This document shows, one piece after another, positions 1 to 64,000 of a stretch of 64,000 nucleotides of DNA. How positions within the stretch are numbered: the first letter of the stretch is position 1; every line of letters starts with the position of its first letter. Source of the stretch: an uncultured Paracoccaceae bacterium (GTDB taxonomy: Bacteria > Pseudomonadota > Alphaproteobacteria > Rhodobacterales > Rhodobacteraceae); NCBI GenBank assembly GCA_947499715.1, contig CANMPL010000005.1, forward strand, positions 1-64,000. Direction: 5' to 3'. The notes beneath the pieces were generated by a model that saw only the letters and a list, made by a program, of their open reading frames with translations, was not told where the DNA came from and made no database searches. A program made the translations under genes and the position numbers.

Positions 1-8
1 CCGGACAC

Positions 9-1037
9 ATGACTGCTTCTGACAAATGCACAAATCAGATCAAAAATGTCTTGCTATGCAGGAGCCATCCACACATGTCGTTCGGGCCGTCCACCACGCA
101 AAACACCTATGTACTGGCGCAAGCTGTGCGCGGCTGGCTGCAACCGGGTGATGCAATCGTTGTGACCAATCAGGACCACGAGGCGAACTCCGGCCCCTGG
201 CGGCGCCTGGCTGAGGCAGGCATCACGGTGCGCGAATGGACGATTGATCCAGAAAGCGGAGAGTTGGATCTCGAAGACCTGCCCGCCTTGCTGGATGGGG
301 CAAAGCTGTTGTGTTTTCCGCATTGTTCGAACGTGGTGGGGGCGATCAATGATGTGGCCGCGATTTCCGCCATTGCCAAGGCGCACGGGGTGCGGACCTG
401 CGTTGATGGGGTCTCTTACGCGCCGCATGGGTTTGTGGATGTGGGGGCCATGGGCTACGATGTTTACCTGTTCAGCGCCTACAAGACCTATGGCCCGCAT
501 CAGGGCATCATGGTGATCCGTAAGGATTTTGGCATGGCGCTGCCCAATCAGGGGCATTTCTTTAATGAAGACAGCCTTTACAAACGCTTTACACCTGCGG
601 GCCCCGATCACGCGCAGGTCGCTGCCTCTGCCGGGATGGCGGATTATATGGAAGCCCTCTCAACCCATCACGGCGGCCCGATCGGTGCTGCCGCTGCCGG
701 TCATGCCCACGGGCTGATGCGCAGCGCAGAGGTGACGTTGCTGCAACCCCTTCTGGATTATGTCGCGGCCAAGAATTCCGTCCGGGTGATTGGCCCCACA
801 GATGCAACCCGCCGTGCCCCGACCGTGGCCTTGGCCGTGCAGGACAATGCAGAGGATTTGGCAGGTAAACTGGCCCCCCACGGCATCATGGCGGGTGGCG
901 GTGATTTCTATGCAATCCGCCCTCTGACGGCAATGGGCGTGGATATGGCCAAGGGTGTGCTGCGCCTGTCGTTCACCCATTACACCCAGCGCGCTGAAAT
1001 CGATCAACTGATCGACGCACTCGACCAGACCCTTTAG
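9..1037 (+). CDS. Class V aminotransferase-like PLP enzyme, 5' end abnormal
   Basis: This encodes a fold-type I, PLP-dependent class V aminotransferase (cysteine desulfurase / isopenicillin epimerase-like). The family core runs from FGPSTTQNTYVL (about residue 25) through CVDGVSYAPHG to FSAYKTYGPHQG, where Lys159 should bind PLP. Family members are about 400 residues with roughly 70 residues before FGPST. Here those are replaced by about 22 unrelated, AT-rich codons, and no other frame in bases 1-75 restores them. The frame is open to the left edge, so the gene could begin outside the window. ATG at 75, preceded by AGGAG at 60-64, is an alternative start. It may be a truncated gene, a rearrangement junction or a contig-edge artefact. 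The substrate is unknown. Confidence 0.7.
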   Translation: MTASDKCTNQIKNVLLCRSHPHMSFGPSTTQNTYVLAQAVRGWLQPGDAIVVTNQDHEANSGPWRRLAEAGITVREWTIDPESGELDLEDLPALLDGAKLLCFPHCSNVVGAINDVAAISAIAKAHGVRTCVDGVSYAPHGFVDVGAMGYDVYLFSAYKTYGPHQGIMVIRKDFGMALPNQGHFFNEDSLYKRFTPAGPDHAQVAASAGMADYMEALSTHHGGPIGAAAAGHAHGLMRSAEVTLLQPLLDYVAAKNSVRVIGPTDATRRAPTVALAVQDNAEDLAGKLAPHGIMAGGGDFYAIRPLTAMGVDMAKGVLRLSFTHYTQRAEIDQLIDALDQTL

Positions 1038-1075
1038 ACCCCCTGCTTCTTTTGGCCAAAAATATCCCGGGGTGT

Positions 1076-1095
1076 CTGAGGGGCTGGCCCCTCAG
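1076..1095. terminator. Perfect 9-bp inverted repeat after the aminotransferase
   Basis: The arms CTGAGGGGC and GCCCCTCAG are separated by TG. The hairpin lies 39 bp past the stop at 1037 and follows an ATATCCCGGGG motif (1062-1072). From memory, this combination recurs between genes in Rhodobacteraceae. There is no clear T-tract, so it may be a repeat or processing hairpin rather than a classical terminator. Confidence 0.45.
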
Positions 1096-1179
1096 TCCTG
1101 AGAGCGGCAACGGGCACGGTCGTTTCCCCTTGTCGGATCGCTTTGGGCCCTATGTCCAAGCGTAAGTGAAAGGCCTGAC

Positions 1180-2601
1180 ATGACTGACCAATCCCCCATC
1201 CTGATGTGGTTCCGCCGTGACATGCGGCTGGCTGACCACGCGGCCCTGACGGCGGCCTGCGCAACCGGACGCCCGGTGATCCCGGTCTTTATCCATGATG
1301 AGGTCGTGGCGTCCCACGGCGCGGCACCGCTGTTCCGCCTAGGACTGTCGGTCGAAAGCCTGGCCAAAGACCTCGCGGCCAAGGGCAGTCGCCTGATCCT
1401 GCGCCGGGGCAATGCGCTCGATGTCTTGCAGGCCCTGATCGCCGAGACGGGCGCGGGCGCTGTCTATTGGTCCCGGCTTTATGATCCGACCGCCAAAGCG
1501 CGTGATACGGCGGTGAAATCGACCCTGAAAGCCGCCGGGATTGATGCGCAAAGCGTTGCCGGCCATGTGCTGTTTGAACCCTGGACCGTCGAAACCAAGA
1601 CCGGCGGCTTCTACCGGGTCTTCACACCGATGTGGAAATCGGTGCGTGGGTCGCAACTGCCCGCAGCCCTGCCTGTGCCTGCCGCGTTCACGGCACCCGC
1701 GACATGGCCCGCCAGCGATCTTCTGGCAGAATGGCAGATGGCAACGGCCTTGCAGCGCGGTGCGCCGATCTTGCAGGCCCATTGCACTGTGGGTGAGGAT
1801 GCGGCGTCGCACCGCTTGCATCGCTTTCTGGCCGACAAGGTGCAGCATTACCAAACCAATCGCGATTTGCCGGCAGTGGACGGCACCTCGCGCCTGTCCG
1901 AAAATCTGACCTATGGCGAAATCAGCCCGCTGACCTGCTGGCACGCGGGTTGGGCTGCATTGCATGGTGGCAAGGGTGATGCCGAGGTCTTCCTCAAGGA
2001 ATTGGTCTGGCGCGAGTTTGCCTATCATCTGGCGCACCACACACCGCATATCACCAGCGGCAACTGGAAACCGGAGTGGGATGCGTTTCCATGGAATACC
2101 GCTGAAACCCCCGAGGTCACCGCGTGGAAGCAGGGCCGCACGGGGATCCCCTTTGTCGATGCCGCCATGCGCGAGATGTATGTGACAGGCACGATGCACA
2201 ACCGGGGCCGGATGATCGTGGCGAGCTATCTGACCAAACACCTGATGACCCATTGGCAGGTGGGCCTTGATTGGTTCGCCGATTGCCTGATTGATTGGGA
2301 TCCCTGTTCGAATGCGATGGGTTGGCAGTGGTCCGCCGGGTCGGGCCCCGATGCGACGCCCTATTTCCGGGTCTTCAATCCAGTCACGCAATTGGACAAG
2401 TTCGACAAAAACCACGCCTATAAGGCGCGTTGGATCGCCGAAGGCTATGCCAATCCGTCTGAAACGGCCCTGTCCTATTTTGATGCGATCCCGCGCCGCT
2501 GGCACCTATCGCCAAGCGATCGCTATCCGCACCCAATTGTCACCCCCGAAGAGGGGCGCAACCGTGCGTTGGACGCTTATCGCAATCGAGAAAAGGCCTA
2601 G
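1180..2601 (+). CDS. phrB: Deoxyribodipyrimidine photolyase
   Basis: This is a cryptochrome/photolyase family flavoprotein that uses blue light to split cyclobutane pyrimidine dimers. The N-terminal antenna-binding Rossmann domain begins MWFRRDMRLADH (about residues 7-18). The C-terminal FAD-binding helical domain carries WREFAYHLAHH, NRGRMIVASYLTKHL and DWDPCSNAMGWQW. At 473 residues it matches the class I CPD photolyase length. A cfa gene lies close by; in Rhodobacter sphaeroides phrA and cfaA are also neighbours and both belong to the singlet-oxygen sigma-E regulon. I could not find the TGATCC promoter element here. The 3' end overlaps the convergent lipoprotein gene by 4 bp. Confidence 0.95.
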   Translation: MTDQSPILMWFRRDMRLADHAALTAACATGRPVIPVFIHDEVVASHGAAPLFRLGLSVESLAKDLAAKGSRLILRRGNALDVLQALIAETGAGAVYWSRLYDPTAKARDTAVKSTLKAAGIDAQSVAGHVLFEPWTVETKTGGFYRVFTPMWKSVRGSQLPAALPVPAAFTAPATWPASDLLAEWQMATALQRGAPILQAHCTVGEDAASHRLHRFLADKVQHYQTNRDLPAVDGTSRLSENLTYGEISPLTCWHAGWAALHGGKGDAEVFLKELVWREFAYHLAHHTPHITSGNWKPEWDAFPWNTAETPEVTAWKQGRTGIPFVDAAMREMYVTGTMHNRGRMIVASYLTKHLMTHWQVGLDWFADCLIDWDPCSNAMGWQWSAGSGPDATPYFRVFNPVTQLDKFDKNHAYKARWIAEGYANPSETALSYFDAIPRRWHLSPSDRYPHPIVTPEEGRNRALDAYRNREKA

Positions 2602-3026
2602 CTGGCGGGGGCGGGTGCCATGTTGTCCATAAAGACCCAACCGCGCCGCAAGGGTTGGCCAAAGGCAACAGAGCACATGTTGACCTCAACCGCGCAGGCA
2701 TCAATGCCGCCGCCATTGCCCGGTGACAGGCGCGCCACGACATCCTGACCATCAGGGCCGCTGTAGACGGGCAGGGGCAATACGCCGGTGTTGACGTAAG
2801 CCACGTTGGCCTGAAACCGCGCGGTCCAGTTGAGGTCAAGTGCAGGGCCGGTAGAGACCGCTTGCGGCAACATCTCTGGCGTGACGCCGGTGATCTGGGT
2901 AGGCGCGCTTACCGTTGGGGTGTCGATCACGATCTGGTCTGCCGGCGCGTTGGCAATTGCAATGCCATCACATCCGGCCATTACCGCCACTGCGGCGCAA
3001 GCACCGATCATCCGCATCATAGCCAT
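2598..3026 (-). CDS. Small lipoprotein with SH3-like C-terminus
   Basis: This 142-residue secreted protein has a signal peptide and a lipobox, VMAGC (Cys19), so it is probably a lipoprotein of the envelope. The region from about residue 70 to the end (NVAYVNTGVLPLPVYSGPDG to RRGWVFMDNM) resembles a bacterial SH3 domain, a fold often used for peptidoglycan or ligand contact. It is convergent with phrB (4-bp overlap) and diverges from cfa across a 201-bp intergenic region. The specific function is unknown. Confidence 0.75.
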   Translation of the reverse strand: MAMMRMIGACAAVAVMAGCDGIAIANAPADQIVIDTPTVSAPTQITGVTPEMLPQAVSTGPALDLNWTARFQANVAYVNTGVLPLPVYSGPDGQDVVARLSPGNGGGIDACAVEVNMCSVAFGQPLRRGWVFMDNMAPAPAS

Positions 3027-3182
3027 TGTTGTCTTCCCCAGTCATTTCACCCGGCAGCGGGCGCATTCCAGCGCTTCTACACCACGGCACATCAAAAAAA
3101 TCCAGCCTCGGTCCGCATTTGCGCAACTAATCACATCTGCAACCGTGACTTTGGCGTAACAAAGGTTAATGATAACGGTCAG

Positions 3183-3196
3183 GGGGAATAATCCCC
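3183..3196. promoter_or_regulatory. Short inverted repeat in the cfa leader
   Basis: GGGGA-ATAA-TCCCC lies about 30 bp before the cfa start, in the 201-bp region between the lipoprotein and cfa. It could be an operator or an mRNA hairpin. No standard sigma-70 or sigma-E promoter is obvious beside it. Confidence 0.3.
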
Positions 3197-3227
3197 GCGT
3201 CTGATCAACAAGGCGACAGGGAACAAG

Positions 3228-4436
3228 ATGATACTGACTTCAACCGAGGGGCAAAAAGACCTCCCTCGCTATTTTTCGGCCGTGTTTAATCGCCTGGGCG
3301 GGCTCAAGCGTGGGCGGCTTGATATCAAGTTGGCCGACGGTCGCGTTTTCCGGCTTGAAGGGCCGGAACCGGGCCATGTCGCCGAGATTGAAGTGCACAA
3401 CGCCGATTTGTTTACCCGGACGATCCGCGAGGGCGATCTGGGATTTTCAGATGCCTATCTGGACGGCTGGTGGAGCACGCCTGATCTACAGGGCTTCATG
3501 GATCTGGTCCACGATGAGGCCGAAGACATGTATGACGGCTTTCCGGGGCAGGGGCTTGTGCGCCTGTTCGAAAAGATCCGGTTTTGGATGCAGTCGAATT
3601 CCAAACGGCAGGCCAAGAAGAACATCAGCTATCACTATGATCTGGGCAACGCGTTTTATGGTCTTTGGCTTGACGATACGATGACCTATTCATCGGCCAA
3701 GTTTGAGACGGGTCAGGAAAGTCTGGAAAAGGCGCAGACCCAGAAATACGCCAGCATGGTGGATCAGATGGGCGCACAGCCCGGCGATCATGTGTTGGAG
3801 ATTGGCTGTGGTTGGGGCGGTTTTGCCGAATATGCCGCGAAAGAGCGGGGGCTGAGGGTCACTTGCCTGACCATCAGCAAAGAACAGTTTAAGTACGCGG
3901 TAGAGCGCATTGAAAAGGCTGGGCTTTCCGATCAAGTTACCTTCAAGCTGCAAGACTACCGGGACGAGACGGGCACCTATGATGGTATCGCCAGCATCGA
4001 GATGTTCGAGGCCGTCGGTGAGCAATATTGGCCGGTTTACTTTGACACGGTGCGCGACCGGTTGAAGCCCGGCAAGAACGCCACGCTGCAGATCATCACT
4101 GTCGCCGATCACCGTTGGGACGTCTACAAGCGCGGCCCCGATTTCATCCAGAAATACATCTTTCCCGGCGGCATGTTGCCAAGCCCGACAAAGCTGCGCG
4201 AAGCAGTTGAAAATGCCGGTCTGAAGGTCGCAAAATCCATCGAGTTCGGGCAATCCTACGATGTCACGCTGCGCCGCTGGCACGAGGTTTTCAACGCCAA
4301 ATGGGATCAGATCGCGGCGATGGGGTTTGATGACAGATTCCACAAAATGTGGAACTTTTACCTGACCTCTTGCGCGAGCACCTTTAAAAGCGGAAACTGC
4401 GACGTAACGCAGATCACCGTCACAAAGGCCCAGTAA
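3228..4436 (+). CDS. cfa: Cyclopropane-fatty-acyl-phospholipid synthase
   Basis: This SAM-dependent methyltransferase adds a methylene group across the double bond of unsaturated acyl chains in membrane phospholipids, hardening the membrane against acid, heat or singlet oxygen. The N-terminal lipid-binding half (residues 1-120) precedes KKNISYHYDLGNAFYGLWLD and the SAM-binding loop HVLEIGCGWGGFAEYA (about 187-202). At 402 residues it matches the CFA synthase family. ATG at 3228 follows a purine-rich AGGGAACAAG. The trgA-trgB-cysK genes follow after 38 bp. The photolyase-cfa neighbourhood suggests a photo-oxidative stress role (inference). Confidence 0.92.
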   Translation: MILTSTEGQKDLPRYFSAVFNRLGGLKRGRLDIKLADGRVFRLEGPEPGHVAEIEVHNADLFTRTIREGDLGFSDAYLDGWWSTPDLQGFMDLVHDEAEDMYDGFPGQGLVRLFEKIRFWMQSNSKRQAKKNISYHYDLGNAFYGLWLDDTMTYSSAKFETGQESLEKAQTQKYASMVDQMGAQPGDHVLEIGCGWGGFAEYAAKERGLRVTCLTISKEQFKYAVERIEKAGLSDQVTFKLQDYRDETGTYDGIASIEMFEAVGEQYWPVYFDTVRDRLKPGKNATLQIITVADHRWDVYKRGPDFIQKYIFPGGMLPSPTKLREAVENAGLKVAKSIEFGQSYDVTLRRWHEVFNAKWDQIAAMGFDDRFHKMWNFYLTSCASTFKSGNCDVTQITVTKAQ

Positions 4437-4474
4437 ACGCGGCCATTGGGCGGTTTGCACGAGGGAGCAGACCG

Positions 4475-4915
4475 ATGCCGACAGCCGGACGACTGACCGC
4501 CGCCTTGGCGCTAGCCATTCTTGGCGCCTATATTGCCTACCTTACGGTGCCGCTTTTTGACGAAGGCGGCGTGCCAAGTTTCTGGTGGCCGCTATGCATT
4601 GCCGCCGGGGCCTGGTCAGGCTGGGTCGTGATGGGCAAACGTGCCGGGCGGGGGTATTCCGCCGCAGTTGGCAACGGGTTTACCGGGGTTGCGGCCTTGG
4701 TGTTCTGGGTGCTGTTTCTGACGGCGGGTGCTGCCATGTTGGAAAAGTCGATGCGGCGCAGCTATGACGGCCCGATGGAGGCTGTGATCGATGTGTTTCA
4801 GTTGATGTGGGAATTTGTGCAGCAATTTGCCACGCAAGACGTCGGCGTCGCTCTTGTCGTGGGTGCGATTGCATCGGCGTTCTTTTCTGAGTTCTACGCG
4901 AAACGCTTTCCTTGA
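4475..4915 (+). CDS. trgA: TrgA family membrane protein (tellurite resistance)
   Basis: This 146-residue integral membrane protein is of the TrgA family. Hydrophobic segments appear near residues 10-27, 36-55, 70-90 and 122-140. In Rhodobacter sphaeroides, trgA, trgB and cysK together confer high-level tellurite resistance, and the same order occurs here, which is the main support for the name. Its molecular role is not known. Its stop codon overlaps the TTG start of trgB in the sequence TTGA, so the two are probably translationally coupled. Confidence 0.85.
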   Translation: MPTAGRLTAALALAILGAYIAYLTVPLFDEGGVPSFWWPLCIAAGAWSGWVVMGKRAGRGYSAAVGNGFTGVAALVFWVLFLTAGAAMLEKSMRRSYDGPMEAVIDVFQLMWEFVQQFATQDVGVALVVGAIASAFFSEFYAKRFP

Positions 4916-6036
4916 ACCTGTTTGTCTACGGCACGTTACGGGCCTTTCCGCTGTTGCGGGCGGTGGGTGGCGACTATTTCCGCCATGCACCTGCTGTCCT
5001 GCACGGATATCGTGTGACCGGTGTTCAGGGCGACGTGGTGCCAACGATCTTTGCGGATCAGGACAGCAAAGCCGAAGGGCTGTTGCTGTTTGACGTGACG
5101 CCTGCGGCGATGGCGCGGTTTGATCTTTTTGAATATGCGTGGGACTACAGACGGCAATCCGTCACGGTGCAAGCCGATGACGGGCCGCAGGAAGCCGAAG
5201 TTTACCTGCCGCCCCATTCTCAGGAATCAAACGGGCAGGATTGGTCGCTGGCGGCATGGGAGGTCACGCATGGCGCGCCGACAACGGTGGCCGCGTTTGA
5301 GATGTTCGATCGCGATCCGCTGCCAGATGCGGCTGGGTTTCGCGCGCGCTGGCCGATGGCGCGGTCGCGTGCATGGGCCAAGGCGCGTGCAGAAAAACGC
5401 GAGACACCTGCCACTTTGCGGTCGGATCACAATCGTCAACGCAATCAAAAAGTCGCGCAAATCTGGGCGCCGGGGCCGCCTGTAGGTAGCTTTTTTGCGA
5501 TGCGATCTTTCACTGCGACCCATCAAAGGTTCGATGGCACCGACAGCGGTGAGCTGCCGCGCGAGGTGTTTCTGGGCGTCGATGCGGCACTGGTGCTGCC
5601 CTATGATCCTGTGACGGACCGGGTGCTGCTAGTGGAACAGATCCGCATGGGACCGCTGATGCTGGGGGAGCCGAACCCCTGGGTGTTGGAGCCGGTCGCG
5701 GGCATCGTGGATGCGGGTGAGACCCCGCAAGAGGCCGCCCGCCGCGAAGCGGTGGAAGAGGCGGGACTGACCGATCTGAAGCTGGAACATATTGCCAGTT
5801 TCTATCCCAGCCCCGGTTCCTCGACGGATTACTTTTATTGCTATCTTGGGCTCGCGACCTTGCCGGACACCGCAGTCTATTCCGGCGGGTTGGCGACGGA
5901 AAACGAGGACCTGCGGCTGCACCCCATTCCGTTTGAACGTGCCATGGCACTTGCCCAATCGGGAGAGATCAATGCGGGGCCGCTTTTGACGATGCTTTAT
6001 TGGCTTGCCCTTCACCGCGCCCGCTTGCGCGCTTGA
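4912..6036 (+). CDS. trgB: TrgB: GGCT-like domain fused to a NUDIX hydrolase
   Basis: This 374-residue protein has two domains. Residues 1-110 show the gamma-glutamylcyclotransferase/AIG2-like fold, opening NLFVYGTLR. Residues about 190-370 form a NUDIX hydrolase with a complete Nudix box, GIVDAGETPQEAARREAVEE followed by AGL, of the ADP-ribose pyrophosphatase type. The start is TTG at 4912, overlapping the trgA stop; no upstream ATG is available. It is the trgB of the trgA-trgB-cysK tellurite-resistance locus. Hydrolysis of a nucleoside diphosphate derivative is expected from the family, but the physiological substrate is unknown. Confidence 0.88.
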   Translation: MNLFVYGTLRAFPLLRAVGGDYFRHAPAVLHGYRVTGVQGDVVPTIFADQDSKAEGLLLFDVTPAAMARFDLFEYAWDYRRQSVTVQADDGPQEAEVYLPPHSQESNGQDWSLAAWEVTHGAPTTVAAFEMFDRDPLPDAAGFRARWPMARSRAWAKARAEKRETPATLRSDHNRQRNQKVAQIWAPGPPVGSFFAMRSFTATHQRFDGTDSGELPREVFLGVDAALVLPYDPVTDRVLLVEQIRMGPLMLGEPNPWVLEPVAGIVDAGETPQEAARREAVEEAGLTDLKLEHIASFYPSPGSSTDYFYCYLGLATLPDTAVYSGGLATENEDLRLHPIPFERAMALAQSGEINAGPLLTMLYWLALHRARLRA

Positions 6037-6088
6037 GTTCGCGGGGCCCGCGCCATAAACATAAACCAACAGTAAAAAGGCCTTGAAG

Positions 6089-7120
6089 ATGCACATCAAA
6101 TCCGACCTCGCCGATGCCGTTGGTAACACCCCTCTGATCAAGCTGCGCGCCGCGTCAGAGGCGACAGGCTGCACCATTCTGGGCAAGGCCGAATTCCTGA
6201 ACCCCGGCCAGTCGGTCAAGGACCGTGCAGCCCTTTTCATGATCCGCGACGCGGTGGCGCGAGGCGATTTGAAACCCGGCGGCACCATCGTGGAGGGAAC
6301 CGCCGGCAATACCGGCATCGGGCTGTCGCTGGTCGGGGCGTCGATGGGGTTCAAGACGGTAATTGTCATTCCGCAAAGCCAGTCGGAAGAGAAAAAGGAA
6401 ATGATCCGGCTGACGGGCGCTGAATTGGTGCAGGTGCCTGCCGTGCCCTACGCCAATCCCAACAACTACGTGAAATACTCGCAGCGCCTTGCTGTCGAGC
6501 TGGCCAAGACCGAACCAAACGGCGCGATCTGGGCCAATCAGTTTGACAATACCGCCAATCGTCAGGCCCACGTGGAAACCACTGGGCCGGAATTGTGGGA
6601 CCAGACCGGCGGCCAGCTTGACGGGTTTACCTGCGCTTGCGGATCAGGGGGCACGCTGGCGGGTGTGGCGCAGGTCTTGCAGCCAAAAGGCGTCAAGGTG
6701 GCCTTGTCGGATCCCGGTGGATCGGGGCTTTACAAGCTTTTCAACGGCGAAAGCCCGGACGTGGGCGACAGTATTTCCGAAGGGATCGGGCAAGGGCGGA
6801 TCACCGCCAACCTTGAAGGGTTCACGCCGGATTTCAGCTATAAGATCTCTGACAAGGAAGCGCTGCCGCTGATCTATGATCTTTTGGCGGATGAAGGATT
6901 GTGCATGGGCGGATCCACGGCGATCAATATCGCCGGTGCAATCCGTCTGGCCAAGGAACTGGGGCCGGGTCACACCATCGCGACAATCCTGTGTGACTAC
7001 GGCACGCGGTACCAATCCAAAGTCTGGAACCCAGCGTTCTTGCGATCCAAGGATCTGCCGGTACCTGATTGGCTGGACCGCGCGCCTGCTGACATCCCAT
7101 CTGTGGCTGTGGACGTCTGA
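6089..7120 (+). CDS. cysK: Cysteine synthase A
   Basis: This is a PLP-dependent O-acetylserine sulfhydrylase that makes cysteine from O-acetylserine and sulfide. Motifs are VGNTPLIKL at the N-terminus, NPGQSVKDRAALFM with the PLP lysine, and the TAGNTGIGLSLVG phosphate/substrate loop. I chose ATG 6089 because AAAAAGG at 6074-6080 sits 8 bp upstream; the in-frame TTG at 6083 lies too close to that site. The protein has 343 residues. It is third in the trgA-trgB-cysK block. A cysteine or thiol supply for tellurite detoxification is the usual explanation. Confidence 0.93.
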   Translation: MHIKSDLADAVGNTPLIKLRAASEATGCTILGKAEFLNPGQSVKDRAALFMIRDAVARGDLKPGGTIVEGTAGNTGIGLSLVGASMGFKTVIVIPQSQSEEKKEMIRLTGAELVQVPAVPYANPNNYVKYSQRLAVELAKTEPNGAIWANQFDNTANRQAHVETTGPELWDQTGGQLDGFTCACGSGGTLAGVAQVLQPKGVKVALSDPGGSGLYKLFNGESPDVGDSISEGIGQGRITANLEGFTPDFSYKISDKEALPLIYDLLADEGLCMGGSTAINIAGAIRLAKELGPGHTIATILCDYGTRYQSKVWNPAFLRSKDLPVPDWLDRAPADIPSVAVDV

Positions 7121-7122
7121 TC

Positions 7123-9453
7123 GTGCGGGCGTTTCTGCGCCTTTGCTGTGTTGTGTTGATCATGGCGGCTGGGTCTGTGGCGGCGCAGGTCACCCAGCCT
7201 GATCCGGCGGTTGATGCCGCACCACCCACACCGCTTGGCGCAATCTTTCCTGACATCCAGAACTGGCACGATGTTGCGGAACGGGCCGAGCAAAGCCTTG
7301 GTGGCGGTGTGGCCACGGCCTTTGCGCTTGAACGGCTGCGCGACGAACTTTTTGTGTGGCGCGATCGCTTTGACACGCGGATGGCAGAAAATCAGGGCCG
7401 GTTGAACACCATCGACAGCCAGTTGGCGGCGCTTGGCACGCCGCCCGAAGGCAGCGAAGATTCGCCCGAAGTTGCAGAGCGTCGCGAGACGCTGAATGCC
7501 ATGCGCACGACCCTCGCGACACCTGATGCTCTTGTTGCAGAGGCACATGCCCGCGCCAACGGGCTGCTTGCTGAAATTGACGTGCAAAACCGCGCACGGA
7601 TCGCGGGCCGCCTGTTGGAACGCGATTCCTCGCCTCTGAACCCTGCGCATTGGAGCGGCGCACTGGCGGGTCTGGCGGCAGGTCTGCAAATCATCTGGGT
7701 GGACTTTTTGGCAGGGGTGACAACAACGCTGGCCAGCGACGACCTTTGGTCAGTTGCCCCGTTGGCGCTCCTTGGGGTCATCGCAGGAGGCGTGTTGTTA
7801 TTGCGCAGCCGAAGGTGGGTAATCGGCCTGCAATCAGAACTGGCGGCGCAATCCGCGCGACGCCGCGCGCTATGGTCGTTCACTTTGTCCTTGGGCCAAT
7901 TCATCCTGCCACTGGCGGGGCTGATATTGCTGATCTGGTCGCTGCAAAGCCTGAATATCCTGACACATCGCGCCGATCAGATGTTCGAATCCATCTTTTC
8001 CGCGGTCTTGGTGATCTTGATTGCCCGCTGGCTTGACGAGCAGCTGTTCCCAACCGGGCCGGGTTTTGGTCCGCTGAGCTATGGGCCGGATACCAACCTG
8101 TCGATCAGGCGGATGGGCGTTGTGCTAAGCTATGGGCTGGCAGCCATTTTTCTGGTCAACGGGGCCATGGAACTGGTCGATGTTGCGCCGGTATCAGTCA
8201 ATGTCGCGGTCTTCCCGTTTCAGGTCTTTCTGGCTTTTGCATTGTTCCGGTTGGGGGATAATCTGCGCCGCCCACCTGGCGATGACCCCAATTATTCCGG
8301 CAGCGGCGGCAAGGTCAGATCTGTGGTTGGGCGTGTGACCATGCTGATTGCGGTCGCGGCCCCAATTTTTGCGGGACTGGGGTATTTCAACGCGGCGATT
8401 GGGCTGTTTCGGCCTGCGGTGCTGACGCTTGCGATCCTGGGCGTGGTCGTAGTGCTGCAGCGGCTTGCGTCTGATGTCTACGACGCAAATGACGGCAGCG
8501 ATGAAGAGACGACCGGACCGTTGATGCCCGTGTTGATCGGCATTGCGATCAGCATTCTGGCTTTGCCATTTCTGGCATTGGCATGGGGCGCGCAGGTGAC
8601 GGACCTGCTTGAGATTTGGGCGCGGATCTCTGCCGGGTTTGCCTGGGGCGAAACGCGGATTTCGCCGGCAGATTTCCTGACCTTCCTTGCGGCCTTTGCC
8701 GTTGGCTATCTGCTGACGCGGTTTGTACAGGCGACCTTGCGCAACTCGGTGTTGCCGCGCACCAAGCTGGATATCGGTGGTCAGAATGCGGTGATTTCCG
8801 GCGTTGGTTATGTCGGCATCTTTCTGGCGGGGTTGTTTGCGATCACGGCGGCGGGGATCGACCTGTCTAGTCTTGCCTTTGTTGCGGGCGCGCTGTCGCT
8901 GGGGATCGGTTTTGGCTTGCAGAATATCGTGCAAAACTTCGTCTCGGGCATCATCCTGCTGATTGAACGACCCATCGCAGAAGGCGACATGATCGAAGTG
9001 GGCGGACAATTTGGATTTGTGCGCAATATTTCTGTCCGGTCCACCCGGATCGAGACGTTTGATCGCACCGATGTCATTATTCCGAACGCGGACCTTGTCA
9101 GCGGGCAGGTGATCAACTGGACCCAGGGAAATCCGGTTGGCCGACTGATCGTACAGGTTGGTGTGGCTTATGGATCTGACGTGGAAAAGGTACGTGAGAT
9201 TTTGACGGAGGTTGCTGAAACGCATCCGATTGCGCTGATGGATCCACCGCCGAATGTCTTGTTTGTGGGGTTCGGTGCCTCATCGCTTGATTTTGAGATT
9301 CGCGTGCATCTGCGGGACGTAAACTGGAAGATGGTGGTCTTGTCAGAAATGAATTTCGAGATTAACGCCCGCTTCGCCGAGGCCGGAATTGAAATTCCGT
9401 TCCCGCAGCAAGATCTTTGGTTGCGCAACCCCGAAACCCTGCCCGGAAAATAG
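7123..9453 (+). CDS. MscS-family mechanosensitive channel with DUF3772-like N-terminus
   Basis: This large inner-membrane MscS-superfamily channel has 776 residues. GTG at 7123 gives a signal peptide (hydrophobic stretch to about residue 23). A periplasmic helical region of DUF3772 type follows (about 40-170), then many transmembrane segments (about 200-560). The pore and MscS beta domain begin near residue 570, with AGALSLGIGFGLQNIVQNF, LIERPIAEGDMIEV and RSTRIETFDRTDVIIPNADL. It starts 2 bp after cysK and is probably co-transcribed. Its expected role is pressure release on osmotic downshock; a specific gating signal cannot be deduced. Confidence 0.9.
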   Translation: MRAFLRLCCVVLIMAAGSVAAQVTQPDPAVDAAPPTPLGAIFPDIQNWHDVAERAEQSLGGGVATAFALERLRDELFVWRDRFDTRMAENQGRLNTIDSQLAALGTPPEGSEDSPEVAERRETLNAMRTTLATPDALVAEAHARANGLLAEIDVQNRARIAGRLLERDSSPLNPAHWSGALAGLAAGLQIIWVDFLAGVTTTLASDDLWSVAPLALLGVIAGGVLLLRSRRWVIGLQSELAAQSARRRALWSFTLSLGQFILPLAGLILLIWSLQSLNILTHRADQMFESIFSAVLVILIARWLDEQLFPTGPGFGPLSYGPDTNLSIRRMGVVLSYGLAAIFLVNGAMELVDVAPVSVNVAVFPFQVFLAFALFRLGDNLRRPPGDDPNYSGSGGKVRSVVGRVTMLIAVAAPIFAGLGYFNAAIGLFRPAVLTLAILGVVVVLQRLASDVYDANDGSDEETTGPLMPVLIGIAISILALPFLALAWGAQVTDLLEIWARISAGFAWGETRISPADFLTFLAAFAVGYLLTRFVQATLRNSVLPRTKLDIGGQNAVISGVGYVGIFLAGLFAITAAGIDLSSLAFVAGALSLGIGFGLQNIVQNFVSGIILLIERPIAEGDMIEVGGQFGFVRNISVRSTRIETFDRTDVIIPNADLVSGQVINWTQGNPVGRLIVQVGVAYGSDVEKVREILTEVAETHPIALMDPPPNVLFVGFGASSLDFEIRVHLRDVNWKMVVLSEMNFEINARFAEAGIEIPFPQQDLWLRNPETLPGK

Positions 9454-9458
9454 ACGAC

Positions 9459-10181
9459 ATGACCTATCCTTTGTTTCGTGATGATGCCTACTTGCGCGAC
9501 GCACCCGCAGAGGTCACCCGGATCACCGAAGAGGGCGGGATCGTTCTGGACCAATCAATCTTTTATCCCACATCCGGCGGGCAGCCGGGCGATGCAGGGC
9601 AACTGACGTGGGGCGACGGCGGCGCAATCGAGATTGCGACAACCGTAAAAGGCCCCAACGATGACATCGTGTTGGTCCCGGCAGAGCCTGCGCCTTTGCC
9701 CAAACCCGGAACGCGCGTGCAGCAAGGCCTTGCCTGGGACCGTAGGCATCGTCTGATGCGGATGCATACGGCGCTTCACCTGTTGTCCGTGGTGATCCCG
9801 CTGCCGGTCACGGGCGGGTCGATTGGTGCTGACAAATCGCGGCTTGATTTCGATATGGCTGACGCGCCTGCGGACAAGGCGGCGCTGAATGACACGCTCA
9901 ATAAGCTGATCGCCTGCCATTTTGCCGTCTCGGATGAATGGATCACCGAAGCCGCGCTTGATGCCAATCCTGGCCTTGTGAAAACCCTGTCGGTGCAACC
10001 GCCACGCGGGGCAGGGCGGATCCGTCTGGTGCGGATCGGGCAGGACGAAAATACCGCAGATCTTCAGCCCTGTGGCGGCACCCATGTGGCCAATACCGAT
10101 GAGATTGGACAGGTGCGCATCGGCAAGATTGAAAAGAAGGGCCGCCAGAACCGCCGGGTTTATTTGCATCTGGAGGACTAG
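9459..10181 (+). CDS. Alanyl-tRNA editing protein, AlaX type
   Basis: This free-standing editing enzyme hydrolyses Ser- or Gly-tRNA(Ala) and is related to the C-terminal editing domain of alanyl-tRNA synthetase. The zinc-site motifs are HTALH in RMHTALHLLSVV and CGGTH near residue 206. The N-terminal YPTSGGQPGD is typical of the intermediate-size AlaX-M class. ATG 9459 is preferred: the in-frame TTG at 9417 lies inside the MscS gene and adds 14 residues of no family resemblance. The gene begins 5 bp after the mscS stop. Confidence 0.9.
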   Translation: MTYPLFRDDAYLRDAPAEVTRITEEGGIVLDQSIFYPTSGGQPGDAGQLTWGDGGAIEIATTVKGPNDDIVLVPAEPAPLPKPGTRVQQGLAWDRRHRLMRMHTALHLLSVVIPLPVTGGSIGADKSRLDFDMADAPADKAALNDTLNKLIACHFAVSDEWITEAALDANPGLVKTLSVQPPRGAGRIRLVRIGQDENTADLQPCGGTHVANTDEIGQVRIGKIEKKGRQNRRVYLHLED

Positions 10182-10196
10182 CGGCGAAGCGATGCC

Positions 10197-11336
10197 TTAG
10201 TTGCGGCGTTGATCGAAAAGGTCACGCTCTGCTGTTTCCTGCAAAGTTTGTTCGCTTTCGGGCAGCCCCTCTCGCGACAGCAGAATGGCCAGCGGTCGCA
10301 ACGATGGCACATAGGAACAGACCACCAGCATCATCACCATGATCGGCACCGATAGGAACATGCCGGGAATGCCCCAGACCGCGCCCCAAAACGCAAGGCT
10401 GATGATGATCCCGAAGGATGACAGCCGCAAGGCGCGGCCCATCAGCATCGGGTCAATGACAGAGCCCGCAACAAATTGCACCACACCCGCCAGCACAAAG
10501 ACCGCCGCCGTCAGGGCCGCATCGCCAAACTGCACATGCATCGCCAGCGCAATCAGGCCGGTGGCAACGATGGACCCAATATTGGGAATGAAATTCAGCA
10601 CAAAGGTCACCACGCCGATGGCCATGGCCACTTCCAGCCCAAAAAGGGTGGCAATCAGATAGACGGCCGCGCCGGTGATGGCAGAGATGAATGTTTTGAC
10701 CAGTAGGTAATAGTTCACCCGGTGAATGATGGAGGCGATGATCTGCCCGACCCGCTGTGCCTGCACAGGATCGCCGACAAAGTTGTGCAGCTTGGTTGAA
10801 AACCAGATCCGCTCTGCAAAAAGGAACCCCACGAAAAGGATCACCAGCACGGTGCCCTGTGTCAGGTTGCTGGCCGACCCCGCCGCCTGCCGCAAATAGC
10901 TGGAGAAATCCACCGATCGCATCGAATTCAGCACAGCGGCTTCGGTATCCTCACCCAGCCAGCTGAACAAAGAGGCCACAGCGCTTGGGACGCGTTCGGC
11001 GTAGGACAGGGTGGTGACAAGAACGGTATTGATCTGCGCCAACACGATCGAAGTCAGCGACAAAAGCGCACCGGCAATCAGAAACACCGCGGCCAGACTG
11101 GCGATCCAGTTGGGGATGCGAAACGGCCCGACACGCAGCCGGGCGATGAAATTGATCACATCACTGGTCAGCGAAAAGAGGATGATCGCAGTCGCAAGCG
11201 AGATCAGCATGAACCGCGCCTGCACCAGCAGGAACAGCACCACCGCAAAAGCGATAATGATCAGCGCACCAGTCTGAACCCGCGCCAGTTCAAACCGGGC
11301 ATCCTTGGGCGGCGGGCTAAGGGGATCGTGCTTCAT
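10197..11336 (-). CDS. AI-2E family transporter (PerM-like)
   Basis: This polytopic inner-membrane protein of 379 residues belongs to the AI-2E/PerM family. It has N-terminal hydrophobic helices near residues 28-60 and 75-105, a soluble middle, and a C-terminal block of five to six helices that includes FGLEVAMAIGVVTFVLNFIP and the conserved PNIGS turn. Family members move small organic molecules, Na+ or autoinducer-2, but the substrate cannot be read from sequence. It is convergent with alaX (15-bp gap). Its 5' side faces the tRNA-Ser gene. Confidence 0.85.
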   Translation of the reverse strand: MKHDPLSPPPKDARFELARVQTGALIIIAFAVVLFLLVQARFMLISLATAIILFSLTSDVINFIARLRVGPFRIPNWIASLAAVFLIAGALLSLTSIVLAQINTVLVTTLSYAERVPSAVASLFSWLGEDTEAAVLNSMRSVDFSSYLRQAAGSASNLTQGTVLVILFVGFLFAERIWFSTKLHNFVGDPVQAQRVGQIIASIIHRVNYYLLVKTFISAITGAAVYLIATLFGLEVAMAIGVVTFVLNFIPNIGSIVATGLIALAMHVQFGDAALTAAVFVLAGVVQFVAGSVIDPMLMGRALRLSSFGIIISLAFWGAVWGIPGMFLSVPIMVMMLVVCSYVPSLRPLAILLSREGLPESEQTLQETAERDLFDQRRN

Positions 11337-11463
11337 TACGGGACCGCATCAATCATTTAACACCTCAAGTATGTGCCGAACCTTGTGCGGTTACAACGCG
11401 ATTGCGGTCACATCACCGTTGGCCCTTGCAAGGACAGATTTGCCTTGCTAAATGCCCCCTCAC

Positions 11464-11553
11464 GGACAGGTGGCCGAGTGGTCGAAGGCGCACGCCTGGA
11501 AAGTGTGTAGGCGGGAGACCGTCTCCAGGGTTCGAATCCCTGTCTGTCCGCCA
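11464..11553 (+). tRNA. tRNA-Ser(GGA)
   Basis: This is a 90-base type II tRNA with a long variable arm. The 7-bp acceptor stem (GGACAGG with TCTGTCC, one G-U pair) and the TTCGAAT T-loop are intact. The anticodon GGA is at 11498-11500, and the CCA end is encoded at 11551-11553. It reads UCC and UCU serine codons. Confidence 0.96.
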
Positions 11554-11651
11554 CTTTTCATCCCAGAAAGAGGCGACGCCATATTGGTTGTCTTATGGCC
11601 CGGGCCAGCATGATGCGCTATGCTGGTATCATCGTTCTGAAAGGCCCCATC

Positions 11652-12206
11652 ATGTCTGCTCAATTGCCGCCGATTTGTGATTTCGACTGGCCAGCGCCCG
11701 CATTCAAGCTGCCTGCAACCGATGGCCGTATTTACAGCTTTGCGGATGTGGCAGGCGAAAACGGGACCTTGGTCATGTTTATTTGCAACCACTGCCCCTT
11801 TGTTGTGGCCATTGTGGACCGACTTGTTGCCGACGCCCGACTTTTACAACAGGACGGAATTGGCCTGGCGGCGATCTGTTCCAACGACGCGGTCGCCTAT
11901 CCCGCTGACAGCTTTGAAAACATGGCCCGTTTTGCGCAAGACAACGATTTTCCATTTCCCTACCTGCATGATGCAGATCAGTCCGTTGCGCGGGCCTATG
12001 GCGCGGTGTGCACCCCTGATTTCTTTGGCTTTAATGCAAATGGTGGATTGCAATATCGCGGTCATCTGGATGCGGGTCGCACCGGGCCGGTGCCTGCTGA
12101 CACCCCGCGCGATCTGTTGGTCGCGATGCGTCAGATCGCCAAAACAGGGCAGGGACCTGCCAATCAGACCCCGTCCATGGGCTGTTCGATCAAATGGGCC
12201 AGTTAA
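11652..12206 (+). CDS. Thioredoxin-family protein (peroxiredoxin/ResA-like)
   Basis: This 184-residue protein has a thioredoxin fold of the AhpC/TSA-ResA type. The redox motif is CNHC (Cys45, Cys48) in [11 protein letters not shown] downstream VCTPDFFGF with a cis-Pro segment fits the family. No signal peptide is seen, so it is probably cytoplasmic. ATG 11652 follows GAAAGG and gives the conserved N-terminus; the open frame extends to 11595 without family resemblance. It stands alone between two tRNA genes. The function is probably thiol peroxidase or disulfide reductase. Confidence 0.8.
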
Positions 12207-12254
12207 CGCAATTGCCACCCGCCGTGGCGGCAATGAAAAAATCGTAAAATCGGT

Positions 12255-12284
12255 CTGGACGCCCCGGAATCGCATTGCTATAGA
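12255..12284 (+). promoter_or_regulatory. Probable tRNA-Asn promoter
   Basis: CTGGAC at 12255-12260 and TATAGA at 12279-12284 are separated by 18 bp. The -10 element ends 11 bp before the mature tRNA-Asn 5' end at 12296. Spacing and position fit a sigma-70 promoter. Confidence 0.5.
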
Positions 12285-12295
12285 CCGCGCAGTGT

Positions 12296-12370
12296 TCCGA
12301 CGTAGCTCAGCGGTAGAGCAGTTGACTGTTAATCAATTGGTCGTAGGTTCGATCCCTACCGTCGGAGCCA
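12296..12370 (+). tRNA. tRNA-Asn(GTT)
   Basis: The gene is 75 bases long with acceptor arms TCCGACG and CGTCGGA, a D-arm TAGCTCAGCGGTAGAGCA, anticodon GTT at 12328-12330 in the loop CTGTTAA, and a TTCGATC T-loop. CCA is encoded at 12368-12370. Confidence 0.97.
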
Positions 12371-12397
12371 ATTTACCCTCAATTCGGTGAATTTGGC

Positions 12398-13279
12398 CTA
12401 GACCAATTCAAACACCGCGTCCTGCGCGAGGGTGCCTTGCGACCGAACCCGGTCGCGGCCGACGAGATCAATGAGATGAGCTAGGACATTGCGGGCGGCT
12501 GCGCCATGCATTTGCTTGGGCACATCGGTGTAGATGCGGGCTGTGAGCTCTTGCGCCGTCAGTGGCCCATTTTTCAACGCCCGCGTAATCTGATCGGATC
12601 GCGCGTTGCGGTGATCCATCAACCATTGCAACCGACCCTTGGGATCTGTGATCGGGTCGCCGTGGCCTGCGTGAAACACGGCCTCGGACCGGGCAAGCAT
12701 CCGCTCACAAGAGGCCATGAAATCGGTCAGATCGCCATCAGGCGGCGAGACCAGCGAACTGGCCCAGCCCATCACCAGATCGCCGCTAAACATCACGCCC
12801 TGCCAGGCCAAACTGATGTGGTTGCCCATATGGCCGGGCGTGTGCAGCACCTCAAACCCGCCGGGCAAGACATCATTGTCCTGCACAATCTGATCGGGGG
12901 CAAAGCTGTGGTCCACCCCTTCGCCGCCGCCCGCAAGCCCTTGTTCTGCAAGGCCCTGCATCACAGCGCTGCGGCCCGCGTCGCTTGGGCCAAATGCCAC
13001 AACTGGGCAATCCAGCGCGTCCGCGAGCGGGCGGGCGAGGGGGGAATGATCAAGGTGGCTGTGCGTCACAATCACCTGCGTCACAGGCCGGCCCGCAATC
13101 GCCGCCAACAGCGCTGCACGATGATCGTCCATGTCGGGGCCGGGGTCGATGACGCTGATGCTGTCTTTGCCAACAATGTATGAATTGGTGCCCGTATAGG
13201 TCATTGGTGACGGATTGCCCGCGCGCACCCGCAACACCCCGTCCGAGACCGCAACGGCCTGACCAATCTCATCGCTCAT
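12398..13279 (-). CDS. MBL-fold metallo-hydrolase, LACTB2-like
   Basis: This 293-residue metallo-beta-lactamase-fold hydrolase carries the metal-binding signature HSHLDH at residues 73-78. Further ligands are HTPGHMGNHIS and the late HAGHGDPI. The C-terminal region (about 215-290) looks like the winged-helix tail seen in LACTB2-like and glyoxalase-II-related hydrolases. The role is probably thioester, ester or RNA hydrolysis; the substrate is unknown. It diverges from the EnvZ-like kinase with 41 bp between start codons, so the two share a promoter region. Confidence 0.85.
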   Translation of the reverse strand: MSDEIGQAVAVSDGVLRVRAGNPSPMTYTGTNSYIVGKDSISVIDPGPDMDDHRAALLAAIAGRPVTQVIVTHSHLDHSPLARPLADALDCPVVAFGPSDAGRSAVMQGLAEQGLAGGGEGVDHSFAPDQIVQDNDVLPGGFEVLHTPGHMGNHISLAWQGVMFSGDLVMGWASSLVSPPDGDLTDFMASCERMLARSEAVFHAGHGDPITDPKGRLQWLMDHRNARSDQITRALKNGPLTAQELTARIYTDVPKQMHGAAARNVLAHLIDLVGRDRVRSQGTLAQDAVFELV

Positions 13280-13320
13280 ATCGCGTTTTCTTTCCCGATC
13301 TGCACCGTTAGGTTTGGTCT

Positions 13321-14640
13321 ATGTTCTTTGGCTGGCTCAAACAATACATGCCGCGTGGGCTTTATGGGCGGGCCTTGCTGATCCTGGTGCTGCCCGTGCT
13401 GCTGTTGCAGCTTTTGGTGTCGGTGGTGTTTATCCAGCGGCACTTTGAAGGTGTCACGCGGCAGATGACCCGTGCTGTGGCCATTGACCTCAGCTTTGTG
13501 ATCGACACAGCCACGGCCGCCCAAACCGCCGATTTGGCGCGCCGGGATGTGGCCGCGATTGCAGCCCCCTTGGAAATGGCCGCCGACTGGCCCGCGCAGA
13601 TCCCCGATATCGGCCTTGGAAACCGCTGGACCGACTTTACCGGCCCCAGCGTGAACCGCTATTTGCGGGCAGAGCTTGACCAGATTGTCACCGTGTCATT
13701 GGCCGACCGTCGCCGCGTGACCATCTGGGTTGAAACGCCACACGGCCCCTTGGCGCTGGATTTCGCGCGCAGCCGGGTATCGGCCTCTAACCCGCACCAA
13801 TTGCTGGTTATCATGGTGGTGCTGGGGGCCTTGATGACCACCGTGGCCTATTTCTTTTTGCGCAATCAGCTGCGTCCGATCAAACGCATGGCCGCTGCGG
13901 CTGCCGCCTATGGCAAGGGGCGTATTACGAACTACAGCCCCTCTGGCGCGGTCGAGGTACGTGCCGCAGGCACCGCCTTTCTGGACATGCGCAACCGCTT
14001 GGAAAAGCAGACCCAGTCGCGCACGATGATGCTTTCGGGCGTGAGCCACGATCTGCGCACGCCGCTGACGCGGATGCGGTTGGGCCTGTCGCTGCTGGAT
14101 GATGCAGAAGCGGCCCCCTTGATCAAAGACGTCAACGAGATGCAGCACCTCTTGGATGCCTTCCTTGATTTCGCCCGTGCTGACGCCGGTGATGATCTTG
14201 TGCCTATTGTGCCAAGGTCTTTTGTGGATGAATTGCTCGCGGATGCGGCGCGCATGGGGCAGGCGATCACCCTGTCAGAGGTGACCGGACCAAGCGACCC
14301 GATGCCACTGCGTCCGCTGGCCATTCGTCGTGCCTTGGTCAATCTGACCAGCAACGCCCTGCGCTATGGCAGCAAGGCGCAGGTGGGCGTCCATGTGACC
14401 GATCGGGCCGTCCGCTTTGTGGTTGAGGACGATGGCCCCGGCATTCCACCCGACCGCCGGGAAGAGGCGCTGGCCCCGTTCACCCGCCTTGACGCGGCCC
14501 GCAATCAGGACGCCGGCTCTGGCGTCGGCCTTGGCCTTGCGATCGTGTCTGATATCGCACGCAGCCACGGCGGTGTGTTGCGCCTTGGCGAAAGCGCCAC
14601 GCTTGGCGGGCTCAAGGCCGAACTGGTGCTGGCACGGTAG
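13321..14640 (+). CDS. EnvZ-like sensor histidine kinase
   Basis: This two-component sensor kinase has 439 residues. Transmembrane helix 1 is at about 16-38, a periplasmic loop at 40-158, and helix 2 at about 160-180. A HAMP linker follows. The H-box SGVSHDLRTPLTRMR carries the phospho-acceptor His243. The ATP-binding domain has the N-box NLTSNALRYG, G1 EDDGPGIP and G2 GSGVGLGLAIV. The layout matches EnvZ-type kinases. No response regulator gene is adjacent: the left neighbour is the divergent metallo-hydrolase and the right neighbour is a tRNA on the other strand. Confidence 0.9.
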   Translation: MFFGWLKQYMPRGLYGRALLILVLPVLLLQLLVSVVFIQRHFEGVTRQMTRAVAIDLSFVIDTATAAQTADLARRDVAAIAAPLEMAADWPAQIPDIGLGNRWTDFTGPSVNRYLRAELDQIVTVSLADRRRVTIWVETPHGPLALDFARSRVSASNPHQLLVIMVVLGALMTTVAYFFLRNQLRPIKRMAAAAAAYGKGRITNYSPSGAVEVRAAGTAFLDMRNRLEKQTQSRTMMLSGVSHDLRTPLTRMRLGLSLLDDAEAAPLIKDVNEMQHLLDAFLDFARADAGDDLVPIVPRSFVDELLADAARMGQAITLSEVTGPSDPMPLRPLAIRRALVNLTSNALRYGSKAQVGVHVTDRAVRFVVEDDGPGIPPDRREEALAPFTRLDAARNQDAGSGVGLGLAIVSDIARSHGGVLRLGESATLGGLKAELVLAR

Positions 14641-14663
14641 CCGTTATCCAATGTCACAATAAC

Positions 14664-14753
14664 TGGCGGAGAGACAGGGATTCGAACCCTGGGTAGGCTT
14701 GCACCCACAACGGTTTTCGAGACCGCCCCGTTCGACCACTCCGGCACCTCTCC
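14664..14753 (-). tRNA. tRNA-Ser(CGA)
   Basis: This 90-base type II tRNA lies on the minus strand. It has acceptor GGAGAGG, a long variable arm, a TTCGAAT T-loop and an encoded CCA (complement of 14664-14666). The anticodon CGA is the complement of 14717-14719. It reads UCG serine codons. Confidence 0.96.
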
Positions 14754-14843
14754 GCGCTGGGGTCAACGGTTGGGCGTTTAATCGCGCGCGCCATTCACCG
14801 CAAGCCCGATCTGACCAATTGCTGACATTCCCGTGGGGCGACC

Positions 14844-14872
14844 TTGGAAAACGCCCGCGCGCAACATATCAC
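14844..14872 (+). promoter_or_regulatory. Possible promoter of the DUF2059 gene
   Basis: TTGGAA at 14844-14849 and TATCAC at 14867-14872 are 17 bp apart, 28 bp before the start codon at 14900. This is a moderate match to sigma-70. Confidence 0.35.
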
Positions 14873-14899
14873 TATAGGTAACAGCAAAGGACAGGCCAT

Positions 14900-15724
14900 A
14901 TGATCCACCTCCGCACGTTCGCACCGATTGCATTTGCTCTTGCCGCCGGGACTGCATCTGCTCAAAGCGCGCAGACCGAAACCCTGTTCAACGCGCTTGG
15001 CCTGCCCGAGATGATGCAAATCATGCGCGAAGAGGGTGTCGTCTACGGCGCAGAGATCGGCAGCGATCTGTTTGGCGACCGGACCAACGCGGAATGGACC
15101 GAGATTGTATCGGGCATCTATGACGTCGACGCGATGCGCAATGAGGTCCTGACAGAACTGGACACAGCGCTTGAAGGTGACAATGTCGACGCGATGATAT
15201 CCTTCTTCACTGGTGAGCCGGGCCAGTCGATCATCTCGCTTGAACTTTCGGCCCGCCGTGCCTTGCTTGACGACGCCGTGGAAGAGGCCGCCAAAGAGAT
15301 CGCAACAGAAGCCATGCTCGACAACACCGACCGCTATCAAAAGGTAAAGACATTTGTAGAGGTCAATGATCTGGTCGAAACCAATGTCGTTGGCGCGATG
15401 AACTCAAACTACGCATTCTATACTGGCCTGATGGATGGCGGCGCGATGCCGCAGGAATTGACCGAAGATCAGGTGCTCACAGACGTCTGGAGCCAGGAAC
15501 CAGAAATCCGCGTCAATACAACCGAATGGGTCTATTCGTTCTTGATGCTGGCCTATCAACCGCTCTCGGACGCGGATCTGGATGCCTATATCGCGTTTTC
15601 TGAGACCGAAGCGGGGCAAGACCTCAACGACGCCATGTTTCAGGCTTTTGATGGCATGTTCGAAGATATCAGCCGCGCCTTGGGGCTTGGCTCTGCTAAA
15701 TTCATGACCGGGCAGGATATCTAG
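14900..15724 (+). CDS. Exported DUF2059-domain protein
   Basis: This 274-residue protein has a clear signal peptide cut after ASA (about residue 22). The mature part is acidic and helical with two DUF2059-like repeats. The first is near residues 30-115 and contains ISFFTGEPGQSIISLELSAR; the second is near 200-270 and contains YIAFSETEAGQDLNDAMFQAF. It probably acts in the periplasm. The family has no established function. It stands alone behind its own promoter-like sequence, convergent with the alpha/beta hydrolase gene 11 bp away. Confidence 0.8.
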   Translation: MIHLRTFAPIAFALAAGTASAQSAQTETLFNALGLPEMMQIMREEGVVYGAEIGSDLFGDRTNAEWTEIVSGIYDVDAMRNEVLTELDTALEGDNVDAMISFFTGEPGQSIISLELSARRALLDDAVEEAAKEIATEAMLDNTDRYQKVKTFVEVNDLVETNVVGAMNSNYAFYTGLMDGGAMPQELTEDQVLTDVWSQEPEIRVNTTEWVYSFLMLAYQPLSDADLDAYIAFSETEAGQDLNDAMFQAFDGMFEDISRALGLGSAKFMTGQDI

Positions 15725-15735
15725 CGCCCCCTGCG

Positions 15736-16644
15736 TCACCTGATCGCGCTGAAATGCGCAGCAAGCGTGGCGATGGCCTGATCAATTACCCTTGGGTCTT
15801 CGTAGAATTGCAATTGGTTGGCCTTTTCAATCCAGTGCAGCGACTTGTCGGCCGCAGGAGCGGATTCAAATAACTGGCGCGGGATCGCAGGGCCGCTTGC
15901 GGCCATGTCAGCATGGACCATGGCCAAAGGGGTCTTGAGGTTCGTGAATGTCTGATCAATTCGCCAGCCCCAGATCCCGGCCTCGCACATGGCAGGGATA
16001 CGGTTCTCCCATTGGCCGCGATGGGCAAACCAAGGGGCGCGGTCATCCCAAGGCGCATACCACGCATGTACAGGCGGCGCGGTCAGCAACGCCTCTTTCC
16101 CGCCCGAGATCGGGACATAAGCGACCTCTCCATCCTTGTCATAGCTGTCCTGTGCGGCCTGCGACCGCACGTTGCGCGCCGCAAGGGTCGCGTCATCGCC
16201 AAGATAGGCCAGCGCGGTCTGCGGCGTCAGATAATGCCCGGCGACCAGTCCAAGTGATGTGACGCGATCATCCTGAACGGCTGTTTCAATCGCCCAATTC
16301 GCGCCCTGACAAATCCCCAGCAGGCCAAGGCGGCTGGCGTCGATTGAGGGCCGCCTTGCAAGAAAGTCCAGTGCGGCGCTTAAATCGGCGATCTTGGCCT
16401 GTCCACTTTCAAATCTGCGCGGTTCGCCAGAACTCGCCCCGTGGAAACTTGGATCAAAGATCAGCGCCGCGATCCCGTGCCGGGCCAGTCGGGTGGCATA
16501 TTGCAGCGGTGACTGCTCTTTCACAAAGGCCACCGGGCCGATGACCGCAACGGCCACATGCGGGCCGTCGCCCATTGGCACCATAAGCTGACCGGACAGC
16601 GTCTCAGTGCCGCTGGGGAATGATACGTCCTGAACCGTGTACAT
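15736..16644 (-). CDS. Alpha/beta hydrolase with Cys nucleophile elbow
   Basis: This is an alpha/beta-hydrolase fold protein of 302 residues. The nucleophile elbow reads G-I-C-Q-G, with Cys112 in place of the usual serine, as in dienelactone hydrolases. The catalytic triad would be completed by a later Asp and His. It was started at ATG 16644, with GAG a few bases upstream; the open frame runs on to a GTG at 16683. There is no signal peptide. It is probably an esterase or carbon-carbon hydrolase of unknown substrate. Confidence 0.75.
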   Translation of the reverse strand: MYTVQDVSFPSGTETLSGQLMVPMGDGPHVAVAVIGPVAFVKEQSPLQYATRLARHGIAALIFDPSFHGASSGEPRRFESGQAKIADLSAALDFLARRPSIDASRLGLLGICQGANWAIETAVQDDRVTSLGLVAGHYLTPQTALAYLGDDATLAARNVRSQAAQDSYDKDGEVAYVPISGGKEALLTAPPVHAWYAPWDDRAPWFAHRGQWENRIPAMCEAGIWGWRIDQTFTNLKTPLAMVHADMAASGPAIPRQLFESAPAADKSLHWIEKANQLQFYEDPRVIDQAIATLAAHFSAIR

Positions 16645-16736
16645 CGCAGGCTCTTTGCGTTTTGTCGCGCGAGTGGCGCGCACGGGTTAAGCGAGTCGCA
16701 CCAGACCGATCAGGATCATGGAACGGGTCGCAAAAG

Positions 16737-17462
16737 CTATGGTTTGCGCCATACCGACACATGGGCGCGGCTGACGTTTGTGAACGGGCCCATGTTCCAA
16801 TCGGCCCAGCGCGCCTCGGGCGTAAAACCGGCCATTTTGGCCATCACATCCAATTCGGCAGGCCAGCAATACCGGAACGGCACGGCCGTCCGGCGCAGCT
16901 CTCCATCAACGCGGCGCAGATGGTGTGACGCATAGGTCTGGCTGACCACATCAAATTCATCCATGCCCCAATGGTCATCACTGCGGTTGAACGCCAAAAG
17001 CGTCTCTCCCCAGGGTAGCCGTTGCAGCGGCGGCACAAGTGTTTCTATCACAAAACACCCGCCCGGGCGCAGATGGTCAAAGGCGTTTTGAAAACACGCA
17101 ATCTGGGCGTCTTGATCCGTCAAGTTCTCGATGGTGTTGAAAACCAGAAAGACCAGCGAAAAGTCACCCCGCACCTGCGCCGTGGTCATATCACCGACGA
17201 CAACGTCCATTGGTGACGCCGTTTCTTTCTGGCGCAGCACATCCACCATCGCCTGTGACAGCTCTATGCCCGCGACGTCTGTGCCTGCGGCTTGCAAGGG
17301 CAGGGCGACCCGCCCGGTGCCGATCGCGAATTCAAGCGCTGATCCGCCATCGGCCAAAGCGTGCAGCCGCTTGACCATATCTGCCACCGCACGCGGGTCA
17401 TCGCCGTGAACTGCATCATAGGTTGCGGCGACGTTTGCGTCGAAATAGCCGTCGTCTTGCAA
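16737..17462 (-). CDS. Class I SAM-dependent methyltransferase
   Basis: This is a Rossmann-fold methyltransferase of 241 residues. The SAM-binding loop ALEFAIGTGRVALPLQ lies near residues 38-53, with the acidic GIELS at the end of strand 2. A post-I region VVGDMTTAQV follows. The start is TTG at 17462, supported by a strong GGGAGG just upstream; no ATG restores a better start. Substrate specificity cannot be inferred. Confidence 0.8.
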   Translation of the reverse strand: MQDDGYFDANVAATYDAVHGDDPRAVADMVKRLHALADGGSALEFAIGTGRVALPLQAAGTDVAGIELSQAMVDVLRQKETASPMDVVVGDMTTAQVRGDFSLVFLVFNTIENLTDQDAQIACFQNAFDHLRPGGCFVIETLVPPLQRLPWGETLLAFNRSDDHWGMDEFDVVSQTYASHHLRRVDGELRRTAVPFRYCWPAELDVMAKMAGFTPEARWADWNMGPFTNVSRAHVSVWRKP

Positions 17463-17565
17463 GATCGCCCTCCCGATGAATGCTGGGCTGGACCAGAACG
17501 CAACGCGCTGCGGGCAATGTCAACGGGTGTGGATCTGCCCGCTGGTGGTGCTCGCCGCGAAAGTC

Positions 17566-17913
17566 CTACCCGCCGTATACCATCAGAGCCACGACCAAGG
17601 CACCCGGATTGGCCTGATAAAGCCCCAGGTCCCTTTGCATCTGCAACACGCGGGCAGGGCGGTCGGCATCGGGGATCCGGGCCGCATCCATCGCCTCTGT
17701 TAATACGGCACCGCCACCATTGGTGATATCGCGAAGGATCTGATCGAAATTGGTCTTCACGATCACTTCCACCCGTCCGCGCCGTTGGTTATACGCGGCA
17801 TTCTCGGCGGCTGTGCCAATGCCACTGATCGGCAAGAACAACGGATTGCCAAGATGATTGGCCTCGCCCGAACAGGCGGCCAGTAAGATCAGGGCCAAAA
17901 CCGGCATCCGCAT
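17566..17913 (-). CDS. Small lipoprotein of unknown function
   Basis: This 115-residue protein has a short signal sequence and a lipobox, LAAC (Cys14). The mature part contains one Arg/Val-rich segment (RRGRVEVIVKTNFDQILRDI) and ends hydrophobic (ALVVALMVYGG). I do not recognise a family. It is upstream of the methyltransferase gene on the same strand (103-bp gap) and diverges from rplU. Confidence 0.65.
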   Translation of the reverse strand: MRMPVLALILLAACSGEANHLGNPLFLPISGIGTAAENAAYNQRRGRVEVIVKTNFDQILRDITNGGGAVLTEAMDAARIPDADRPARVLQMQRDLGLYQANPGALVVALMVYGG

Positions 17914-17935
17914 CCCATTTCCCTTCCATCTGGGG

Positions 17936-17964
17936 TTGACTTGAAACCAATACGGTCACATAAG
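17936..17964 (+). promoter_or_regulatory. rplU: Probable rplU-rpmA promoter
   Basis: TTGACT at 17936-17941 and CATAAG at 17959-17964 are separated by 17 bp, about 125 bp before the rplU start. This implies a leader of roughly 120 bases, long enough for mRNA structure. The -35 hexamer matches that of the probable rplM promoter at 33.2 kb. Confidence 0.5.
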
Positions 17965-18090
17965 CCGCCATCCGAGCAAGACGCTTGTTCGGACTTATGC
18001 TGATATTCGCCTACGGGCGCGCAGTTGCCAGGCACCAAACAGTCCCAGCGGGGCGGCCTCGGACCGACGCGGAAAACAAAGGAAGACGAT

Positions 18091-18795
18091 ATGTTTGCGG
18101 TTCTCAAAACCGGCGGCAAGCAGTACAAAGTGGCCTCTGGCGACGTTCTGCGTGTCGAAAAGCTCAATGCTGAAGCAGGTGAGCAAATCCAATTCAACGA
18201 CGTTCTGATGGTTGGCGACACGGTGGGCACCCCCACAGTGGATGGCGCCGGCGTTCAGGCGACCGTGATCGACCAGATCAAAGGCCCAAAGACGATCAAC
18301 TTCGTCAAGCGCCGTCGTAAGCACTCTTCTGCCCGTAAAAAGGGTCACCGCCAGCAGCTCACACTCGTGCGCATTGGCGACATCCTGACAAAGGGCGCTG
18401 ATAAGTCCGGCGTAAAAGCTGCCGTCTCCGGCAAGGGCATGGCCGTTTCCGCTGCTGCCGTTGCTGTTGCGACCAAGGCTGCACCAAAGAAAGCCGCCAA
18501 GAAAGCCGAAGCGCCCAAGGCAGAGGCCCCCAAGGCCGAAAAGCCTAAGGCCGCTCCCAAGGCCAAAGCCGCACCAAAGGCCAAAAAGGCCGAAGGTGGC
18601 GACGATCTGACCCAGATCAGCGGCGTTGGCCCGGTCATCGTCAAAAAGCTGCACGCTTTGGACGTGACCACATTCGCTCAGATCGCAGCATGGACGCCCG
18701 AGGACGTTGCTGCTATGGACGAGAAACTGAATTTCAAAGGCCGCATCGATCGCGATGACTGGCTTGCCCAAGCTGCAAAGCTGGCTAAAGGCTAA
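18091..18795 (+). CDS. rplU: Ribosomal protein L21 with C-terminal helix-hairpin-helix-like extension
   Basis: Residues 1-103 are a normal bacterial L21, a 50S subunit protein contacting 23S rRNA ([14 protein letters not shown] through [16 protein letters not shown]). After that the protein continues to 234 residues: an Ala/Lys/Pro-rich linker (about 110-168), then a compact domain at 171-234 with [20 protein letters not shown]. That segment resembles the helix-hairpin-helix-like tail found on some NuoE proteins and small DNA-binding proteins. ATG 18091 is supported by AAGGAAG upstream. Longer L21 proteins are known in this family; the role of the tail is unknown. rpmA follows after 11 bp. 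Confidence 0.95.
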
Positions 18796-18806
18796 GGAGA
18801 GACCAA

Positions 18807-19076
18807 ATGGCACATAAAAAAGCAGGCGGTTCATCCCGTAACGGGCGCGACTCAGCTGGTCGTCGCCTTGGCGTCAAGAAGTTCGGCGGCGAAGCCGTTA
18901 TTCCTGGCAACATCATCATGCGTCAGCGCGGCACCAAGATGTGGCCAGGCGCAGGCGTTGGCATGGGCAAAGACCATACAATCTTTGCAACTGCCGAAGG
19001 TGCTGTGAAATTCCACAAAGGCCTCAAAGGCCGCACCTTTATTTCGGTCCTGCCAGTGGCGGAGGCCGCTGAGTAA
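18807..19076 (+). CDS. rpmA: Ribosomal protein L27
   Basis: This 89-residue 50S protein lies near the peptidyl-transferase centre. The start [16 protein letters not shown] and [16 protein letters not shown] are diagnostic. AGGAGAG precedes the ATG. It forms the usual rplU-rpmA operon, followed by a strong terminator at 19102-19135, so the downstream acetyltransferase genes probably have their own promoter or depend on read-through. Confidence 0.98.
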
Positions 19077-19101
19077 ACCGAAAACTTCATCACGCATTTG
19101 G

Positions 19102-19135
19102 GGGGATCGGTGAAAACCGGTCCCCTTATCTTTTT
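19102..19135 (+). terminator. Rho-independent terminator after rpmA
   Basis: A 10-bp stem (GGGGATCGGT with ACCGGTCCCC, one G-U pair) and a GAAA loop are followed by TTATCTTTTT. It begins 26 bp past the rpmA stop. Confidence 0.88.
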
Positions 19136-19197
19136 GGTGACCCATTCTTAGATAAAGGATGGGAGGAGGCGCCAAAGGGCCATTCGGAGGATTAGAC

Positions 19198-19740
19198 ATG
19201 ATGCATGAAACCGTGACCGACCAGCCAAGCTATGTTGCTGACCGCTTTGTGCTGCGCCCGCTGCGCCTGTCGGATACCGGCCTTGTGACCATGTATGCCT
19301 CGGACGAAAAACTCGCCCGTGCCACCGCCTCTATTCCGCATCCGCTGCCCCCCGGCATGATTGAGACGATGATCAAACGTGCGCAATTGCCGGACCGGAT
19401 CGAAGATATCTGGGTGCTCGATGGCTCCGCCGCCGGTCACGCCGAAGTGCTGGGGCTGATTTCCCTGCGCAAAATGGACCGCGCCCAGTCAGAGGTCTTC
19501 TATTGGGTGGCACCCGCGTTCTGGAACGTGGGCTTCGCGTCAGAAGCCGTGCGCACCCTGCTGCAAGCAAACCCGCATGACGCCACGCAATACTTTGCCG
19601 AAGCTTTTCAGGACAACCCCGGCTCTGCCCGCGTCCTGACGAATTCCGGCTTTGATTACCTTGGCGACGCAGAAGCTTTCAGCGTTGCGCGCAATGCGGT
19701 GGTGCCCACATGGACTTACATGCTCAAAACTGGCCGGTAA
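19198..19740 (+). CDS. GNAT acetyltransferase (first of four in tandem)
   Basis: This 180-residue GCN5-related N-acetyltransferase is RimJ/RimL-like, with RFVLRPLRLSD at the start and an acetyl-CoA region EVFYWVAPAFWNVGFASEAV. ATG 19198 has a good GGAGG at 19186-19190; a longer open frame to 19159 is rejected. It opens a block of four GNAT genes ahead of obgE and overlaps the next one by 31 bp. The substrate is unknown; an N-terminal residue or small amine are the possibilities. Confidence 0.85.
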   Translation: MMHETVTDQPSYVADRFVLRPLRLSDTGLVTMYASDEKLARATASIPHPLPPGMIETMIKRAQLPDRIEDIWVLDGSAAGHAEVLGLISLRKMDRAQSEVFYWVAPAFWNVGFASEAVRTLLQANPHDATQYFAEAFQDNPGSARVLTNSGFDYLGDAEAFSVARNAVVPTWTYMLKTGR

Positions 19741-20246
19741 CCCCGATCCTCGCGACCCAGCGGTTCACGCTGCGCCCATACGCGCCCAGCGACCGCGATG
19801 CGGTTGTGCGCGTTCTGAATGACTATGACGTCACCAAATGGCTGACGCAGGTGCCGTGGCCTTATCAGCCGCATGATTTCGACTGGTTCCTCAACACTTT
19901 CATCCCAGAGCAGCAGCACGTCGTCTGGGTCATTGACGGCGGCAAAGGCCTGCTTGGCGCTGTCAGCGTCGATCCAGAGCTTGGCTATTGGCTCGACCCC
20001 GCACACCACGGCAAGGGCATCATGACAGAGGCGGCGGCGGCCACGATCGACTGGCACTTTGGCCAATCGCAAGACGATCTGACCTCTGGCTATCACCTCG
20101 GCAACGGACCTTCTGCCGCCGTGTTGCGCAGGCTTGGGTTCACCGACACACGGATCAACCGCGACGTTGAAACCGCGCGCGGCGACCGCGTTGATATCCA
20201 GCGCATGACGCTCAGCCATCGTGCGTGGCAGGCCCGCCATGGCTAA
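19710..20246 (+). CDS. GNAT acetyltransferase (second of four)
   Basis: This 178-residue GNAT protein begins with TQRFTLRPYAPSD, has the acetyl-CoA-binding HHGKGIMTEAAAATIDW and a terminal LGFTDTRIN segment. Its start lies inside the first GNAT gene (31-bp overlap), and it overlaps the third by 8 bp at ATGGCTAA. Its C-terminus WQARHG is identical to that of the third copy, evidence of a shared duplication boundary. The substrate is unknown. Confidence 0.85.
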   Translation: MDLHAQNWPVTPILATQRFTLRPYAPSDRDAVVRVLNDYDVTKWLTQVPWPYQPHDFDWFLNTFIPEQQHVVWVIDGGKGLLGAVSVDPELGYWLDPAHHGKGIMTEAAAATIDWHFGQSQDDLTSGYHLGNGPSAAVLRRLGFTDTRINRDVETARGDRVDIQRMTLSHRAWQARHG

Positions 20247-20730
20247 GATCACGACACGCGCCATTCAACCTTCGGACTTCGATGCCATGCACAGCATGAT
20301 GTCAGACCACGCCACCGCCCGCCAATTGGGCAGCTGGCCCTCCCCGGCGCAACCTGCATTTACCCGCACCCGCGCGCAGCCCTATCGCGGGCAGGGCTTT
20401 GTGTCGGCCATTTGTTCGGACAACGTGCTCAAGGGCTGGATCGCCATCACAGCGCAAGAGGTCGGCTATTGCCTGCATCCAGATCTGCGTGGTCAGGGGA
20501 TCGTGTCGCGCTTGACGTCCGAGGCGATTGAGTCGGCCTTTGCGACCTACGACTGGGCCCACCTCAACGCATCATGCTGGCATGACAACCCCGCATCCCG
20601 CGCGATTTTGACCAAACGCGGCTTTGTTCATTGGCAAACCAGCTATGAACGCGGTGCGGCCCGGCGCGGCCCTGACCTTTGTTACCACTTCCGGCTCACC
20701 CGCGCAGATTGGCAGGCCCGTCATGGCTGA
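20239..20730 (+). CDS. GNAT acetyltransferase (third of four)
   Basis: This 163-residue GNAT protein carries GYCLHPDLRGQGIVSRLTSEAI as its acetyl-CoA loop. It is a close paralogue of the fourth copy: both share the WHDNPAS segment, GFVHWQT and LTRADWQ at equivalent positions. The start ATG 20239 overlaps the previous stop (ATGGCTAA), and its own stop overlaps the next start (ATGGCTGA). GTG at 20221 would add six residues and is less likely. Confidence 0.83.
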   Translation: MAKITTRAIQPSDFDAMHSMMSDHATARQLGSWPSPAQPAFTRTRAQPYRGQGFVSAICSDNVLKGWIAITAQEVGYCLHPDLRGQGIVSRLTSEAIESAFATYDWAHLNASCWHDNPASRAILTKRGFVHWQTSYERGAARRGPDLCYHFRLTRADWQARHG

Positions 20731-21220
20731 GACCTATCGCAAAATCCGACCATCAGACTTTGATGATCTCTTGGCACTCGCCTCGATTTGGGAGGTCGTG
20801 CGCCAGTTGGGCGGCTGGAAATGGCCACCCGACCCGGTGCAGATCCGCGATAGATCAAAGCCTTACGCGGGCGAAGGCTTTGTCTGGGCGATCTGCCGTG
20901 ACGACCGGCTGATCGGCAGCATCGGCGTCACAAATGGCGACCTGGGTTATATGCTGCACCCTGATTACCACGGTCAGGGTATTATGGGCCGCGCAACCCG
21001 CAAGGCTGTCGCCCATGCCTTTGAAACCACCGACCGGGACCACCTCACCGGGTCCACATGGCACGACAACCCCGCCTCTGAACGCGTTCTGGCGCGGCTT
21101 GGCTTTGTCCACTGGCAAACCGTCTATATCCACTCCAAGGCCCGTGGACTGCCGACGCTGGTCTATCATCGCCGCCTGACCCGTGCCGACTGGCAGCGCT
21201 TGAGCAACCAGCCCCAATAG
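20723..21220 (+). CDS. GNAT acetyltransferase (fourth of four)
   Basis: This 165-residue GNAT protein is paralogous to the third copy. The acetyl-CoA loop is GYMLHPDYHGQGIMGRATRKAV. ATG 20723 overlaps the previous stop by 8 bp; the open frame extends back to 20624 only as an out-of-frame shadow of copy three. It ends 35 bp before obgE, so the GNAT block probably reads through into obgE-proB-proA. Confidence 0.83.
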   Translation: MAETYRKIRPSDFDDLLALASIWEVVRQLGGWKWPPDPVQIRDRSKPYAGEGFVWAICRDDRLIGSIGVTNGDLGYMLHPDYHGQGIMGRATRKAVAHAFETTDRDHLTGSTWHDNPASERVLARLGFVHWQTVYIHSKARGLPTLVYHRRLTRADWQRLSNQPQ

Positions 21221-21225
21221 CTTAA

Positions 21226-23410
<2,185 letters not shown>

Positions 23411-23414
<4 letters not shown>

Positions 23415-24655
23415 CTGATATGATGGACACCCTTGGAGCCGCCGCAAAGGCCGCAAGCACAGCCCTTGCGACGGCCACTGCCGCGCAGAAAACCACCGCA
23501 CTGAATGCCGCTGCTGATGCGGTCTGGGATGCCCGCGCCGCAATTATCGCGGCCAACGCAGACGACATGGACTTTGGCCGCGAAAAGGGGCTCTCACCCG
23601 CCATGCTTGACCGCCTCATGCTGGATGAAGCCCGCATCTCAGGCATCTGCGATGGGTTGCGCGCTGTTGCGGCGCAGGATGATCCCATCGGTGCCGTGAC
23701 AGAGGAATGGACTCAACCCACGGGCCTGCATATCCGTCGTGTCCGCACCCCCATTGGCGTGATTGGCGTGATCTATGAAAGCCGCCCCAATGTCACCGCG
23801 GACGCCGGTGCACTCTGCCTGAAGTCCGGCAATGCAGTCATCTTGCGCGGCGGGTCCGAGAGTTTTCATAGTTCAACCGCGATCCATGCCTGCCTTGTGC
23901 AAGGTCTTGAAAAGGCTGGGCTTCCTGCCGCAGCGATCCAACTGGTCCCAACCCGTGACCGCGCTGCTGTGACGGCCATGCTGCAAGCGACTGATTACAT
24001 TGACGTCATCGTGCCCCGTGGTGGCAAGGGCCTTGTTGGCCTTGTTCAGCGCGAAGCCCGCGTACCGGTCTTTGCCCACCTTGAAGGCATCTGCCACATC
24101 TATGTCGATGCCTCTGCCGACCTCGAAAAGACTCGCAAGGTCGTCATCAACGCCAAAACCCGCCGTACCGGGATCTGCGGCTCTGCTGAATGCCTGCTGA
24201 TTGACCGCGCCTTTTGGGACACCCATGGTGATATCCTGATCCGTGATCTTTTAGATACGGGGGTCGAGGTCCGCGCCGCAGGCGACGCCGCAATCTCCGG
24301 CACAGTGCCCGCCAAACCCGAAGACTTCGGCCACGAGTTCCTTGATATGATCATCGCCACCAAGATCGTCGATGGCGTCGATGCCGCCGTCGCCCATATC
24401 CGGCAATACGGGTCCAATCACACAGATGCGATCATGGCCGAGGATGACGCCGTGGCCGACACCTTCTTTACCAACCTTGATAGCGCCATTCTGATGCGCA
24501 ATGCCTCGACCCAATTTGCCGATGGTGGTGAATTTGGCATGGGCGCAGAGATCGGGATTGCCACCGGCAAGCTTCATGCGCGCGGCCCTGTCGGTGCGGT
24601 GCAATTGACCAGCTTCAAGTATCTGGTGAACGGTGACGGGACGGTGCGGGCCTAG
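23411..24655 (+). CDS. proA: Gamma-glutamyl phosphate reductase
   Basis: This catalyses the second step of proline synthesis, NADPH-dependent reduction of gamma-glutamyl phosphate to glutamate semialdehyde. It has the aldehyde-dehydrogenase fold, with [20 protein letters not shown] and the catalytic cysteine in [16 protein letters not shown]. At 414 residues it has the standard length. It is coupled to proB through ATGA. Its 3' end overlaps the convergent chpT gene by 4 bp, so no terminator fits between them. Confidence 0.97.
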
Positions 24656-25245
24656 ATCCGCACCACGATTCTATCGGCAGACACCTCTGTCGTCATTGTG
24701 CGGCCCGCCTCTTTCAAGGCGTCGGGCAGCAGCGCGAAATGCACTTGCGCAGGGCTGACATTGCCGTTGCTTTTGTCCTTGCCAATCCGGTCCCACAGGG
24801 CGGGTTCGGCGTTGATCTTGCGGCCCGTGGCGGTGAACGTCCAAGTGGACCCGACATTGCCGACCACAACCTCGCCGCCAAAGGGCAGGGCGGTTTCAAA
24901 GCACTGCATCAGCAAGAACGCGAGCCTGACGTCCAACCGGCGCGGCTCTTCGGTGACTTGCCATGCATAGGTGAACCGGCCGCCCTTGGACATCGCCGAC
25001 AATACAGCCGTCACCTCGCTCTGGCTGACCATCTGATCGGGGCCTGCCGCGCCAAAGGCCACGCGGAAGAAGCGGATGCGCGCGCTGGCGTTGTCAACGC
25101 TGTCGCTGATCAACTGCATCTCGGCGCTGGGGGCATTGTCGGTCATCGACAAAAGTTCCACCCCATTGCTGATTGCGCCAATAGGGCTGATAAGGTCATG
25201 GCAAATACGAGACCCAACAAGTGCGGCTAAATCCGGACGCATCAT
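24652..25245 (-). CDS. chpT: Histidine phosphotransferase ChpT
   Basis: This 197-residue ChpT-like protein passes phosphate from CckA to CtrA (and CpdR) in alphaproteobacteria. The phospho-acceptor lies in [20 protein letters not shown] (His16), followed by a DHp-like helical hairpin and a degenerate ATPase-like domain that does not bind ATP. The start ATG at 25245 (or the adjacent ATG at 25242) gives the expected N-terminus. ctrA and its inhibitor sciP lie at 45.7-46.8 kb. Only 24 bp separate its start from the divergent DUF3553 gene. Confidence 0.88.
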
Positions 25246-25269
25246 AATAACCCCGCTGAAAGCATAAGA

Positions 25270-25449
25270 ATGTCTGATCTCAACGCGATACTCGAACCCG
25301 GTATGCTTGTGACACATCCCGATGCACCCGATTGGGGCGTGGGGCAGGTGCAGTCAAATATCGGCGGTCGGATCACCGTCAACTTCCGCGAAGCGGGCAA
25401 AGTGGTCATTGATGGGTCCCGTGTCATTCTCATCCCCTATACCGGATAG
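25270..25449 (+). CDS. Small DUF3553 protein
   Basis: This 59-residue protein has the DUF3553 pattern: an N-terminal LEPGMLVTHPDAPDWGVGQV then NIGGRITVNFREAGKVVID and ending LIPYTG. The fold suggested is a small SH3/CarD-like barrel, since the same motif resembles the UvrD/PcrA C-terminal Tudor-like segment (inference). It is a complete short gene starting 24 bp from the divergent chpT start. No function is known. Confidence 0.8.
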   Translation: MSDLNAILEPGMLVTHPDAPDWGVGQVQSNIGGRITVNFREAGKVVIDGSRVILIPYTG

Positions 25450-25525
25450 ACTACAACCTATGGTAGCAAGGCGCAGCGAAACGTCAACACACCCCGGACC
25501 TTGATGACCCGGTAATGGTTGCCAA

Positions 25526-26353
25526 ATGGTAAACGCGCGCCTAGACCGCCTCGATCTGAACCGCAACAACAGCCGCCGGACCAAGATGCCCACCACCCCC
25601 CAGTTTCAACTGACGATGGCCGCCTCTGACGCCGATGTCGCAGCCGCTCAGGCCCTGCGTTACAAGGTATTCGTGGCAGAGCTTGGTGGTGACGGCGACG
25701 GGGTTAATCACGCAGCACAACGCGAAATTGATCGTTTTGATGCCTTTGCAGACCACCTTCTTTTGCGCGATTTGAACCGGCCCGCCGGGCGTCAGGTGAT
25801 TGGTGTTTATCGCATCATGTCGTCGCGTCAGGCGCAGGCGGCGGGCAGTTTTTCCTCGGCGCAGGAATATGACCTTGCGCCGCTTCTGGCGTCGGGCCGC
25901 GCGATTCTGGAACTCAGCCGGTCCTGCCTGCATCCCGCCTATCGCAGCGGCGGTGCGATGCATGTCTTGTGGCAGGGCCTTGCGGACCACATTCGCAAAA
26001 CCGACACGCAGATCCTATTTGGCGTGGCATCCTTTCATGGCACGGACACCGCTGCCGTCGCAGCCGCGTTGGGGCACCTGCATCACCGGTATCTGGCGCC
26101 TCCGCCCTTGCGCGCGCGGGCGCGGGACAGCGGTTATCTTGCGATGGACCGGCTCTCTGAAGCCGACATTGACCACAAAGCGGCCGTTCTTGGCCTGCCT
26201 GCCCTGATCAAGGCTTACCTGCGTTTGGGCGGCAAAGTCGGTGACGGGGCGTACATTGACCGCGCCTTTAACACCATCGACGTCTGCATGACCGTTGATG
26301 TCGCTCAAATCCCGGCACGGCAACGCGCTCGCTACGAAGACCCTCACAAATGA
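25526..26353 (+). CDS. olsB: Ornithine-acyl-ACP N-acyltransferase
   Basis: This carries out the first step of ornithine lipid synthesis: a 3-hydroxyacyl group is moved from acyl carrier protein to the alpha-amino group of ornithine, giving lyso-ornithine lipid. The GNAT-like fold has ALRYKVFVAELGGDGDG, the conserved ILELSRSCLHPAYRSGGAM and FGVASFHGTD. At 275 residues it fits the OlsB family. It overlaps olsA at ATGA. Ornithine lipids are phosphorus-free membrane lipids that accumulate under phosphate limitation; no Pho box was seen. Confidence 0.9.
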   Translation: MVNARLDRLDLNRNNSRRTKMPTTPQFQLTMAASDADVAAAQALRYKVFVAELGGDGDGVNHAAQREIDRFDAFADHLLLRDLNRPAGRQVIGVYRIMSSRQAQAAGSFSSAQEYDLAPLLASGRAILELSRSCLHPAYRSGGAMHVLWQGLADHIRKTDTQILFGVASFHGTDTAAVAAALGHLHHRYLAPPPLRARARDSGYLAMDRLSEADIDHKAAVLGLPALIKAYLRLGGKVGDGAYIDRAFNTIDVCMTVDVAQIPARQRARYEDPHK

Positions 26354-27183
26354 CGACTTGGCGTTCTGACAGCGACCCCGACCACCTGGCGCTTGGTCCC
26401 GGCGATGTGGCACGCGTGGCATTGCGGGGCCTGCCGCTGATTGCTTTGGTCTTTGGCGGCTTGCTGATTCTGCTGCTCATCCGGCTGATTGAACGCCCGC
26501 TTTGCGGCCTGCGCCGGCCGGTCACCCCGCACATCACCCAATTTGTCTGCCGCAACGCCTTCCGCATTCTTGGCATCCGCTACACCACTGCAGGATCGCC
26601 GATGCCCGGACCGGGGGCGATTGTGGCCAATCATTCAAGCTGGCTTGACATCTTTGCGCTTAACGCGGCCAAACGGATCTATTTCGTGTCCAAGGCCGAA
26701 GTCGCGACATGGCCCGGCATCGGCAGGCTCGCCCGTGCGACCGGCACCGTCTTTATCAAACGCGAACGAGGGCAGGCGGCAGCACAAATCGGCATCTTTC
26801 GCGACCGCCTTGCGGCGGGCCACAAACTGCTGTTCTTCCCGGAAGGCACCTCAACCGATGGCCGCCGGGTGCTGGACTTCAAACCGACGCTCTTTGCGGC
26901 CTTCTTTGACGGCGCATTGCGCGACACGCTTTCGATCCAGCCCGTCACGGTGAACTACACCGCACCCAGGGGGCAAGATCCGCGCTTTTACGGCTGGTGG
27001 GGTGATATGGCTCTGGCGCCGCATCTGCTGGCAACGCTGGCGGCAAAACCCCAAGGCGAGGTTACGGTGATCTACCACACCCCGGTGAATGTGCGTGATT
27101 TTGCAGATCGCAAACAGCTGGCGAAGGCCACTGAATTGACCGTGCGTGCGGGCCTAGCCGCCCATCAGGACCCGCAGCTCTGA
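26350..27183 (+). CDS. olsA: Lyso-ornithine lipid O-acyltransferase
   Basis: This carries out the second step of ornithine lipid synthesis, adding the secondary fatty acid. It belongs to the PlsC (1-acyl-glycerol-3-phosphate acyltransferase) family, with NHSSWLD (the HX4D motif) and FFPEGTSTDG, and an N-terminal membrane helix at about 24-46. Because it follows olsB by an ATGA overlap, OlsA is preferred over PlsC. The 3' end overlaps the convergent ThiE-like gene by 30 bp. Confidence 0.88.
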   Translation: MTTWRSDSDPDHLALGPGDVARVALRGLPLIALVFGGLLILLLIRLIERPLCGLRRPVTPHITQFVCRNAFRILGIRYTTAGSPMPGPGAIVANHSSWLDIFALNAAKRIYFVSKAEVATWPGIGRLARATGTVFIKRERGQAAAQIGIFRDRLAAGHKLLFFPEGTSTDGRRVLDFKPTLFAAFFDGALRDTLSIQPVTVNYTAPRGQDPRFYGWWGDMALAPHLLATLAAKPQGEVTVIYHTPVNVRDFADRKQLAKATELTVRAGLAAHQDPQL

Positions 27184-27777
27184 CAGTTTGGCGGCTGCAT
27201 CCTCTGCTGCCCATACTTCTTCGCTGAGCCCAAAGAAATCGGTGGTTCCCGCAAGCGCCTTGATAAATTCGGGCGTCAGGGCCCCTTCGGCCACCACAGG
27301 CACTTCGATCATCTGGCTCCACCAGTCAAACAGCTCTGGCTCGGCCTGTTGCATCCCGCCCAGATCGGTCGTGCCAACCGGCCCAAAGGCCACGTAATCG
27401 GCGCTGAGCTCTCCGGCGGTCATGCCGTCATGGCGTGAATTGCCGCAATGCGTGCCGACAATTGCATCCTCGCCCAATTCCTTGCGCACCGCCCGCACAG
27501 ACCGTGCACCATCGGTCAGATGCACGCCGTCCAGCCCGAACCGTTCCACCAGCTTAAAGTGGCTGTCGATCACCAAAGCCACATCGCGGGCATGGGTTAC
27601 CTCGCGCAGGGCATCCGCCGCGCGGCCAATCCGGTCTTCATCGCGGGTACCAAGCGCCAGCCGAACGCAGGCCACAGGCACCGCATCCAGACAGGCCGCC
27701 AGCCGGTCAGGGAAGTCGGACAAATCAAATTCAGGAGGAGAGATCAGGTAGATCTGCGGAAGATCAGCATCAGACAT
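27154..27777 (-). CDS. Thiamine phosphate synthase-like protein (divergent ThiE)
   Basis: This 207-residue TIM-barrel protein is of the ThiE/TenI superfamily. LVIDSHFKLVERFGLDGVHL corresponds to the ThiE pyrophosphate/pyrimidine region, and SADYVAFGPVGTTDLGG and VPVVAEGAL to later barrel strands. Several canonical ThiE residues look altered, so enzymatic function is uncertain. There is no other thiamine gene nearby and no THI box was recognised. Its last 30 bp overlap olsA on the opposite strand. Confidence 0.7.
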   Translation of the reverse strand: MSDADLPQIYLISPPEFDLSDFPDRLAACLDAVPVACVRLALGTRDEDRIGRAADALREVTHARDVALVIDSHFKLVERFGLDGVHLTDGARSVRAVRKELGEDAIVGTHCGNSRHDGMTAGELSADYVAFGPVGTTDLGGMQQAEPELFDWWSQMIEVPVVAEGALTPEFIKALAGTTDFFGLSEEVWAAEDAAAKLSELRVLMGG

Positions 27778-27833
27778 CGGGGCAGGGGCCTTCTTAACGT
27801 TTGGCCGCTTCTAGCCCGGTTTTTCGCGCTTGG

Positions 27834-28163
27834 CTACTTTGCTGGCAAACTGCTGGCATAGGCCAGTGCCAAGGTGACAATCTGGTGCCGTAACGCATCA
27901 TCGGCAAAGGTGTCTTCGGCCACATCCACCATGCCACCCATTTTGCGCCCGGTGAACGACAACGGGGCCACGCCCTTGATCTTCAGCGCCTCAGGCTCTG
28001 CCGCCTTGCCAACGCGCGCCATGCCGCCGCCCTGGTGGACACCACACATCATGTTGCCGTTTTTCATGAAACACAGCCCGCCAAACATCTTGCGTTCGGT
28101 GATGCCCGGTTCGTCCGCCAGATCCGCGCGTAAGATCTCGGCCAAGCCTTCATCATATGCCAT
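27834..28163 (-). CDS. TfoX N-terminal domain protein
   Basis: This 109-residue protein consists of the TfoX/Sxy N-terminal domain, with ITERKMFGGLCFMKNGNMMCGV near residues 20-41. In gammaproteobacteria full-length TfoX controls competence; the free-standing domain has no defined role in alphaproteobacteria. It diverges from trmJ, with its start 65 bp from the trmJ start. Confidence 0.82.
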   Translation of the reverse strand: MAYDEGLAEILRADLADEPGITERKMFGGLCFMKNGNMMCGVHQGGGMARVGKAAEPEALKIKGVAPLSFTGRKMGGMVDVAEDTFADDALRHQIVTLALAYASSLPAK

Positions 28164-28228
28164 GCCCGGCCTCCTTGTGTCGTGGTCTTGTGCAGCGTAT
28201 CACGCGCCAAACAGCCCGGAAATCCCTG

Positions 28229-28969
28229 ATGCCTACTGACACCAAGCAACCCGCCTTTGTGCTGATCCGCCCGCAAATGGGCGAAAATATCGGGGCCGCG
28301 GCCCGTGCAATGTGGAACTTTGGCCTTGACCGGATGCGCATTGCGGCACCGCGCGACGGCTGGCCAAACCAAAGCGCGGTTGCCATGGCCTCTGGCGCAG
28401 GGCGGCTGCTGGACGAGGCTGTGCTGACCGCCTCCACGGCAGAGGCGATCGCCGATTGCGACTACGTCTATGCCACCACCGCGCGTCCACGCGAATTGAC
28501 CAAACCTGTCTTCACGCCTCAGGCCGCATTGGCCGATGCCCGCGACCGCATTGCCGCCGGGCAAAAGGTCGCGGTGATGTTCGGGCCAGAGCGGGCAGGC
28601 ATGGAAAACGATGACATCGCCCGTGCCAACGCGATTATCTCTGTGCCGGTGAACCCCGAGTTCGCCTCGCTGAACCTCGCGCAATGCGTGCTGCTTTGCG
28701 CCTATGAATGGCAACGCGCCACTGTGGAAACGCCCGCGCTGCGTACGCAGTTGCAAGGCGATTGGGCCACGCAGGTCGAGATTGAGAAGCTGTCCGAGAA
28801 CTACGAAAACACCCTTGATCGCGCCGGATTCTTCTTTCCCGAACACAAAGCGGCGAACATGAAGATGAACCTGCGCAACCTGTGGTCCCGCATGACACTG
28901 ACCCGCGCCGACGTGCAAATGCTGCACGGCGTCATGCGCCAAATGGTGCGGTGGAAGGACAAGGGGTAG
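28229..28969 (+). CDS. trmJ: tRNA (cytidine/uridine-2'-O-)-methyltransferase TrmJ
   Basis: This SPOUT-class enzyme 2'-O-methylates position 32 of tRNAs. Its motifs are VLIRPQMGENIGAAARAMWN near the start, VMFGPERAGMENDDIA, and the knot ISVPVNPEFASLNLAQCV. The protein has 246 residues. ATG 28229 gives the family N-terminus; the open frame back to 28157 runs into the divergent TfoX-like gene. The EamA transporter follows after 13 bp. Confidence 0.93.
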   Translation: MPTDTKQPAFVLIRPQMGENIGAAARAMWNFGLDRMRIAAPRDGWPNQSAVAMASGAGRLLDEAVLTASTAEAIADCDYVYATTARPRELTKPVFTPQAALADARDRIAAGQKVAVMFGPERAGMENDDIARANAIISVPVNPEFASLNLAQCVLLCAYEWQRATVETPALRTQLQGDWATQVEIEKLSENYENTLDRAGFFFPEHKAANMKMNLRNLWSRMTLTRADVQMLHGVMRQMVRWKDKG

Positions 28970-28982
28970 GGGACATGACCCC

Positions 28983-29864
28983 ATGACCCGGCCCCAACCT
29001 CTTTGGCTCGTGCTGGCACCGGGTCTGTTTCTGGTGATGTGGTCCACGGGCTATGTCGCAGCGAAACTTGGCCTCGGCTATATTCAGCCGCTGACATTCC
29101 TCAGCCTGCGCTTTGGCTGTGTGGTGGTCATCATGGCCGTGCTTCTTGCTATCTTGCGCCCGCCGCTTCCTGCGACGCGAGCCGCATGGGCCCATCTCGC
29201 CATCGTCGGCTTTCTGTTGCAGGCGGTCTACTTTGGCATGTGCTATATGGCATTTGATGCCGGTCTTTCCGTTGGCACGCTGGCCCTGATCCTGTCTTTG
29301 CAACCCATCCTTGTCGGCCTGATCGCACCGGGCTGGACCGATGAAACCGTGACATGGCACAGGTGGGCGGGTCTGGTTCTGGGCCTGACCGGCGCAGTCG
29401 TGGTGATCCTTGCCCGATCCCATATTGCGGCACCTTCGTTTGTGGCAGTGGCCTTCGCGCTTCTTGCGCTTTTGGGAATCTCGGGCGGGTCCCTTTGGGA
29501 GAAGCGTTTTGGCGTCAGCCATCACCCGGTCACCGCCAACCTTGTTGGCTTTGCCGCGGGCTTTGCAGGTGTCGCCCCCTTGGCGCTGATGTTCGAAGAC
29601 AGGGCCGTGGATTGGGCCTGGCCATTGCTGGGTGCTCTGGCTTACCTCGTCATCGCAAGCTCTGTCATTGCGACTTGGCTTTTGCTGGCGATGATCCGCG
29701 CGGGCGAAGTGTCCAAGGTATTGGCACTGTTCTTCATGGTCCCGCCGCTGGCCGCCGCTTTGGCTTGGCTCATTCTGGGCGAGGCAATGCCGCCACTGGC
29801 ATGGCTCGGGATGGCCATTGCGGGAAGTGGAGTCATGTTGGCCTCGGGTCAGCGCAAGGTCTGA
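28983..29864 (+). CDS. EamA/DMT family transporter
   Basis: This 293-residue membrane protein has about ten transmembrane segments in two EamA repeats (about 10-140 and 155-288). The first repeat has WSTGYVAAKLGL. The second ends LAALAWLILGEAMPPLAWLGM, which is typical of drug/metabolite transporters. The substrate is unknown; an amino acid or metabolite exporter is likely. It follows trmJ closely on the same strand. The ctaA leader with the TGTGCAT array lies downstream. Confidence 0.87.
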   Translation: MTRPQPLWLVLAPGLFLVMWSTGYVAAKLGLGYIQPLTFLSLRFGCVVVIMAVLLAILRPPLPATRAAWAHLAIVGFLLQAVYFGMCYMAFDAGLSVGTLALILSLQPILVGLIAPGWTDETVTWHRWAGLVLGLTGAVVVILARSHIAAPSFVAVAFALLALLGISGGSLWEKRFGVSHHPVTANLVGFAAGFAGVAPLALMFEDRAVDWAWPLLGALAYLVIASSVIATWLLLAMIRAGEVSKVLALFFMVPPLAAALAWLILGEAMPPLAWLGMAIAGSGVMLASGQRKV

Positions 29865-29940
29865 TCGGCGGTGCCGATATGCCGCACGCTGCGTTAACCT
29901 TTGCGCGCGACCAGCGGTGCGGGAAATCGTATGTATGAAG

Positions 29941-29980
29941 TGTGCATGGTTTGTGCATATGTTCTGGCCGGTTTGTGCAT
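29941..29980 (+). repeat. TGTGCAT array upstream of ctaA
   Basis: Three copies of TGTGCAT start at 29941, 29952 and 29974, so spacings are 11 and 22 bp, whole helical turns on one face. A second array of the same heptamer lies at 59398-59449. It occupies the 221-bp ctaA upstream region, 106-145 bp before the start codon. The binding protein is unknown. Confidence 0.6.
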
Positions 29981-30085
29981 CCTCTATTTCCGACTTTTGT
30001 GGCGTTAACGTGGCGAATAGCCGCCTTGCGCTTGCCCCCGTGCGGCACGGGACCTAGGTTGCGCTGCAAGTGCAGGAGAAGACCC

Positions 30086-31231
30086 ATGGCGACCAAACCC
30101 CGCAGCATCTTTGAAGACGTTGGAACGACCCAGAAACAAGCCGCAACACCAGGCGGCATTGACCGGGGTGGTGACGGCGCGCGGGGTGCTATTCGCGGCT
30201 GGCTGATGGTGCTTTTTGCACTGGTCGCCATCATGATTGCGGTGGGTGGTTTGACCCGTCTGACCGATAGCGGCTTGTCCATCACCGAATGGAAACCTGT
30301 GACCGGCGCATTGCCCCCCATGACGGCAGAGGCCTGGGAGGTTGAGTTCGACAAGTACCGCGCCATTCCCGAATATCAGTTGCAAAACAAAGGGATGGAG
30401 CTGTCAGAATTCAAGACCATTTACTGGTGGGAATGGGGTCACCGGCAGTTGGGCCGTGTCATCGGCCTCGTCTGGGCGCTTGGGCTTGGGTATTTCCTGC
30501 TGCGCCGTCAGGTGCCCACGGGCTGGACCGGTCGGCTGGTGTTCATTGGTGCTTTGGGCGGGCTGCAAGGGGCGATTGGCTGGTGGATGGTCAGCTCTGG
30601 CCTGCAAGCGGGGATGCTTGACGTGGCTTCTTACCGGTTGGCGATTCACCTTGGCCTCGCCTTTGTGATCTTTGGCTTTATTGCGTGGTATATCCTTGCG
30701 CTGTCTCGCCGTTCTGCTGATCTGTTGCAGGCCCGGCGGTCGGGCGACAAACGGCTTTGGTCCCTCGCCACCGTGCTGATGGCGCTGACCTTCCTGCAAA
30801 TCATCCTTGGCGCCCTCGTCGCCGGCATCGACGCAGGCCGCGCGTACCCGGATTGGCCGTTGATGGCGGGTGGGTTTTTCCCGCCGGAACCGTTTGGCCT
30901 GACGCCGATCTGGCGCAACTTTTTTGAGGATGCGGGCCTTGTGCAATTCATCCACCGGATGGTTGGCTACCTGTTGTTCCTTTACGGTATTTTCGTGTGG
31001 TGGACCGCACGCGGCATTGCCAATACGCGAACGAAATTTGCCTTTAACGCCATGTTTGCAATGATGTTTTTGCAAATCGTTCTGGGTATCGTGACGGTGA
31101 TCTATTCGGCACCCGCCAGCATTGCGATCGTGCATCAGGCGGGGGCCATCGTGCTATGGGTGCTGGTGCTACGCGCCCGGTTCCTGACCCGGTTCCCGCA
31201 TCCACAATCTGTGAGAGGAGCCTCGGCATGA
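30086..31231 (+). CDS. ctaA: Heme A synthase (COX15/CtaA)
   Basis: This inner-membrane enzyme converts heme O to heme A for aa3-type cytochrome oxidase. Its 381 residues form about eight transmembrane helices. Conserved segments are GGLTRLTDSGLSITEWKPV, EFKTIYWWEWGHRQLGRVIG, VAGIDAGRAYPDWPLM and FIHRMVGYL, which include the paired heme-binding histidines. ATG 30086 has AGGAG upstream. It overlaps the M32 peptidase start at ATGA. No cox genes are present in the window. Confidence 0.95.
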   Translation: MATKPRSIFEDVGTTQKQAATPGGIDRGGDGARGAIRGWLMVLFALVAIMIAVGGLTRLTDSGLSITEWKPVTGALPPMTAEAWEVEFDKYRAIPEYQLQNKGMELSEFKTIYWWEWGHRQLGRVIGLVWALGLGYFLLRRQVPTGWTGRLVFIGALGGLQGAIGWWMVSSGLQAGMLDVASYRLAIHLGLAFVIFGFIAWYILALSRRSADLLQARRSGDKRLWSLATVLMALTFLQIILGALVAGIDAGRAYPDWPLMAGGFFPPEPFGLTPIWRNFFEDAGLVQFIHRMVGYLLFLYGIFVWWTARGIANTRTKFAFNAMFAMMFLQIVLGIVTVIYSAPASIAIVHQAGAIVLWVLVLRARFLTRFPHPQSVRGASA

Positions 31232-32697
31232 CGGCCTATCACGACCTGATGTCATTTGAAAAAACCACTCAGGCGCTGGGTCAGGTCGCGGGCCGCCTTG
31301 GCTGGGATCAAGAAACCATGATGCCCGCCGGTGCGGTCGAACAACGGGCCGAGGAGCATGGCGCCATGGCCGCCGTCCTGCACGCCCGTCGCACCGATCC
31401 CCGGATCGGCGAATGGCTTGCAAAGGCAGCGCCAGAGGATGCGGTCGGAGAGGCGAATTTGCGCCATATCTCAAGAGATTATGCGCGCAACACCAAGGTG
31501 CCGGAACGCCTTGCGGTGGCGCTTGCCAGCACCACCTCGCGGGCGCATCGGATCTGGGCAGATGCCCGCGAAAACGAAGATATCGCGGCCTTTCTGCCCA
31601 TCCTGAAAGAGGTGATCGCTCTGCGTCAGGAAGAGGCCGCAGCGATTGCGGATGGAACACGCCCCTATGACGCGTTGTTACAGGATTATGAGCCGGGCAC
31701 ATCAGAGGCTGAGATTGCGACAATGTTTGACGCGCTGCGGCCCCGGCTGGTTGCGCTGCGGGCCGCTATACTGGAGCGTCCAGCGCTGCCAGAGCTGGAT
31801 CACACCTTTGATGAGGCGGGGCAATTGGCCCTATCAACCAGGCTTGCCCGCGCCTTTGGCTATAATGAAGAACACGGGCGCATCGACAAGGCTGTGCATC
31901 CTTTTTCCAGCGGGTCGGGTTTGGACGTGCGGATCACAACCCGCACCAGTCCGAAGGATCCGTTCAATTGTTTTTATTCCACCATCCACGAGGTCGGCCA
32001 CGCCGCTTATGAGCAAGGCATTGATCGCGCTTATCTTTTGACGCCTCTGGGGTCGGGTGTGTCGATGGGGGTGCATGAAAGCCAAAGCCGGATCTATGAA
32101 AACCAGCTTGGGCGCAGCCGGGCGTTTACCGGGTGGCTTTATGGCCAGATGCGCGACACCTTTGGCGACTTTGGGATCGCCGATGAAGAGGCGTTTTATG
32201 GCTGTGTGAACCGGGTGACGAACGGCTTCATCCGAACAGAGGCGGACGAGGTGCAATACAACCTGCACGTCATGCTGCGGTTTGATCTTGAGAGGGCCTT
32301 GATGGCTGGTGGCCTTGCCGCAAATGACCTCGAAGCCGCTTGGAATGACCGCTTTCTGACCGACTTCGGCTTTGCCGTGGATCGCCCGTCAAACGGTGTG
32401 TTGCAGGACGTCCATTGGTCAGAAGGGCTGTTTGGCTACTTTCCGACCTATTCATTAGGCAATGTCTACGCCGGTTGTCTGCATAAGGCCCTGCGCGCCG
32501 ATGTGCCGGGGCTGGATGATGATCTGGCGCGCGGGGACACGCGTGCCGCCACAAGCTGGTTGCGCGAAAACCTTCAACGCCATGGCGGGCTATACGAACC
32601 GAAAGACGTCATGACGCTGGCGGCTGGAAAAGCACCTGATGTCAATCCTTTACTGGACTACCTTGAGGCAAAATTCGCCGGGATCTACGGGCTTTGA
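31228..32697 (+). CDS. M32 metallocarboxypeptidase (Taq carboxypeptidase family)
   Basis: This zinc carboxypeptidase has 489 residues and removes C-terminal residues from peptides. The HEXXH motif is HEVGH in STIHEVGHAAYEQGI, followed by the third zinc ligand in GVHESQSRIYENQLGR. It has no signal peptide and is therefore cytoplasmic. ATG 31228 overlaps the ctaA stop (ATGA). Its own stop overlaps the TTG start of the thioesterase. Confidence 0.94.
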   Translation: MTAYHDLMSFEKTTQALGQVAGRLGWDQETMMPAGAVEQRAEEHGAMAAVLHARRTDPRIGEWLAKAAPEDAVGEANLRHISRDYARNTKVPERLAVALASTTSRAHRIWADARENEDIAAFLPILKEVIALRQEEAAAIADGTRPYDALLQDYEPGTSEAEIATMFDALRPRLVALRAAILERPALPELDHTFDEAGQLALSTRLARAFGYNEEHGRIDKAVHPFSSGSGLDVRITTRTSPKDPFNCFYSTIHEVGHAAYEQGIDRAYLLTPLGSGVSMGVHESQSRIYENQLGRSRAFTGWLYGQMRDTFGDFGIADEEAFYGCVNRVTNGFIRTEADEVQYNLHVMLRFDLERALMAGGLAANDLEAAWNDRFLTDFGFAVDRPSNGVLQDVHWSEGLFGYFPTYSLGNVYAGCLHKALRADVPGLDDDLARGDTRAATSWLRENLQRHGGLYEPKDVMTLAAGKAPDVNPLLDYLEAKFAGIYGL

Positions 32698-33125
32698 CCG
32701 TGCTGGCACCAATCATGGACGCAGCCGCGCTTGACGCTTTCCTTGAGAAGGCGTTTCCAGAAGTGGACGGCGAATTCAGTGTTACAGAGGTCACCGATGA
32801 CGGGGCGATCGTGCGGCTTCATGTCGGCGCGCGGCATTTGCGACCGGGGGGCACAATCTCTGGTCCGTCGATGTTTGGTCTGGCGGATGTGGGCGTCTAT
32901 GTCGCCGTATTAAGCCGTATTGGCCCGGTGGCGCTGGCTGTGACGACAAACTGCAGCATTGATTTCATGCGCAAGCCAGAGGCAGGGCGCGATCTGATTG
33001 CGACAGTGCGGCTGTTGAAGCTGGGCAAGGTGCTGGCCGTTGGCGATGTGCTGATCCGTAGTGATGGGCAGGACGATATCGTTGCCCGCGCCACGCTGAC
33101 CTATGCGATCCCGCCGCGGCGTTGA
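32694..33125 (+). CDS. PaaI-family hotdog thioesterase
   Basis: This 143-residue hotdog-fold acyl-CoA thioesterase has RHLRPGGTISGPSMFGLADVGVY (the catalytic-loop helix) and DFMRKPEAGRDLIATVRLLKLGK. It starts with TTG at 32694 overlapping the previous stop (TTGA); GTG 32700 is an alternative. It is the last gene of the ctaA-M32-thioesterase unit. The acyl-CoA substrate is unknown. Confidence 0.8.
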   Translation: MTVLAPIMDAAALDAFLEKAFPEVDGEFSVTEVTDDGAIVRLHVGARHLRPGGTISGPSMFGLADVGVYVAVLSRIGPVALAVTTNCSIDFMRKPEAGRDLIATVRLLKLGKVLAVGDVLIRSDGQDDIVARATLTYAIPPRR

Positions 33126-33219
33126 CAACGGCGCAGGCAACCGCGCAGATTTTATGGGGTAAAATAATACCTAATTTGTAAGCCATTGTTTTTGCGTATT
33201 TCTTTCGGTCTGCGCCCGC

Positions 33220-33247
33220 TTGACTGGGGTAGGCAGCCCTTTATAAG
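33220..33247 (+). promoter_or_regulatory. rplM: Probable rplM-rpsI promoter
   Basis: TTGACT at 33220-33225 and TATAAG at 33242-33247 are 16 bp apart, 54 bp before the rplM start. Both hexamers are close to the sigma-70 consensus. The preceding region back to 33126 holds nothing recognisable. Confidence 0.65.
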
Positions 33248-33301
33248 CCACCCATCCGAATGATGGATGCCCTGTGCATCCCCCAACCGCTTAGGTGAGA
33301 T

Positions 33302-33763
33302 ATGAAAACCTTTACCGCTACCCCGGCGGATATCGACAAGAAATGGATCCTGATCGACGCTGAAGGCGTTGTTCTGGGCCGTCTTGCGTCGATCATCGCC
33401 ATGCGCTTGCGCGGCAAGCACAAGCCATCTTTCACGCCGCACATGGACATGGGCGACAACGTGATCGTGATCAACGCTGAAAAGATCCAGATGACTGGCA
33501 ACAAGCGTGACGAGAAATACTACTGGCACACAGGCCACCCCGGCGGCATCAAGTCCCGCACCAAGGGTGAAATCCTGGAAGGCGCGCACCCTGAGCGCGT
33601 TGTCATGAAAGCCGTTCAGCGCATGCTGCCCGGTGGTAAGCTGAGCCGTCAGCAGATGACTCACCTGCGTGTTTTCGCAGGCACAGAGCATGGCATGGAC
33701 GCGCAAAAGCCGGAAGTTCTGGACGTCAAAGCCATGAACCCGAAGAACACGAGGACTGCATAA
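33302..33763 (+). CDS. rplM: Ribosomal protein L13
   Basis: This 153-residue early-assembly protein of the 50S subunit carries [20 protein letters not shown] and [23 protein letters not shown] precedes the ATG. Its stop overlaps the rpsI start by one base (TAATG), the classic coupled rplM-rpsI operon. Confidence 0.98.
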
Positions 33764-34263
33764 TGGCTGATCAAGTGAACTCTCTCGAAGAGCTGGGCGC
33801 AGTTGCCGAAGGCATCGAAACCGTTGATGCACCTGTGGCAGAGCCTACAATCACGCGCGAACCTGTCCGTGACGAGCTGGGCCGGTCCTATGCAACCGGT
33901 AAGCGGAAAGATGCGGTTGCCCGCGTCTGGATCAAGCCGGGTTCCGGCAAGGTCACCGTGAACGGCAAGGACATGGACACATACTTTGCCCGTCCCGTTC
34001 TGCAGATGATCCTGCGCCAGCCATTTCAGGTGGCCGGTGTTGTCGATCAGTTCGACGTGATGGCGACGGTTGCCGGTGGTGGCCTGTCTGGTCAGGCTGG
34101 TGCGGTCAAGCATGGTGTGTCGAAGGCGCTTCAGCTTTATGATCCGACCCTGCGTGCCGCGCTTAAGGCTGCTGGCTTCCTGACACGCGACAGCCGTGTG
34201 GTTGAGCGTAAGAAGTACGGTAAGGCCAAGGCCCGTAAGAGCTTCCAGTTCTCCAAGCGTTAA
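33763..34263 (+). CDS. rpsI: Ribosomal protein S9
   Basis: This 30S protein has a C-terminal tail that reaches the P-site tRNA. The core begins [20 protein letters not shown] (about residue 43) and ends [17 protein letters not shown]. At 166 residues it is about 35 longer than E. coli S9 because of an acidic N-terminal extension (residues 1-40). A perfect terminator hairpin follows at 34290. Confidence 0.98.
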
Positions 34264-34289
34264 GCTTTGGACGACATTTAGAAATTGGG

Positions 34290-34320
34290 AATGGCCGCGT
34301 TATCGCGGCCATTTCTTATT
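34290..34320 (+). terminator. Terminator after rpsI
   Basis: A perfect 10-bp stem (AATGGCCGCG with CGCGGCCATT) and a TTAT loop are followed by TCTTATT. It lies 26 bp past the rpsI stop and rules out translation starts before it for the FkbM gene. Confidence 0.88.
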
Positions 34321-34371
34321 GTGGAAGCTGCGCACGGATTTATGGTGGCGTGGCGCGCAACGGGGACAGCA

Positions 34372-35178
34372 ATGAAGCAACTTATCAAATCTGTGATCCG
34401 GTCCACGGGCTTTGAATTGCGTAAGATCCCCAAGGTCAAACCGGGGTATTCCAAGGACGTCGCCTTTCTGAAAGAGGGCGGGTTTTCCGTCGACTACACA
34501 GAGGCGAAGCTGGACAACAGCACCTATTTCGCACCCGGCTATGCAATGCATCGCCCGGCCGTTCAGGGCGTGTTGCAGGGGATGCTGTATGAGCCGGACA
34601 CCCATAAGTTTGTGACCGCTTTTTGCGCGCGTCACGCAGGATCCATGGTGCACGCGGGCACATTCTTTGGCGATATGCTGCCCACGTTTTCGGCGGCAGT
34701 GAAGGGCCGCGTCTACGCCTTTGAACCGGTGCTGGAAAGCTATGTGCTGGCCAAGCTGTGCATTGCCAAGAACGACCTGTCGAATGTCCTGCTGTTCAAC
34801 GCAGGGCTGGGGTCGGAACTGCAGGGGATGAAGATCAACACAGTGCAAACGGATGGGCGCCACGCGGGTGGGGCCTCTCGTGTTGGGGATGCGGGTCAGC
34901 CTTGTGTGGTGATGAATATCGACCGGGTGGCGGATGATAAGATTGTACTGATCCAACTGGACGTTGAAGGGTTCGAGCTTCAGGCGTTGGAGGGCGCGCA
35001 AGCGACGATCACCCGGTGCCGTCCGGTCATCGCGATTGAGGATAACGAGAAGGCATGCGATTCCTTTCTTGAACAGCACAATTACGTCAAAGCGGCACAG
35101 ATTCCGGGGCTCGATATCTGGTGTCCTGCTGAGAACGACGACTACCTCTCTGACGTCAAAACGATTGCAGGGGCATAG
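34372..35178 (+). CDS. FkbM-family methyltransferase
   Basis: This 268-residue FkbM-type SAM-dependent methyltransferase has VHAGTFFGDMLPTFSAAVKG as motif I, VYAFEPVLESY and IQLDVEGFELQALEGAQ (about residues 200-225). These enzymes O-methylate sugars or polysaccharides. The N-terminal basic stretch may be a membrane anchor or linker. ATG 34372 was chosen because earlier codons in the frame lie in the rpsI terminator. A sulfotransferase gene follows after 5 bp, suggesting modification of a surface glycan (inference). Confidence 0.82.
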   Translation: MKQLIKSVIRSTGFELRKIPKVKPGYSKDVAFLKEGGFSVDYTEAKLDNSTYFAPGYAMHRPAVQGVLQGMLYEPDTHKFVTAFCARHAGSMVHAGTFFGDMLPTFSAAVKGRVYAFEPVLESYVLAKLCIAKNDLSNVLLFNAGLGSELQGMKINTVQTDGRHAGGASRVGDAGQPCVVMNIDRVADDKIVLIQLDVEGFELQALEGAQATITRCRPVIAIEDNEKACDSFLEQHNYVKAAQIPGLDIWCPAENDDYLSDVKTIAGA

Positions 35179-35183
35179 TCAGG

Positions 35184-35933
35184 GTGGCGGGGCTGCGCAA
35201 AAGGATGATCGGGTTGAGCCAGCGGTTGGGCTTTTTGCCGCTGCGGGTCCGTAATCCGCGGCCCAAGGCCGGGCAACAGGTCGTGCATTTTATTCATATT
35301 GGCAAGAATGCGGGGACGCAGATCAAACGGGTGGCAGAGGCGCTGGGGCCAAGCGATCCAAAGCTGCGCATTGTTGCCCACGGCCATGACGTGCAACTGC
35401 GGCATTTGCCGCAAGAAGCGCCCTATTTCTTTTCGATCCGCAACCCGGTCACGCGGTTCACATCGGGCTTTTACAATCGCAAGGCCAAGGGGCTGCCGGT
35501 GCGCAAGGTTGATTGGTCCGCCGATGAGGCGCGTGCCTTTGCGACCTTTGAACATGCAAGTGATTTGGCCGAGGCCCTGTTTGCCGATGGCACCACCGGT
35601 CAGTCGGCATGGGCCGCCATGGCCAGCCTGCGCCACGCAGGACAGCATCAGTCGGATTGGTTTCTGCAACGGGGCGCGTTTTTGGAAGTGCGCCCGCCGG
35701 TTCACATCCTTCGGGTAGAGGCATTTGAAAGCGATTTCAAAACGCTATGCGGCAAAATTGATCTTTCTCAATCGGCGCTGCCCAAGCCTGATAAAGCTGC
35801 GGCGCGGGTCACGGACTACGCAGATATTCCTGCGCTGTCGGACAAGGCCATTGCCAATCTGGAACATTGGTATGCCCGCGATGTGGCGTTTTACCAGATC
35901 TGTGCCGCCTGGATCGACGCGCAATCGTCATAA
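35184..35933 (+). CDS. Sulfotransferase-family protein
   Basis: This 249-residue P-loop sulfotransferase-like protein shows FIHIGKNAGTQIKR (about residues 36-49), the 5'-phosphosulfate-binding loop of PAPS-dependent enzymes, and SIRNPVTRFTSGFYNRK, the 3'-phosphate-binding motif. The start is GTG 35184, 5 bp after the FkbM gene. The pair would sulfate and methylate the same acceptor, probably a polysaccharide or glycolipid; the acceptor is unknown. Confidence 0.78.
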   Translation: MAGLRKRMIGLSQRLGFLPLRVRNPRPKAGQQVVHFIHIGKNAGTQIKRVAEALGPSDPKLRIVAHGHDVQLRHLPQEAPYFFSIRNPVTRFTSGFYNRKAKGLPVRKVDWSADEARAFATFEHASDLAEALFADGTTGQSAWAAMASLRHAGQHQSDWFLQRGAFLEVRPPVHILRVEAFESDFKTLCGKIDLSQSALPKPDKAAARVTDYADIPALSDKAIANLEHWYARDVAFYQICAAWIDAQSS

Positions 35934-35986
35934 AGGCTTGATTGCCCATTGATTTCCGCAGCGCTTCGTTGTCGGATAATTCGGAC

Positions 35987-36856
35987 ATGGCAACACGGTT
36001 TTCATCAGAGCAAAAGCGCACCATGGGTCTGCTGACGGCCCCGTTCACCTATGCGATCCTGTTGCTTGCGGTGCCGCTATTGGCGATCGTCCTGTTCAGC
36101 TTCTGGACCCAGGATTTCATGGAGGTGAACACAACATTCACCTTGGACAACTACCGCGAGATCGCGGAAAAACCGATCTACTTCAGCCTGTTACAGCGGT
36201 CGTTGTTTGTGTCGTTCTGCGTGACGCTGGTGACGGTCGTGCTGGCCTATCCGGTGGCCTATTTTGTTAGCTTCAAGGTCCAGCCAAGCCGCAAATCGCT
36301 GTGGTTGTTCCTGATTACGATCCCGTTTTGGACCAGCTATTTGATCCGGGTGTTTCTGTGGAAGGTGATCCTTGGCTATAACGGCGTGATCAATTCAGGC
36401 CTGATCAACCTTGGGATCATCGAAGAGCCGCTGACCTTTATCCTCTATAACGTCAATGCGGTGATTATCACGCTGGCCCATGCCTTTGCGCCATTTGCGA
36501 TTCTGCCGATCTTTGTCGCCTTGGAAAAGATTGATCGTTCACTGCTGGAAGCCAGCCAGGATCTGGGCGAAAGCAAGCTGATGACCTTTCTGCGGGTGAC
36601 ATTGCCCTTGTCGATGCCCGGTCTGGTCGCGGCTGTTTTGATCGTTTTCATTCCGACCATCGGCGATTACGTGACGCCAGAGCTGATGGGCGGGGCTGGT
36701 GGCAAATTGATCGCCAATATGATCCAAGTGCAGTTCCTGCAGCTCAATAACGCGCCCCTTGGCGCAGCATTAGCCATTGTTGCGATGCTGAGCGTGACCG
36801 CGATTTCGTTGTTCTTCGTCTTTCTGAACCGTCGCTGGCTGCGGGGGCGATCATGA
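35987..36856 (+). CDS. potB: Spermidine/putrescine-type ABC permease PotB
   Basis: This 289-residue inner-membrane permease has six transmembrane helices. The binding-protein-dependent transport signature is in LEASQDLGESKLMTFLRVTLPLSMPG. It resembles PotB/PotH. ATG 35987 is preferred; the in-frame TTG 35942 adds a non-hydrophobic stretch. It overlaps potC at ATGA. No periplasmic PotD-like gene exists in this operon. Confidence 0.87.
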   Translation: MATRFSSEQKRTMGLLTAPFTYAILLLAVPLLAIVLFSFWTQDFMEVNTTFTLDNYREIAEKPIYFSLLQRSLFVSFCVTLVTVVLAYPVAYFVSFKVQPSRKSLWLFLITIPFWTSYLIRVFLWKVILGYNGVINSGLINLGIIEEPLTFILYNVNAVIITLAHAFAPFAILPIFVALEKIDRSLLEASQDLGESKLMTFLRVTLPLSMPGLVAAVLIVFIPTIGDYVTPELMGGAGGKLIANMIQVQFLQLNNAPLGAALAIVAMLSVTAISLFFVFLNRRWLRGRS

Positions 36857-37653
36857 AACTGCGCGTCTATGCCATCGCCTATCTGATTTTTCTTTACGCG
36901 CCGATCTTTCTGCTGCCGCTTTTTGCGTTCAACCAAGGCACGATCATCGCCTTCCCATTGTCCGGGTTCACGACAGAATGGTTTGGCGAATTGGCCAAGA
37001 CAAAAGCATTGCACGCCGCCGTTCAAAACTCGCTTTTTATTGCGCTGATGACGGCGGTGTTTTCAACGCTGCTGGGCATGTGTGCCGCCCGCGCCGGTGC
37101 GATGGCCAACTTCCCCGGCAAACGCGGGATCATGGGCTTTGTGATGCTGCCGCTGGTCCTGCCAGAGATCATTGTGGCGGTATCGCTTTTGGTGATCCTG
37201 CGGCAGGTTCTGGGGGTGAACCTGTCGAATTGGACGATCATCGCCGCACATGTCCTCATTTGCACGCCATTCTGCATCGCGATCCTGAATGGCGCGTTCC
37301 AAAATCTGGATCCGGCCATGGAAGAAGCGGCACTGGATCTGGGCGAAAGCCGGTGGTCGGCGTTTCGGCTTGTGACATTGCCGCTGGTGATGCCGGGGAT
37401 CATTTCCTCCATGCTGATCGCTTTCACCATTTCGCTGGATGAATTCATCATCGCGTTTTTCCTGACCGGGACAAATCCGACGATGCCGGTCTATATTTGG
37501 GGCCTGTTACGGTTTCCGGCGAGCCTGCCGGTGGTCATGGCGCTGGGGACCTTGCTGGTCGCACTTTCCATCATCTTGCTAACCATCGCAGAGATCCTGC
37601 GCCGTCGGGGCATTGCCAAGGCGGGCGGCACGGACAAAGGGGGCTTTTTGTGA
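36853..37653 (+). CDS. potC: Spermidine/putrescine-type ABC permease PotC
   Basis: This is the second permease subunit, 266 residues with six transmembrane helices. The cytoplasmic EAA loop is EEAALDLGESRWSAFRLVTL. It pairs with the upstream PotB-like subunit to form the channel of a polyamine or related solute importer. Its stop overlaps the GTG start of potA at GTGA. Confidence 0.88.
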   Translation: MKLRVYAIAYLIFLYAPIFLLPLFAFNQGTIIAFPLSGFTTEWFGELAKTKALHAAVQNSLFIALMTAVFSTLLGMCAARAGAMANFPGKRGIMGFVMLPLVLPEIIVAVSLLVILRQVLGVNLSNWTIIAAHVLICTPFCIAILNGAFQNLDPAMEEAALDLGESRWSAFRLVTLPLVMPGIISSMLIAFTISLDEFIIAFFLTGTNPTMPVYIWGLLRFPASLPVVMALGTLLVALSIILLTIAEILRRRGIAKAGGTDKGGFL

Positions 37654-38729
37654 GCGCGTTGATCCAACTGACGGCGGTGCAGAAGTATTATGGCGATTAC
37701 CACGCCCTGCGTGACATCAACCTGACGATCAATGAGGGGGAATTCTTTTCCCTTTTGGGTCCGTCGGGCTGTGGCAAGACAACACTACTGCGCACAATTG
37801 CAGGGTTTGAGGGCGTATCCGAAGGGGCTGTTATGATCGCGGGCAAGGATATGTCGGACGTGCCGCCGAACCTGCGCCCGACCAATATGGTGTTTCAGTC
37901 CTATGCCATTTTCCCGCACCTGAGTGTTGCCGAAAACGTGGCCTTTGGGCTGCGCAAATCGGGGATGGGCAAGCCGGAAAAGGCCGCAGCCGTCAAGGAC
38001 GCGCTGAATATGGTGGGGCTTGATGGATATGGCGACCGGGCCGCGCATGCGCTGTCGGGCGGGCAACGGCAAAGGGTCGCGCTGGCGCGGGCGCTGATCT
38101 TGAAACCGAAGGTGCTGTTGCTGGATGAACCGCTGTCAGCGCTTGATAAAAAGATGCGCGAACACATGCAGGTTGAACTGATCCGCTTGCAACGCGCGGT
38201 TGGGATCACCTTTATCCTTGTGACCCACGATCAGGAAGAAGCCTTGGTGATGTCTGATCGGATTGCTGTAATGTTCGAGGGTGAGATTGGCCAGTTGGCC
38301 GATCCAGAGAGCCTGTATCGCCGGCCCAATTCGCGGCGGGTCGCGGAATTTATCGGCAAGATGAACTTTATCAACGGCACGGCCTCGGCCACAGACGAAG
38401 GCGCAAAGCTGTTGGTTCCGGGCCTTGGCAAATGCACGATCCCGGCGGAACAATTCCCTCAAGGCGTCACCACCGGTGATGTTGCCATCGGCATCCGGCC
38501 AGAAACGCTGGCGGTTTTGTTTGAGGGCGACAAGGCCCCCCGGTTTGAGGCAGAGGCCGTGGTGGACGAGGTCGTCTATTACGGAGATATGACCTATTAC
38601 GACGTGCGCGTGGCAGAGGTCGAAAAGCCGCTGACAATTGCGATGAAAAACCTGATTGGTCGGCCTGTGCTGGATGTGGGCGCCAAAACCCGCATCGCGT
38701 GGGACGAACGCTCTCTGGTGGTGTTCTAG
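37650..38729 (+). CDS. potA: Spermidine/putrescine-type ABC ATPase PotA
   Basis: This is the ATP-hydrolysing subunit, 359 residues. Walker A is GPSGCGKTT; the signature is LSGGQRQRVALARAL; Walker B is VLLLDEPLSALD; H-loop VTHDQEEA. A C-terminal TOBE-like domain (about 275-355) is present. The start is GTG 37650. A frame open from 37497 lies inside potC. It completes the potB-C-A operon; the solute-binding protein must be encoded elsewhere. Confidence 0.9.
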   Translation: MSALIQLTAVQKYYGDYHALRDINLTINEGEFFSLLGPSGCGKTTLLRTIAGFEGVSEGAVMIAGKDMSDVPPNLRPTNMVFQSYAIFPHLSVAENVAFGLRKSGMGKPEKAAAVKDALNMVGLDGYGDRAAHALSGGQRQRVALARALILKPKVLLLDEPLSALDKKMREHMQVELIRLQRAVGITFILVTHDQEEALVMSDRIAVMFEGEIGQLADPESLYRRPNSRRVAEFIGKMNFINGTASATDEGAKLLVPGLGKCTIPAEQFPQGVTTGDVAIGIRPETLAVLFEGDKAPRFEAEAVVDEVVYYGDMTYYDVRVAEVEKPLTIAMKNLIGRPVLDVGAKTRIAWDERSLVVF

Positions 38730-38730
38730 C

Positions 38731-39348
38731 CTATTCGTCCGGCGCTATTAGGCCCAAGCCGCGCAAATAGATCCCGATCCCGGATTCAAGCAGATCCTCG
38801 GGCGGGTAGGGGCTTTTGGTGCCGGGGGACCCGCGCGCAAACAGTTCCACGACGCCGTGACTCATCGCCCAGATATGGGCCGAGAACATTGCAGGCGGGG
38901 GGCGTTTTTCGGCTGGGATGTGCTGGCTGAGTTCCACGGCCGCTTTTTCCAAAACGCCCAGCGCTTTGGTAGCTGCCGCGTTCAGGTTGGGGTTGCGGTT
39001 GATCGAAATCCCGCTCTCGAACATCGCGACGTAATGGCCGGGGTATTTGCGGGCAAAGGCAAGATAGGCGCGGCCCACGGACTCGAACGCGGACAGGGCA
39101 GAGGGTTGGCCCTCGTTATAGGCGAAATCCATCAACTCGCCAAAGGTGCCATAGCCCTGGAACGCGGCCTCTGCGATCAGATCTTCGCGGCCTTCAAAGT
39201 GGCGGTAGACGGCGGCGGGTGTCACCCCAGCTTCGCGCGCAGCTTCGGACAGGGTAAAGCCGGTGGGGCCTTTCGCCTCGATCAGCTTCAGACAGCCATC
39301 GACCAGCGCCTGACGCAGATTGCCGTGATGATAGCCGCGCTTAGACAT
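38731..39348 (-). CDS. TetR-family transcriptional regulator
   Basis: This 205-residue repressor has an N-terminal helix-turn-helix (residues about 25-60: FTLSEAAREAGVTPAAVYRHF) and a TetR C-terminal ligand domain. The start is ATG 39348, which overlaps the end of ppk2 by 8 bp, so ppk2 and tetR are co-transcribed in that order. The regulated genes and inducer are unknown. Its stop is 1 bp from the convergent potA stop. Confidence 0.87.
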   Translation of the reverse strand: MSKRGYHHGNLRQALVDGCLKLIEAKGPTGFTLSEAAREAGVTPAAVYRHFEGREDLIAEAAFQGYGTFGELMDFAYNEGQPSALSAFESVGRAYLAFARKYPGHYVAMFESGISINRNPNLNAAATKALGVLEKAAVELSQHIPAEKRPPPAMFSAHIWAMSHGVVELFARGSPGTKSPYPPEDLLESGIGIYLRGLGLIAPDE

Positions 39349-40210
39349 TCCAGACGTCGATGCCCCCGGCGATTTGTCGATCAACGTCGCCGATGGCTTT
39401 GCTATCTTTGCGGGCATAGTCCAGTTGCGACAGCACACTGCGGATCGTGTTGACGCGGGCGCGGCGTTTGTCGTCGGACCGGACAACCAGCCAGGGCGCG
39501 TGATCGGAATTGGTGCGGGTCAGCGTCTCGCCGATGGCATCGGAATAGGCGTCCCACTTGGACAGGCCTTTAACGTCAATCCAGCTAAGCTTCCATTGTT
39601 TGAGGGGATCGTCCTCGCGGTCAAGAAACCGCTTGAGCTGTGTCGCGCGGCCCACGTTCAGCCAGACCTTGAAAAGCTGGATGCCTTCATCAACCAATAG
39701 CTTTTCAAAATCCGCGACCTGATCGAACCAAGCGGCGCGTTGTTCCGGCGTGCAAAAGCCAAAGACATGTTCCACCACGCCGCGATTATACCATGACCGG
39801 TCAAAGAACACGATTTCCCCGGCGGCAGGCATGTGTTTGATGTAGCGCTGGAAATACCACTGCGTGCTTTCATCCTCTGTCGGTTTTGACAGCGCGACGA
39901 CACGGGCCTGACGCGGGTTCAGATGTTGGCGGAACCGCGCAATCGTGCCGCCCTTGCCTGCGGCATCCCGGCCTTCGAACACCACAACGATGCGCTGCCC
40001 GTCTTCTTGGGCGGCGGCCTGAAGCTTGACCAATTCGATTTGCAGCGCTTCCAATGCGGTTTCATATTCCTCCCGATCCATACGCTTTTGGTATGGATAG
40101 TCGGGGTTCATGATCCGCCCCTTTTTGGCGCTGTCGATCTGTTCGCGGACTTCTGCAGGCGCGTCGTCGGCGTAATAGCGGCTGATGCCCCCATCGAATG
40201 GCTTGGTCAT
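39341..40210 (-). CDS. ppk2: Polyphosphate kinase 2
   Basis: This class I-like PPK2 enzyme transfers phosphate between polyphosphate and nucleotides. Walker A is GRDAAGKGGTI, and the lid and Walker B region is IVFFDRSWYNRGVVEHVFGF. The protein has 289 residues. ATG 40210 gives the expected N-terminus MTKPFDGGISRYYA. It is co-transcribed with a TetR regulator. Expected role: making NDP/NTP from polyphosphate, or polyphosphate storage. Confidence 0.92.
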   Translation of the reverse strand: MTKPFDGGISRYYADDAPAEVREQIDSAKKGRIMNPDYPYQKRMDREEYETALEALQIELVKLQAAAQEDGQRIVVVFEGRDAAGKGGTIARFRQHLNPRQARVVALSKPTEDESTQWYFQRYIKHMPAAGEIVFFDRSWYNRGVVEHVFGFCTPEQRAAWFDQVADFEKLLVDEGIQLFKVWLNVGRATQLKRFLDREDDPLKQWKLSWIDVKGLSKWDAYSDAIGETLTRTNSDHAPWLVVRSDDKRRARVNTIRSVLSQLDYARKDSKAIGDVDRQIAGGIDVWNV

Positions 40211-40257
40211 GTGGTCTTCCTCGGATCGTCCAGCATCACTATGGGGACGCAAAGCCT

Positions 40258-41265
40258 TTAGCGCAATCCAGCGCGGGTTGCGGCGCGATCAATCGCGGCG
40301 ACTGCGGCCTCTGGGTCATTTTGATGCGGCATGTGGCCGATCCCGTCCAGCATGGTCAGGCGGGCAGAGGGGACGATCTTGATCACCTCTTGGCTGTGAA
40401 CGTCAGGTGGTACGATGGTATCGGCGCTGCCATGCAGGAATTCGATCGGCAGGGTCAGCTCGGGGTAACGCTTGGCCATCTCAACAACATGCGGGCGCAA
40501 TGTGTTTACCTGACGGGCATTGGCGCGGATGCTTTCAGGGCGGATCGTCAGCGGGGCACCGATGTATGCGGCATAACCGGGGGTCGGCTCTTGCGGGGCA
40601 AAGGTATCGGCGATGGCGGAATCCACCATGCTTTGCGGGGCAAAACCAGCCAACAGCGGCACCAGCACCGCACCACCCAGCGCAGACCCGTTGTAGGTAT
40701 AAAACCATCCCAGATCACCGGGCCAGGGCATGGCGACCCCTGCGATGGATACGATTCCGGATGCGTCTTGCGGGCTTGTGCTGTCGAGACCTTGCAGGGC
40801 CCAGCCCATCGCAACGATACCGCCAAAGCTGTGGCCGACAACGATAGGTGCTTCGATCCCGATCTGGGCAGCCGCCGCGCGCAGCATCGTGGCCTGTTGC
40901 AGCGGCGTGTCACCTTCGGTGGCTGTGGCACGCGTATCAATCCCCGGCACCCGGTCGGTATAGCCATGGCCCGGACGATCAAAGGCCGTCACGGTGTAGC
41001 GGTCAGTCAGCCGGTCCATCAGATCCAGCGTGAATTCCCGCAGGTTTCCGCCCGCCCCGTGCAGCAATATCACATGCGGGCCGGACCCTTCTTGCACATA
41101 GTGGACGCGCCCGCCCGGCACCTCGACAAAATTGCCAATGGGGGGATAGCTCGCCTCTGCCGCGGCGGTTTGCCGAGATGCGGAAAACCCGGTGGCCAAT
41201 GCCCCGATGCCAGCCGCGAGGGCGGTGAATGTGAGCGCTTTACGTACCAATTTTGTCCATCTCAT
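40258..41265 (-). CDS. Alpha/beta hydrolase with N-terminal membrane segment
   Basis: This 335-residue alpha/beta hydrolase has HGAGGN (oxyanion region) and the nucleophile elbow GHSFGG (serine) followed by a typical Asp/His pair near GSADTIV and [11 protein letters not shown]. The N-terminus has a hydrophobic segment (about 13-35) and may be exported or anchored. ATG 41265 overlaps the metA 3' end by 26 bp on the same strand. The substrate is unknown. Confidence 0.82.
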
Positions 41266-42154
41266 AAGGCGTGGTCTGATAAATCTCGTTGATCCAGTTG
41301 CCATATAGGAGGTGCGCGTGACTTCTCCAGCGGTTCTGAGGCTCTCTCGCGGGATCGTCATCGGGGTAGTAGTTCATCGGCACGTTGATCGGCGTGCCAT
41401 TGGCCACATCCCGATCATATTCCTGCTTAAGTGTGCCGCTGTCGTATTCAAAGTGGTTAAAGATATAGAGCGCGCGGCGCTGCGGGTCCTCGACCAGACA
41501 GGGGCCTGCATCCTCGGACGTGATCAGCGTTTGCAGGCCAGCGGCGTCAATCTCATCCTGCCGCATCTCTGTCCAGCGGCTGACGGGGATCACGCAATCG
41601 TCGGAAAACCCGCGCAAGTAGGGTGAGGCGAGCGCACGGTTGGTGTGGCGGAAACATCCGAAAAGTTTGTGATCCAAAAGGTGCTTTTTGACCCCGTGGA
41701 AGTAGTTGATCATCGCCATGCCACCCCAGCAAACGCCAAAGGTGGAATGCACATGGGTCTGGGTCCAGTCAAAGACCTGTTTCAGCTCGTCCCAATAGCT
41801 GACCTCTTCAAAGGGCAGGTGTTCGATGGGCGCGCCGGTGATGATCAGCCCGTCGAATTTCTCGTCCTTCACCGCGGAAAAGGGGCGATAGAACTCTTCC
41901 ATATGCTCGGCAGCGGTGTTGCGGGTTTGATGCTCCGACATACGGATCAGCGACAGCTCAATCTGCAAGGGGGTCGCCCCGATCAGCCGGGCGAATTGGT
42001 TCTCGGTCTGGATCTTCTTGGGCATCAGGTTCAAAAGCGCGATCCGCAACGGGCGGATATCCTGATGACCGGCGGTGTCTTCATCAAGCACCATGACGCC
42101 TTCGCGGTTTAACACGTCATAGGCGGGCAGGGCTGCGGGCAGTTTGATCGGCAT
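41240..42154 (-). CDS. metA: Homoserine O-acetyltransferase, MetA family
   Basis: This catalyses the first step of methionine synthesis, activating homoserine. The 304-residue MetA-type protein has catalytic Cys142 ([10 protein letters not shown]) and the NHFEYD motif (His234, Glu236). Glu occupies position 111 in [13 protein letters not shown]. In this family Glu111 selects acetyl-CoA and Gly111 succinyl-CoA, so homoserine O-acetyltransferase is predicted. A P-loop ATPase gene lies 36 bp upstream on the same strand. Confidence 0.92.
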
Positions 42155-42190
42155 GGGTTTGGTCCTGATAGGGGAAAAGAGATATGCGGC

Positions 42191-43054
42191 TTAGCTGCGC
42201 ATCTCAAGGGCGTCAGCGATCATGCTGACAAAGCCCTCCGTATCCTTGACGTCCTCAACAGCATGTTGCGGCACGGTCAGGCCCCATTTGTTGGCCATCG
42301 CTTCGTAGCGGGGCTGGCGGTGTGCCAACGCTTTGGCGAATGCCCAGCGGATGAAGTCATCGGGGTTCACCTGATCAGGTGCGACGCTGAATTCGGCCAG
42401 ATAGGCTTGCCAGGTTTCCAGCAGGAACGCCGGGTCATAGGACATCGGCTTGGGTTCTTGATCAAAGCGGCGGATCAACTCTGACGTATGGGCGTCGGTG
42501 CCCTTGATCCAGACCATCAAGGTGCGCGCAGCCAGATCGGTCATGATTGGGTCGTCGGGGTCATTCACATCAACCCATTCGCAAATGGACCCGCCGGTGT
42601 CGCAGACAAAGTTGGGGTATTGATAAAGCTCGACCGCGCGGTCGATGAAATACCCGGTGTCATGCAGGGCTGCGACTTCGGCGGCCTGAAACTGATCCTG
42701 CCGCCGGGTATATTCTTCCCACGCAAGCCCACCCTTGGCGGGATCACCGGGTTTACCTAGATAGGACGACATCGGCTTGAGATCATCAAAAGAGATGTTG
42801 GAACCGATATAGATACTGTTGGACCGCAGAAGATCCCGCAGGAACGGCACCTTCATCGCCTCACGCTTGGCGTTATCGGCGATCTTTTCGCCCATGTAGC
42901 GGGTGCCGATGCGGTAATCGATGGAATAGTGAAACCATTCACCAGTGTCGCGCAGCATTTTCGACAGATGGGTTTTGCCAAGCCCTGACATCGCGAACAA
43001 TAGCACGCGTTTCTGCGGGGCGTTGCGCCAATCCTGGGCCGTTTTGTAAATCAT
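42191..43054 (-). CDS. P-loop ATPase-like protein upstream of metA
   Basis: This 287-residue protein has a Walker A motif at the start, LLFAMSGLGKTHLSKML (near residues 19-35). A possible Walker B or acidic region is NFVCDTGGSICEWVD. The rest has no family I recognise; the layout suggests a small kinase-like or AAA ATPase. It precedes metA by 36 bp and is probably co-transcribed, but a role in methionine synthesis is speculation. The start is ATG 43054; a longer open frame to 43495 lies over the divergent gene. Confidence 0.7.
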   Translation of the reverse strand: MIYKTAQDWRNAPQKRVLLFAMSGLGKTHLSKMLRDTGEWFHYSIDYRIGTRYMGEKIADNAKREAMKVPFLRDLLRSNSIYIGSNISFDDLKPMSSYLGKPGDPAKGGLAWEEYTRRQDQFQAAEVAALHDTGYFIDRAVELYQYPNFVCDTGGSICEWVDVNDPDDPIMTDLAARTLMVWIKGTDAHTSELIRRFDQEPKPMSYDPAFLLETWQAYLAEFSVAPDQVNPDDFIRWAFAKALAHRQPRYEAMANKWGLTVPQHAVEDVKDTEGFVSMIADALEMRS

Positions 43055-43141
43055 GGGCGCAGGGTTAATGCCTGATGCCCTCAAGCGCCAGCGAAGATTG
43101 CGAAATGTGGTTGCCGCCGGTCTTGCCAGTCTTGCCACCGC

Positions 43142-44491
43142 GTGCCAGCGTTCATCTGGCCGCTTCTGGTTTGGATGGTCTTGATGTTGCGCTTTCTTTA
43201 TCGGCTTGGGACGATGTGTCTGCTTTTTGTTGTGGCCCTTTTGGCGCTGCTGCATTTTGCCGTTCTGGAAGACAAGGCCATCATCGTCGCCGCGACCCCT
43301 CCGGTGGCAGAGGATGTCCAATCGGTGCAGCAATTTGTGCGCAATTTCAGGGACGCGGCAAATGCCACTGACCCCGATGGTGCGAACCTCGTGACAGACG
43401 TCGACCAGCTGAACAGCCTTGCCCGGATGGGCGCCCGGTTCCTGCCGGGGTTTCGGGGGCAAATGACGCTTCAGCCCGGGGCCTTGTCGGGACAAGTCTC
43501 AGTCCCTGTGCCTTGGGTCACGGGGCGCAAATGGGTGAACCTTTCCGGCAGGGTGCCCCCCTTCACCGATCAGGTGCGGTTTGAGGATGTGCGCCTTGGT
43601 CGGCTGCCGATTCCATCGTCCGTGGCTTATTGGGGCGTGCGGATGGGCGGTAACGTCGTGATCGGGGATGGATTTGGCGATACCGTGCTCAGCGCCGCCC
43701 AAAGGATGGAGATCTCGGGCGAGACCCTGCAGTTTGCCGTGACCCTCGACGATTTTGGCACAAATGGCATCATGCGCGGGGTCTTTGGGCAGCTGCGCGG
43801 ACAAGCGATGCCGCAGGCCGCGCAGGCGGATGTCTATTATCAGGCCATCCGCACAGCCATCGACGACGGGCGCTTGCCTGTTGAAGGATCCTATCTGCCA
43901 TATCTGCGATTTACCTTGCAGTTCGTCGTGGACCAAAGCACGCCCGAGACCTACCAAAACGATTATACCGCCGCGATCATGGCGCTGGCGCGGGCCTGCG
44001 GCGCGCGCGACTTTTCGCTGGTGATTGGCGGGCTGGCCTTTGGCGATACGGTTTCGGACGACAACTGGCAGCGTGATTGCAAGGCTGTCTTGCTGAACGA
44101 CCGGATCGACACGCGCCGCCATTTTACCACAGCCGCCGCGCTGCAAGCTGCAAGCAACCGCGGCTTTTCCGTCTCAATCGGAGAGTTCAAGGAACTGCAC
44201 GATACGATCTCTGGCGCGGGCGGATTTGATTTCACCGATCTTGCGGCGAACAACGCCGGCATTCGGATGTCGGACGTTCTGATGCAGACACCCTTTGAAG
44301 ACTGGCCCGCAATGCTTGACCGACTGCAAGCAGAGGGCGATGTGATCACGTCGTTCGAAGGGATCCCCGGCCTGATGATCGAGGATGATTTCAAAGCGCA
44401 ATTCGGCGGGCTGGATAGCCCGGCCTATAACGCGATGGTGGATCAGATCGAAGCGCGGATCGACGCGCTTTCGTTTTACGCGCCTCAGTAG
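43142..44491 (+). CDS. Conserved membrane-anchored protein of unknown function
   Basis: This 449-residue protein has a strong N-terminal hydrophobic region (about 5-48), probably one or two membrane helices. The large remaining domain (50-449) is predicted to lie outside the cytoplasm. It shows no motif I can assign. Local features include [39 protein letters not shown] and [18 protein letters not shown] 43142 or ATG 43172 may be the start. It is convergent with mnmA (stop overlap) and diverges from the ATPase gene. Confidence 0.65.
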
Positions 44492-45624
44492 CCGCGCCAG
44501 ATCCAGCCACCGCCCAAGACACGGCTGCTGTCAGGGTCATAGAATACACAGGCCTGACCGGGGCTGACGCCTTCTTCGGCCACCAGCAATTCGACCTCTG
44601 CCTCTGTATCGGTGATTGGTCGCAGCACGGCATCGGTCGGGGGCCGGGTCGACCGCACCTTGACGGCGATTTGCCGTTCACCACCGGCCAGAAAATCACT
44701 TCCGCCGATCCAATTGATCTCGCGCAGTGGCACGCGGCGGGTGGCCAACATTGATTTTGGCCCGACGATGACCTGCTTTGCATCCACATCCAGCCGCACC
44801 ACATAAAGCGGGTCAGACAGCCCACCGATGCCAAGGCCCCGCCTCTGGCCGATGGTGTAATGAATGACACCGTGATGCGTGCCCAAGACGTTTCCATCAA
44901 CATCGACAATCTCGCCCGGTTCAGCCGCACCGGGACGCAGCTTTTCAATCACAGCGGCGTAGTTGCCGTTTGGCACAAAACAGATGTCCTGACTGTCGGG
45001 CTTGTCCGCCACGCTCAGCCCGTATTTTGCGGCCAGCTCGCGGGTCGCTTCCTTGGACGGATGATGGCCCAGCGGGAACCGGAGATAATCCAGCTGTTCT
45101 TGCGTGGTCGAGAACAGGAAATAGCTTTGATCCTTGGTCGGATCCGCCGCGCAATGCAGTTCCGCCCCGTCATCACCCATCAACCGCTGGATGTAATGCC
45201 CCGTGGCCATGCAGTCGGCATCCAGATCACGGGCGGTTTCCAACAGGTCCTTGAATTTGACCCGCTCATTGCACCGAATGCAGGGCACCGGCGTCGCACC
45301 TGCCAGATAGCTATCGGCGAACTCGTCGATCACGGCTTCCTTGAATGTGTTTTCGTAATCCAGCACGTAATGCGGGAATCCCATGTCCTCTGCCACGCGG
45401 CGGGCATCGTGGATATCGCGACCTGCACAGCAGGCGCCCTTTTTGGCCAGCGCCGCACCGTGGTCATAAAGCTGCAAGGTCACACCCACCACGTCATAGC
45501 CTTCTTCGGCCAGCATGGCCGCCACAACAGAGCTATCGACACCACCCGACATCGCCACCACAACGCGCGTATCAGATGGGGGCTTGGCAAAACCAAGCGA
45601 ATTGAGGGCAGGATCAAGGGGCAT
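44485..45624 (-). CDS. mnmA: tRNA-specific 2-thiouridylase MnmA
   Basis: This PP-loop ATPase adds sulfur to position 2 of U34 in tRNA-Lys, Glu and Gln, using sulfur delivered from a cysteine desulfurase. [15 protein letters not shown] is the PP-loop, [15 protein letters not shown] follows, and the catalytic cysteine of the [11 protein letters not shown] motif is present. At 379 residues it is standard length. ATG 45624 is the start. Its 3' end overlaps the convergent unknown gene by 7 bp. Confidence 0.95.
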
Positions 45625-45752
45625 TGCAGGGCCTTCGGCAGGATTGAGATGCAAATATAGGAAAATGCGACATACTTCCAACCCACCGCCTACACCAGTC
45701 ATTAAGCGATTTGCGTCATGTAGGGGCAAATTGACGAGGAAAGGCGCGAAAA

Positions 45753-46031
45753 ATGTATCTGCGCAAGATTGATGGGCCGCGATCTGTGACGTTGCCAGAC
45801 GGAAATATTCTGACGCGGGCTGATTTGCCTTCGCCAAAAACACGCCGTTGGGTTGCATCGCGCAAAGAAGCAGTGGTGCAAGCGGTGTTGTCCGGCCTCT
45901 TGACGCGAGAGGTCGCGTTAGAGATGTATGCCTTGTCAGAAGACGAATTTGCAGAGTGGGAAAGCGCCGTGCGCAACCACGGTCGCGATGCTCTTAAGAC
46001 GACAGCAATACAACGCTATAGACAACCTTAA
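45753..46031 (+). CDS. sciP: CtrA inhibitor SciP
   Basis: This 92-residue DUF1153 protein with a compact helix-turn-helix fold is SciP. In Caulobacter SciP binds CtrA and blocks its recruitment of RNA polymerase at its promoters. Conserved segments are [13 protein letters not shown] and [31 protein letters not shown]. It sits 90 bp upstream of ctrA on the same strand. That inhibitor and regulator adjoin fits joint control (inference). Confidence 0.9.
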
Positions 46032-46069
46032 GATGAGTTGGCATAATTTTCGCAGCCGGTAACCGGTGA

Positions 46070-46077
46070 TTAACCAT
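46070..46077 (+). promoter_or_regulatory. CtrA-like half-site upstream of ctrA
   Basis: TTAACCAT, 45 bp before the ctrA start, matches the CtrA half-site. A near-palindrome CCGGT-A-ACCGG lies at 46056-46066. Together they suggest autoregulation of ctrA. The full TTAA-N7-TTAA motif is not present. Confidence 0.45.
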
Positions 46078-46121
46078 TCGGCGTCTAGGTTGATCTGACG
46101 ATTTCATGCGGAGATAGCTAA

Positions 46122-51231
<5,110 letters not shown>

Positions 51232-51259
51232 CCCAAAGTGGAACATTTTGTTCGCAAAT

Positions 51260-51274
51260 GTTCTTAAAAAGTTC
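51260..51274 (+). promoter_or_regulatory. SOS box (LexA site) upstream of the small membrane protein gene
   Basis: GTTCTTAAAAAGTTC is a perfect GTTC-N7-GTTC, the alphaproteobacterial LexA consensus. A third GTTC at 51250 and a GAAC at 51241 add partial sites. The box lies 66 bp before the start codon at 51341, in the recG downstream gap. Confidence 0.75.
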
Positions 51275-51285
51275 TTTACAGGTCA

Positions 51286-51293
51286 TTAACCAT
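51286..51293 (+). promoter_or_regulatory. CtrA-like half-site TTAACCAT
   Basis: TTAACCAT lies between the SOS box and the short gene, 47 bp before its start codon. The same octamer precedes ctrA. It is only a half-site, so binding by CtrA is a hypothesis. Confidence 0.35.
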
Positions 51294-51340
51294 ATGAGAA
51301 CAAAGGAGCAACAAAACGAACCACAGCAGGAGACGCCCAC

Positions 51341-51463
51341 ATGGCCAAGGAAATCAAAAACGTCATCGTGAATTCACATGACACGCTGATCGCCGACGCT
51401 TTGGGTGCTGTTGCCCTGATCGTCATGTTGTTTGTTGGATTGTCCTTGCCCGGGGCTTTCTGA
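51341..51463 (+). CDS. 40-residue membrane protein, SOS-box associated
   Basis: This short gene, below usual size limits, encodes a hydrophilic N-terminus with Lys/Glu/His (residues 1-17) and one membrane span (about 18-40: DALGAVALIVMLFVGLSLPG). AGGAG at 51329-51333 is well placed before the ATG. It follows recG, and its leader holds a perfect LexA-type box. I recall no name. Its size and context recall SidA of Caulobacter, an SOS-induced membrane protein that blocks division, but no sequence similarity is claimed. A terminator follows at 51600. Confidence 0.72.
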   Translation: MAKEIKNVIVNSHDTLIADALGAVALIVMLFVGLSLPGAF

Positions 51464-51599
51464 CCTGCCTTGCATCCGGATCGGGTGTCGCCATTGCACT
51501 GTCCCACACCGCAATGTCGTCAATGACCTGCCTGTCCAATATCTGACTGGGTTTGCCTGCCCGTGTTCAGATCGCCCGACACACCGGATGCACTTCCTA

Positions 51600-51640
51600 C
51601 CGCCGCCATCCCGTCCCGGATGCGCGGCGGTTTTTTCTTT
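51600..51640 (+). terminator. Terminator downstream of the small membrane protein gene
   Basis: The stem CCGCCGC with GCGGCGG is followed by TTTTTTCTTT. It lies 137 bp past the 40-residue gene and just before the convergent Fe-S scaffold gene. The 51464-51599 stretch between them has no recognisable gene. Confidence 0.8.
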
Positions 51641-51653
51641 CTATAGCAGGGGT

Positions 51654-52100
51654 TTATCCTGCGACCTTTACCTGATCGAATGCGCCCAAGGTCGCCTCAA
51701 ACGCAAGCATGATCGACGCGTGGCGGTTTTTGTAATCGCGTGCGGGCAACAGCACTTCCAGCCCGTCAAAAGGCGCATCAGGGGCCGGGCCATCTGACTT
51801 GAGCATCGCCAAAAGCTGATCGCGTCCTTTTGCAATCACGCTCCGGTCCAGCCCGATAACCTGTTCGCCCACAACAGAGGCCGCAGCCTGACCCAAGGCG
51901 CAGGCCTTCACATCCTGGCCGAACCCGACCACCCGGTCACCATCAAGCATCACATCGACAGTTACCGTTGATCCGCATAGCGGCGACCGCTTTTTGCAGC
52001 TGGCGTCTGGGGCATCCAGCCGTGTGCCATGGGGCAAATCGGCCGCCAACGCCAATATGCGTTGGGAATATAGCTTCATCAGATCGCCATCGTTCGACAC
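51654..52100 (-). CDS. Fe-S cluster assembly scaffold-like protein (NifU/IscU N-terminal type)
   Basis: This 148-residue protein has conserved cysteines in SPLCGSTVTVDV and VKACALGQAAASVVG, arranged as in IscU/SufU scaffolds that hold nascent Fe-S clusters. GTG 52100 (VSNDGDLMKLYSQR) is preferred over ATG 52079 because a GAAAGGG precedes it and family members share the DL-x-KLYS N-terminus. It diverges from hisI by 65 bp. Confidence 0.78.
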   Translation of the reverse strand: MSNDGDLMKLYSQRILALAADLPHGTRLDAPDASCKKRSPLCGSTVTVDVMLDGDRVVGFGQDVKACALGQAAASVVGEQVIGLDRSVIAKGRDQLLAMLKSDGPAPDAPFDGLEVLLPARDYKNRHASIMLAFEATLGAFDQVKVAG

Positions 52101-52165
52101 GGGTTTGCCCTTTCGCAAGTCTCCCCCTAGATAGGGCCAACGCCACTGCTTGCAAAGGTTTTGCC

Positions 52166-52534
52166 ATGTCCTTCGACGCCACAACACTGAAATATGATGC
52201 AAATGGGTTGATCCCGGCCATCGCACAGGACGCAAATTCGGGCGAGGTTCTGATGATGGCCTGGATGAACGCCGAGGCCGTGAACCGCACACTGGACACG
52301 ATGAAGGTGACCTATTGGTCCCGGTCCCGGCAGGAATTCTGGGTCAAGGGCGCGACCTCTGGCCATACGCAAACGCTTGTGGATTTCCGCATTGATTGCG
52401 ACCGCGACTGTATCCTGATGGAAGTCGTGCAGGAAGGTGCCGCCTGTCACACCGGGCGGCGGACGTGTTTCTTTACCGAGGTCAAAGACGGGTCAGAGAT
52501 CACGCTGCCGGAAGAAGCCCAACCATCCGCCTGA
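52166..52534 (+). CDS. hisI: Phosphoribosyl-AMP cyclohydrolase
   Basis: This catalyses step three of histidine synthesis, opening the ring of phosphoribosyl-AMP. The 122-residue HisI protein carries EVLMMAWMNAEAV, TYWSRSRQEFWVKGATSGH and the metal ligands DCDRDC and GAACHTGRRTCF. ATG 52166 is the start. No HisE domain is fused. The 3' end overlaps gluQ by 35 bp on the other strand. Confidence 0.95.
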   Translation: MSFDATTLKYDANGLIPAIAQDANSGEVLMMAWMNAEAVNRTLDTMKVTYWSRSRQEFWVKGATSGHTQTLVDFRIDCDRDCILMEVVQEGAACHTGRRTCFFTEVKDGSEITLPEEAQPSA

Positions 52535-53366
52535 TATCATCGGGGGTCGCACCCTCCGCCCGGTAAGTCGCAATCGCGCGGGCATCGTCGCGCTTGGCAA
52601 GGCGCTTACCAGCCGTATCGCGGATCAGCCGATGGTGGTGATAGGTCGGGGTAGGAAGGCCCAGAACCCGTTGTAAAGCCACATGAATTGGCGTGGCATC
52701 CAGTAGATCCGCGCCGCGCACGACATGGGTCACGCCTTGGGCGGCATCATCCAGCACCACGGACAGATGATAGGACGTGCCCATATCACGCCGCGAGACA
52801 ACGACATCACCAACCTCGCGCTGCAAAGCGTCCAAGGTGACGCGATATGTTCCCGGTTGCGCGCCCTCGTCGGTAAAACGCGCATCGTCAAATAGACCTT
52901 GTGGCAAGGTCGCCAGATCAAGCCGCAGCGCTGCATCAGCGGGCGGCGGCGATGGATAATGATCCCGCTCTTCCGGCAGATTGCGGCAGGTGCCGGGATA
53001 GATCACCCCGTCGGGTCCAATTTGCGCACCTTCCTGCGGGGCAGAGGCTGCGCTGAGGATGTCCTTGCGATTGCAACGACAGGCATAAAGCAGCCCGTCC
53101 CACCACATCTGGTTCAGCGTCTCGCGATAGACGTCTAACCGGTCGCTTTGGCGCATCACAGGCCCGTCCCAAGTCAGCCCAAGCCAATGCAGGTCGTCGT
53201 AGATCTGGTCTTCCCATGCCGGTCGCGCCCGGTTTTGGTCAATATCTTCGATCCGCAACAGAAAACTGCCATCAACTGCGCGGGCCATGTCATGGGCCAG
53301 CAGCGCCGAATAGGCGTGCCCAAGGTGCAAAGGCCCTGTGGGTGACGGTGCAAAGCGGGTAATCAC
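52500..53366 (-). CDS. gluQ: tRNA glutamyl-Q(34) synthetase
   Basis: This truncated glutamyl-tRNA synthetase, without an anticodon domain, attaches glutamate to queuosine in tRNA-Asp. The 288-residue protein has the HIGH-like FAPSPTGPLHLGHAYSAL and a KMSKS-like RLAKRDDA. A methyltransferase gene overlaps its start by 4 bp (ATGA-type). Its 3' end overlaps hisI by 35 bp. Confidence 0.93.
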   Translation of the reverse strand: MITRFAPSPTGPLHLGHAYSALLAHDMARAVDGSFLLRIEDIDQNRARPAWEDQIYDDLHWLGLTWDGPVMRQSDRLDVYRETLNQMWWDGLLYACRCNRKDILSAASAPQEGAQIGPDGVIYPGTCRNLPEERDHYPSPPPADAALRLDLATLPQGLFDDARFTDEGAQPGTYRVTLDALQREVGDVVVSRRDMGTSYHLSVVLDDAAQGVTHVVRGADLLDATPIHVALQRVLGLPTPTYHHHRLIRDTAGKRLAKRDDARAIATYRAEGATPDDIRRMVGLLPAA

Positions 53367-53980
53367 GTGTGGCGCAAGATGATGACGTCCGATCCCATGT
53401 CGACATCATCCAGATGGGGCCCATGTTCTCGGAACACAACCTCGACCAATCCTGCGGCAACAGCGTCGCCCAAAGCATTGATATAGCTGGGATCTGCCAA
53501 TGTTGGATCGTTGTAGGAAAAAGCCAACAGGCCGCCGCTGTCCAGCTTGTCGACCAGCGGGGCCAGCATATCGGCCGGGGCCGCACCAAGGCTGACAACA
53601 CCTACGGCAAGGATCACCGGGTATGCGCCACGACCAAAGGTCAGCGCACCGGGCTCTGACAACCAAGTCTTGGCATAAACACCGCGCGCAGTCGCGTGTT
53701 CAAGCATTTCGGCCGAAATATCCGTGCCATGCAACGCGTCAAACCCCTGCGCCTTTAACGCTAATCCCGAAAGACCCGTGCCGCAGCCAAAATCCAGCAT
53801 CAGCGTCTTGGGTGTCGCGAATGCCTCAAGCGCTTTGGCGATCCGTGCGGGCGTGTGATAGCCGCGCGCGCCGACATCCGCGTCATAGGTCGCGGCCCAA
53901 TCGGCATAAACCTGCATGGTTTCTTCCACCGGGCGCGGTGTCCAAAGTTGCGGCTTTAGAACGTCAGGTTTCTTGCTCAT
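53363..53980 (-). CDS. Class I SAM-dependent methyltransferase
   Basis: This 205-residue methyltransferase has the SAM loop TLMLDFGCGTGLSGLALKAQ, acidic motif II (GTDIS) and post-I NDPTLADPSYINAL. It precedes gluQ by a 4-bp overlap on the same strand and ends the trmFO-methyltransferase-gluQ group read on the minus strand. An RNA or protein target is possible; the target is unknown. Confidence 0.8.
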   Translation of the reverse strand: MSKKPDVLKPQLWTPRPVEETMQVYADWAATYDADVGARGYHTPARIAKALEAFATPKTLMLDFGCGTGLSGLALKAQGFDALHGTDISAEMLEHATARGVYAKTWLSEPGALTFGRGAYPVILAVGVVSLGAAPADMLAPLVDKLDSGGLLAFSYNDPTLADPSYINALGDAVAAGLVEVVFREHGPHLDDVDMGSDVIILRHT

Positions 53981-54002
53981 AGAAGCAGCCTAATCCTGCC
54001 CG

Positions 54003-55358
54003 CTAAGCGGCGTCCAGCGCCTTGTGATCCAACCACGCTTGCCAGTCCGCCTTGGCGCGGTCGGTATAGCCCTTGTAGCGCTCCTTGCGCCCCTTGCGGC
54101 CACCCTTCATGCCGTCGAGCGGCGGGAATAGGCCGAAGTTGACGTTCATCGGCTGAAACGTCTTGGCGTCCGCACCACCGGTGATATGGGTCACCAAAGC
54201 GCCCATCGCTGTCGTGTCGGGGACCGGAGGCAGCGTTTGCCCCGTCAGCTCTGCCACGGCCATGCGGCCTGCCAGCAGACCCATCGCAGCACTTTCCACA
54301 TAACCCTCGACCCCGGTGATCTGCCCGGCAAAACGCAAGTTCGGTTTTGACCGCAGGCGCATCTGATCGTCCAGCAACGTCGGCGAATTGATAAAAGTGT
54401 TCCGATGGATCCCGCCAAGCCGTGCAAACTCTGCATTCTCAAGGCCTGGAATGGTATTGAAAACAGCCTTTTGCGCGCCGTACTTCATTTTGGTCTGAAA
54501 GCCGACGATATTATAGAGCGTGCCCAAGGCGTTGTCGCGCCGCAACTGCACCACGGCATAGGCCTTGTTCAGCGGGTCATGGGCGTTGGTCAGGCCGATG
54601 GGCTTCATCGGACCAAAGCGCAGCGTCTCGCGACCGCGTTCGGCCATCACTTCAATCGGAAGGCACCCGTCAAAATATCCTGCGGTTTCACCCTCTTTGA
54701 ACTCTGTCTTTTCAGCCGCCAACAGCGCGTCGATGAAGGCCTCGTATTGATCCTTGGTCATCGGGCAATTCAGATAAGCGGTCCGCTCGGCCTCTGTCTC
54801 ACCCTTGTCATAGCGCGACTGCATCCAAGCGACATCCATGTTCACGCTGTCGAAATAGACGATGGGGGCAATGGCATCAAAAAACGCAAGCTGTTCGGCA
54901 CCGGTTTCTGACCGGATCGATTCTGCCAGATTGCCGGACGTCAGTGGCCCGGTCGCCACGATCCAGTGACCATCATCAGGCAGGGCCGTAATTTCTTCAT
55001 AAGACACGGAAATATTGGGATGCGCTTTAAGCGCGGCGGTCACACTTTCCGCAAACGGGTCGCGGTCGACGGCCAGAGCACCCCCCGCAGGCAAGCGGTG
55101 CTTTGCGGCCATTTCCATGATCAATCCGCCCGCTTGTCGCATTTCCCAATGCAACAGCCCGACGGCATTTTGTTCGTGATCGTCAGACCGGAAAGAGTTG
55201 GAACAAACCATCTCTCCCAGATTGCCGGTGCGATGTGCGAAGGTGCCGACCTTGGGGCGCATTTCGTGGATGACCACGTTCAGGCCCGCGTGTGCGGCCT
55301 GCCAAGCGGCCTCTGATCCGGCCATGCCGCCGCCGATGATGTTCAGTGTTTTGCTCAT
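54003..55358 (-). CDS. trmFO: tRNA (uracil-5-)-methyltransferase TrmFO
   Basis: This folate- and FAD-dependent enzyme makes m5U54 in the T-loop, using methylene-tetrahydrofolate. The 451-residue protein starts [17 protein letters not shown] (dinucleotide fold), carries [22 protein letters not shown] and ends with the FAD-linked [11 protein letters not shown] motif. Its start codon lies inside a perfect 10-bp inverted repeat, with no evident Shine-Dalgarno sequence. Confidence 0.95.
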
Positions 55359-55381
55359 GCCCGTGATCTAGCGGGCATGAG
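55354..55381 (-). promoter_or_regulatory. Perfect hairpin enclosing the trmFO start codon
   Basis: The 10-bp arms CTCATGCCCG and CGGGCATGAG are separated by TGATCTAG. The ATG of trmFO (55358-55356 on the minus strand) sits in one arm. This could control initiation or terminate the upstream transcript. Confidence 0.5.
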
Positions 55382-55397
55382 CGGTTTTGCAAAGGGC

Positions 55398-56075
55398 CTA
55401 GCGGCCTTCAAATGTCGTGCCGCGGGCGGCACCAAAGGTAATGCGGGCGCCAAGACCGAAATAGTCCGCACTGGCAGAGGCTGAACCGACGGTGCCGGTG
55501 GCCCGGCCATATTGACCGTAGAACTCTGGCCCGTTCTGCATCTGATAGGTCACGCCAATCTCACTGGTGGACAGGGCCACGTCGCTGTCGCCGACCAGAT
55601 CAAAGTCTGTGAAGGCGGCGAATTGACCAGAAATCGGCGTCTTGGAACTGAGGCCGAAGATCATCACGTCCTCATCCCCGACCTGTTGCTGGCCAAGATA
55701 GGCACCGACGTCACCACCCCAAAGGGCCATGCCGCCTTCGATGCCGAAAGACGCATTATCAAGGTCAACACCCGGTGATTGCGCATAAAACGCACCGACA
55801 GAGGCGCGCTCATTGACGTGGTAGATCCCGTGAAGCGTCAGACGCGGATCGCTGCCGCCGCCGCTGACGTCGAACTTGTCAACGTCCAGACCGAAACCGA
55901 TGTTGCGGTTGATGCCCATTTCGGCCGCGGCGTTGTAGGATACGCCATCAACGTCGCCGTCATCCACTGATCGGTTGTATTCGATACCCAATTCACCGCC
56001 GACAAATTCCTGCGCGAAAAGGGGTGTGCTGACCACTGACAAAACAGTGGCAGCGATTGCTGCTTTGTAGAACAT
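55398..56075 (-). CDS. Outer-membrane beta-barrel protein
   Basis: This 225-residue protein has a signal peptide (cut after LFA, about residue 21) and alternating beta-strand pattern with Gly and aromatic residues, such as YGQYGRATGTVG and YFGLGARITFGA; the N-terminal half reads like a small porin-type barrel. No pore specificity can be read. A GC-rich hairpin (56097-56113) lies 22 bp upstream of its start in the leader. Confidence 0.72.
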   Translation of the reverse strand: MFYKAAIAATVLSVVSTPLFAQEFVGGELGIEYNRSVDDGDVDGVSYNAAAEMGINRNIGFGLDVDKFDVSGGGSDPRLTLHGIYHVNERASVGAFYAQSPGVDLDNASFGIEGGMALWGGDVGAYLGQQQVGDEDVMIFGLSSKTPISGQFAAFTDFDLVGDSDVALSTSEIGVTYQMQNGPEFYGQYGRATGTVGSASASADYFGLGARITFGAARGTTFEGR

Positions 56076-56096
56076 TTGCTCGCCTCAATTTTTAGT

Positions 56097-56113
56097 GGGG
56101 CGTTTGCCGCCCC
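56097..56113 (-). promoter_or_regulatory. Leader hairpin of the outer-membrane protein gene
   Basis: GGGGCG and CGCCCC arms around a 5-base loop, between gyrA (stop 56177) and the barrel protein start (56075), on the minus strand. It lacks a T-tract, so it looks more like an mRNA-stabilising leader hairpin than a terminator. Confidence 0.35.
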
Positions 56114-56176
56114 TTAAGGCTGAAACTAAGCTGTCGTTCCGAATCTGACAAGTATTTCATCTTGATGCGCCAACAC

Positions 56177-58927
56177 TTACGTTTCTGGCGCATCCTCTGT
56201 GGCTTCTTCGTCACCCTGATCGGCGATCCATGCGACGCTGACGACCTCTTCGCCCTTTGCGGTGTCAAAGACCTTCACGCCACCGGCACCCCGGCTGCGG
56301 AAACTGATGCCTTCAATCGGCACACGGATGGATTGCCCGGTCGAGGTGACAAGCATGATCTGGTCAGATGTATCCACCGGGAAGGACGTGACCAAGGGCC
56401 CGCCGCGCATCGCCTTGTCCATCGCCGCCACACCCATGCCACCGCGCCCACGGATCGGATAATCGTGTGAGGATGACAACTTACCAGACCCTTTTGATGT
56501 GATTGTCAGGATCAGATTTTCGGCCGCCGACATCTCTGCATAGCGTTCGGGGCTGATGGCACCTGCGGGCGCGTCTTCTTCGTCATCATTCTCGGCCTCA
56601 TCTGTCAGGCCAGCCATCGCGCGGCGCATTTTCAGATAGGCGGCCCGTTCGTCGGCCTCGGCCTTAAAGTGGCGGATGATCGACATCGAGACCACGACAT
56701 CATCACCGTTCAGTTTAATGCCGCGCACCCCGACAGAGGCGCGACTGTTGAACACGCGGACATCGGTTGCCGGAAAGCGGATCGCGCGGCCTGAATTGGT
56801 GACCAGCATCACGTCATCATCATTGCTGGCGATGCGCGCATTGATCAACGTGGTGCCTTCGTGCTCGCCTTCAAACTTCATCGCGATCTTGCCGTTCGAT
56901 TTCACATTTGTGAAGTCTGACAATGCGTTACGGCGCACAGTTCCAGCAGATGTTGCAAAGACAACTTGCAGGTCGTCCCATTCATCCTCTGGCCGGTCAA
57001 CCGGCATGATGGCCGCAATCGACACGCCCGGTGGGATCGGCAGAATGTTCACAATCGCCTTGCCCTTCGCCGTCCGGCTGCCCAACGGCAGACGCCAGGT
57101 CTTGAGCTTGTAGACCATGCCATCGGTCGTGAAGAACAAGAGCTGCGTATGGGTATTGGCCACGAAAAGCGTGGTCACAACGTCCTCTTCCTTGGTCTGC
57201 ATCGAGGCAAGGCCTTTGCCACCGCGCCGTTGTTGGCGGAAATCGGCAAGGGCTGTGCGCTTGATGTAGCCGCCGGATGTGACGGTGACGACCATGTCTT
57301 CTTGTTCGATCAGATCTTCGTCGTCCATGTCACCGGACCAGTCGACAATCTCTGTCCGACGTGGCACGGCAAACAGCTCGCGGACCTCGTGCAATTCGTC
57401 GCGAATGATCTGCATGATGCGGTCGCGAGAGCCGAGAATCTCTAGGTATTCCCGGATCTTACCGGCAAGTTCCTGCAACTCGTCCGTGACTTCCTTGACG
57501 CCGATCTGGGTCAGACGCTGAAGCCGCAGATCAAGGATCGCGCGGGCCTGCGTCTCTGACAGGTTATAGGTGCCATCGTCGTTGGCCGTGTGGGTCGGAT
57601 CGTCAATAAGTGCGATATACTCAAGGATCTCATGCGCGGGCCAGCGACGGGTCATCAGCTTTTCGCGCGCCTCTGCGCCGTCGGCGGATTGTCGGATGGT
57701 GGCGACCACTTCGTCGATATTGCTGACGGCCACGGCCAGACCACACAACACATGCGACCGTTCGCGCGCTTTGCGCAACTCGAACGCGGTGCGGCGGGCC
57801 ACGACGTCTTCGCGGAAGTCGATAAAGGCCGTCAAGAACCCGCGCAGCGTCAGGGTTTCTGGGCGACCACCGTTCAGGGCCAGCATGTTGCAGGCAAAGT
57901 TTGTCTGCATCGGCGTGAACCTAAAGAGCTGATTCAACACAACTTCTGCCGTTGCATCGCGCTTGAGTTCCACCACAACCCGCACGCCGTTGCGATCAGA
58001 TTCGTCCTGGACGTGGGCAATTCCCTCGATCCGCTTTTCGCGGGCGGCTTCGGCGATTTTGTCGATCATCGAGGCCTTGTTGACCTGATACGGCACCTCT
58101 GAGATCACAATCGCATAGCGGTCTTTGCGGATTTCTTCGGTGTGAGTCTTGGCCCGCATAATGACGCTGCCGCGACCCTCCAGATAGGCTTTGCGCGCGC
58201 CAGAGCGGCCCAGCATGATGCCGCCGGTGGGAAAGTCGGGGCCGGGCACAATGTCGATCAATTGCTCGACTGACAGGTCGGGTTCGTCGATCAGCGCAAG
58301 GGTCGCATCGACCACTTCGCCAAGGTTGTGGGGCGGAATATTTGTCGCCATCCCAACCGCAATACCGCCCGCGCCATTGACCAGCATATTTGGAAAACGT
58401 GCAGGTAAAACAGTGGGTTCGCGGTCTTTGCCGTCGTAGTTATCCTGAAAATCAACGGTGTCTTTGTCGATATCGGCCAGCAGATATGCGGCCGGTTTGT
58501 CCATGCGGACTTCGGTATAGCGCATGGCGGCGGCGTTGTCGCCGTCCATGGAACCGAAGTTGCCCTGACCATCCAAAAGCGGCAGCGACATGGAAAAATC
58601 CTGCGCCATACGGACCAAAGCCTCGTAAATCGCGCTGTCACCGTGGGGGTGGTATTTACCCATGACATCACCGACGGGTCGGGCCGACTTACGGTATGAT
58701 TTATCATGAGAATTTCCGGTTTCGTGCATCGCGTAAAGGATGCGGCGGTGAACCGGTTTCAAGCCGTCGCGCAGGTCGGGAATGGCACGGGAAACGATGA
58801 CCGACATGGCGTAGTCCAGATAGGACGTGCGCATTTCGTCGATGATTTGCACCGTCGGCCCATCATACGCGGGGCGCTCTGGTGGCATTTCTTCTTCGTT
58901 TTCAGGTGTTTCCGGGGTGTCGTTCAC
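56177..58927 (-). CDS. gyrA: DNA gyrase subunit A
   Basis: This 916-residue subunit of topoisomerase II introduces negative supercoils. The catalytic tyrosine lies in [11 protein letters not shown]. The canonical GyrA-box is QRRGGKG. The quinolone-resistance region reads [19 protein letters not shown], with Ser at the E. coli position 83 equivalent and Glu at the position 87 equivalent. The start is GTG 58927. An acidic insert ([12 protein letters not shown]) and acidic C-terminal tail are present. It reads toward the outer-membrane protein gene. Confidence 0.96.
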
Positions 58928-59049
58928 GCTGGTCGCCTGTTTGCTATATTTTGTTTCTCAGACCATACCAGACACCGGATATGGGGTGCAATGGCCGATA
59001 TCGACGTCCATTGGCAGCCACCGCAGCAGAGCGATAACAAGCTGTTTTC

Positions 59050-59078
59050 ATTGACAATTAATCTGTCTGTGCTTGAAT
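59050..59078 (+). promoter_or_regulatory. usg: Probable usg promoter
   Basis: TTGACA at 59050-59055 and TGAATT at 59073-59078 are 17 bp apart, 36 bp before the start codon. The region between gyrA and usg (58928-59113) holds no other feature. Confidence 0.6.
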
Positions 59079-59113
59079 TTTGACAGAACCATCACAAAGC
59101 ATGGAGCAGGCAC

Positions 59114-59380
59114 ATGACCACAGAAACCGAAATGATGCTGAAAGGCTACGGGCTCACGACGGCAGAGATGTTTTATCGGATGCCGGATTATCCCAGTGTT
59201 ATCAACACCTTCGTCTGGCAGGACTATGACCTTGCCCCGGACCATAACCGGCTTTTGACCTTTATCGACTTTTGGCGCGACGAAATCGAAGGTGCGCTGC
59301 ATTCCGTGCGGTTTTGTCACCGCAAGATGATTTCGCCGGGCGAATGGCGCCATGTCACCGGCGAATTCACCTACCATTAG
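59114..59380 (+). CDS. usg: Usg family protein
   Basis: This 88-residue protein belongs to the Usg family, named for a gene upstream of trpF in Caulobacter. The consensus start MMLKGYGLTTAEMFYRMPDYP and core FIDFWRDEIEGALHSVRFCH are visible. Function is unknown; it may bind RNA or protein. It has AGCAGGC upstream and its own promoter. The TGTGCAT array follows its stop. Confidence 0.88.
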   Translation: MTTETEMMLKGYGLTTAEMFYRMPDYPSVINTFVWQDYDLAPDHNRLLTFIDFWRDEIEGALHSVRFCHRKMISPGEWRHVTGEFTYH

Positions 59381-59397
59381 TTAACGCCAAATCGGGT

Positions 59398-59450
59398 ATG
59401 CACAACCCATGCACAACCCATGCACATAGTGGCCACATACCATGTGCATG
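59398..59450. repeat. TGTGCAT array and palindrome between usg and ocd
   Basis: ATGCACA (complement TGTGCAT) starts at 59398, 59409 and 59420, exactly 11 bp apart. A fourth copy, TGTGCAT, lies at 59443-59449 in the opposite orientation, making a 9-bp inverted repeat (CATGCACAT with ATGTGCATG). GTGGCCAC palindrome lies in the loop. A matching array precedes ctaA at 29.9 kb. Confidence 0.65.
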
Positions 59451-59466
59451 AGAGTCTTAAGCCGCG

Positions 59467-60525
59467 TTAACCGGCGCGTTGCAGCATCCCGAAAAGATCG
59501 CGGGGATCATCTGGATCGGCGACAAAATCAAGATCAAGATAGAACTCTGTCCCTTTGATTTTGCTATGAATATAGCGCAGGGCACTAAAGTCTTCGATCG
59601 CGAAACCGACGCCGTCAAACAAGGTCACTTCGGACGCAGAGGACCGTCCGGTGGTCTTGCCCGTTAACACTTGCCATAGCTCTGTCACCGGGTGGTCGGG
59701 GTCCATCTGCTGGATCTCGCCCTCGATCCGGGTTTGGGGAGGATATTCCACAAAGACGGAAGAGCGGGCGACGATATCGCGGTGAAGCTCTGTCTTGCCA
59801 GGGCAGTCGCCGCCGATGGCGTTGATGTGGACACCGGCGCCGACAAGGTTGTCGGTCAGGATCGTCTGCATGTCCTTGTCGGCGGTGGCGGTTGTGATGA
59901 CGTCGGCGCCCTCGATCACCTCTTCAATGGTTTTGCAGGGGATCAACGTCAAACCGGATCCCGCAAGGTTGGCCATGGCTTTTGTCGTGGCGGCGGGGTC
60001 GATGTCGTAAAGCCGCACGGTGTCGATGCCGCAGACGGCTTGCATCGCGAGGCATTGGAATTCGGATTGTGCGCCATTGCCAATCATCGCCATCACGCGG
60101 CTGTCGGGTCGGGCGAGGGCCTTGGTTGCGACGGCGGACATCGCGGCGGTGCGCATGGCCGTCAGCATGGTCATTTCCGACAACAGCACAGGGTAGCCCG
60201 AATCCACATCAGCCAGCAGGCCGAATGCGGTGACGGTTTGCAGGCCTTCGTGCATGTTCTTGGGGTGGCCGTTGACGTATTTGAAGCCGTAGAGCTCTCC
60301 ATCAGAGGTGGGCATGAGTTCAATGACGCCGACGTCGGAATGGCTGCCGACGCGCGGGGTTTTGTCAAAAAGTTCCCAGCGGGCGAAGTCTTCGGTGATC
60401 GCCTCGGACAGGTCGCGCAGCATTGGTTTGATGCCGATGTGGTGGATCAGCTTCATCATGTTGTCGACAGAGACGAAGGGCACATAGGCCAGTTTTGATG
60501 GGGCGAGGTTTGTCATCTTGTTCAT
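59467..60525 (-). CDS. ocd: Ornithine cyclodeaminase
   Basis: This converts ornithine to proline with loss of ammonia, using NAD in the mu-crystallin/OCD fold. The 352-residue protein has KYVNGHPKNMHEGLQTVTAF, the dinucleotide motif MIGNGAQSEFQ, and INAIGGDCPGKTELH near the active site. ATG 60525 overlaps the ctlX end by 4 bp. It is last in the rocF-ctlX-ocd operon, so ornithine from arginine or citrulline is channelled to proline. Confidence 0.9.
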   Translation of the reverse strand: MNKMTNLAPSKLAYVPFVSVDNMMKLIHHIGIKPMLRDLSEAITEDFARWELFDKTPRVGSHSDVGVIELMPTSDGELYGFKYVNGHPKNMHEGLQTVTAFGLLADVDSGYPVLLSEMTMLTAMRTAAMSAVATKALARPDSRVMAMIGNGAQSEFQCLAMQAVCGIDTVRLYDIDPAATTKAMANLAGSGLTLIPCKTIEEVIEGADVITTATADKDMQTILTDNLVGAGVHINAIGGDCPGKTELHRDIVARSSVFVEYPPQTRIEGEIQQMDPDHPVTELWQVLTGKTTGRSSASEVTLFDGVGFAIEDFSALRYIHSKIKGTEFYLDLDFVADPDDPRDLFGMLQRAG

Positions 60526-61466
60526 CCGATGCTCCGGTTTGGGCGGGGGGTCAGGTGGACGCCCGCGATCATGCAGCGGGCCGAGCCGCCCGCGTGTTCG
60601 ATGGTGGGGACGGTGATAGGGACCAGCGTGGCACTCGCGCTGATCGTCTTGCGTTGGGCCGCTGTGAGGCTGTCCATGGCCGTCTGTGACAGGACAAGGA
60701 TGCGGCCCTGCATCCCAGTGAGTTCGATGGCATTGCCTGCGAAAGCACCGATTTGCGTCTCTGTCAGATCGATGACATCGCGGCCGGTGTCCTGAAGCCG
60801 TTGAACAACAATCGCGCGGCGGTCCGGGTCGGTCATCATGCTCAGGCCGATCATGGCGAAATCGGTGGCGATGCACATCAGCACATTGGTGTGATAGACG
60901 GCTGTGCCCCCCGCATCGGCAGCGGCGAACGCGATGGGTTCATATCCGAAATAGGTGCAGAAACGTTCCAAGACGATGGGGTCGGCGCGGTTCGATGTCA
61001 CGGTAAAGGCCATGCGCCCGATGTGGTCGAGCACCATGGCGCCGGTGCCTTCCAGCGCCAGCCCGTCCTGTTCCAGCCCTGAGAAATCATGAAGCGTTTC
61101 GACGCGATAACTGGATTTGAGCATGTCGATCACATCACTGCGTCGTTCGCGACGGCGACTGACGGCATGCATCGGGTAGATCCCCACAAGGCCGCCGGGA
61201 TGGGTCGAAAACCAATTGTTGGGAAAGACGCTGTCGGGGGTGTCGCGGCTGCCATCGTCATCAAAGACGTGGACGGTTACACCGTGTTGCCGGATCTGCG
61301 CGACGGCGGCGTCAAACTCTGCCAGGGCCTGCACAGAGACCTCTTGCGGGGTGCCGGTTGCATCCGTTTGATAGGCATTGTCGCGGGCGGTTTCAGCATT
61401 GGGACGAAAGGCATGTGGCCGGATCATCACCACGCTGGTGGGCGCCTGCAAGGTGTTGCGGATCAT
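60522..61466 (-). CDS. ctlX: Citrulline/arginine-family amidinotransferase CtlX
   Basis: This 314-residue protein is of the amidinotransferase/DDAH superfamily (CtlX-like). DSVFPNNWFSTHPGGLVGIYPM and LEGTGAMVLDHIGRMAF mark the five-bladed propeller, with a cysteine in GGSARCMIAGVHL as the likely nucleophile. CtlX members hydrolyse citrulline or a related guanidino compound, releasing ornithine. It overlaps both neighbours by 4 bp, rocF upstream and ocd downstream. Confidence 0.82.
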   Translation of the reverse strand: MIRNTLQAPTSVVMIRPHAFRPNAETARDNAYQTDATGTPQEVSVQALAEFDAAVAQIRQHGVTVHVFDDDGSRDTPDSVFPNNWFSTHPGGLVGIYPMHAVSRRRERRSDVIDMLKSSYRVETLHDFSGLEQDGLALEGTGAMVLDHIGRMAFTVTSNRADPIVLERFCTYFGYEPIAFAAADAGGTAVYHTNVLMCIATDFAMIGLSMMTDPDRRAIVVQRLQDTGRDVIDLTETQIGAFAGNAIELTGMQGRILVLSQTAMDSLTAAQRKTISASATLVPITVPTIEHAGGSARCMIAGVHLTPRPNRSIG

Positions 61467-62389
61467 CCGTGGCTCCGGGTTGGGCGGTCAAAGACGCGGC
61501 GGCCCAGAAGGGACGCGGTGAGGTCCACCATCAGCGAGGCGGTTTTGCCGCGCTCATCAAGGAAGGGGTTGAGTTCAACGAGGTCGAGCGAGCCGACGAC
61601 GCCGCTGTCGGACAGCATTTCCATGACCAGATGGCCTTCGCGCACGGTTGCACCACCGGGGACGGTTGTGCCGACGGCGGGGGCGATAGAAGGATCAAGG
61701 AAGTCGACGTCGAGCGAGACGTGAAGCACGCCGTTTGCGGCCTTTACCCGGTCAAGGAAGGCGGCGAGCGGTTTGGCGATACCGGATTCATCGATCATGC
61801 GCATATCGACGACGTCAATTTCCATCTCTTGCAGCATCTGGTGTTCAGGCGGGTCGATGGAGCGCAGGCCGATCATGCAGATATTGGCGGGATCGACGGG
61901 GGCTTTGAGGGCTGGAAAGGCGTCAAAGCCGGGGCGGCCCGTGACATAGCCGATGGGCGTGCCATGCAGGTTGCCGCTGTCGGTGGTGTCGGGCGTGTTG
62001 ATGTCGGAATGGGCATCCAACCACAACACAAAGAACGGCCGGTCCGATTTGGCGTGGTGAGCGGCCATGCCGGCCACGGTGCCAAGGGCCAATGCGTGAT
62101 CGCCGCCCATAAAGATCGGCAGGCCGTTGGGGGCCTGTTCTTCGGCGGCGGCGGCCAGTGCCACGGTCCAGCCGACGTTAGCGGCCAGTTCGTGCACCAC
62201 CGGGTTCTTGGGTGGGGCGACGTCGACCGTGGCGGGGGCCACGTTGCCGATATCAGTGACGGTATGGCCAAGGGCGATGATCGCCTCTGCCAGGCCCGCG
62301 GTGCGATAGGCGTCAGGGCCCATAAGGCAACCGCGGCGTTTCTTTCCGGCGTCCATGGGTGCGCCGATGAGGATGCAATGATGTGTCAT
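61463..62389 (-). CDS. rocF: Arginase
   Basis: This splits arginine to ornithine and urea. The 308-residue manganese enzyme has the metal ligands GGDHALALG, LDAHSDIN and VSLDVDFLDPSIAP. ATG 62389 is the start; the 24 residues upstream in the open frame are not family-like. It begins the rocF-ctlX-ocd operon and diverges from an AsnC-type regulator whose operator-like TTGCGCA repeats fill the gap. Confidence 0.93.
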   Translation of the reverse strand: MTHHCILIGAPMDAGKKRRGCLMGPDAYRTAGLAEAIIALGHTVTDIGNVAPATVDVAPPKNPVVHELAANVGWTVALAAAAEEQAPNGLPIFMGGDHALALGTVAGMAAHHAKSDRPFFVLWLDAHSDINTPDTTDSGNLHGTPIGYVTGRPGFDAFPALKAPVDPANICMIGLRSIDPPEHQMLQEMEIDVVDMRMIDESGIAKPLAAFLDRVKAANGVLHVSLDVDFLDPSIAPAVGTTVPGGATVREGHLVMEMLSDSGVVGSLDLVELNPFLDERGKTASLMVDLTASLLGRRVFDRPTRSHG

Positions 62390-62398
62390 GGGCAGATC

Positions 62399-62462
62399 AT
62401 TGCGCAGAATTGGGGGTGCGCACAGGCTGCAAATTGCGCATAATGTGCGTGAATAGCGCAAA
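62399..62462. promoter_or_regulatory. Operator-like TTGCGCA repeats between rocF and asnC
   Basis: ATTGCGCA occurs at 62399-62406 and 62433-62440, followed by T/G-A-A-T. A reverse copy, TTGCGCTATT, is the complement of 62453-62462. Partial dyads such as these suit a dimeric Lrp/AsnC-family regulator. Binding is an inference from position. Confidence 0.5.
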
Positions 62463-62475
62463 GTGAGTGATTGTT

Positions 62476-62895
62476 ATGGACGAAATGGACGGTCGGTTGA
62501 TTGCGATGCTGCGCCGGGATGGGCGCGCGAGCCTGTCGGCGCTCTCTGCGGGGTTGGGCGTGACACGGGCGACGGTCAAGGCGCGGCTGGATCGGTTGCA
62601 GGCCGGCGGCGAGATTGCGGGGTTTACGGTGCTGACCCGCGCGGATGTGGCGCCTCAGCCGGTGCGCGGGCTGATGATGCTTGAAATCGCGGGGCGCGGT
62701 GCGGAACGGGTGCAAAAGGCGCTTGGGGTGATGCCAGAGGTGCTGGCGGTGCATTCGACCAATGGCACATGGGATCTGATCGCCGAGATCGGGACAGAAA
62801 CGCTGGAGCAATTTGATAGGGTGCTGACCGCGATCCGGCGGATGGATGCGATTACCCGGTCCGAGACGAACCTGCTGTTATCGACAAAGCGTTAG
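62476..62895 (+). CDS. Lrp/AsnC-family transcriptional regulator
   Basis: This 139-residue regulator has an N-terminal helix-turn-helix (LSALSAGLGVTRATVKARLDRL) and a C-terminal RAM domain that binds amino acids. It diverges from the arginase operon, with the candidate operators between. Arginine or ornithine is a likely effector. ATG 62476 was chosen; a GTG at 62467 is in frame. Confidence 0.87.
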   Translation: MDEMDGRLIAMLRRDGRASLSALSAGLGVTRATVKARLDRLQAGGEIAGFTVLTRADVAPQPVRGLMMLEIAGRGAERVQKALGVMPEVLAVHSTNGTWDLIAEIGTETLEQFDRVLTAIRRMDAITRSETNLLLSTKR

Positions 62896-63338
62896 GACCG
62901 GCGGTAGGCCATGATCCAGAGGATGCAGATCGCAGCAGAGAACAGCGCGTTCCAGCTGGGCATCGAGAGGGTCAAGAATTCCCAAGACACTTGGTCGCAC
63001 ATGATCAGTTGTGGCCCGTCGAGGGACAAAAGATCGCCTGTCAGCGCGTTGCCGCCGCCGGTGCAAGATGATGGGCCGTCCCAGAGTTTCCGTTCCACGC
63101 CGGTATGGAACACGCCAAGGGCAGAGGTCGCGGCGGTGGCCAATGCGCCCAAAGCGGGCAGGGCGCGGCCCTGGATTTGCAGGGCGGCAAGGCCGATGAC
63201 GATGGCGGCGTAGTGTGGCCAGCGCTGCCAGTGGCACATCTGGCAGGGCAGATAGCCCAGGAATTGGAACACGAAGGCCCCGGCGATCAGCGCGATCGAG
63301 CCAAGCGTGGCGAGAAAGACGAGGGTGTTGCGGGTCAT
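62892..63338 (-). CDS. dsbB: Disulfide bond formation protein DsbB
   Basis: This 148-residue membrane protein reoxidises DsbA and passes electrons to quinone. Four transmembrane helices are visible. The first periplasmic pair is CQMC in LPCQMCHWQRWP, and a second pair is SSC...MCDQV. A VTT-domain gene lies upstream, overlapping by 4 bp (ATGA-type). The 3' end overlaps the regulator by 4 bp, convergent. Confidence 0.9.
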   Translation of the reverse strand: MTRNTLVFLATLGSIALIAGAFVFQFLGYLPCQMCHWQRWPHYAAIVIGLAALQIQGRALPALGALATAATSALGVFHTGVERKLWDGPSSCTGGGNALTGDLLSLDGPQLIMCDQVSWEFLTLSMPSWNALFSAAICILWIMAYRRS

Positions 63339-63913
63339 AGCAGGCCGATCACAAGAAAGCCGCCGATGAGAATGACACAGAAGAGCGTGAACATCAGCGT
63401 CAGGCGCTTTTCGATAAAGTCACGGATCGGTGCTCCGAATTTCCACAAGAGAAGGGCCACAAGGTAAAAGCGGATCGCACGGGCGATGATGGAAGAGACG
63501 ATGAACACCGGGATCGACAGGCCCGTGACGCCGGATGCGATGGTGATGACCTTGAAAGGCAGCATAGTGACGCCCGCGACGATGACGGCCCAAGCGCCGT
63601 ATTCGTTAAAGGTCTCGGACATCTGCGCAAAGCTGTCGTCTTTGCCGTAAAGTTCTAGGATCGGGCGGCCGATGGATTCAAACAGTCCGTAGCCGATGTA
63701 ATAGCCCAAGAGCGCCCCAAGCACGGAGGCCACGAGGCAGACCGTGGCGATCAGGAATGCGCGGTTGGGACGGGCGATGATCATTGGGATCATCAGCACA
63801 TCGGGCGGGATCGGAAAGAACGAGGATTCCACAAAGGAAATGATCGCGAGGAACCAGAGCGCGTGCGGAGATGCAGCGAGTGAAAAGGTCCAGTCGTAAA
63901 GGCGGCGGATCAT
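63335..63913 (-). CDS. YqaA/DedA-like VTT-domain membrane protein
   Basis: This 192-residue polytopic protein of the SNARE-associated/VTT family has FVESSFFPIPPDVLMIPMIIARP near the start, a signature of DedA-related proteins, and a reentrant-type segment EYGAWAVIVAGVTMLPFKVITIASG. Family members move lipids, bactoprenol or affect proton gradient; substrate unknown. ATG 63913 is the start. It is upstream of and overlaps dsbB. The remaining bases to 64000 hold no clear feature. Confidence 0.85.
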   Translation of the reverse strand: MIRRLYDWTFSLAASPHALWFLAIISFVESSFFPIPPDVLMIPMIIARPNRAFLIATVCLVASVLGALLGYYIGYGLFESIGRPILELYGKDDSFAQMSETFNEYGAWAVIVAGVTMLPFKVITIASGVTGLSIPVFIVSSIIARAIRFYLVALLLWKFGAPIRDFIEKRLTLMFTLFCVILIGGFLVIGLL

Positions 63914-64000
63914 GGTGCGGGGCCTGCGTTTTTCGGTTTTCCGCCTTAGGCCATGTGGGGGCGGGGGCGTCAAGCTTGTCGATTGCGCCGTTTTCGCGCA

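What the first reader, a model, noticed from the sequence alone, without database searches (positions are those of the whole stretch)
51241..51463. SOS-box-driven 40-residue membrane protein behind recG
A short gene for one membrane span, with a good ribosome site, follows a perfect alphaproteobacterial LexA box (GTTC-N7-GTTC at 51260-51274) and a TTAACCAT half-site. In Caulobacter the LexA-controlled SidA is a 29-residue membrane protein that blocks cell division; this gene has the same size class, localisation and control, but no shared sequence is claimed. The CtrA half-site would link damage to the cell-cycle or gene-transfer-agent network whose genes chpT, sciP and ctrA are in this window. 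Function is inference; the gene and box are seen directly.
Basis: partly seen in the sequence, partly recalled or inferred. Interest (0 to 1): 0.75.

Follow-up and report, generated by a model that had tools for sequence, protein, structure and literature searches.

The report
SOS-controlled membrane peptide plus structured RNA
Behind the DNA-repair gene recG, one bacterial family usually carries a tiny membrane-protein gene under an apparent DNA-damage switch, and its message ends in a folded RNA not listed in Rfam, so one damage-triggered transcript may deliver both a peptide and a regulatory RNA.

Summary
The ORF (51341-51463, 40 aa) and the GTTC-N7-GTTC box (51260-51274) exist. The box alone is chance-level; conservation settles it. 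The protein profile matches 177 of 198 family genomes; all 4 matches among 289 class genomes lie in the family. Of 128 distinct loci, 125 have the box and 124 follow recG. The same operator precedes lexA (30 of 30) and recA (27 of 31) in relatives. The control region is an array: a third GTTC at N6, the box abutting a TTKACA -35, and an inverted GAAC-N7-SAAC block (114 of 125). Protein selection: pN/pS 0.17.

New here: the 3' UTR (51464-51636) is a covarying structured RNA exposing CUGCCU/CUGUCC segments and ending in a terminator hairpin. It is single-copy in this genome and matched in 153 of 198. Rfam has no match.

Best reading: a LexA-repressed dual-output checkpoint locus. A division inhibitor is the leading guess for the peptide, a trans-acting sRNA for the RNA; neither was tested. 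The CtrA link is weak.

The parts
49141..51231 (+). recG, upstream neighbour; its C-terminus precedes the small gene in 124 of 128 loci
   Evidence: Pfam RecG_wedge, DEAD, Helicase_C, RecG_dom3_C; synteny
51250..51253 (+). extra GTTC half-site, 6 nt before the main box
   Evidence: GTTC-N6-GTTC in 111 of 128 loci; logo
51260..51274 (+). main LexA-type operator GTTC-N7-GTTC
   Evidence: 125 of 128 loci; same operator type at lexA 30/30 and recA 27/31
51275..51280 (+). -35 element TTTACA (TTKACA in relatives), abutting the box
   Evidence: positions 15-20 of the logo; its function as -35 is inferred
51286..51293 (+). TTAACCAT half-site in the promoter spacer; conserved in the genus, not in the family
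51298..51312 (-). second, inverted operator-like block GAAC-N7-CAAC; perfect GAAC-N7-GAAC in 5 of 125 loci
   Evidence: GAAC-N7-SAAC 114 of 125; logo
51328..51332 (+). ribosome-binding site AGGAG
   Evidence: sequence; a purine-rich site in 121 of 127 loci
51341..51463 (+). 40-aa single-span membrane protein; D19 and G22 invariant in the 105 members of 40 aa that were held
   Evidence: AlphaFold2: helix 2-11, helix 13-39, mean pLDDT 88
51464..51636 (+). structured 3' UTR RNA, with CUGCCU at 51465, CUGUCCC at 51499, CUGCCUGUCC at 51528, UGCCUG at 51554
   Evidence: fold z -5.3, motif enrichment, motif positions, covariation, covariance models
51471..51592 (+). closing stem of the RNA (51471-51479 with 51584-51592) and the branches inside
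51599..51636 (+). bulged GC-rich hairpin plus U run, probable intrinsic terminator
   Evidence: the simple consensus scan did not call it

Best explanation
This is an SOS locus with two products on one transcript. LexA holds the promoter shut from both sides: a GTTC array (N6 and N7 spacing) that abuts the -35, and an inverted GAAC-N7-SAAC block at or just past the -10/start. DNA damage removes LexA and a short mRNA is made. It encodes a 40-residue inner-membrane peptide (cytoplasmic amphipathic start, one span, invariant D19 and G22 where the span begins). The rest of the transcript is a multi-branched RNA of about 170 nt that holds several CUGCCU/CUGUCC segments unpaired and ends in a terminator. 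I propose that the peptide slows division, SidA-like, by touching the septal machinery, and that the 3' part acts as a multi-seed regulatory RNA, either processed out of the mRNA or working on it. Shown here: conservation, operator architecture, purifying selection on the protein, conserved RNA fold with exposed motifs. Inferred: LexA binding and induction, membrane topology. Proposed only: division block and trans-acting RNA.
For: Protein in 177/198 family genomes, a single match in about nine tenths of them; box in 125/128 with a spacing control; lexA and recA of the family carry the same operator, which is also the published Caulobacter consensus (PMC12700426, passages); two-sided array; recG synteny 124/128; pN/pS 0.17; with the window protein as query, no match in the phage collection and one in the plasmid collection, so it behaves like a core gene rather than a mobile toxin. 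RNA: CTGCCT 200 occurrences in 109 of 126 loci against 1 for its reverse complement; motif unpaired 0.74 against 0.47 with the rest shuffled, 68 of 68 loci; covariation score 0.315 against 0.095 shuffled and at most 0.044 slid; matched in 153/198 genomes. Precedents: SidA acts on FtsW/I/N in Caulobacter (PMC4211646, passages); DinR, an sRNA from the 3' end of a LexA-controlled mRNA, represses ftsZ (PMC10907235, passages); DinQ, an SOS single-span peptide, has two LexA operators (PMC3567139, passages).
Against: No expression, LexA-binding or phenotype data. No homology to any known division inhibitor was shown. The last base before the second GTTC of the box is A, where 26 of the 28 recA boxes printed have T, so affinity is unknown. 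The -10 is not recognisable and the sigma-70 consensus scan found no promoter and no terminator. On the genus-level alignment the RNAalifold covariation term is unfavourable (+2.11 kcal/mol; 7 of 48 pairs changed on both sides); the strong covariation comes from the wider alignment, which was fitted to the model's structure. No RNA target is known: CTGCCTGTCC occurs 12 times in the genome against 13 for the reversed control. 8 of 13 genomes without a LexA match still have the gene; of these eight loci seven keep the box and one (L316) has lost it, although seven of the eight are assemblies of 260 contigs or more and the eighth is 64% complete.
Confidence: 0.45

Rival explanations
1. TisB/DinQ-like: the peptide inserts in the inner membrane and lowers the membrane potential, giving damage-induced dormancy; the structured 3' UTR controls translation or stability of a dangerous mRNA.
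For: Size, single span and a double-sided operator array fit a product harmful when leaky; DinQ has two LexA operators and its over-expression depolarises the membrane (PMC3567139, passages).
Against: Widespread gene at a fixed locus with no match in the phage collection, unlike sporadic type I toxins (recalled). No promoter-like site in 51100-51750 on either strand, though that scan covers only a sigma-70 consensus and missed the gene's own promoter too. Invariant D19 and G22 suggest a protein partner rather than a generic pore.
Confidence: 0.25
2. The peptide regulates another membrane process used after damage, such as DNA uptake, gene-transfer-agent release or an envelope protease, and is not a division inhibitor.
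For: Predicted LexA and CtrA targets overlap with pilus, flagella and recombination genes in Dinoroseobacter shibae (PMC6473078, passages).
Against: The passages read do not name this gene; CtrA sites are not conserved here.
Confidence: 0.2
3. The 3' UTR acts only in cis: a stable, terminated mRNA end that protects or times translation, with the loop motifs binding a protein; no free sRNA exists.
For: It goes with the ORF: of 18 model matches fetched that did not sit by an ORF already held, 13 turned out to have the ORF and 5 did not. No target enrichment.
Against: Repeated identical unpaired motifs on rapidly changing stems resemble trans-acting RNAs or protein decoys (the resemblance is a recalled generality).
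Confidence: 0.4
4. The box is chance and the gene is not SOS-controlled, or another regulator owns the GTTC array.
For: The bare pattern is at or below chance in the genome. Three of 128 loci lack the box, two of them (L038, L346) in genomes that have lexA, and seven of eight genomes with the gene but no LexA match keep it.
Against: 125 of 128 conservation with a spacing control; the same operator at lexA and recA.
Confidence: 0.05
5. CtrA co-regulation through the TTAACCAT half-site ties damage to the cell cycle.
For: Half-site in all six genomes of the genus held; TTAACC 7 and GGTTAA 19 of 125 spacers against 0.8 from shuffled spacers.
Against: Full site in 1 of 125; position and orientation vary.
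Confidence: 0.12

Closest known systems
SidA (Caulobacter crescentus SOS division inhibitor)
   Same: LexA-controlled, small transmembrane protein, alphaproteobacterial
   Different: No sequence relation shown; recG synteny, double operator and structured 3' UTR are not described for SidA in the passages read; the division block here is untested
[quoted passage not shown]
   Same: 3' portion of a LexA-controlled mRNA encoding a small protein, ending in an intrinsic terminator
   Different: DinR is cut out within the coding region, and its ftsZ-pairing stretch is Klebsiella-specific; here the RNA lies outside the ORF, is found across a family, is multi-branched and multi-motif, and its target is unknown
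DinQ and TisB (E. coli SOS type I toxins)
   Same: SOS-controlled small membrane peptide; DinQ is a single-span peptide with two LexA operators
   Different: No antisense antitoxin found; widespread gene at a fixed site
RNAIII of Staphylococcus aureus (dual-function RNA; features recalled)
   Same: One RNA encodes a small membrane-active peptide and carries repeated C-rich exposed loops
   Different: Other phylum, other regulator, no sequence or structure homology tested; the comparison is of design only
Rhodobacter sphaeroides UTR-derived sRNAs UdsA-UdsH
   Same: Same host group; four of the eight are 3' UTR-derived, with 3' ends assigned to terminators
   Different: UdsC comes from RSP_7527 and is RpoHII-dependent, UdsB from RSP_1771; recG and LexA do not occur in the two papers' main texts. 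The parent genes of UdsD and UdsH were not seen

Membership tests
LexA (SOS) regulon of this alphaproteobacterial family | GTTC-N7-GTTC operator at the promoter, conserved | tested here: met
   125 of 128 loci, operator type verified at lexA and recA
LexA (SOS) regulon of this alphaproteobacterial family | LexA binding and damage induction | not testable with these tools
   needs EMSA/ChIP and mitomycin C RNA-seq
SidA division inhibitors | Sequence homology to SidA | not tested
   no SidA sequence was fetched; Pfam and NCBIfam (window protein) and PDB (profile) searches gave nothing
SidA division inhibitors | Single inner-membrane span, SOS control | tested here: met
   hydropathy and model, operator; membrane location itself is predicted
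SidA division inhibitors | Acts on FtsW/I/N and causes filamentation | not testable with these tools
   needs expression and microscopy
Type I toxin-antitoxin (TisB/DinQ type) | Antisense RNA antitoxin | tested here: inconclusive
   no promoter-like site on either strand in 51100-51750, sigma-70 consensus only
3' UTR-derived regulatory sRNAs (DinR type) | Conserved structured 3' UTR ending in an intrinsic terminator | tested here: met
   hairpin plus U run in 214 of 228 loci, covariation; the simple consensus scan did not call a terminator in the window
3' UTR-derived regulatory sRNAs (DinR type) | Stable processed RNA with base-pairing targets | not testable with these tools
   complement not enriched in the genome
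Known Rfam RNA families | Match to a covariance model | tested here: not met
   no match at E up to 5 for 50900-52100
CtrA regulon | TTAA-N7-TTAA site | tested here: not met
   1 of 125 loci from the box to the ATG, 2 of 127 in the last 110 nt before the ATG

The most novel reading that the evidence does not exclude
A family-wide SOS bifunctional RNA: one LexA-repressed transcript delivers both a membrane peptide that halts division and a new class of multi-loop regulatory RNA (repeated CUGCCU/CUGUCC seeds on covarying stems) that reprograms other mRNAs, an RNAIII-like design used as a DNA-damage checkpoint.
Probability: 0.35. Interest if true: 0.87.

Novelty: new variant of a known kind. Interest (0 to 1): 0.72.

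Why it matters
Which gene halts division after DNA damage in the Roseobacter/Rhodobacter group did not come up in the listings of my literature searches. Here is a candidate found in 177 of 198 sampled genera, with a dedicated operator array and a structured RNA that is not in Rfam, in a group with genetically tractable laboratory strains. If the RNA acts in trans, the SOS response of a large family has an RNA arm that these searches did not show; if not, it is still a well-supported new structured element. The two arms can be separated by simple mutations: start codon against 3' UTR.

Tried and rejected
CtrA control: tested by site counts and found weak. Phage or plasmid origin: with the window protein as the only query, no phage record and one plasmid record. 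Known protein family or structure: none. Known RNA family: none. UdsB/UdsC of R. sphaeroides as this RNA: parent genes, and for UdsC the regulator, differ. Target by perfect complement: CTGCCTGTCC not enriched (12 against 13); of the 12 places I judged the contexts by eye, and one (L355) lies just before a plausible start codon; its conservation was not tested. A hok-type fold-back onto the ribosome site was considered by eye and looked poor; it was not computed. One search read minus-strand loci in the wrong orientation and was replaced.

LexA/gene co-loss: 5 of 13 genomes without a LexA match lack the gene, against 16 of 185 with one (Fisher p 0.006; one of the 21 gene-negative genomes, G224, was not printed and was inferred by elimination). 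Incomplete assemblies confound this, one gene-negative genome (G006) has the locus on inspection, and seven of the eight LexA-negative genomes with the gene keep the box, so I put no weight on it.

Sampling: the 128 loci are not all of the 177 matching genomes. They come plus 80 stretches that I chose from the rows, mostly better-scoring ones, so conservation counts lean high. Duplicate fetches were removed; L316 (75 aa) is left out of counts that say 127 or fewer. The 116 pattern-found loci were chosen for the promoter and are not in the box counts, but 101 of them are in the 228; 80 of the 116 were checked, where 78 had the ORF (L153 ends at the edge of the stretch, L132 has another frame) and recG was detected in 76. 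For one search I gave 99 of the 116 loci whose 3' UTR had an end; the 17 left out were mostly short. 97 of the 99 matched; 22 of the 99 matches span under 120 nt, so mainly the terminator part, and one hit each in L034 and L340 lies on the opposite strand. Alignment A3 was fitted to the structure, so its pair counts lean towards it. Of the 79 boxes in this genome I looked at 20 regions, chosen for A+T-rich spacers; many of those boxes lie inside reading frames.

Full report
What is there. Downstream of recG (49141-51231; Pfam RecG domains), at 51341-51463, lies a 40-codon ORF with a good ribosome site. The box GTTCTTAAAAAGTTC (51260-51274) and the TTAACCAT (51286-51293) are present as stated. 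As a bare pattern the box carries no weight: 1 in the window against 1.85 expected, 79 in the genome against 191 for the reversed pattern.

Conservation of the gene. A single-sequence search matched 30 of 61 genomes at E up to 1, all in the same family. A profile of 25 members matched 177 of 198 genomes sampled across the family, one per genus, at E 0.1 or better; by my count 15 of the 177 rows show two matches, and the second ones were not examined. It matched 4 of 289 genomes sampled across the class, all 4 in the family. At least one non-match, G006, has the whole locus on inspection, so 177 is a lower bound. Among 128 distinct loci, 105 proteins are exactly 40 aa and all start with ATG, the codon my rule preferred; D19 and G22 are invariant in the 105. 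Pooled pN/pS is 0.17 in the genus and 0.28 in 144 wider pairs. recG precedes the gene in 124 of 128. With the window protein as query there is no phage record and one plasmid record with a match. AlphaFold2 gives a short helix (2-11) and a long one (13-39), mean pLDDT 88; the hydrophobic segment starts near residue 16. I infer N-in topology from the positive N-terminus.

Control region. Of the 128 loci, 125 carry GTTC-N7-GTTC and 111 GTTC-N6-GTTC; other spacings of that orientation score 0-5. The three without the N7 box are L038, L316 and L346; two of these genomes have lexA. Aligned on the box, 125 loci give TTTGTTC-N-CAAAT-GTTC-TYAAAAA-GTTC-TTKACA, a variable spacer, then ATGAGAACAAAGNGGCAACAAA. 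The last block is GAAC-N7-SAAC in 114 of 125 and a perfect inverted operator in 5; G006 and G106, fetched later, also have it perfect. In relatives, lexA (30 of 30 loci) and recA (27 of 31) have GAAC-N7-GAAC within 420 nt upstream of the family match. In this genome such boxes also sit upstream of recA, lexA, a UvrA-like and an ImuA-like gene (the last two names are from recognition of the sequence, not from a search). GTTC-N7-GTTC is also the published Caulobacter LexA consensus (PMC12700426, passages). The operator type is therefore LexA's, and the promoter is flanked by it on both sides; the second block is imperfect in most loci. The pattern was taken from this promoter, so this shows how specific it is and is not independent proof.

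The RNA. After the stop codon the + strand is rich in CTGCCT (200 occurrences in 109 of 126 loci; reverse complement 1) and CTGTCC (181 in 104 of 126; reverse complement 2), about 16 and 15 expected. A terminator hairpin with a U run was found in 214 of 228 loci; 13 of the 14 others had under 200 nt of sequence; median length to its end is 172 nt. The window copy folds at z -5.3. Motif bases are unpaired 0.72 against 0.38 for others and 0.47 for other pyrimidines (208 loci); when the motif is kept and the rest shuffled the value is 0.47 against 0.74 real, in 68 of 68 loci. A closing stem of 7 pairs or more encloses the branches in 106 of 110 loci against 207 of 330 shuffles. The alignment of six sequences of the window's genus and one neighbour gives a 48-pair consensus but little variation: 7 pairs changed on both sides and an unfavourable covariation term of +2.11 kcal/mol. 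The covariance model built from those seven (R1) matched 97 of 99 further and training loci given to it at E 0.1 (22 of the 99 matches are short, mainly the terminator). On that wider alignment, which leans towards the model, 47 of 48 pairs show changes on both sides, covariation 0.315 against 0.095 shuffled and at most 0.044 slid. The element is single-copy in this genome. The wider model R2 matched 153 of 198 family genomes at E 0.01, scored with stricter filters. I fetched 18 of its rows that did not sit by an ORF already held: 13 have the ORF, 5 have neither box nor ORF and are probably terminators alone. Rfam has nothing.

How it most likely works. LexA occupancy on both sides of the -35/-10 should give tight repression, as expected for a product that is costly when leaky. 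After damage the short transcript gives a peptide that, by size, topology and control, is best compared with SidA, and an RNA that, by position and control, is best compared with DinR. Both comparisons are functional analogies: no homology is claimed and no phenotype was tested. TisB/DinQ-like depolarisation is the main rival for the peptide and a purely cis-acting 3' UTR the main rival for the RNA.

CtrA. The full CtrA site is absent from almost every locus (1 of 125). Half-sites in the spacer are enriched (TTAACC 7, GGTTAA 19 of 125; 0.8 expected from shuffled spacers) but vary in strand and place. I leave this open and weak.

LexA-less genomes. 13 of 198 genomes have no lexA match. Eight of these have the gene; in seven the box is kept and in one (L316) it is lost together with the stop codon. 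Seven of the eight are assemblies of 260 contigs or more and the eighth is 64% complete, so lexA may simply be missing from the assembly; taken at face value this is a result against LexA as the only reason for the conservation.

Literature. Read as passages only: PMC6473078, PMC9779115, PMC8625941, PMC4211646, PMC10907235, PMC3567139, PMC12700426. Supplementary tables, and studies only cited in these papers such as the R. capsulatus lexA work, were not seen, so the gene may be listed there under a locus tag.

Noticed in passing
L355 (own genome C7:66101-66110), just before ATG: GGACAGGCAG, the exact complement of the RNA's linker motif, lies 13 nt before the start codon of a 51-aa predicted membrane protein; an aroK-like gene seems to lie on the other strand upstream (recognised by eye). 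A possible target; conservation not tested.
   Followed up: partly
L052 (own genome C10:334), L055 (C12:41914), L039 (C5:178961): LexA-type boxes GAACAAATAAAGAAC, GAACAAACATAGAAC and GAACAAACATGGAAC lie near unidentified or apparently non-repair genes; possible further SOS genes.
   Followed up: no
lexA loci L241, L243-L246, L248, L259, L261, L262, L265, L266: 11 of 30 lexA promoters have a third GAAC half-site in N7 register, so half-site arrays are common in this family.
   Followed up: no
L149 (Loktanella sp. DSM 29012), match at 1238-1258: Promoter core and ORF are present but recG was not detected in the 700 nt upstream: the cassette may move as a unit.
   Followed up: no
L316 (G186:C118), ORF region: In this incomplete genome without a LexA match the box is lost and the ORF runs on to 75 aa: decay of the locus. 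Seven other LexA-negative genomes with the gene keep the box.
   Followed up: partly
NZ_CP039965.1 332599-332709 (Pseudorhodobacter turbinis, 1.58 Mb replicon): The only match in the plasmid collection; not examined for promoter or RNA.
   Followed up: no
L132 (alphaproteobacterial MAG), 2911-2931: The same promoter core stands before a different reading frame; possibly another SOS gene with the same promoter.
   Followed up: no
promoter spacer, 21-34 nt after the first G of the box in 125 loci: A weak GTTAA consensus (GGTTAA in 19 of 125) between -35 and -10, unexplained.
   Followed up: partly
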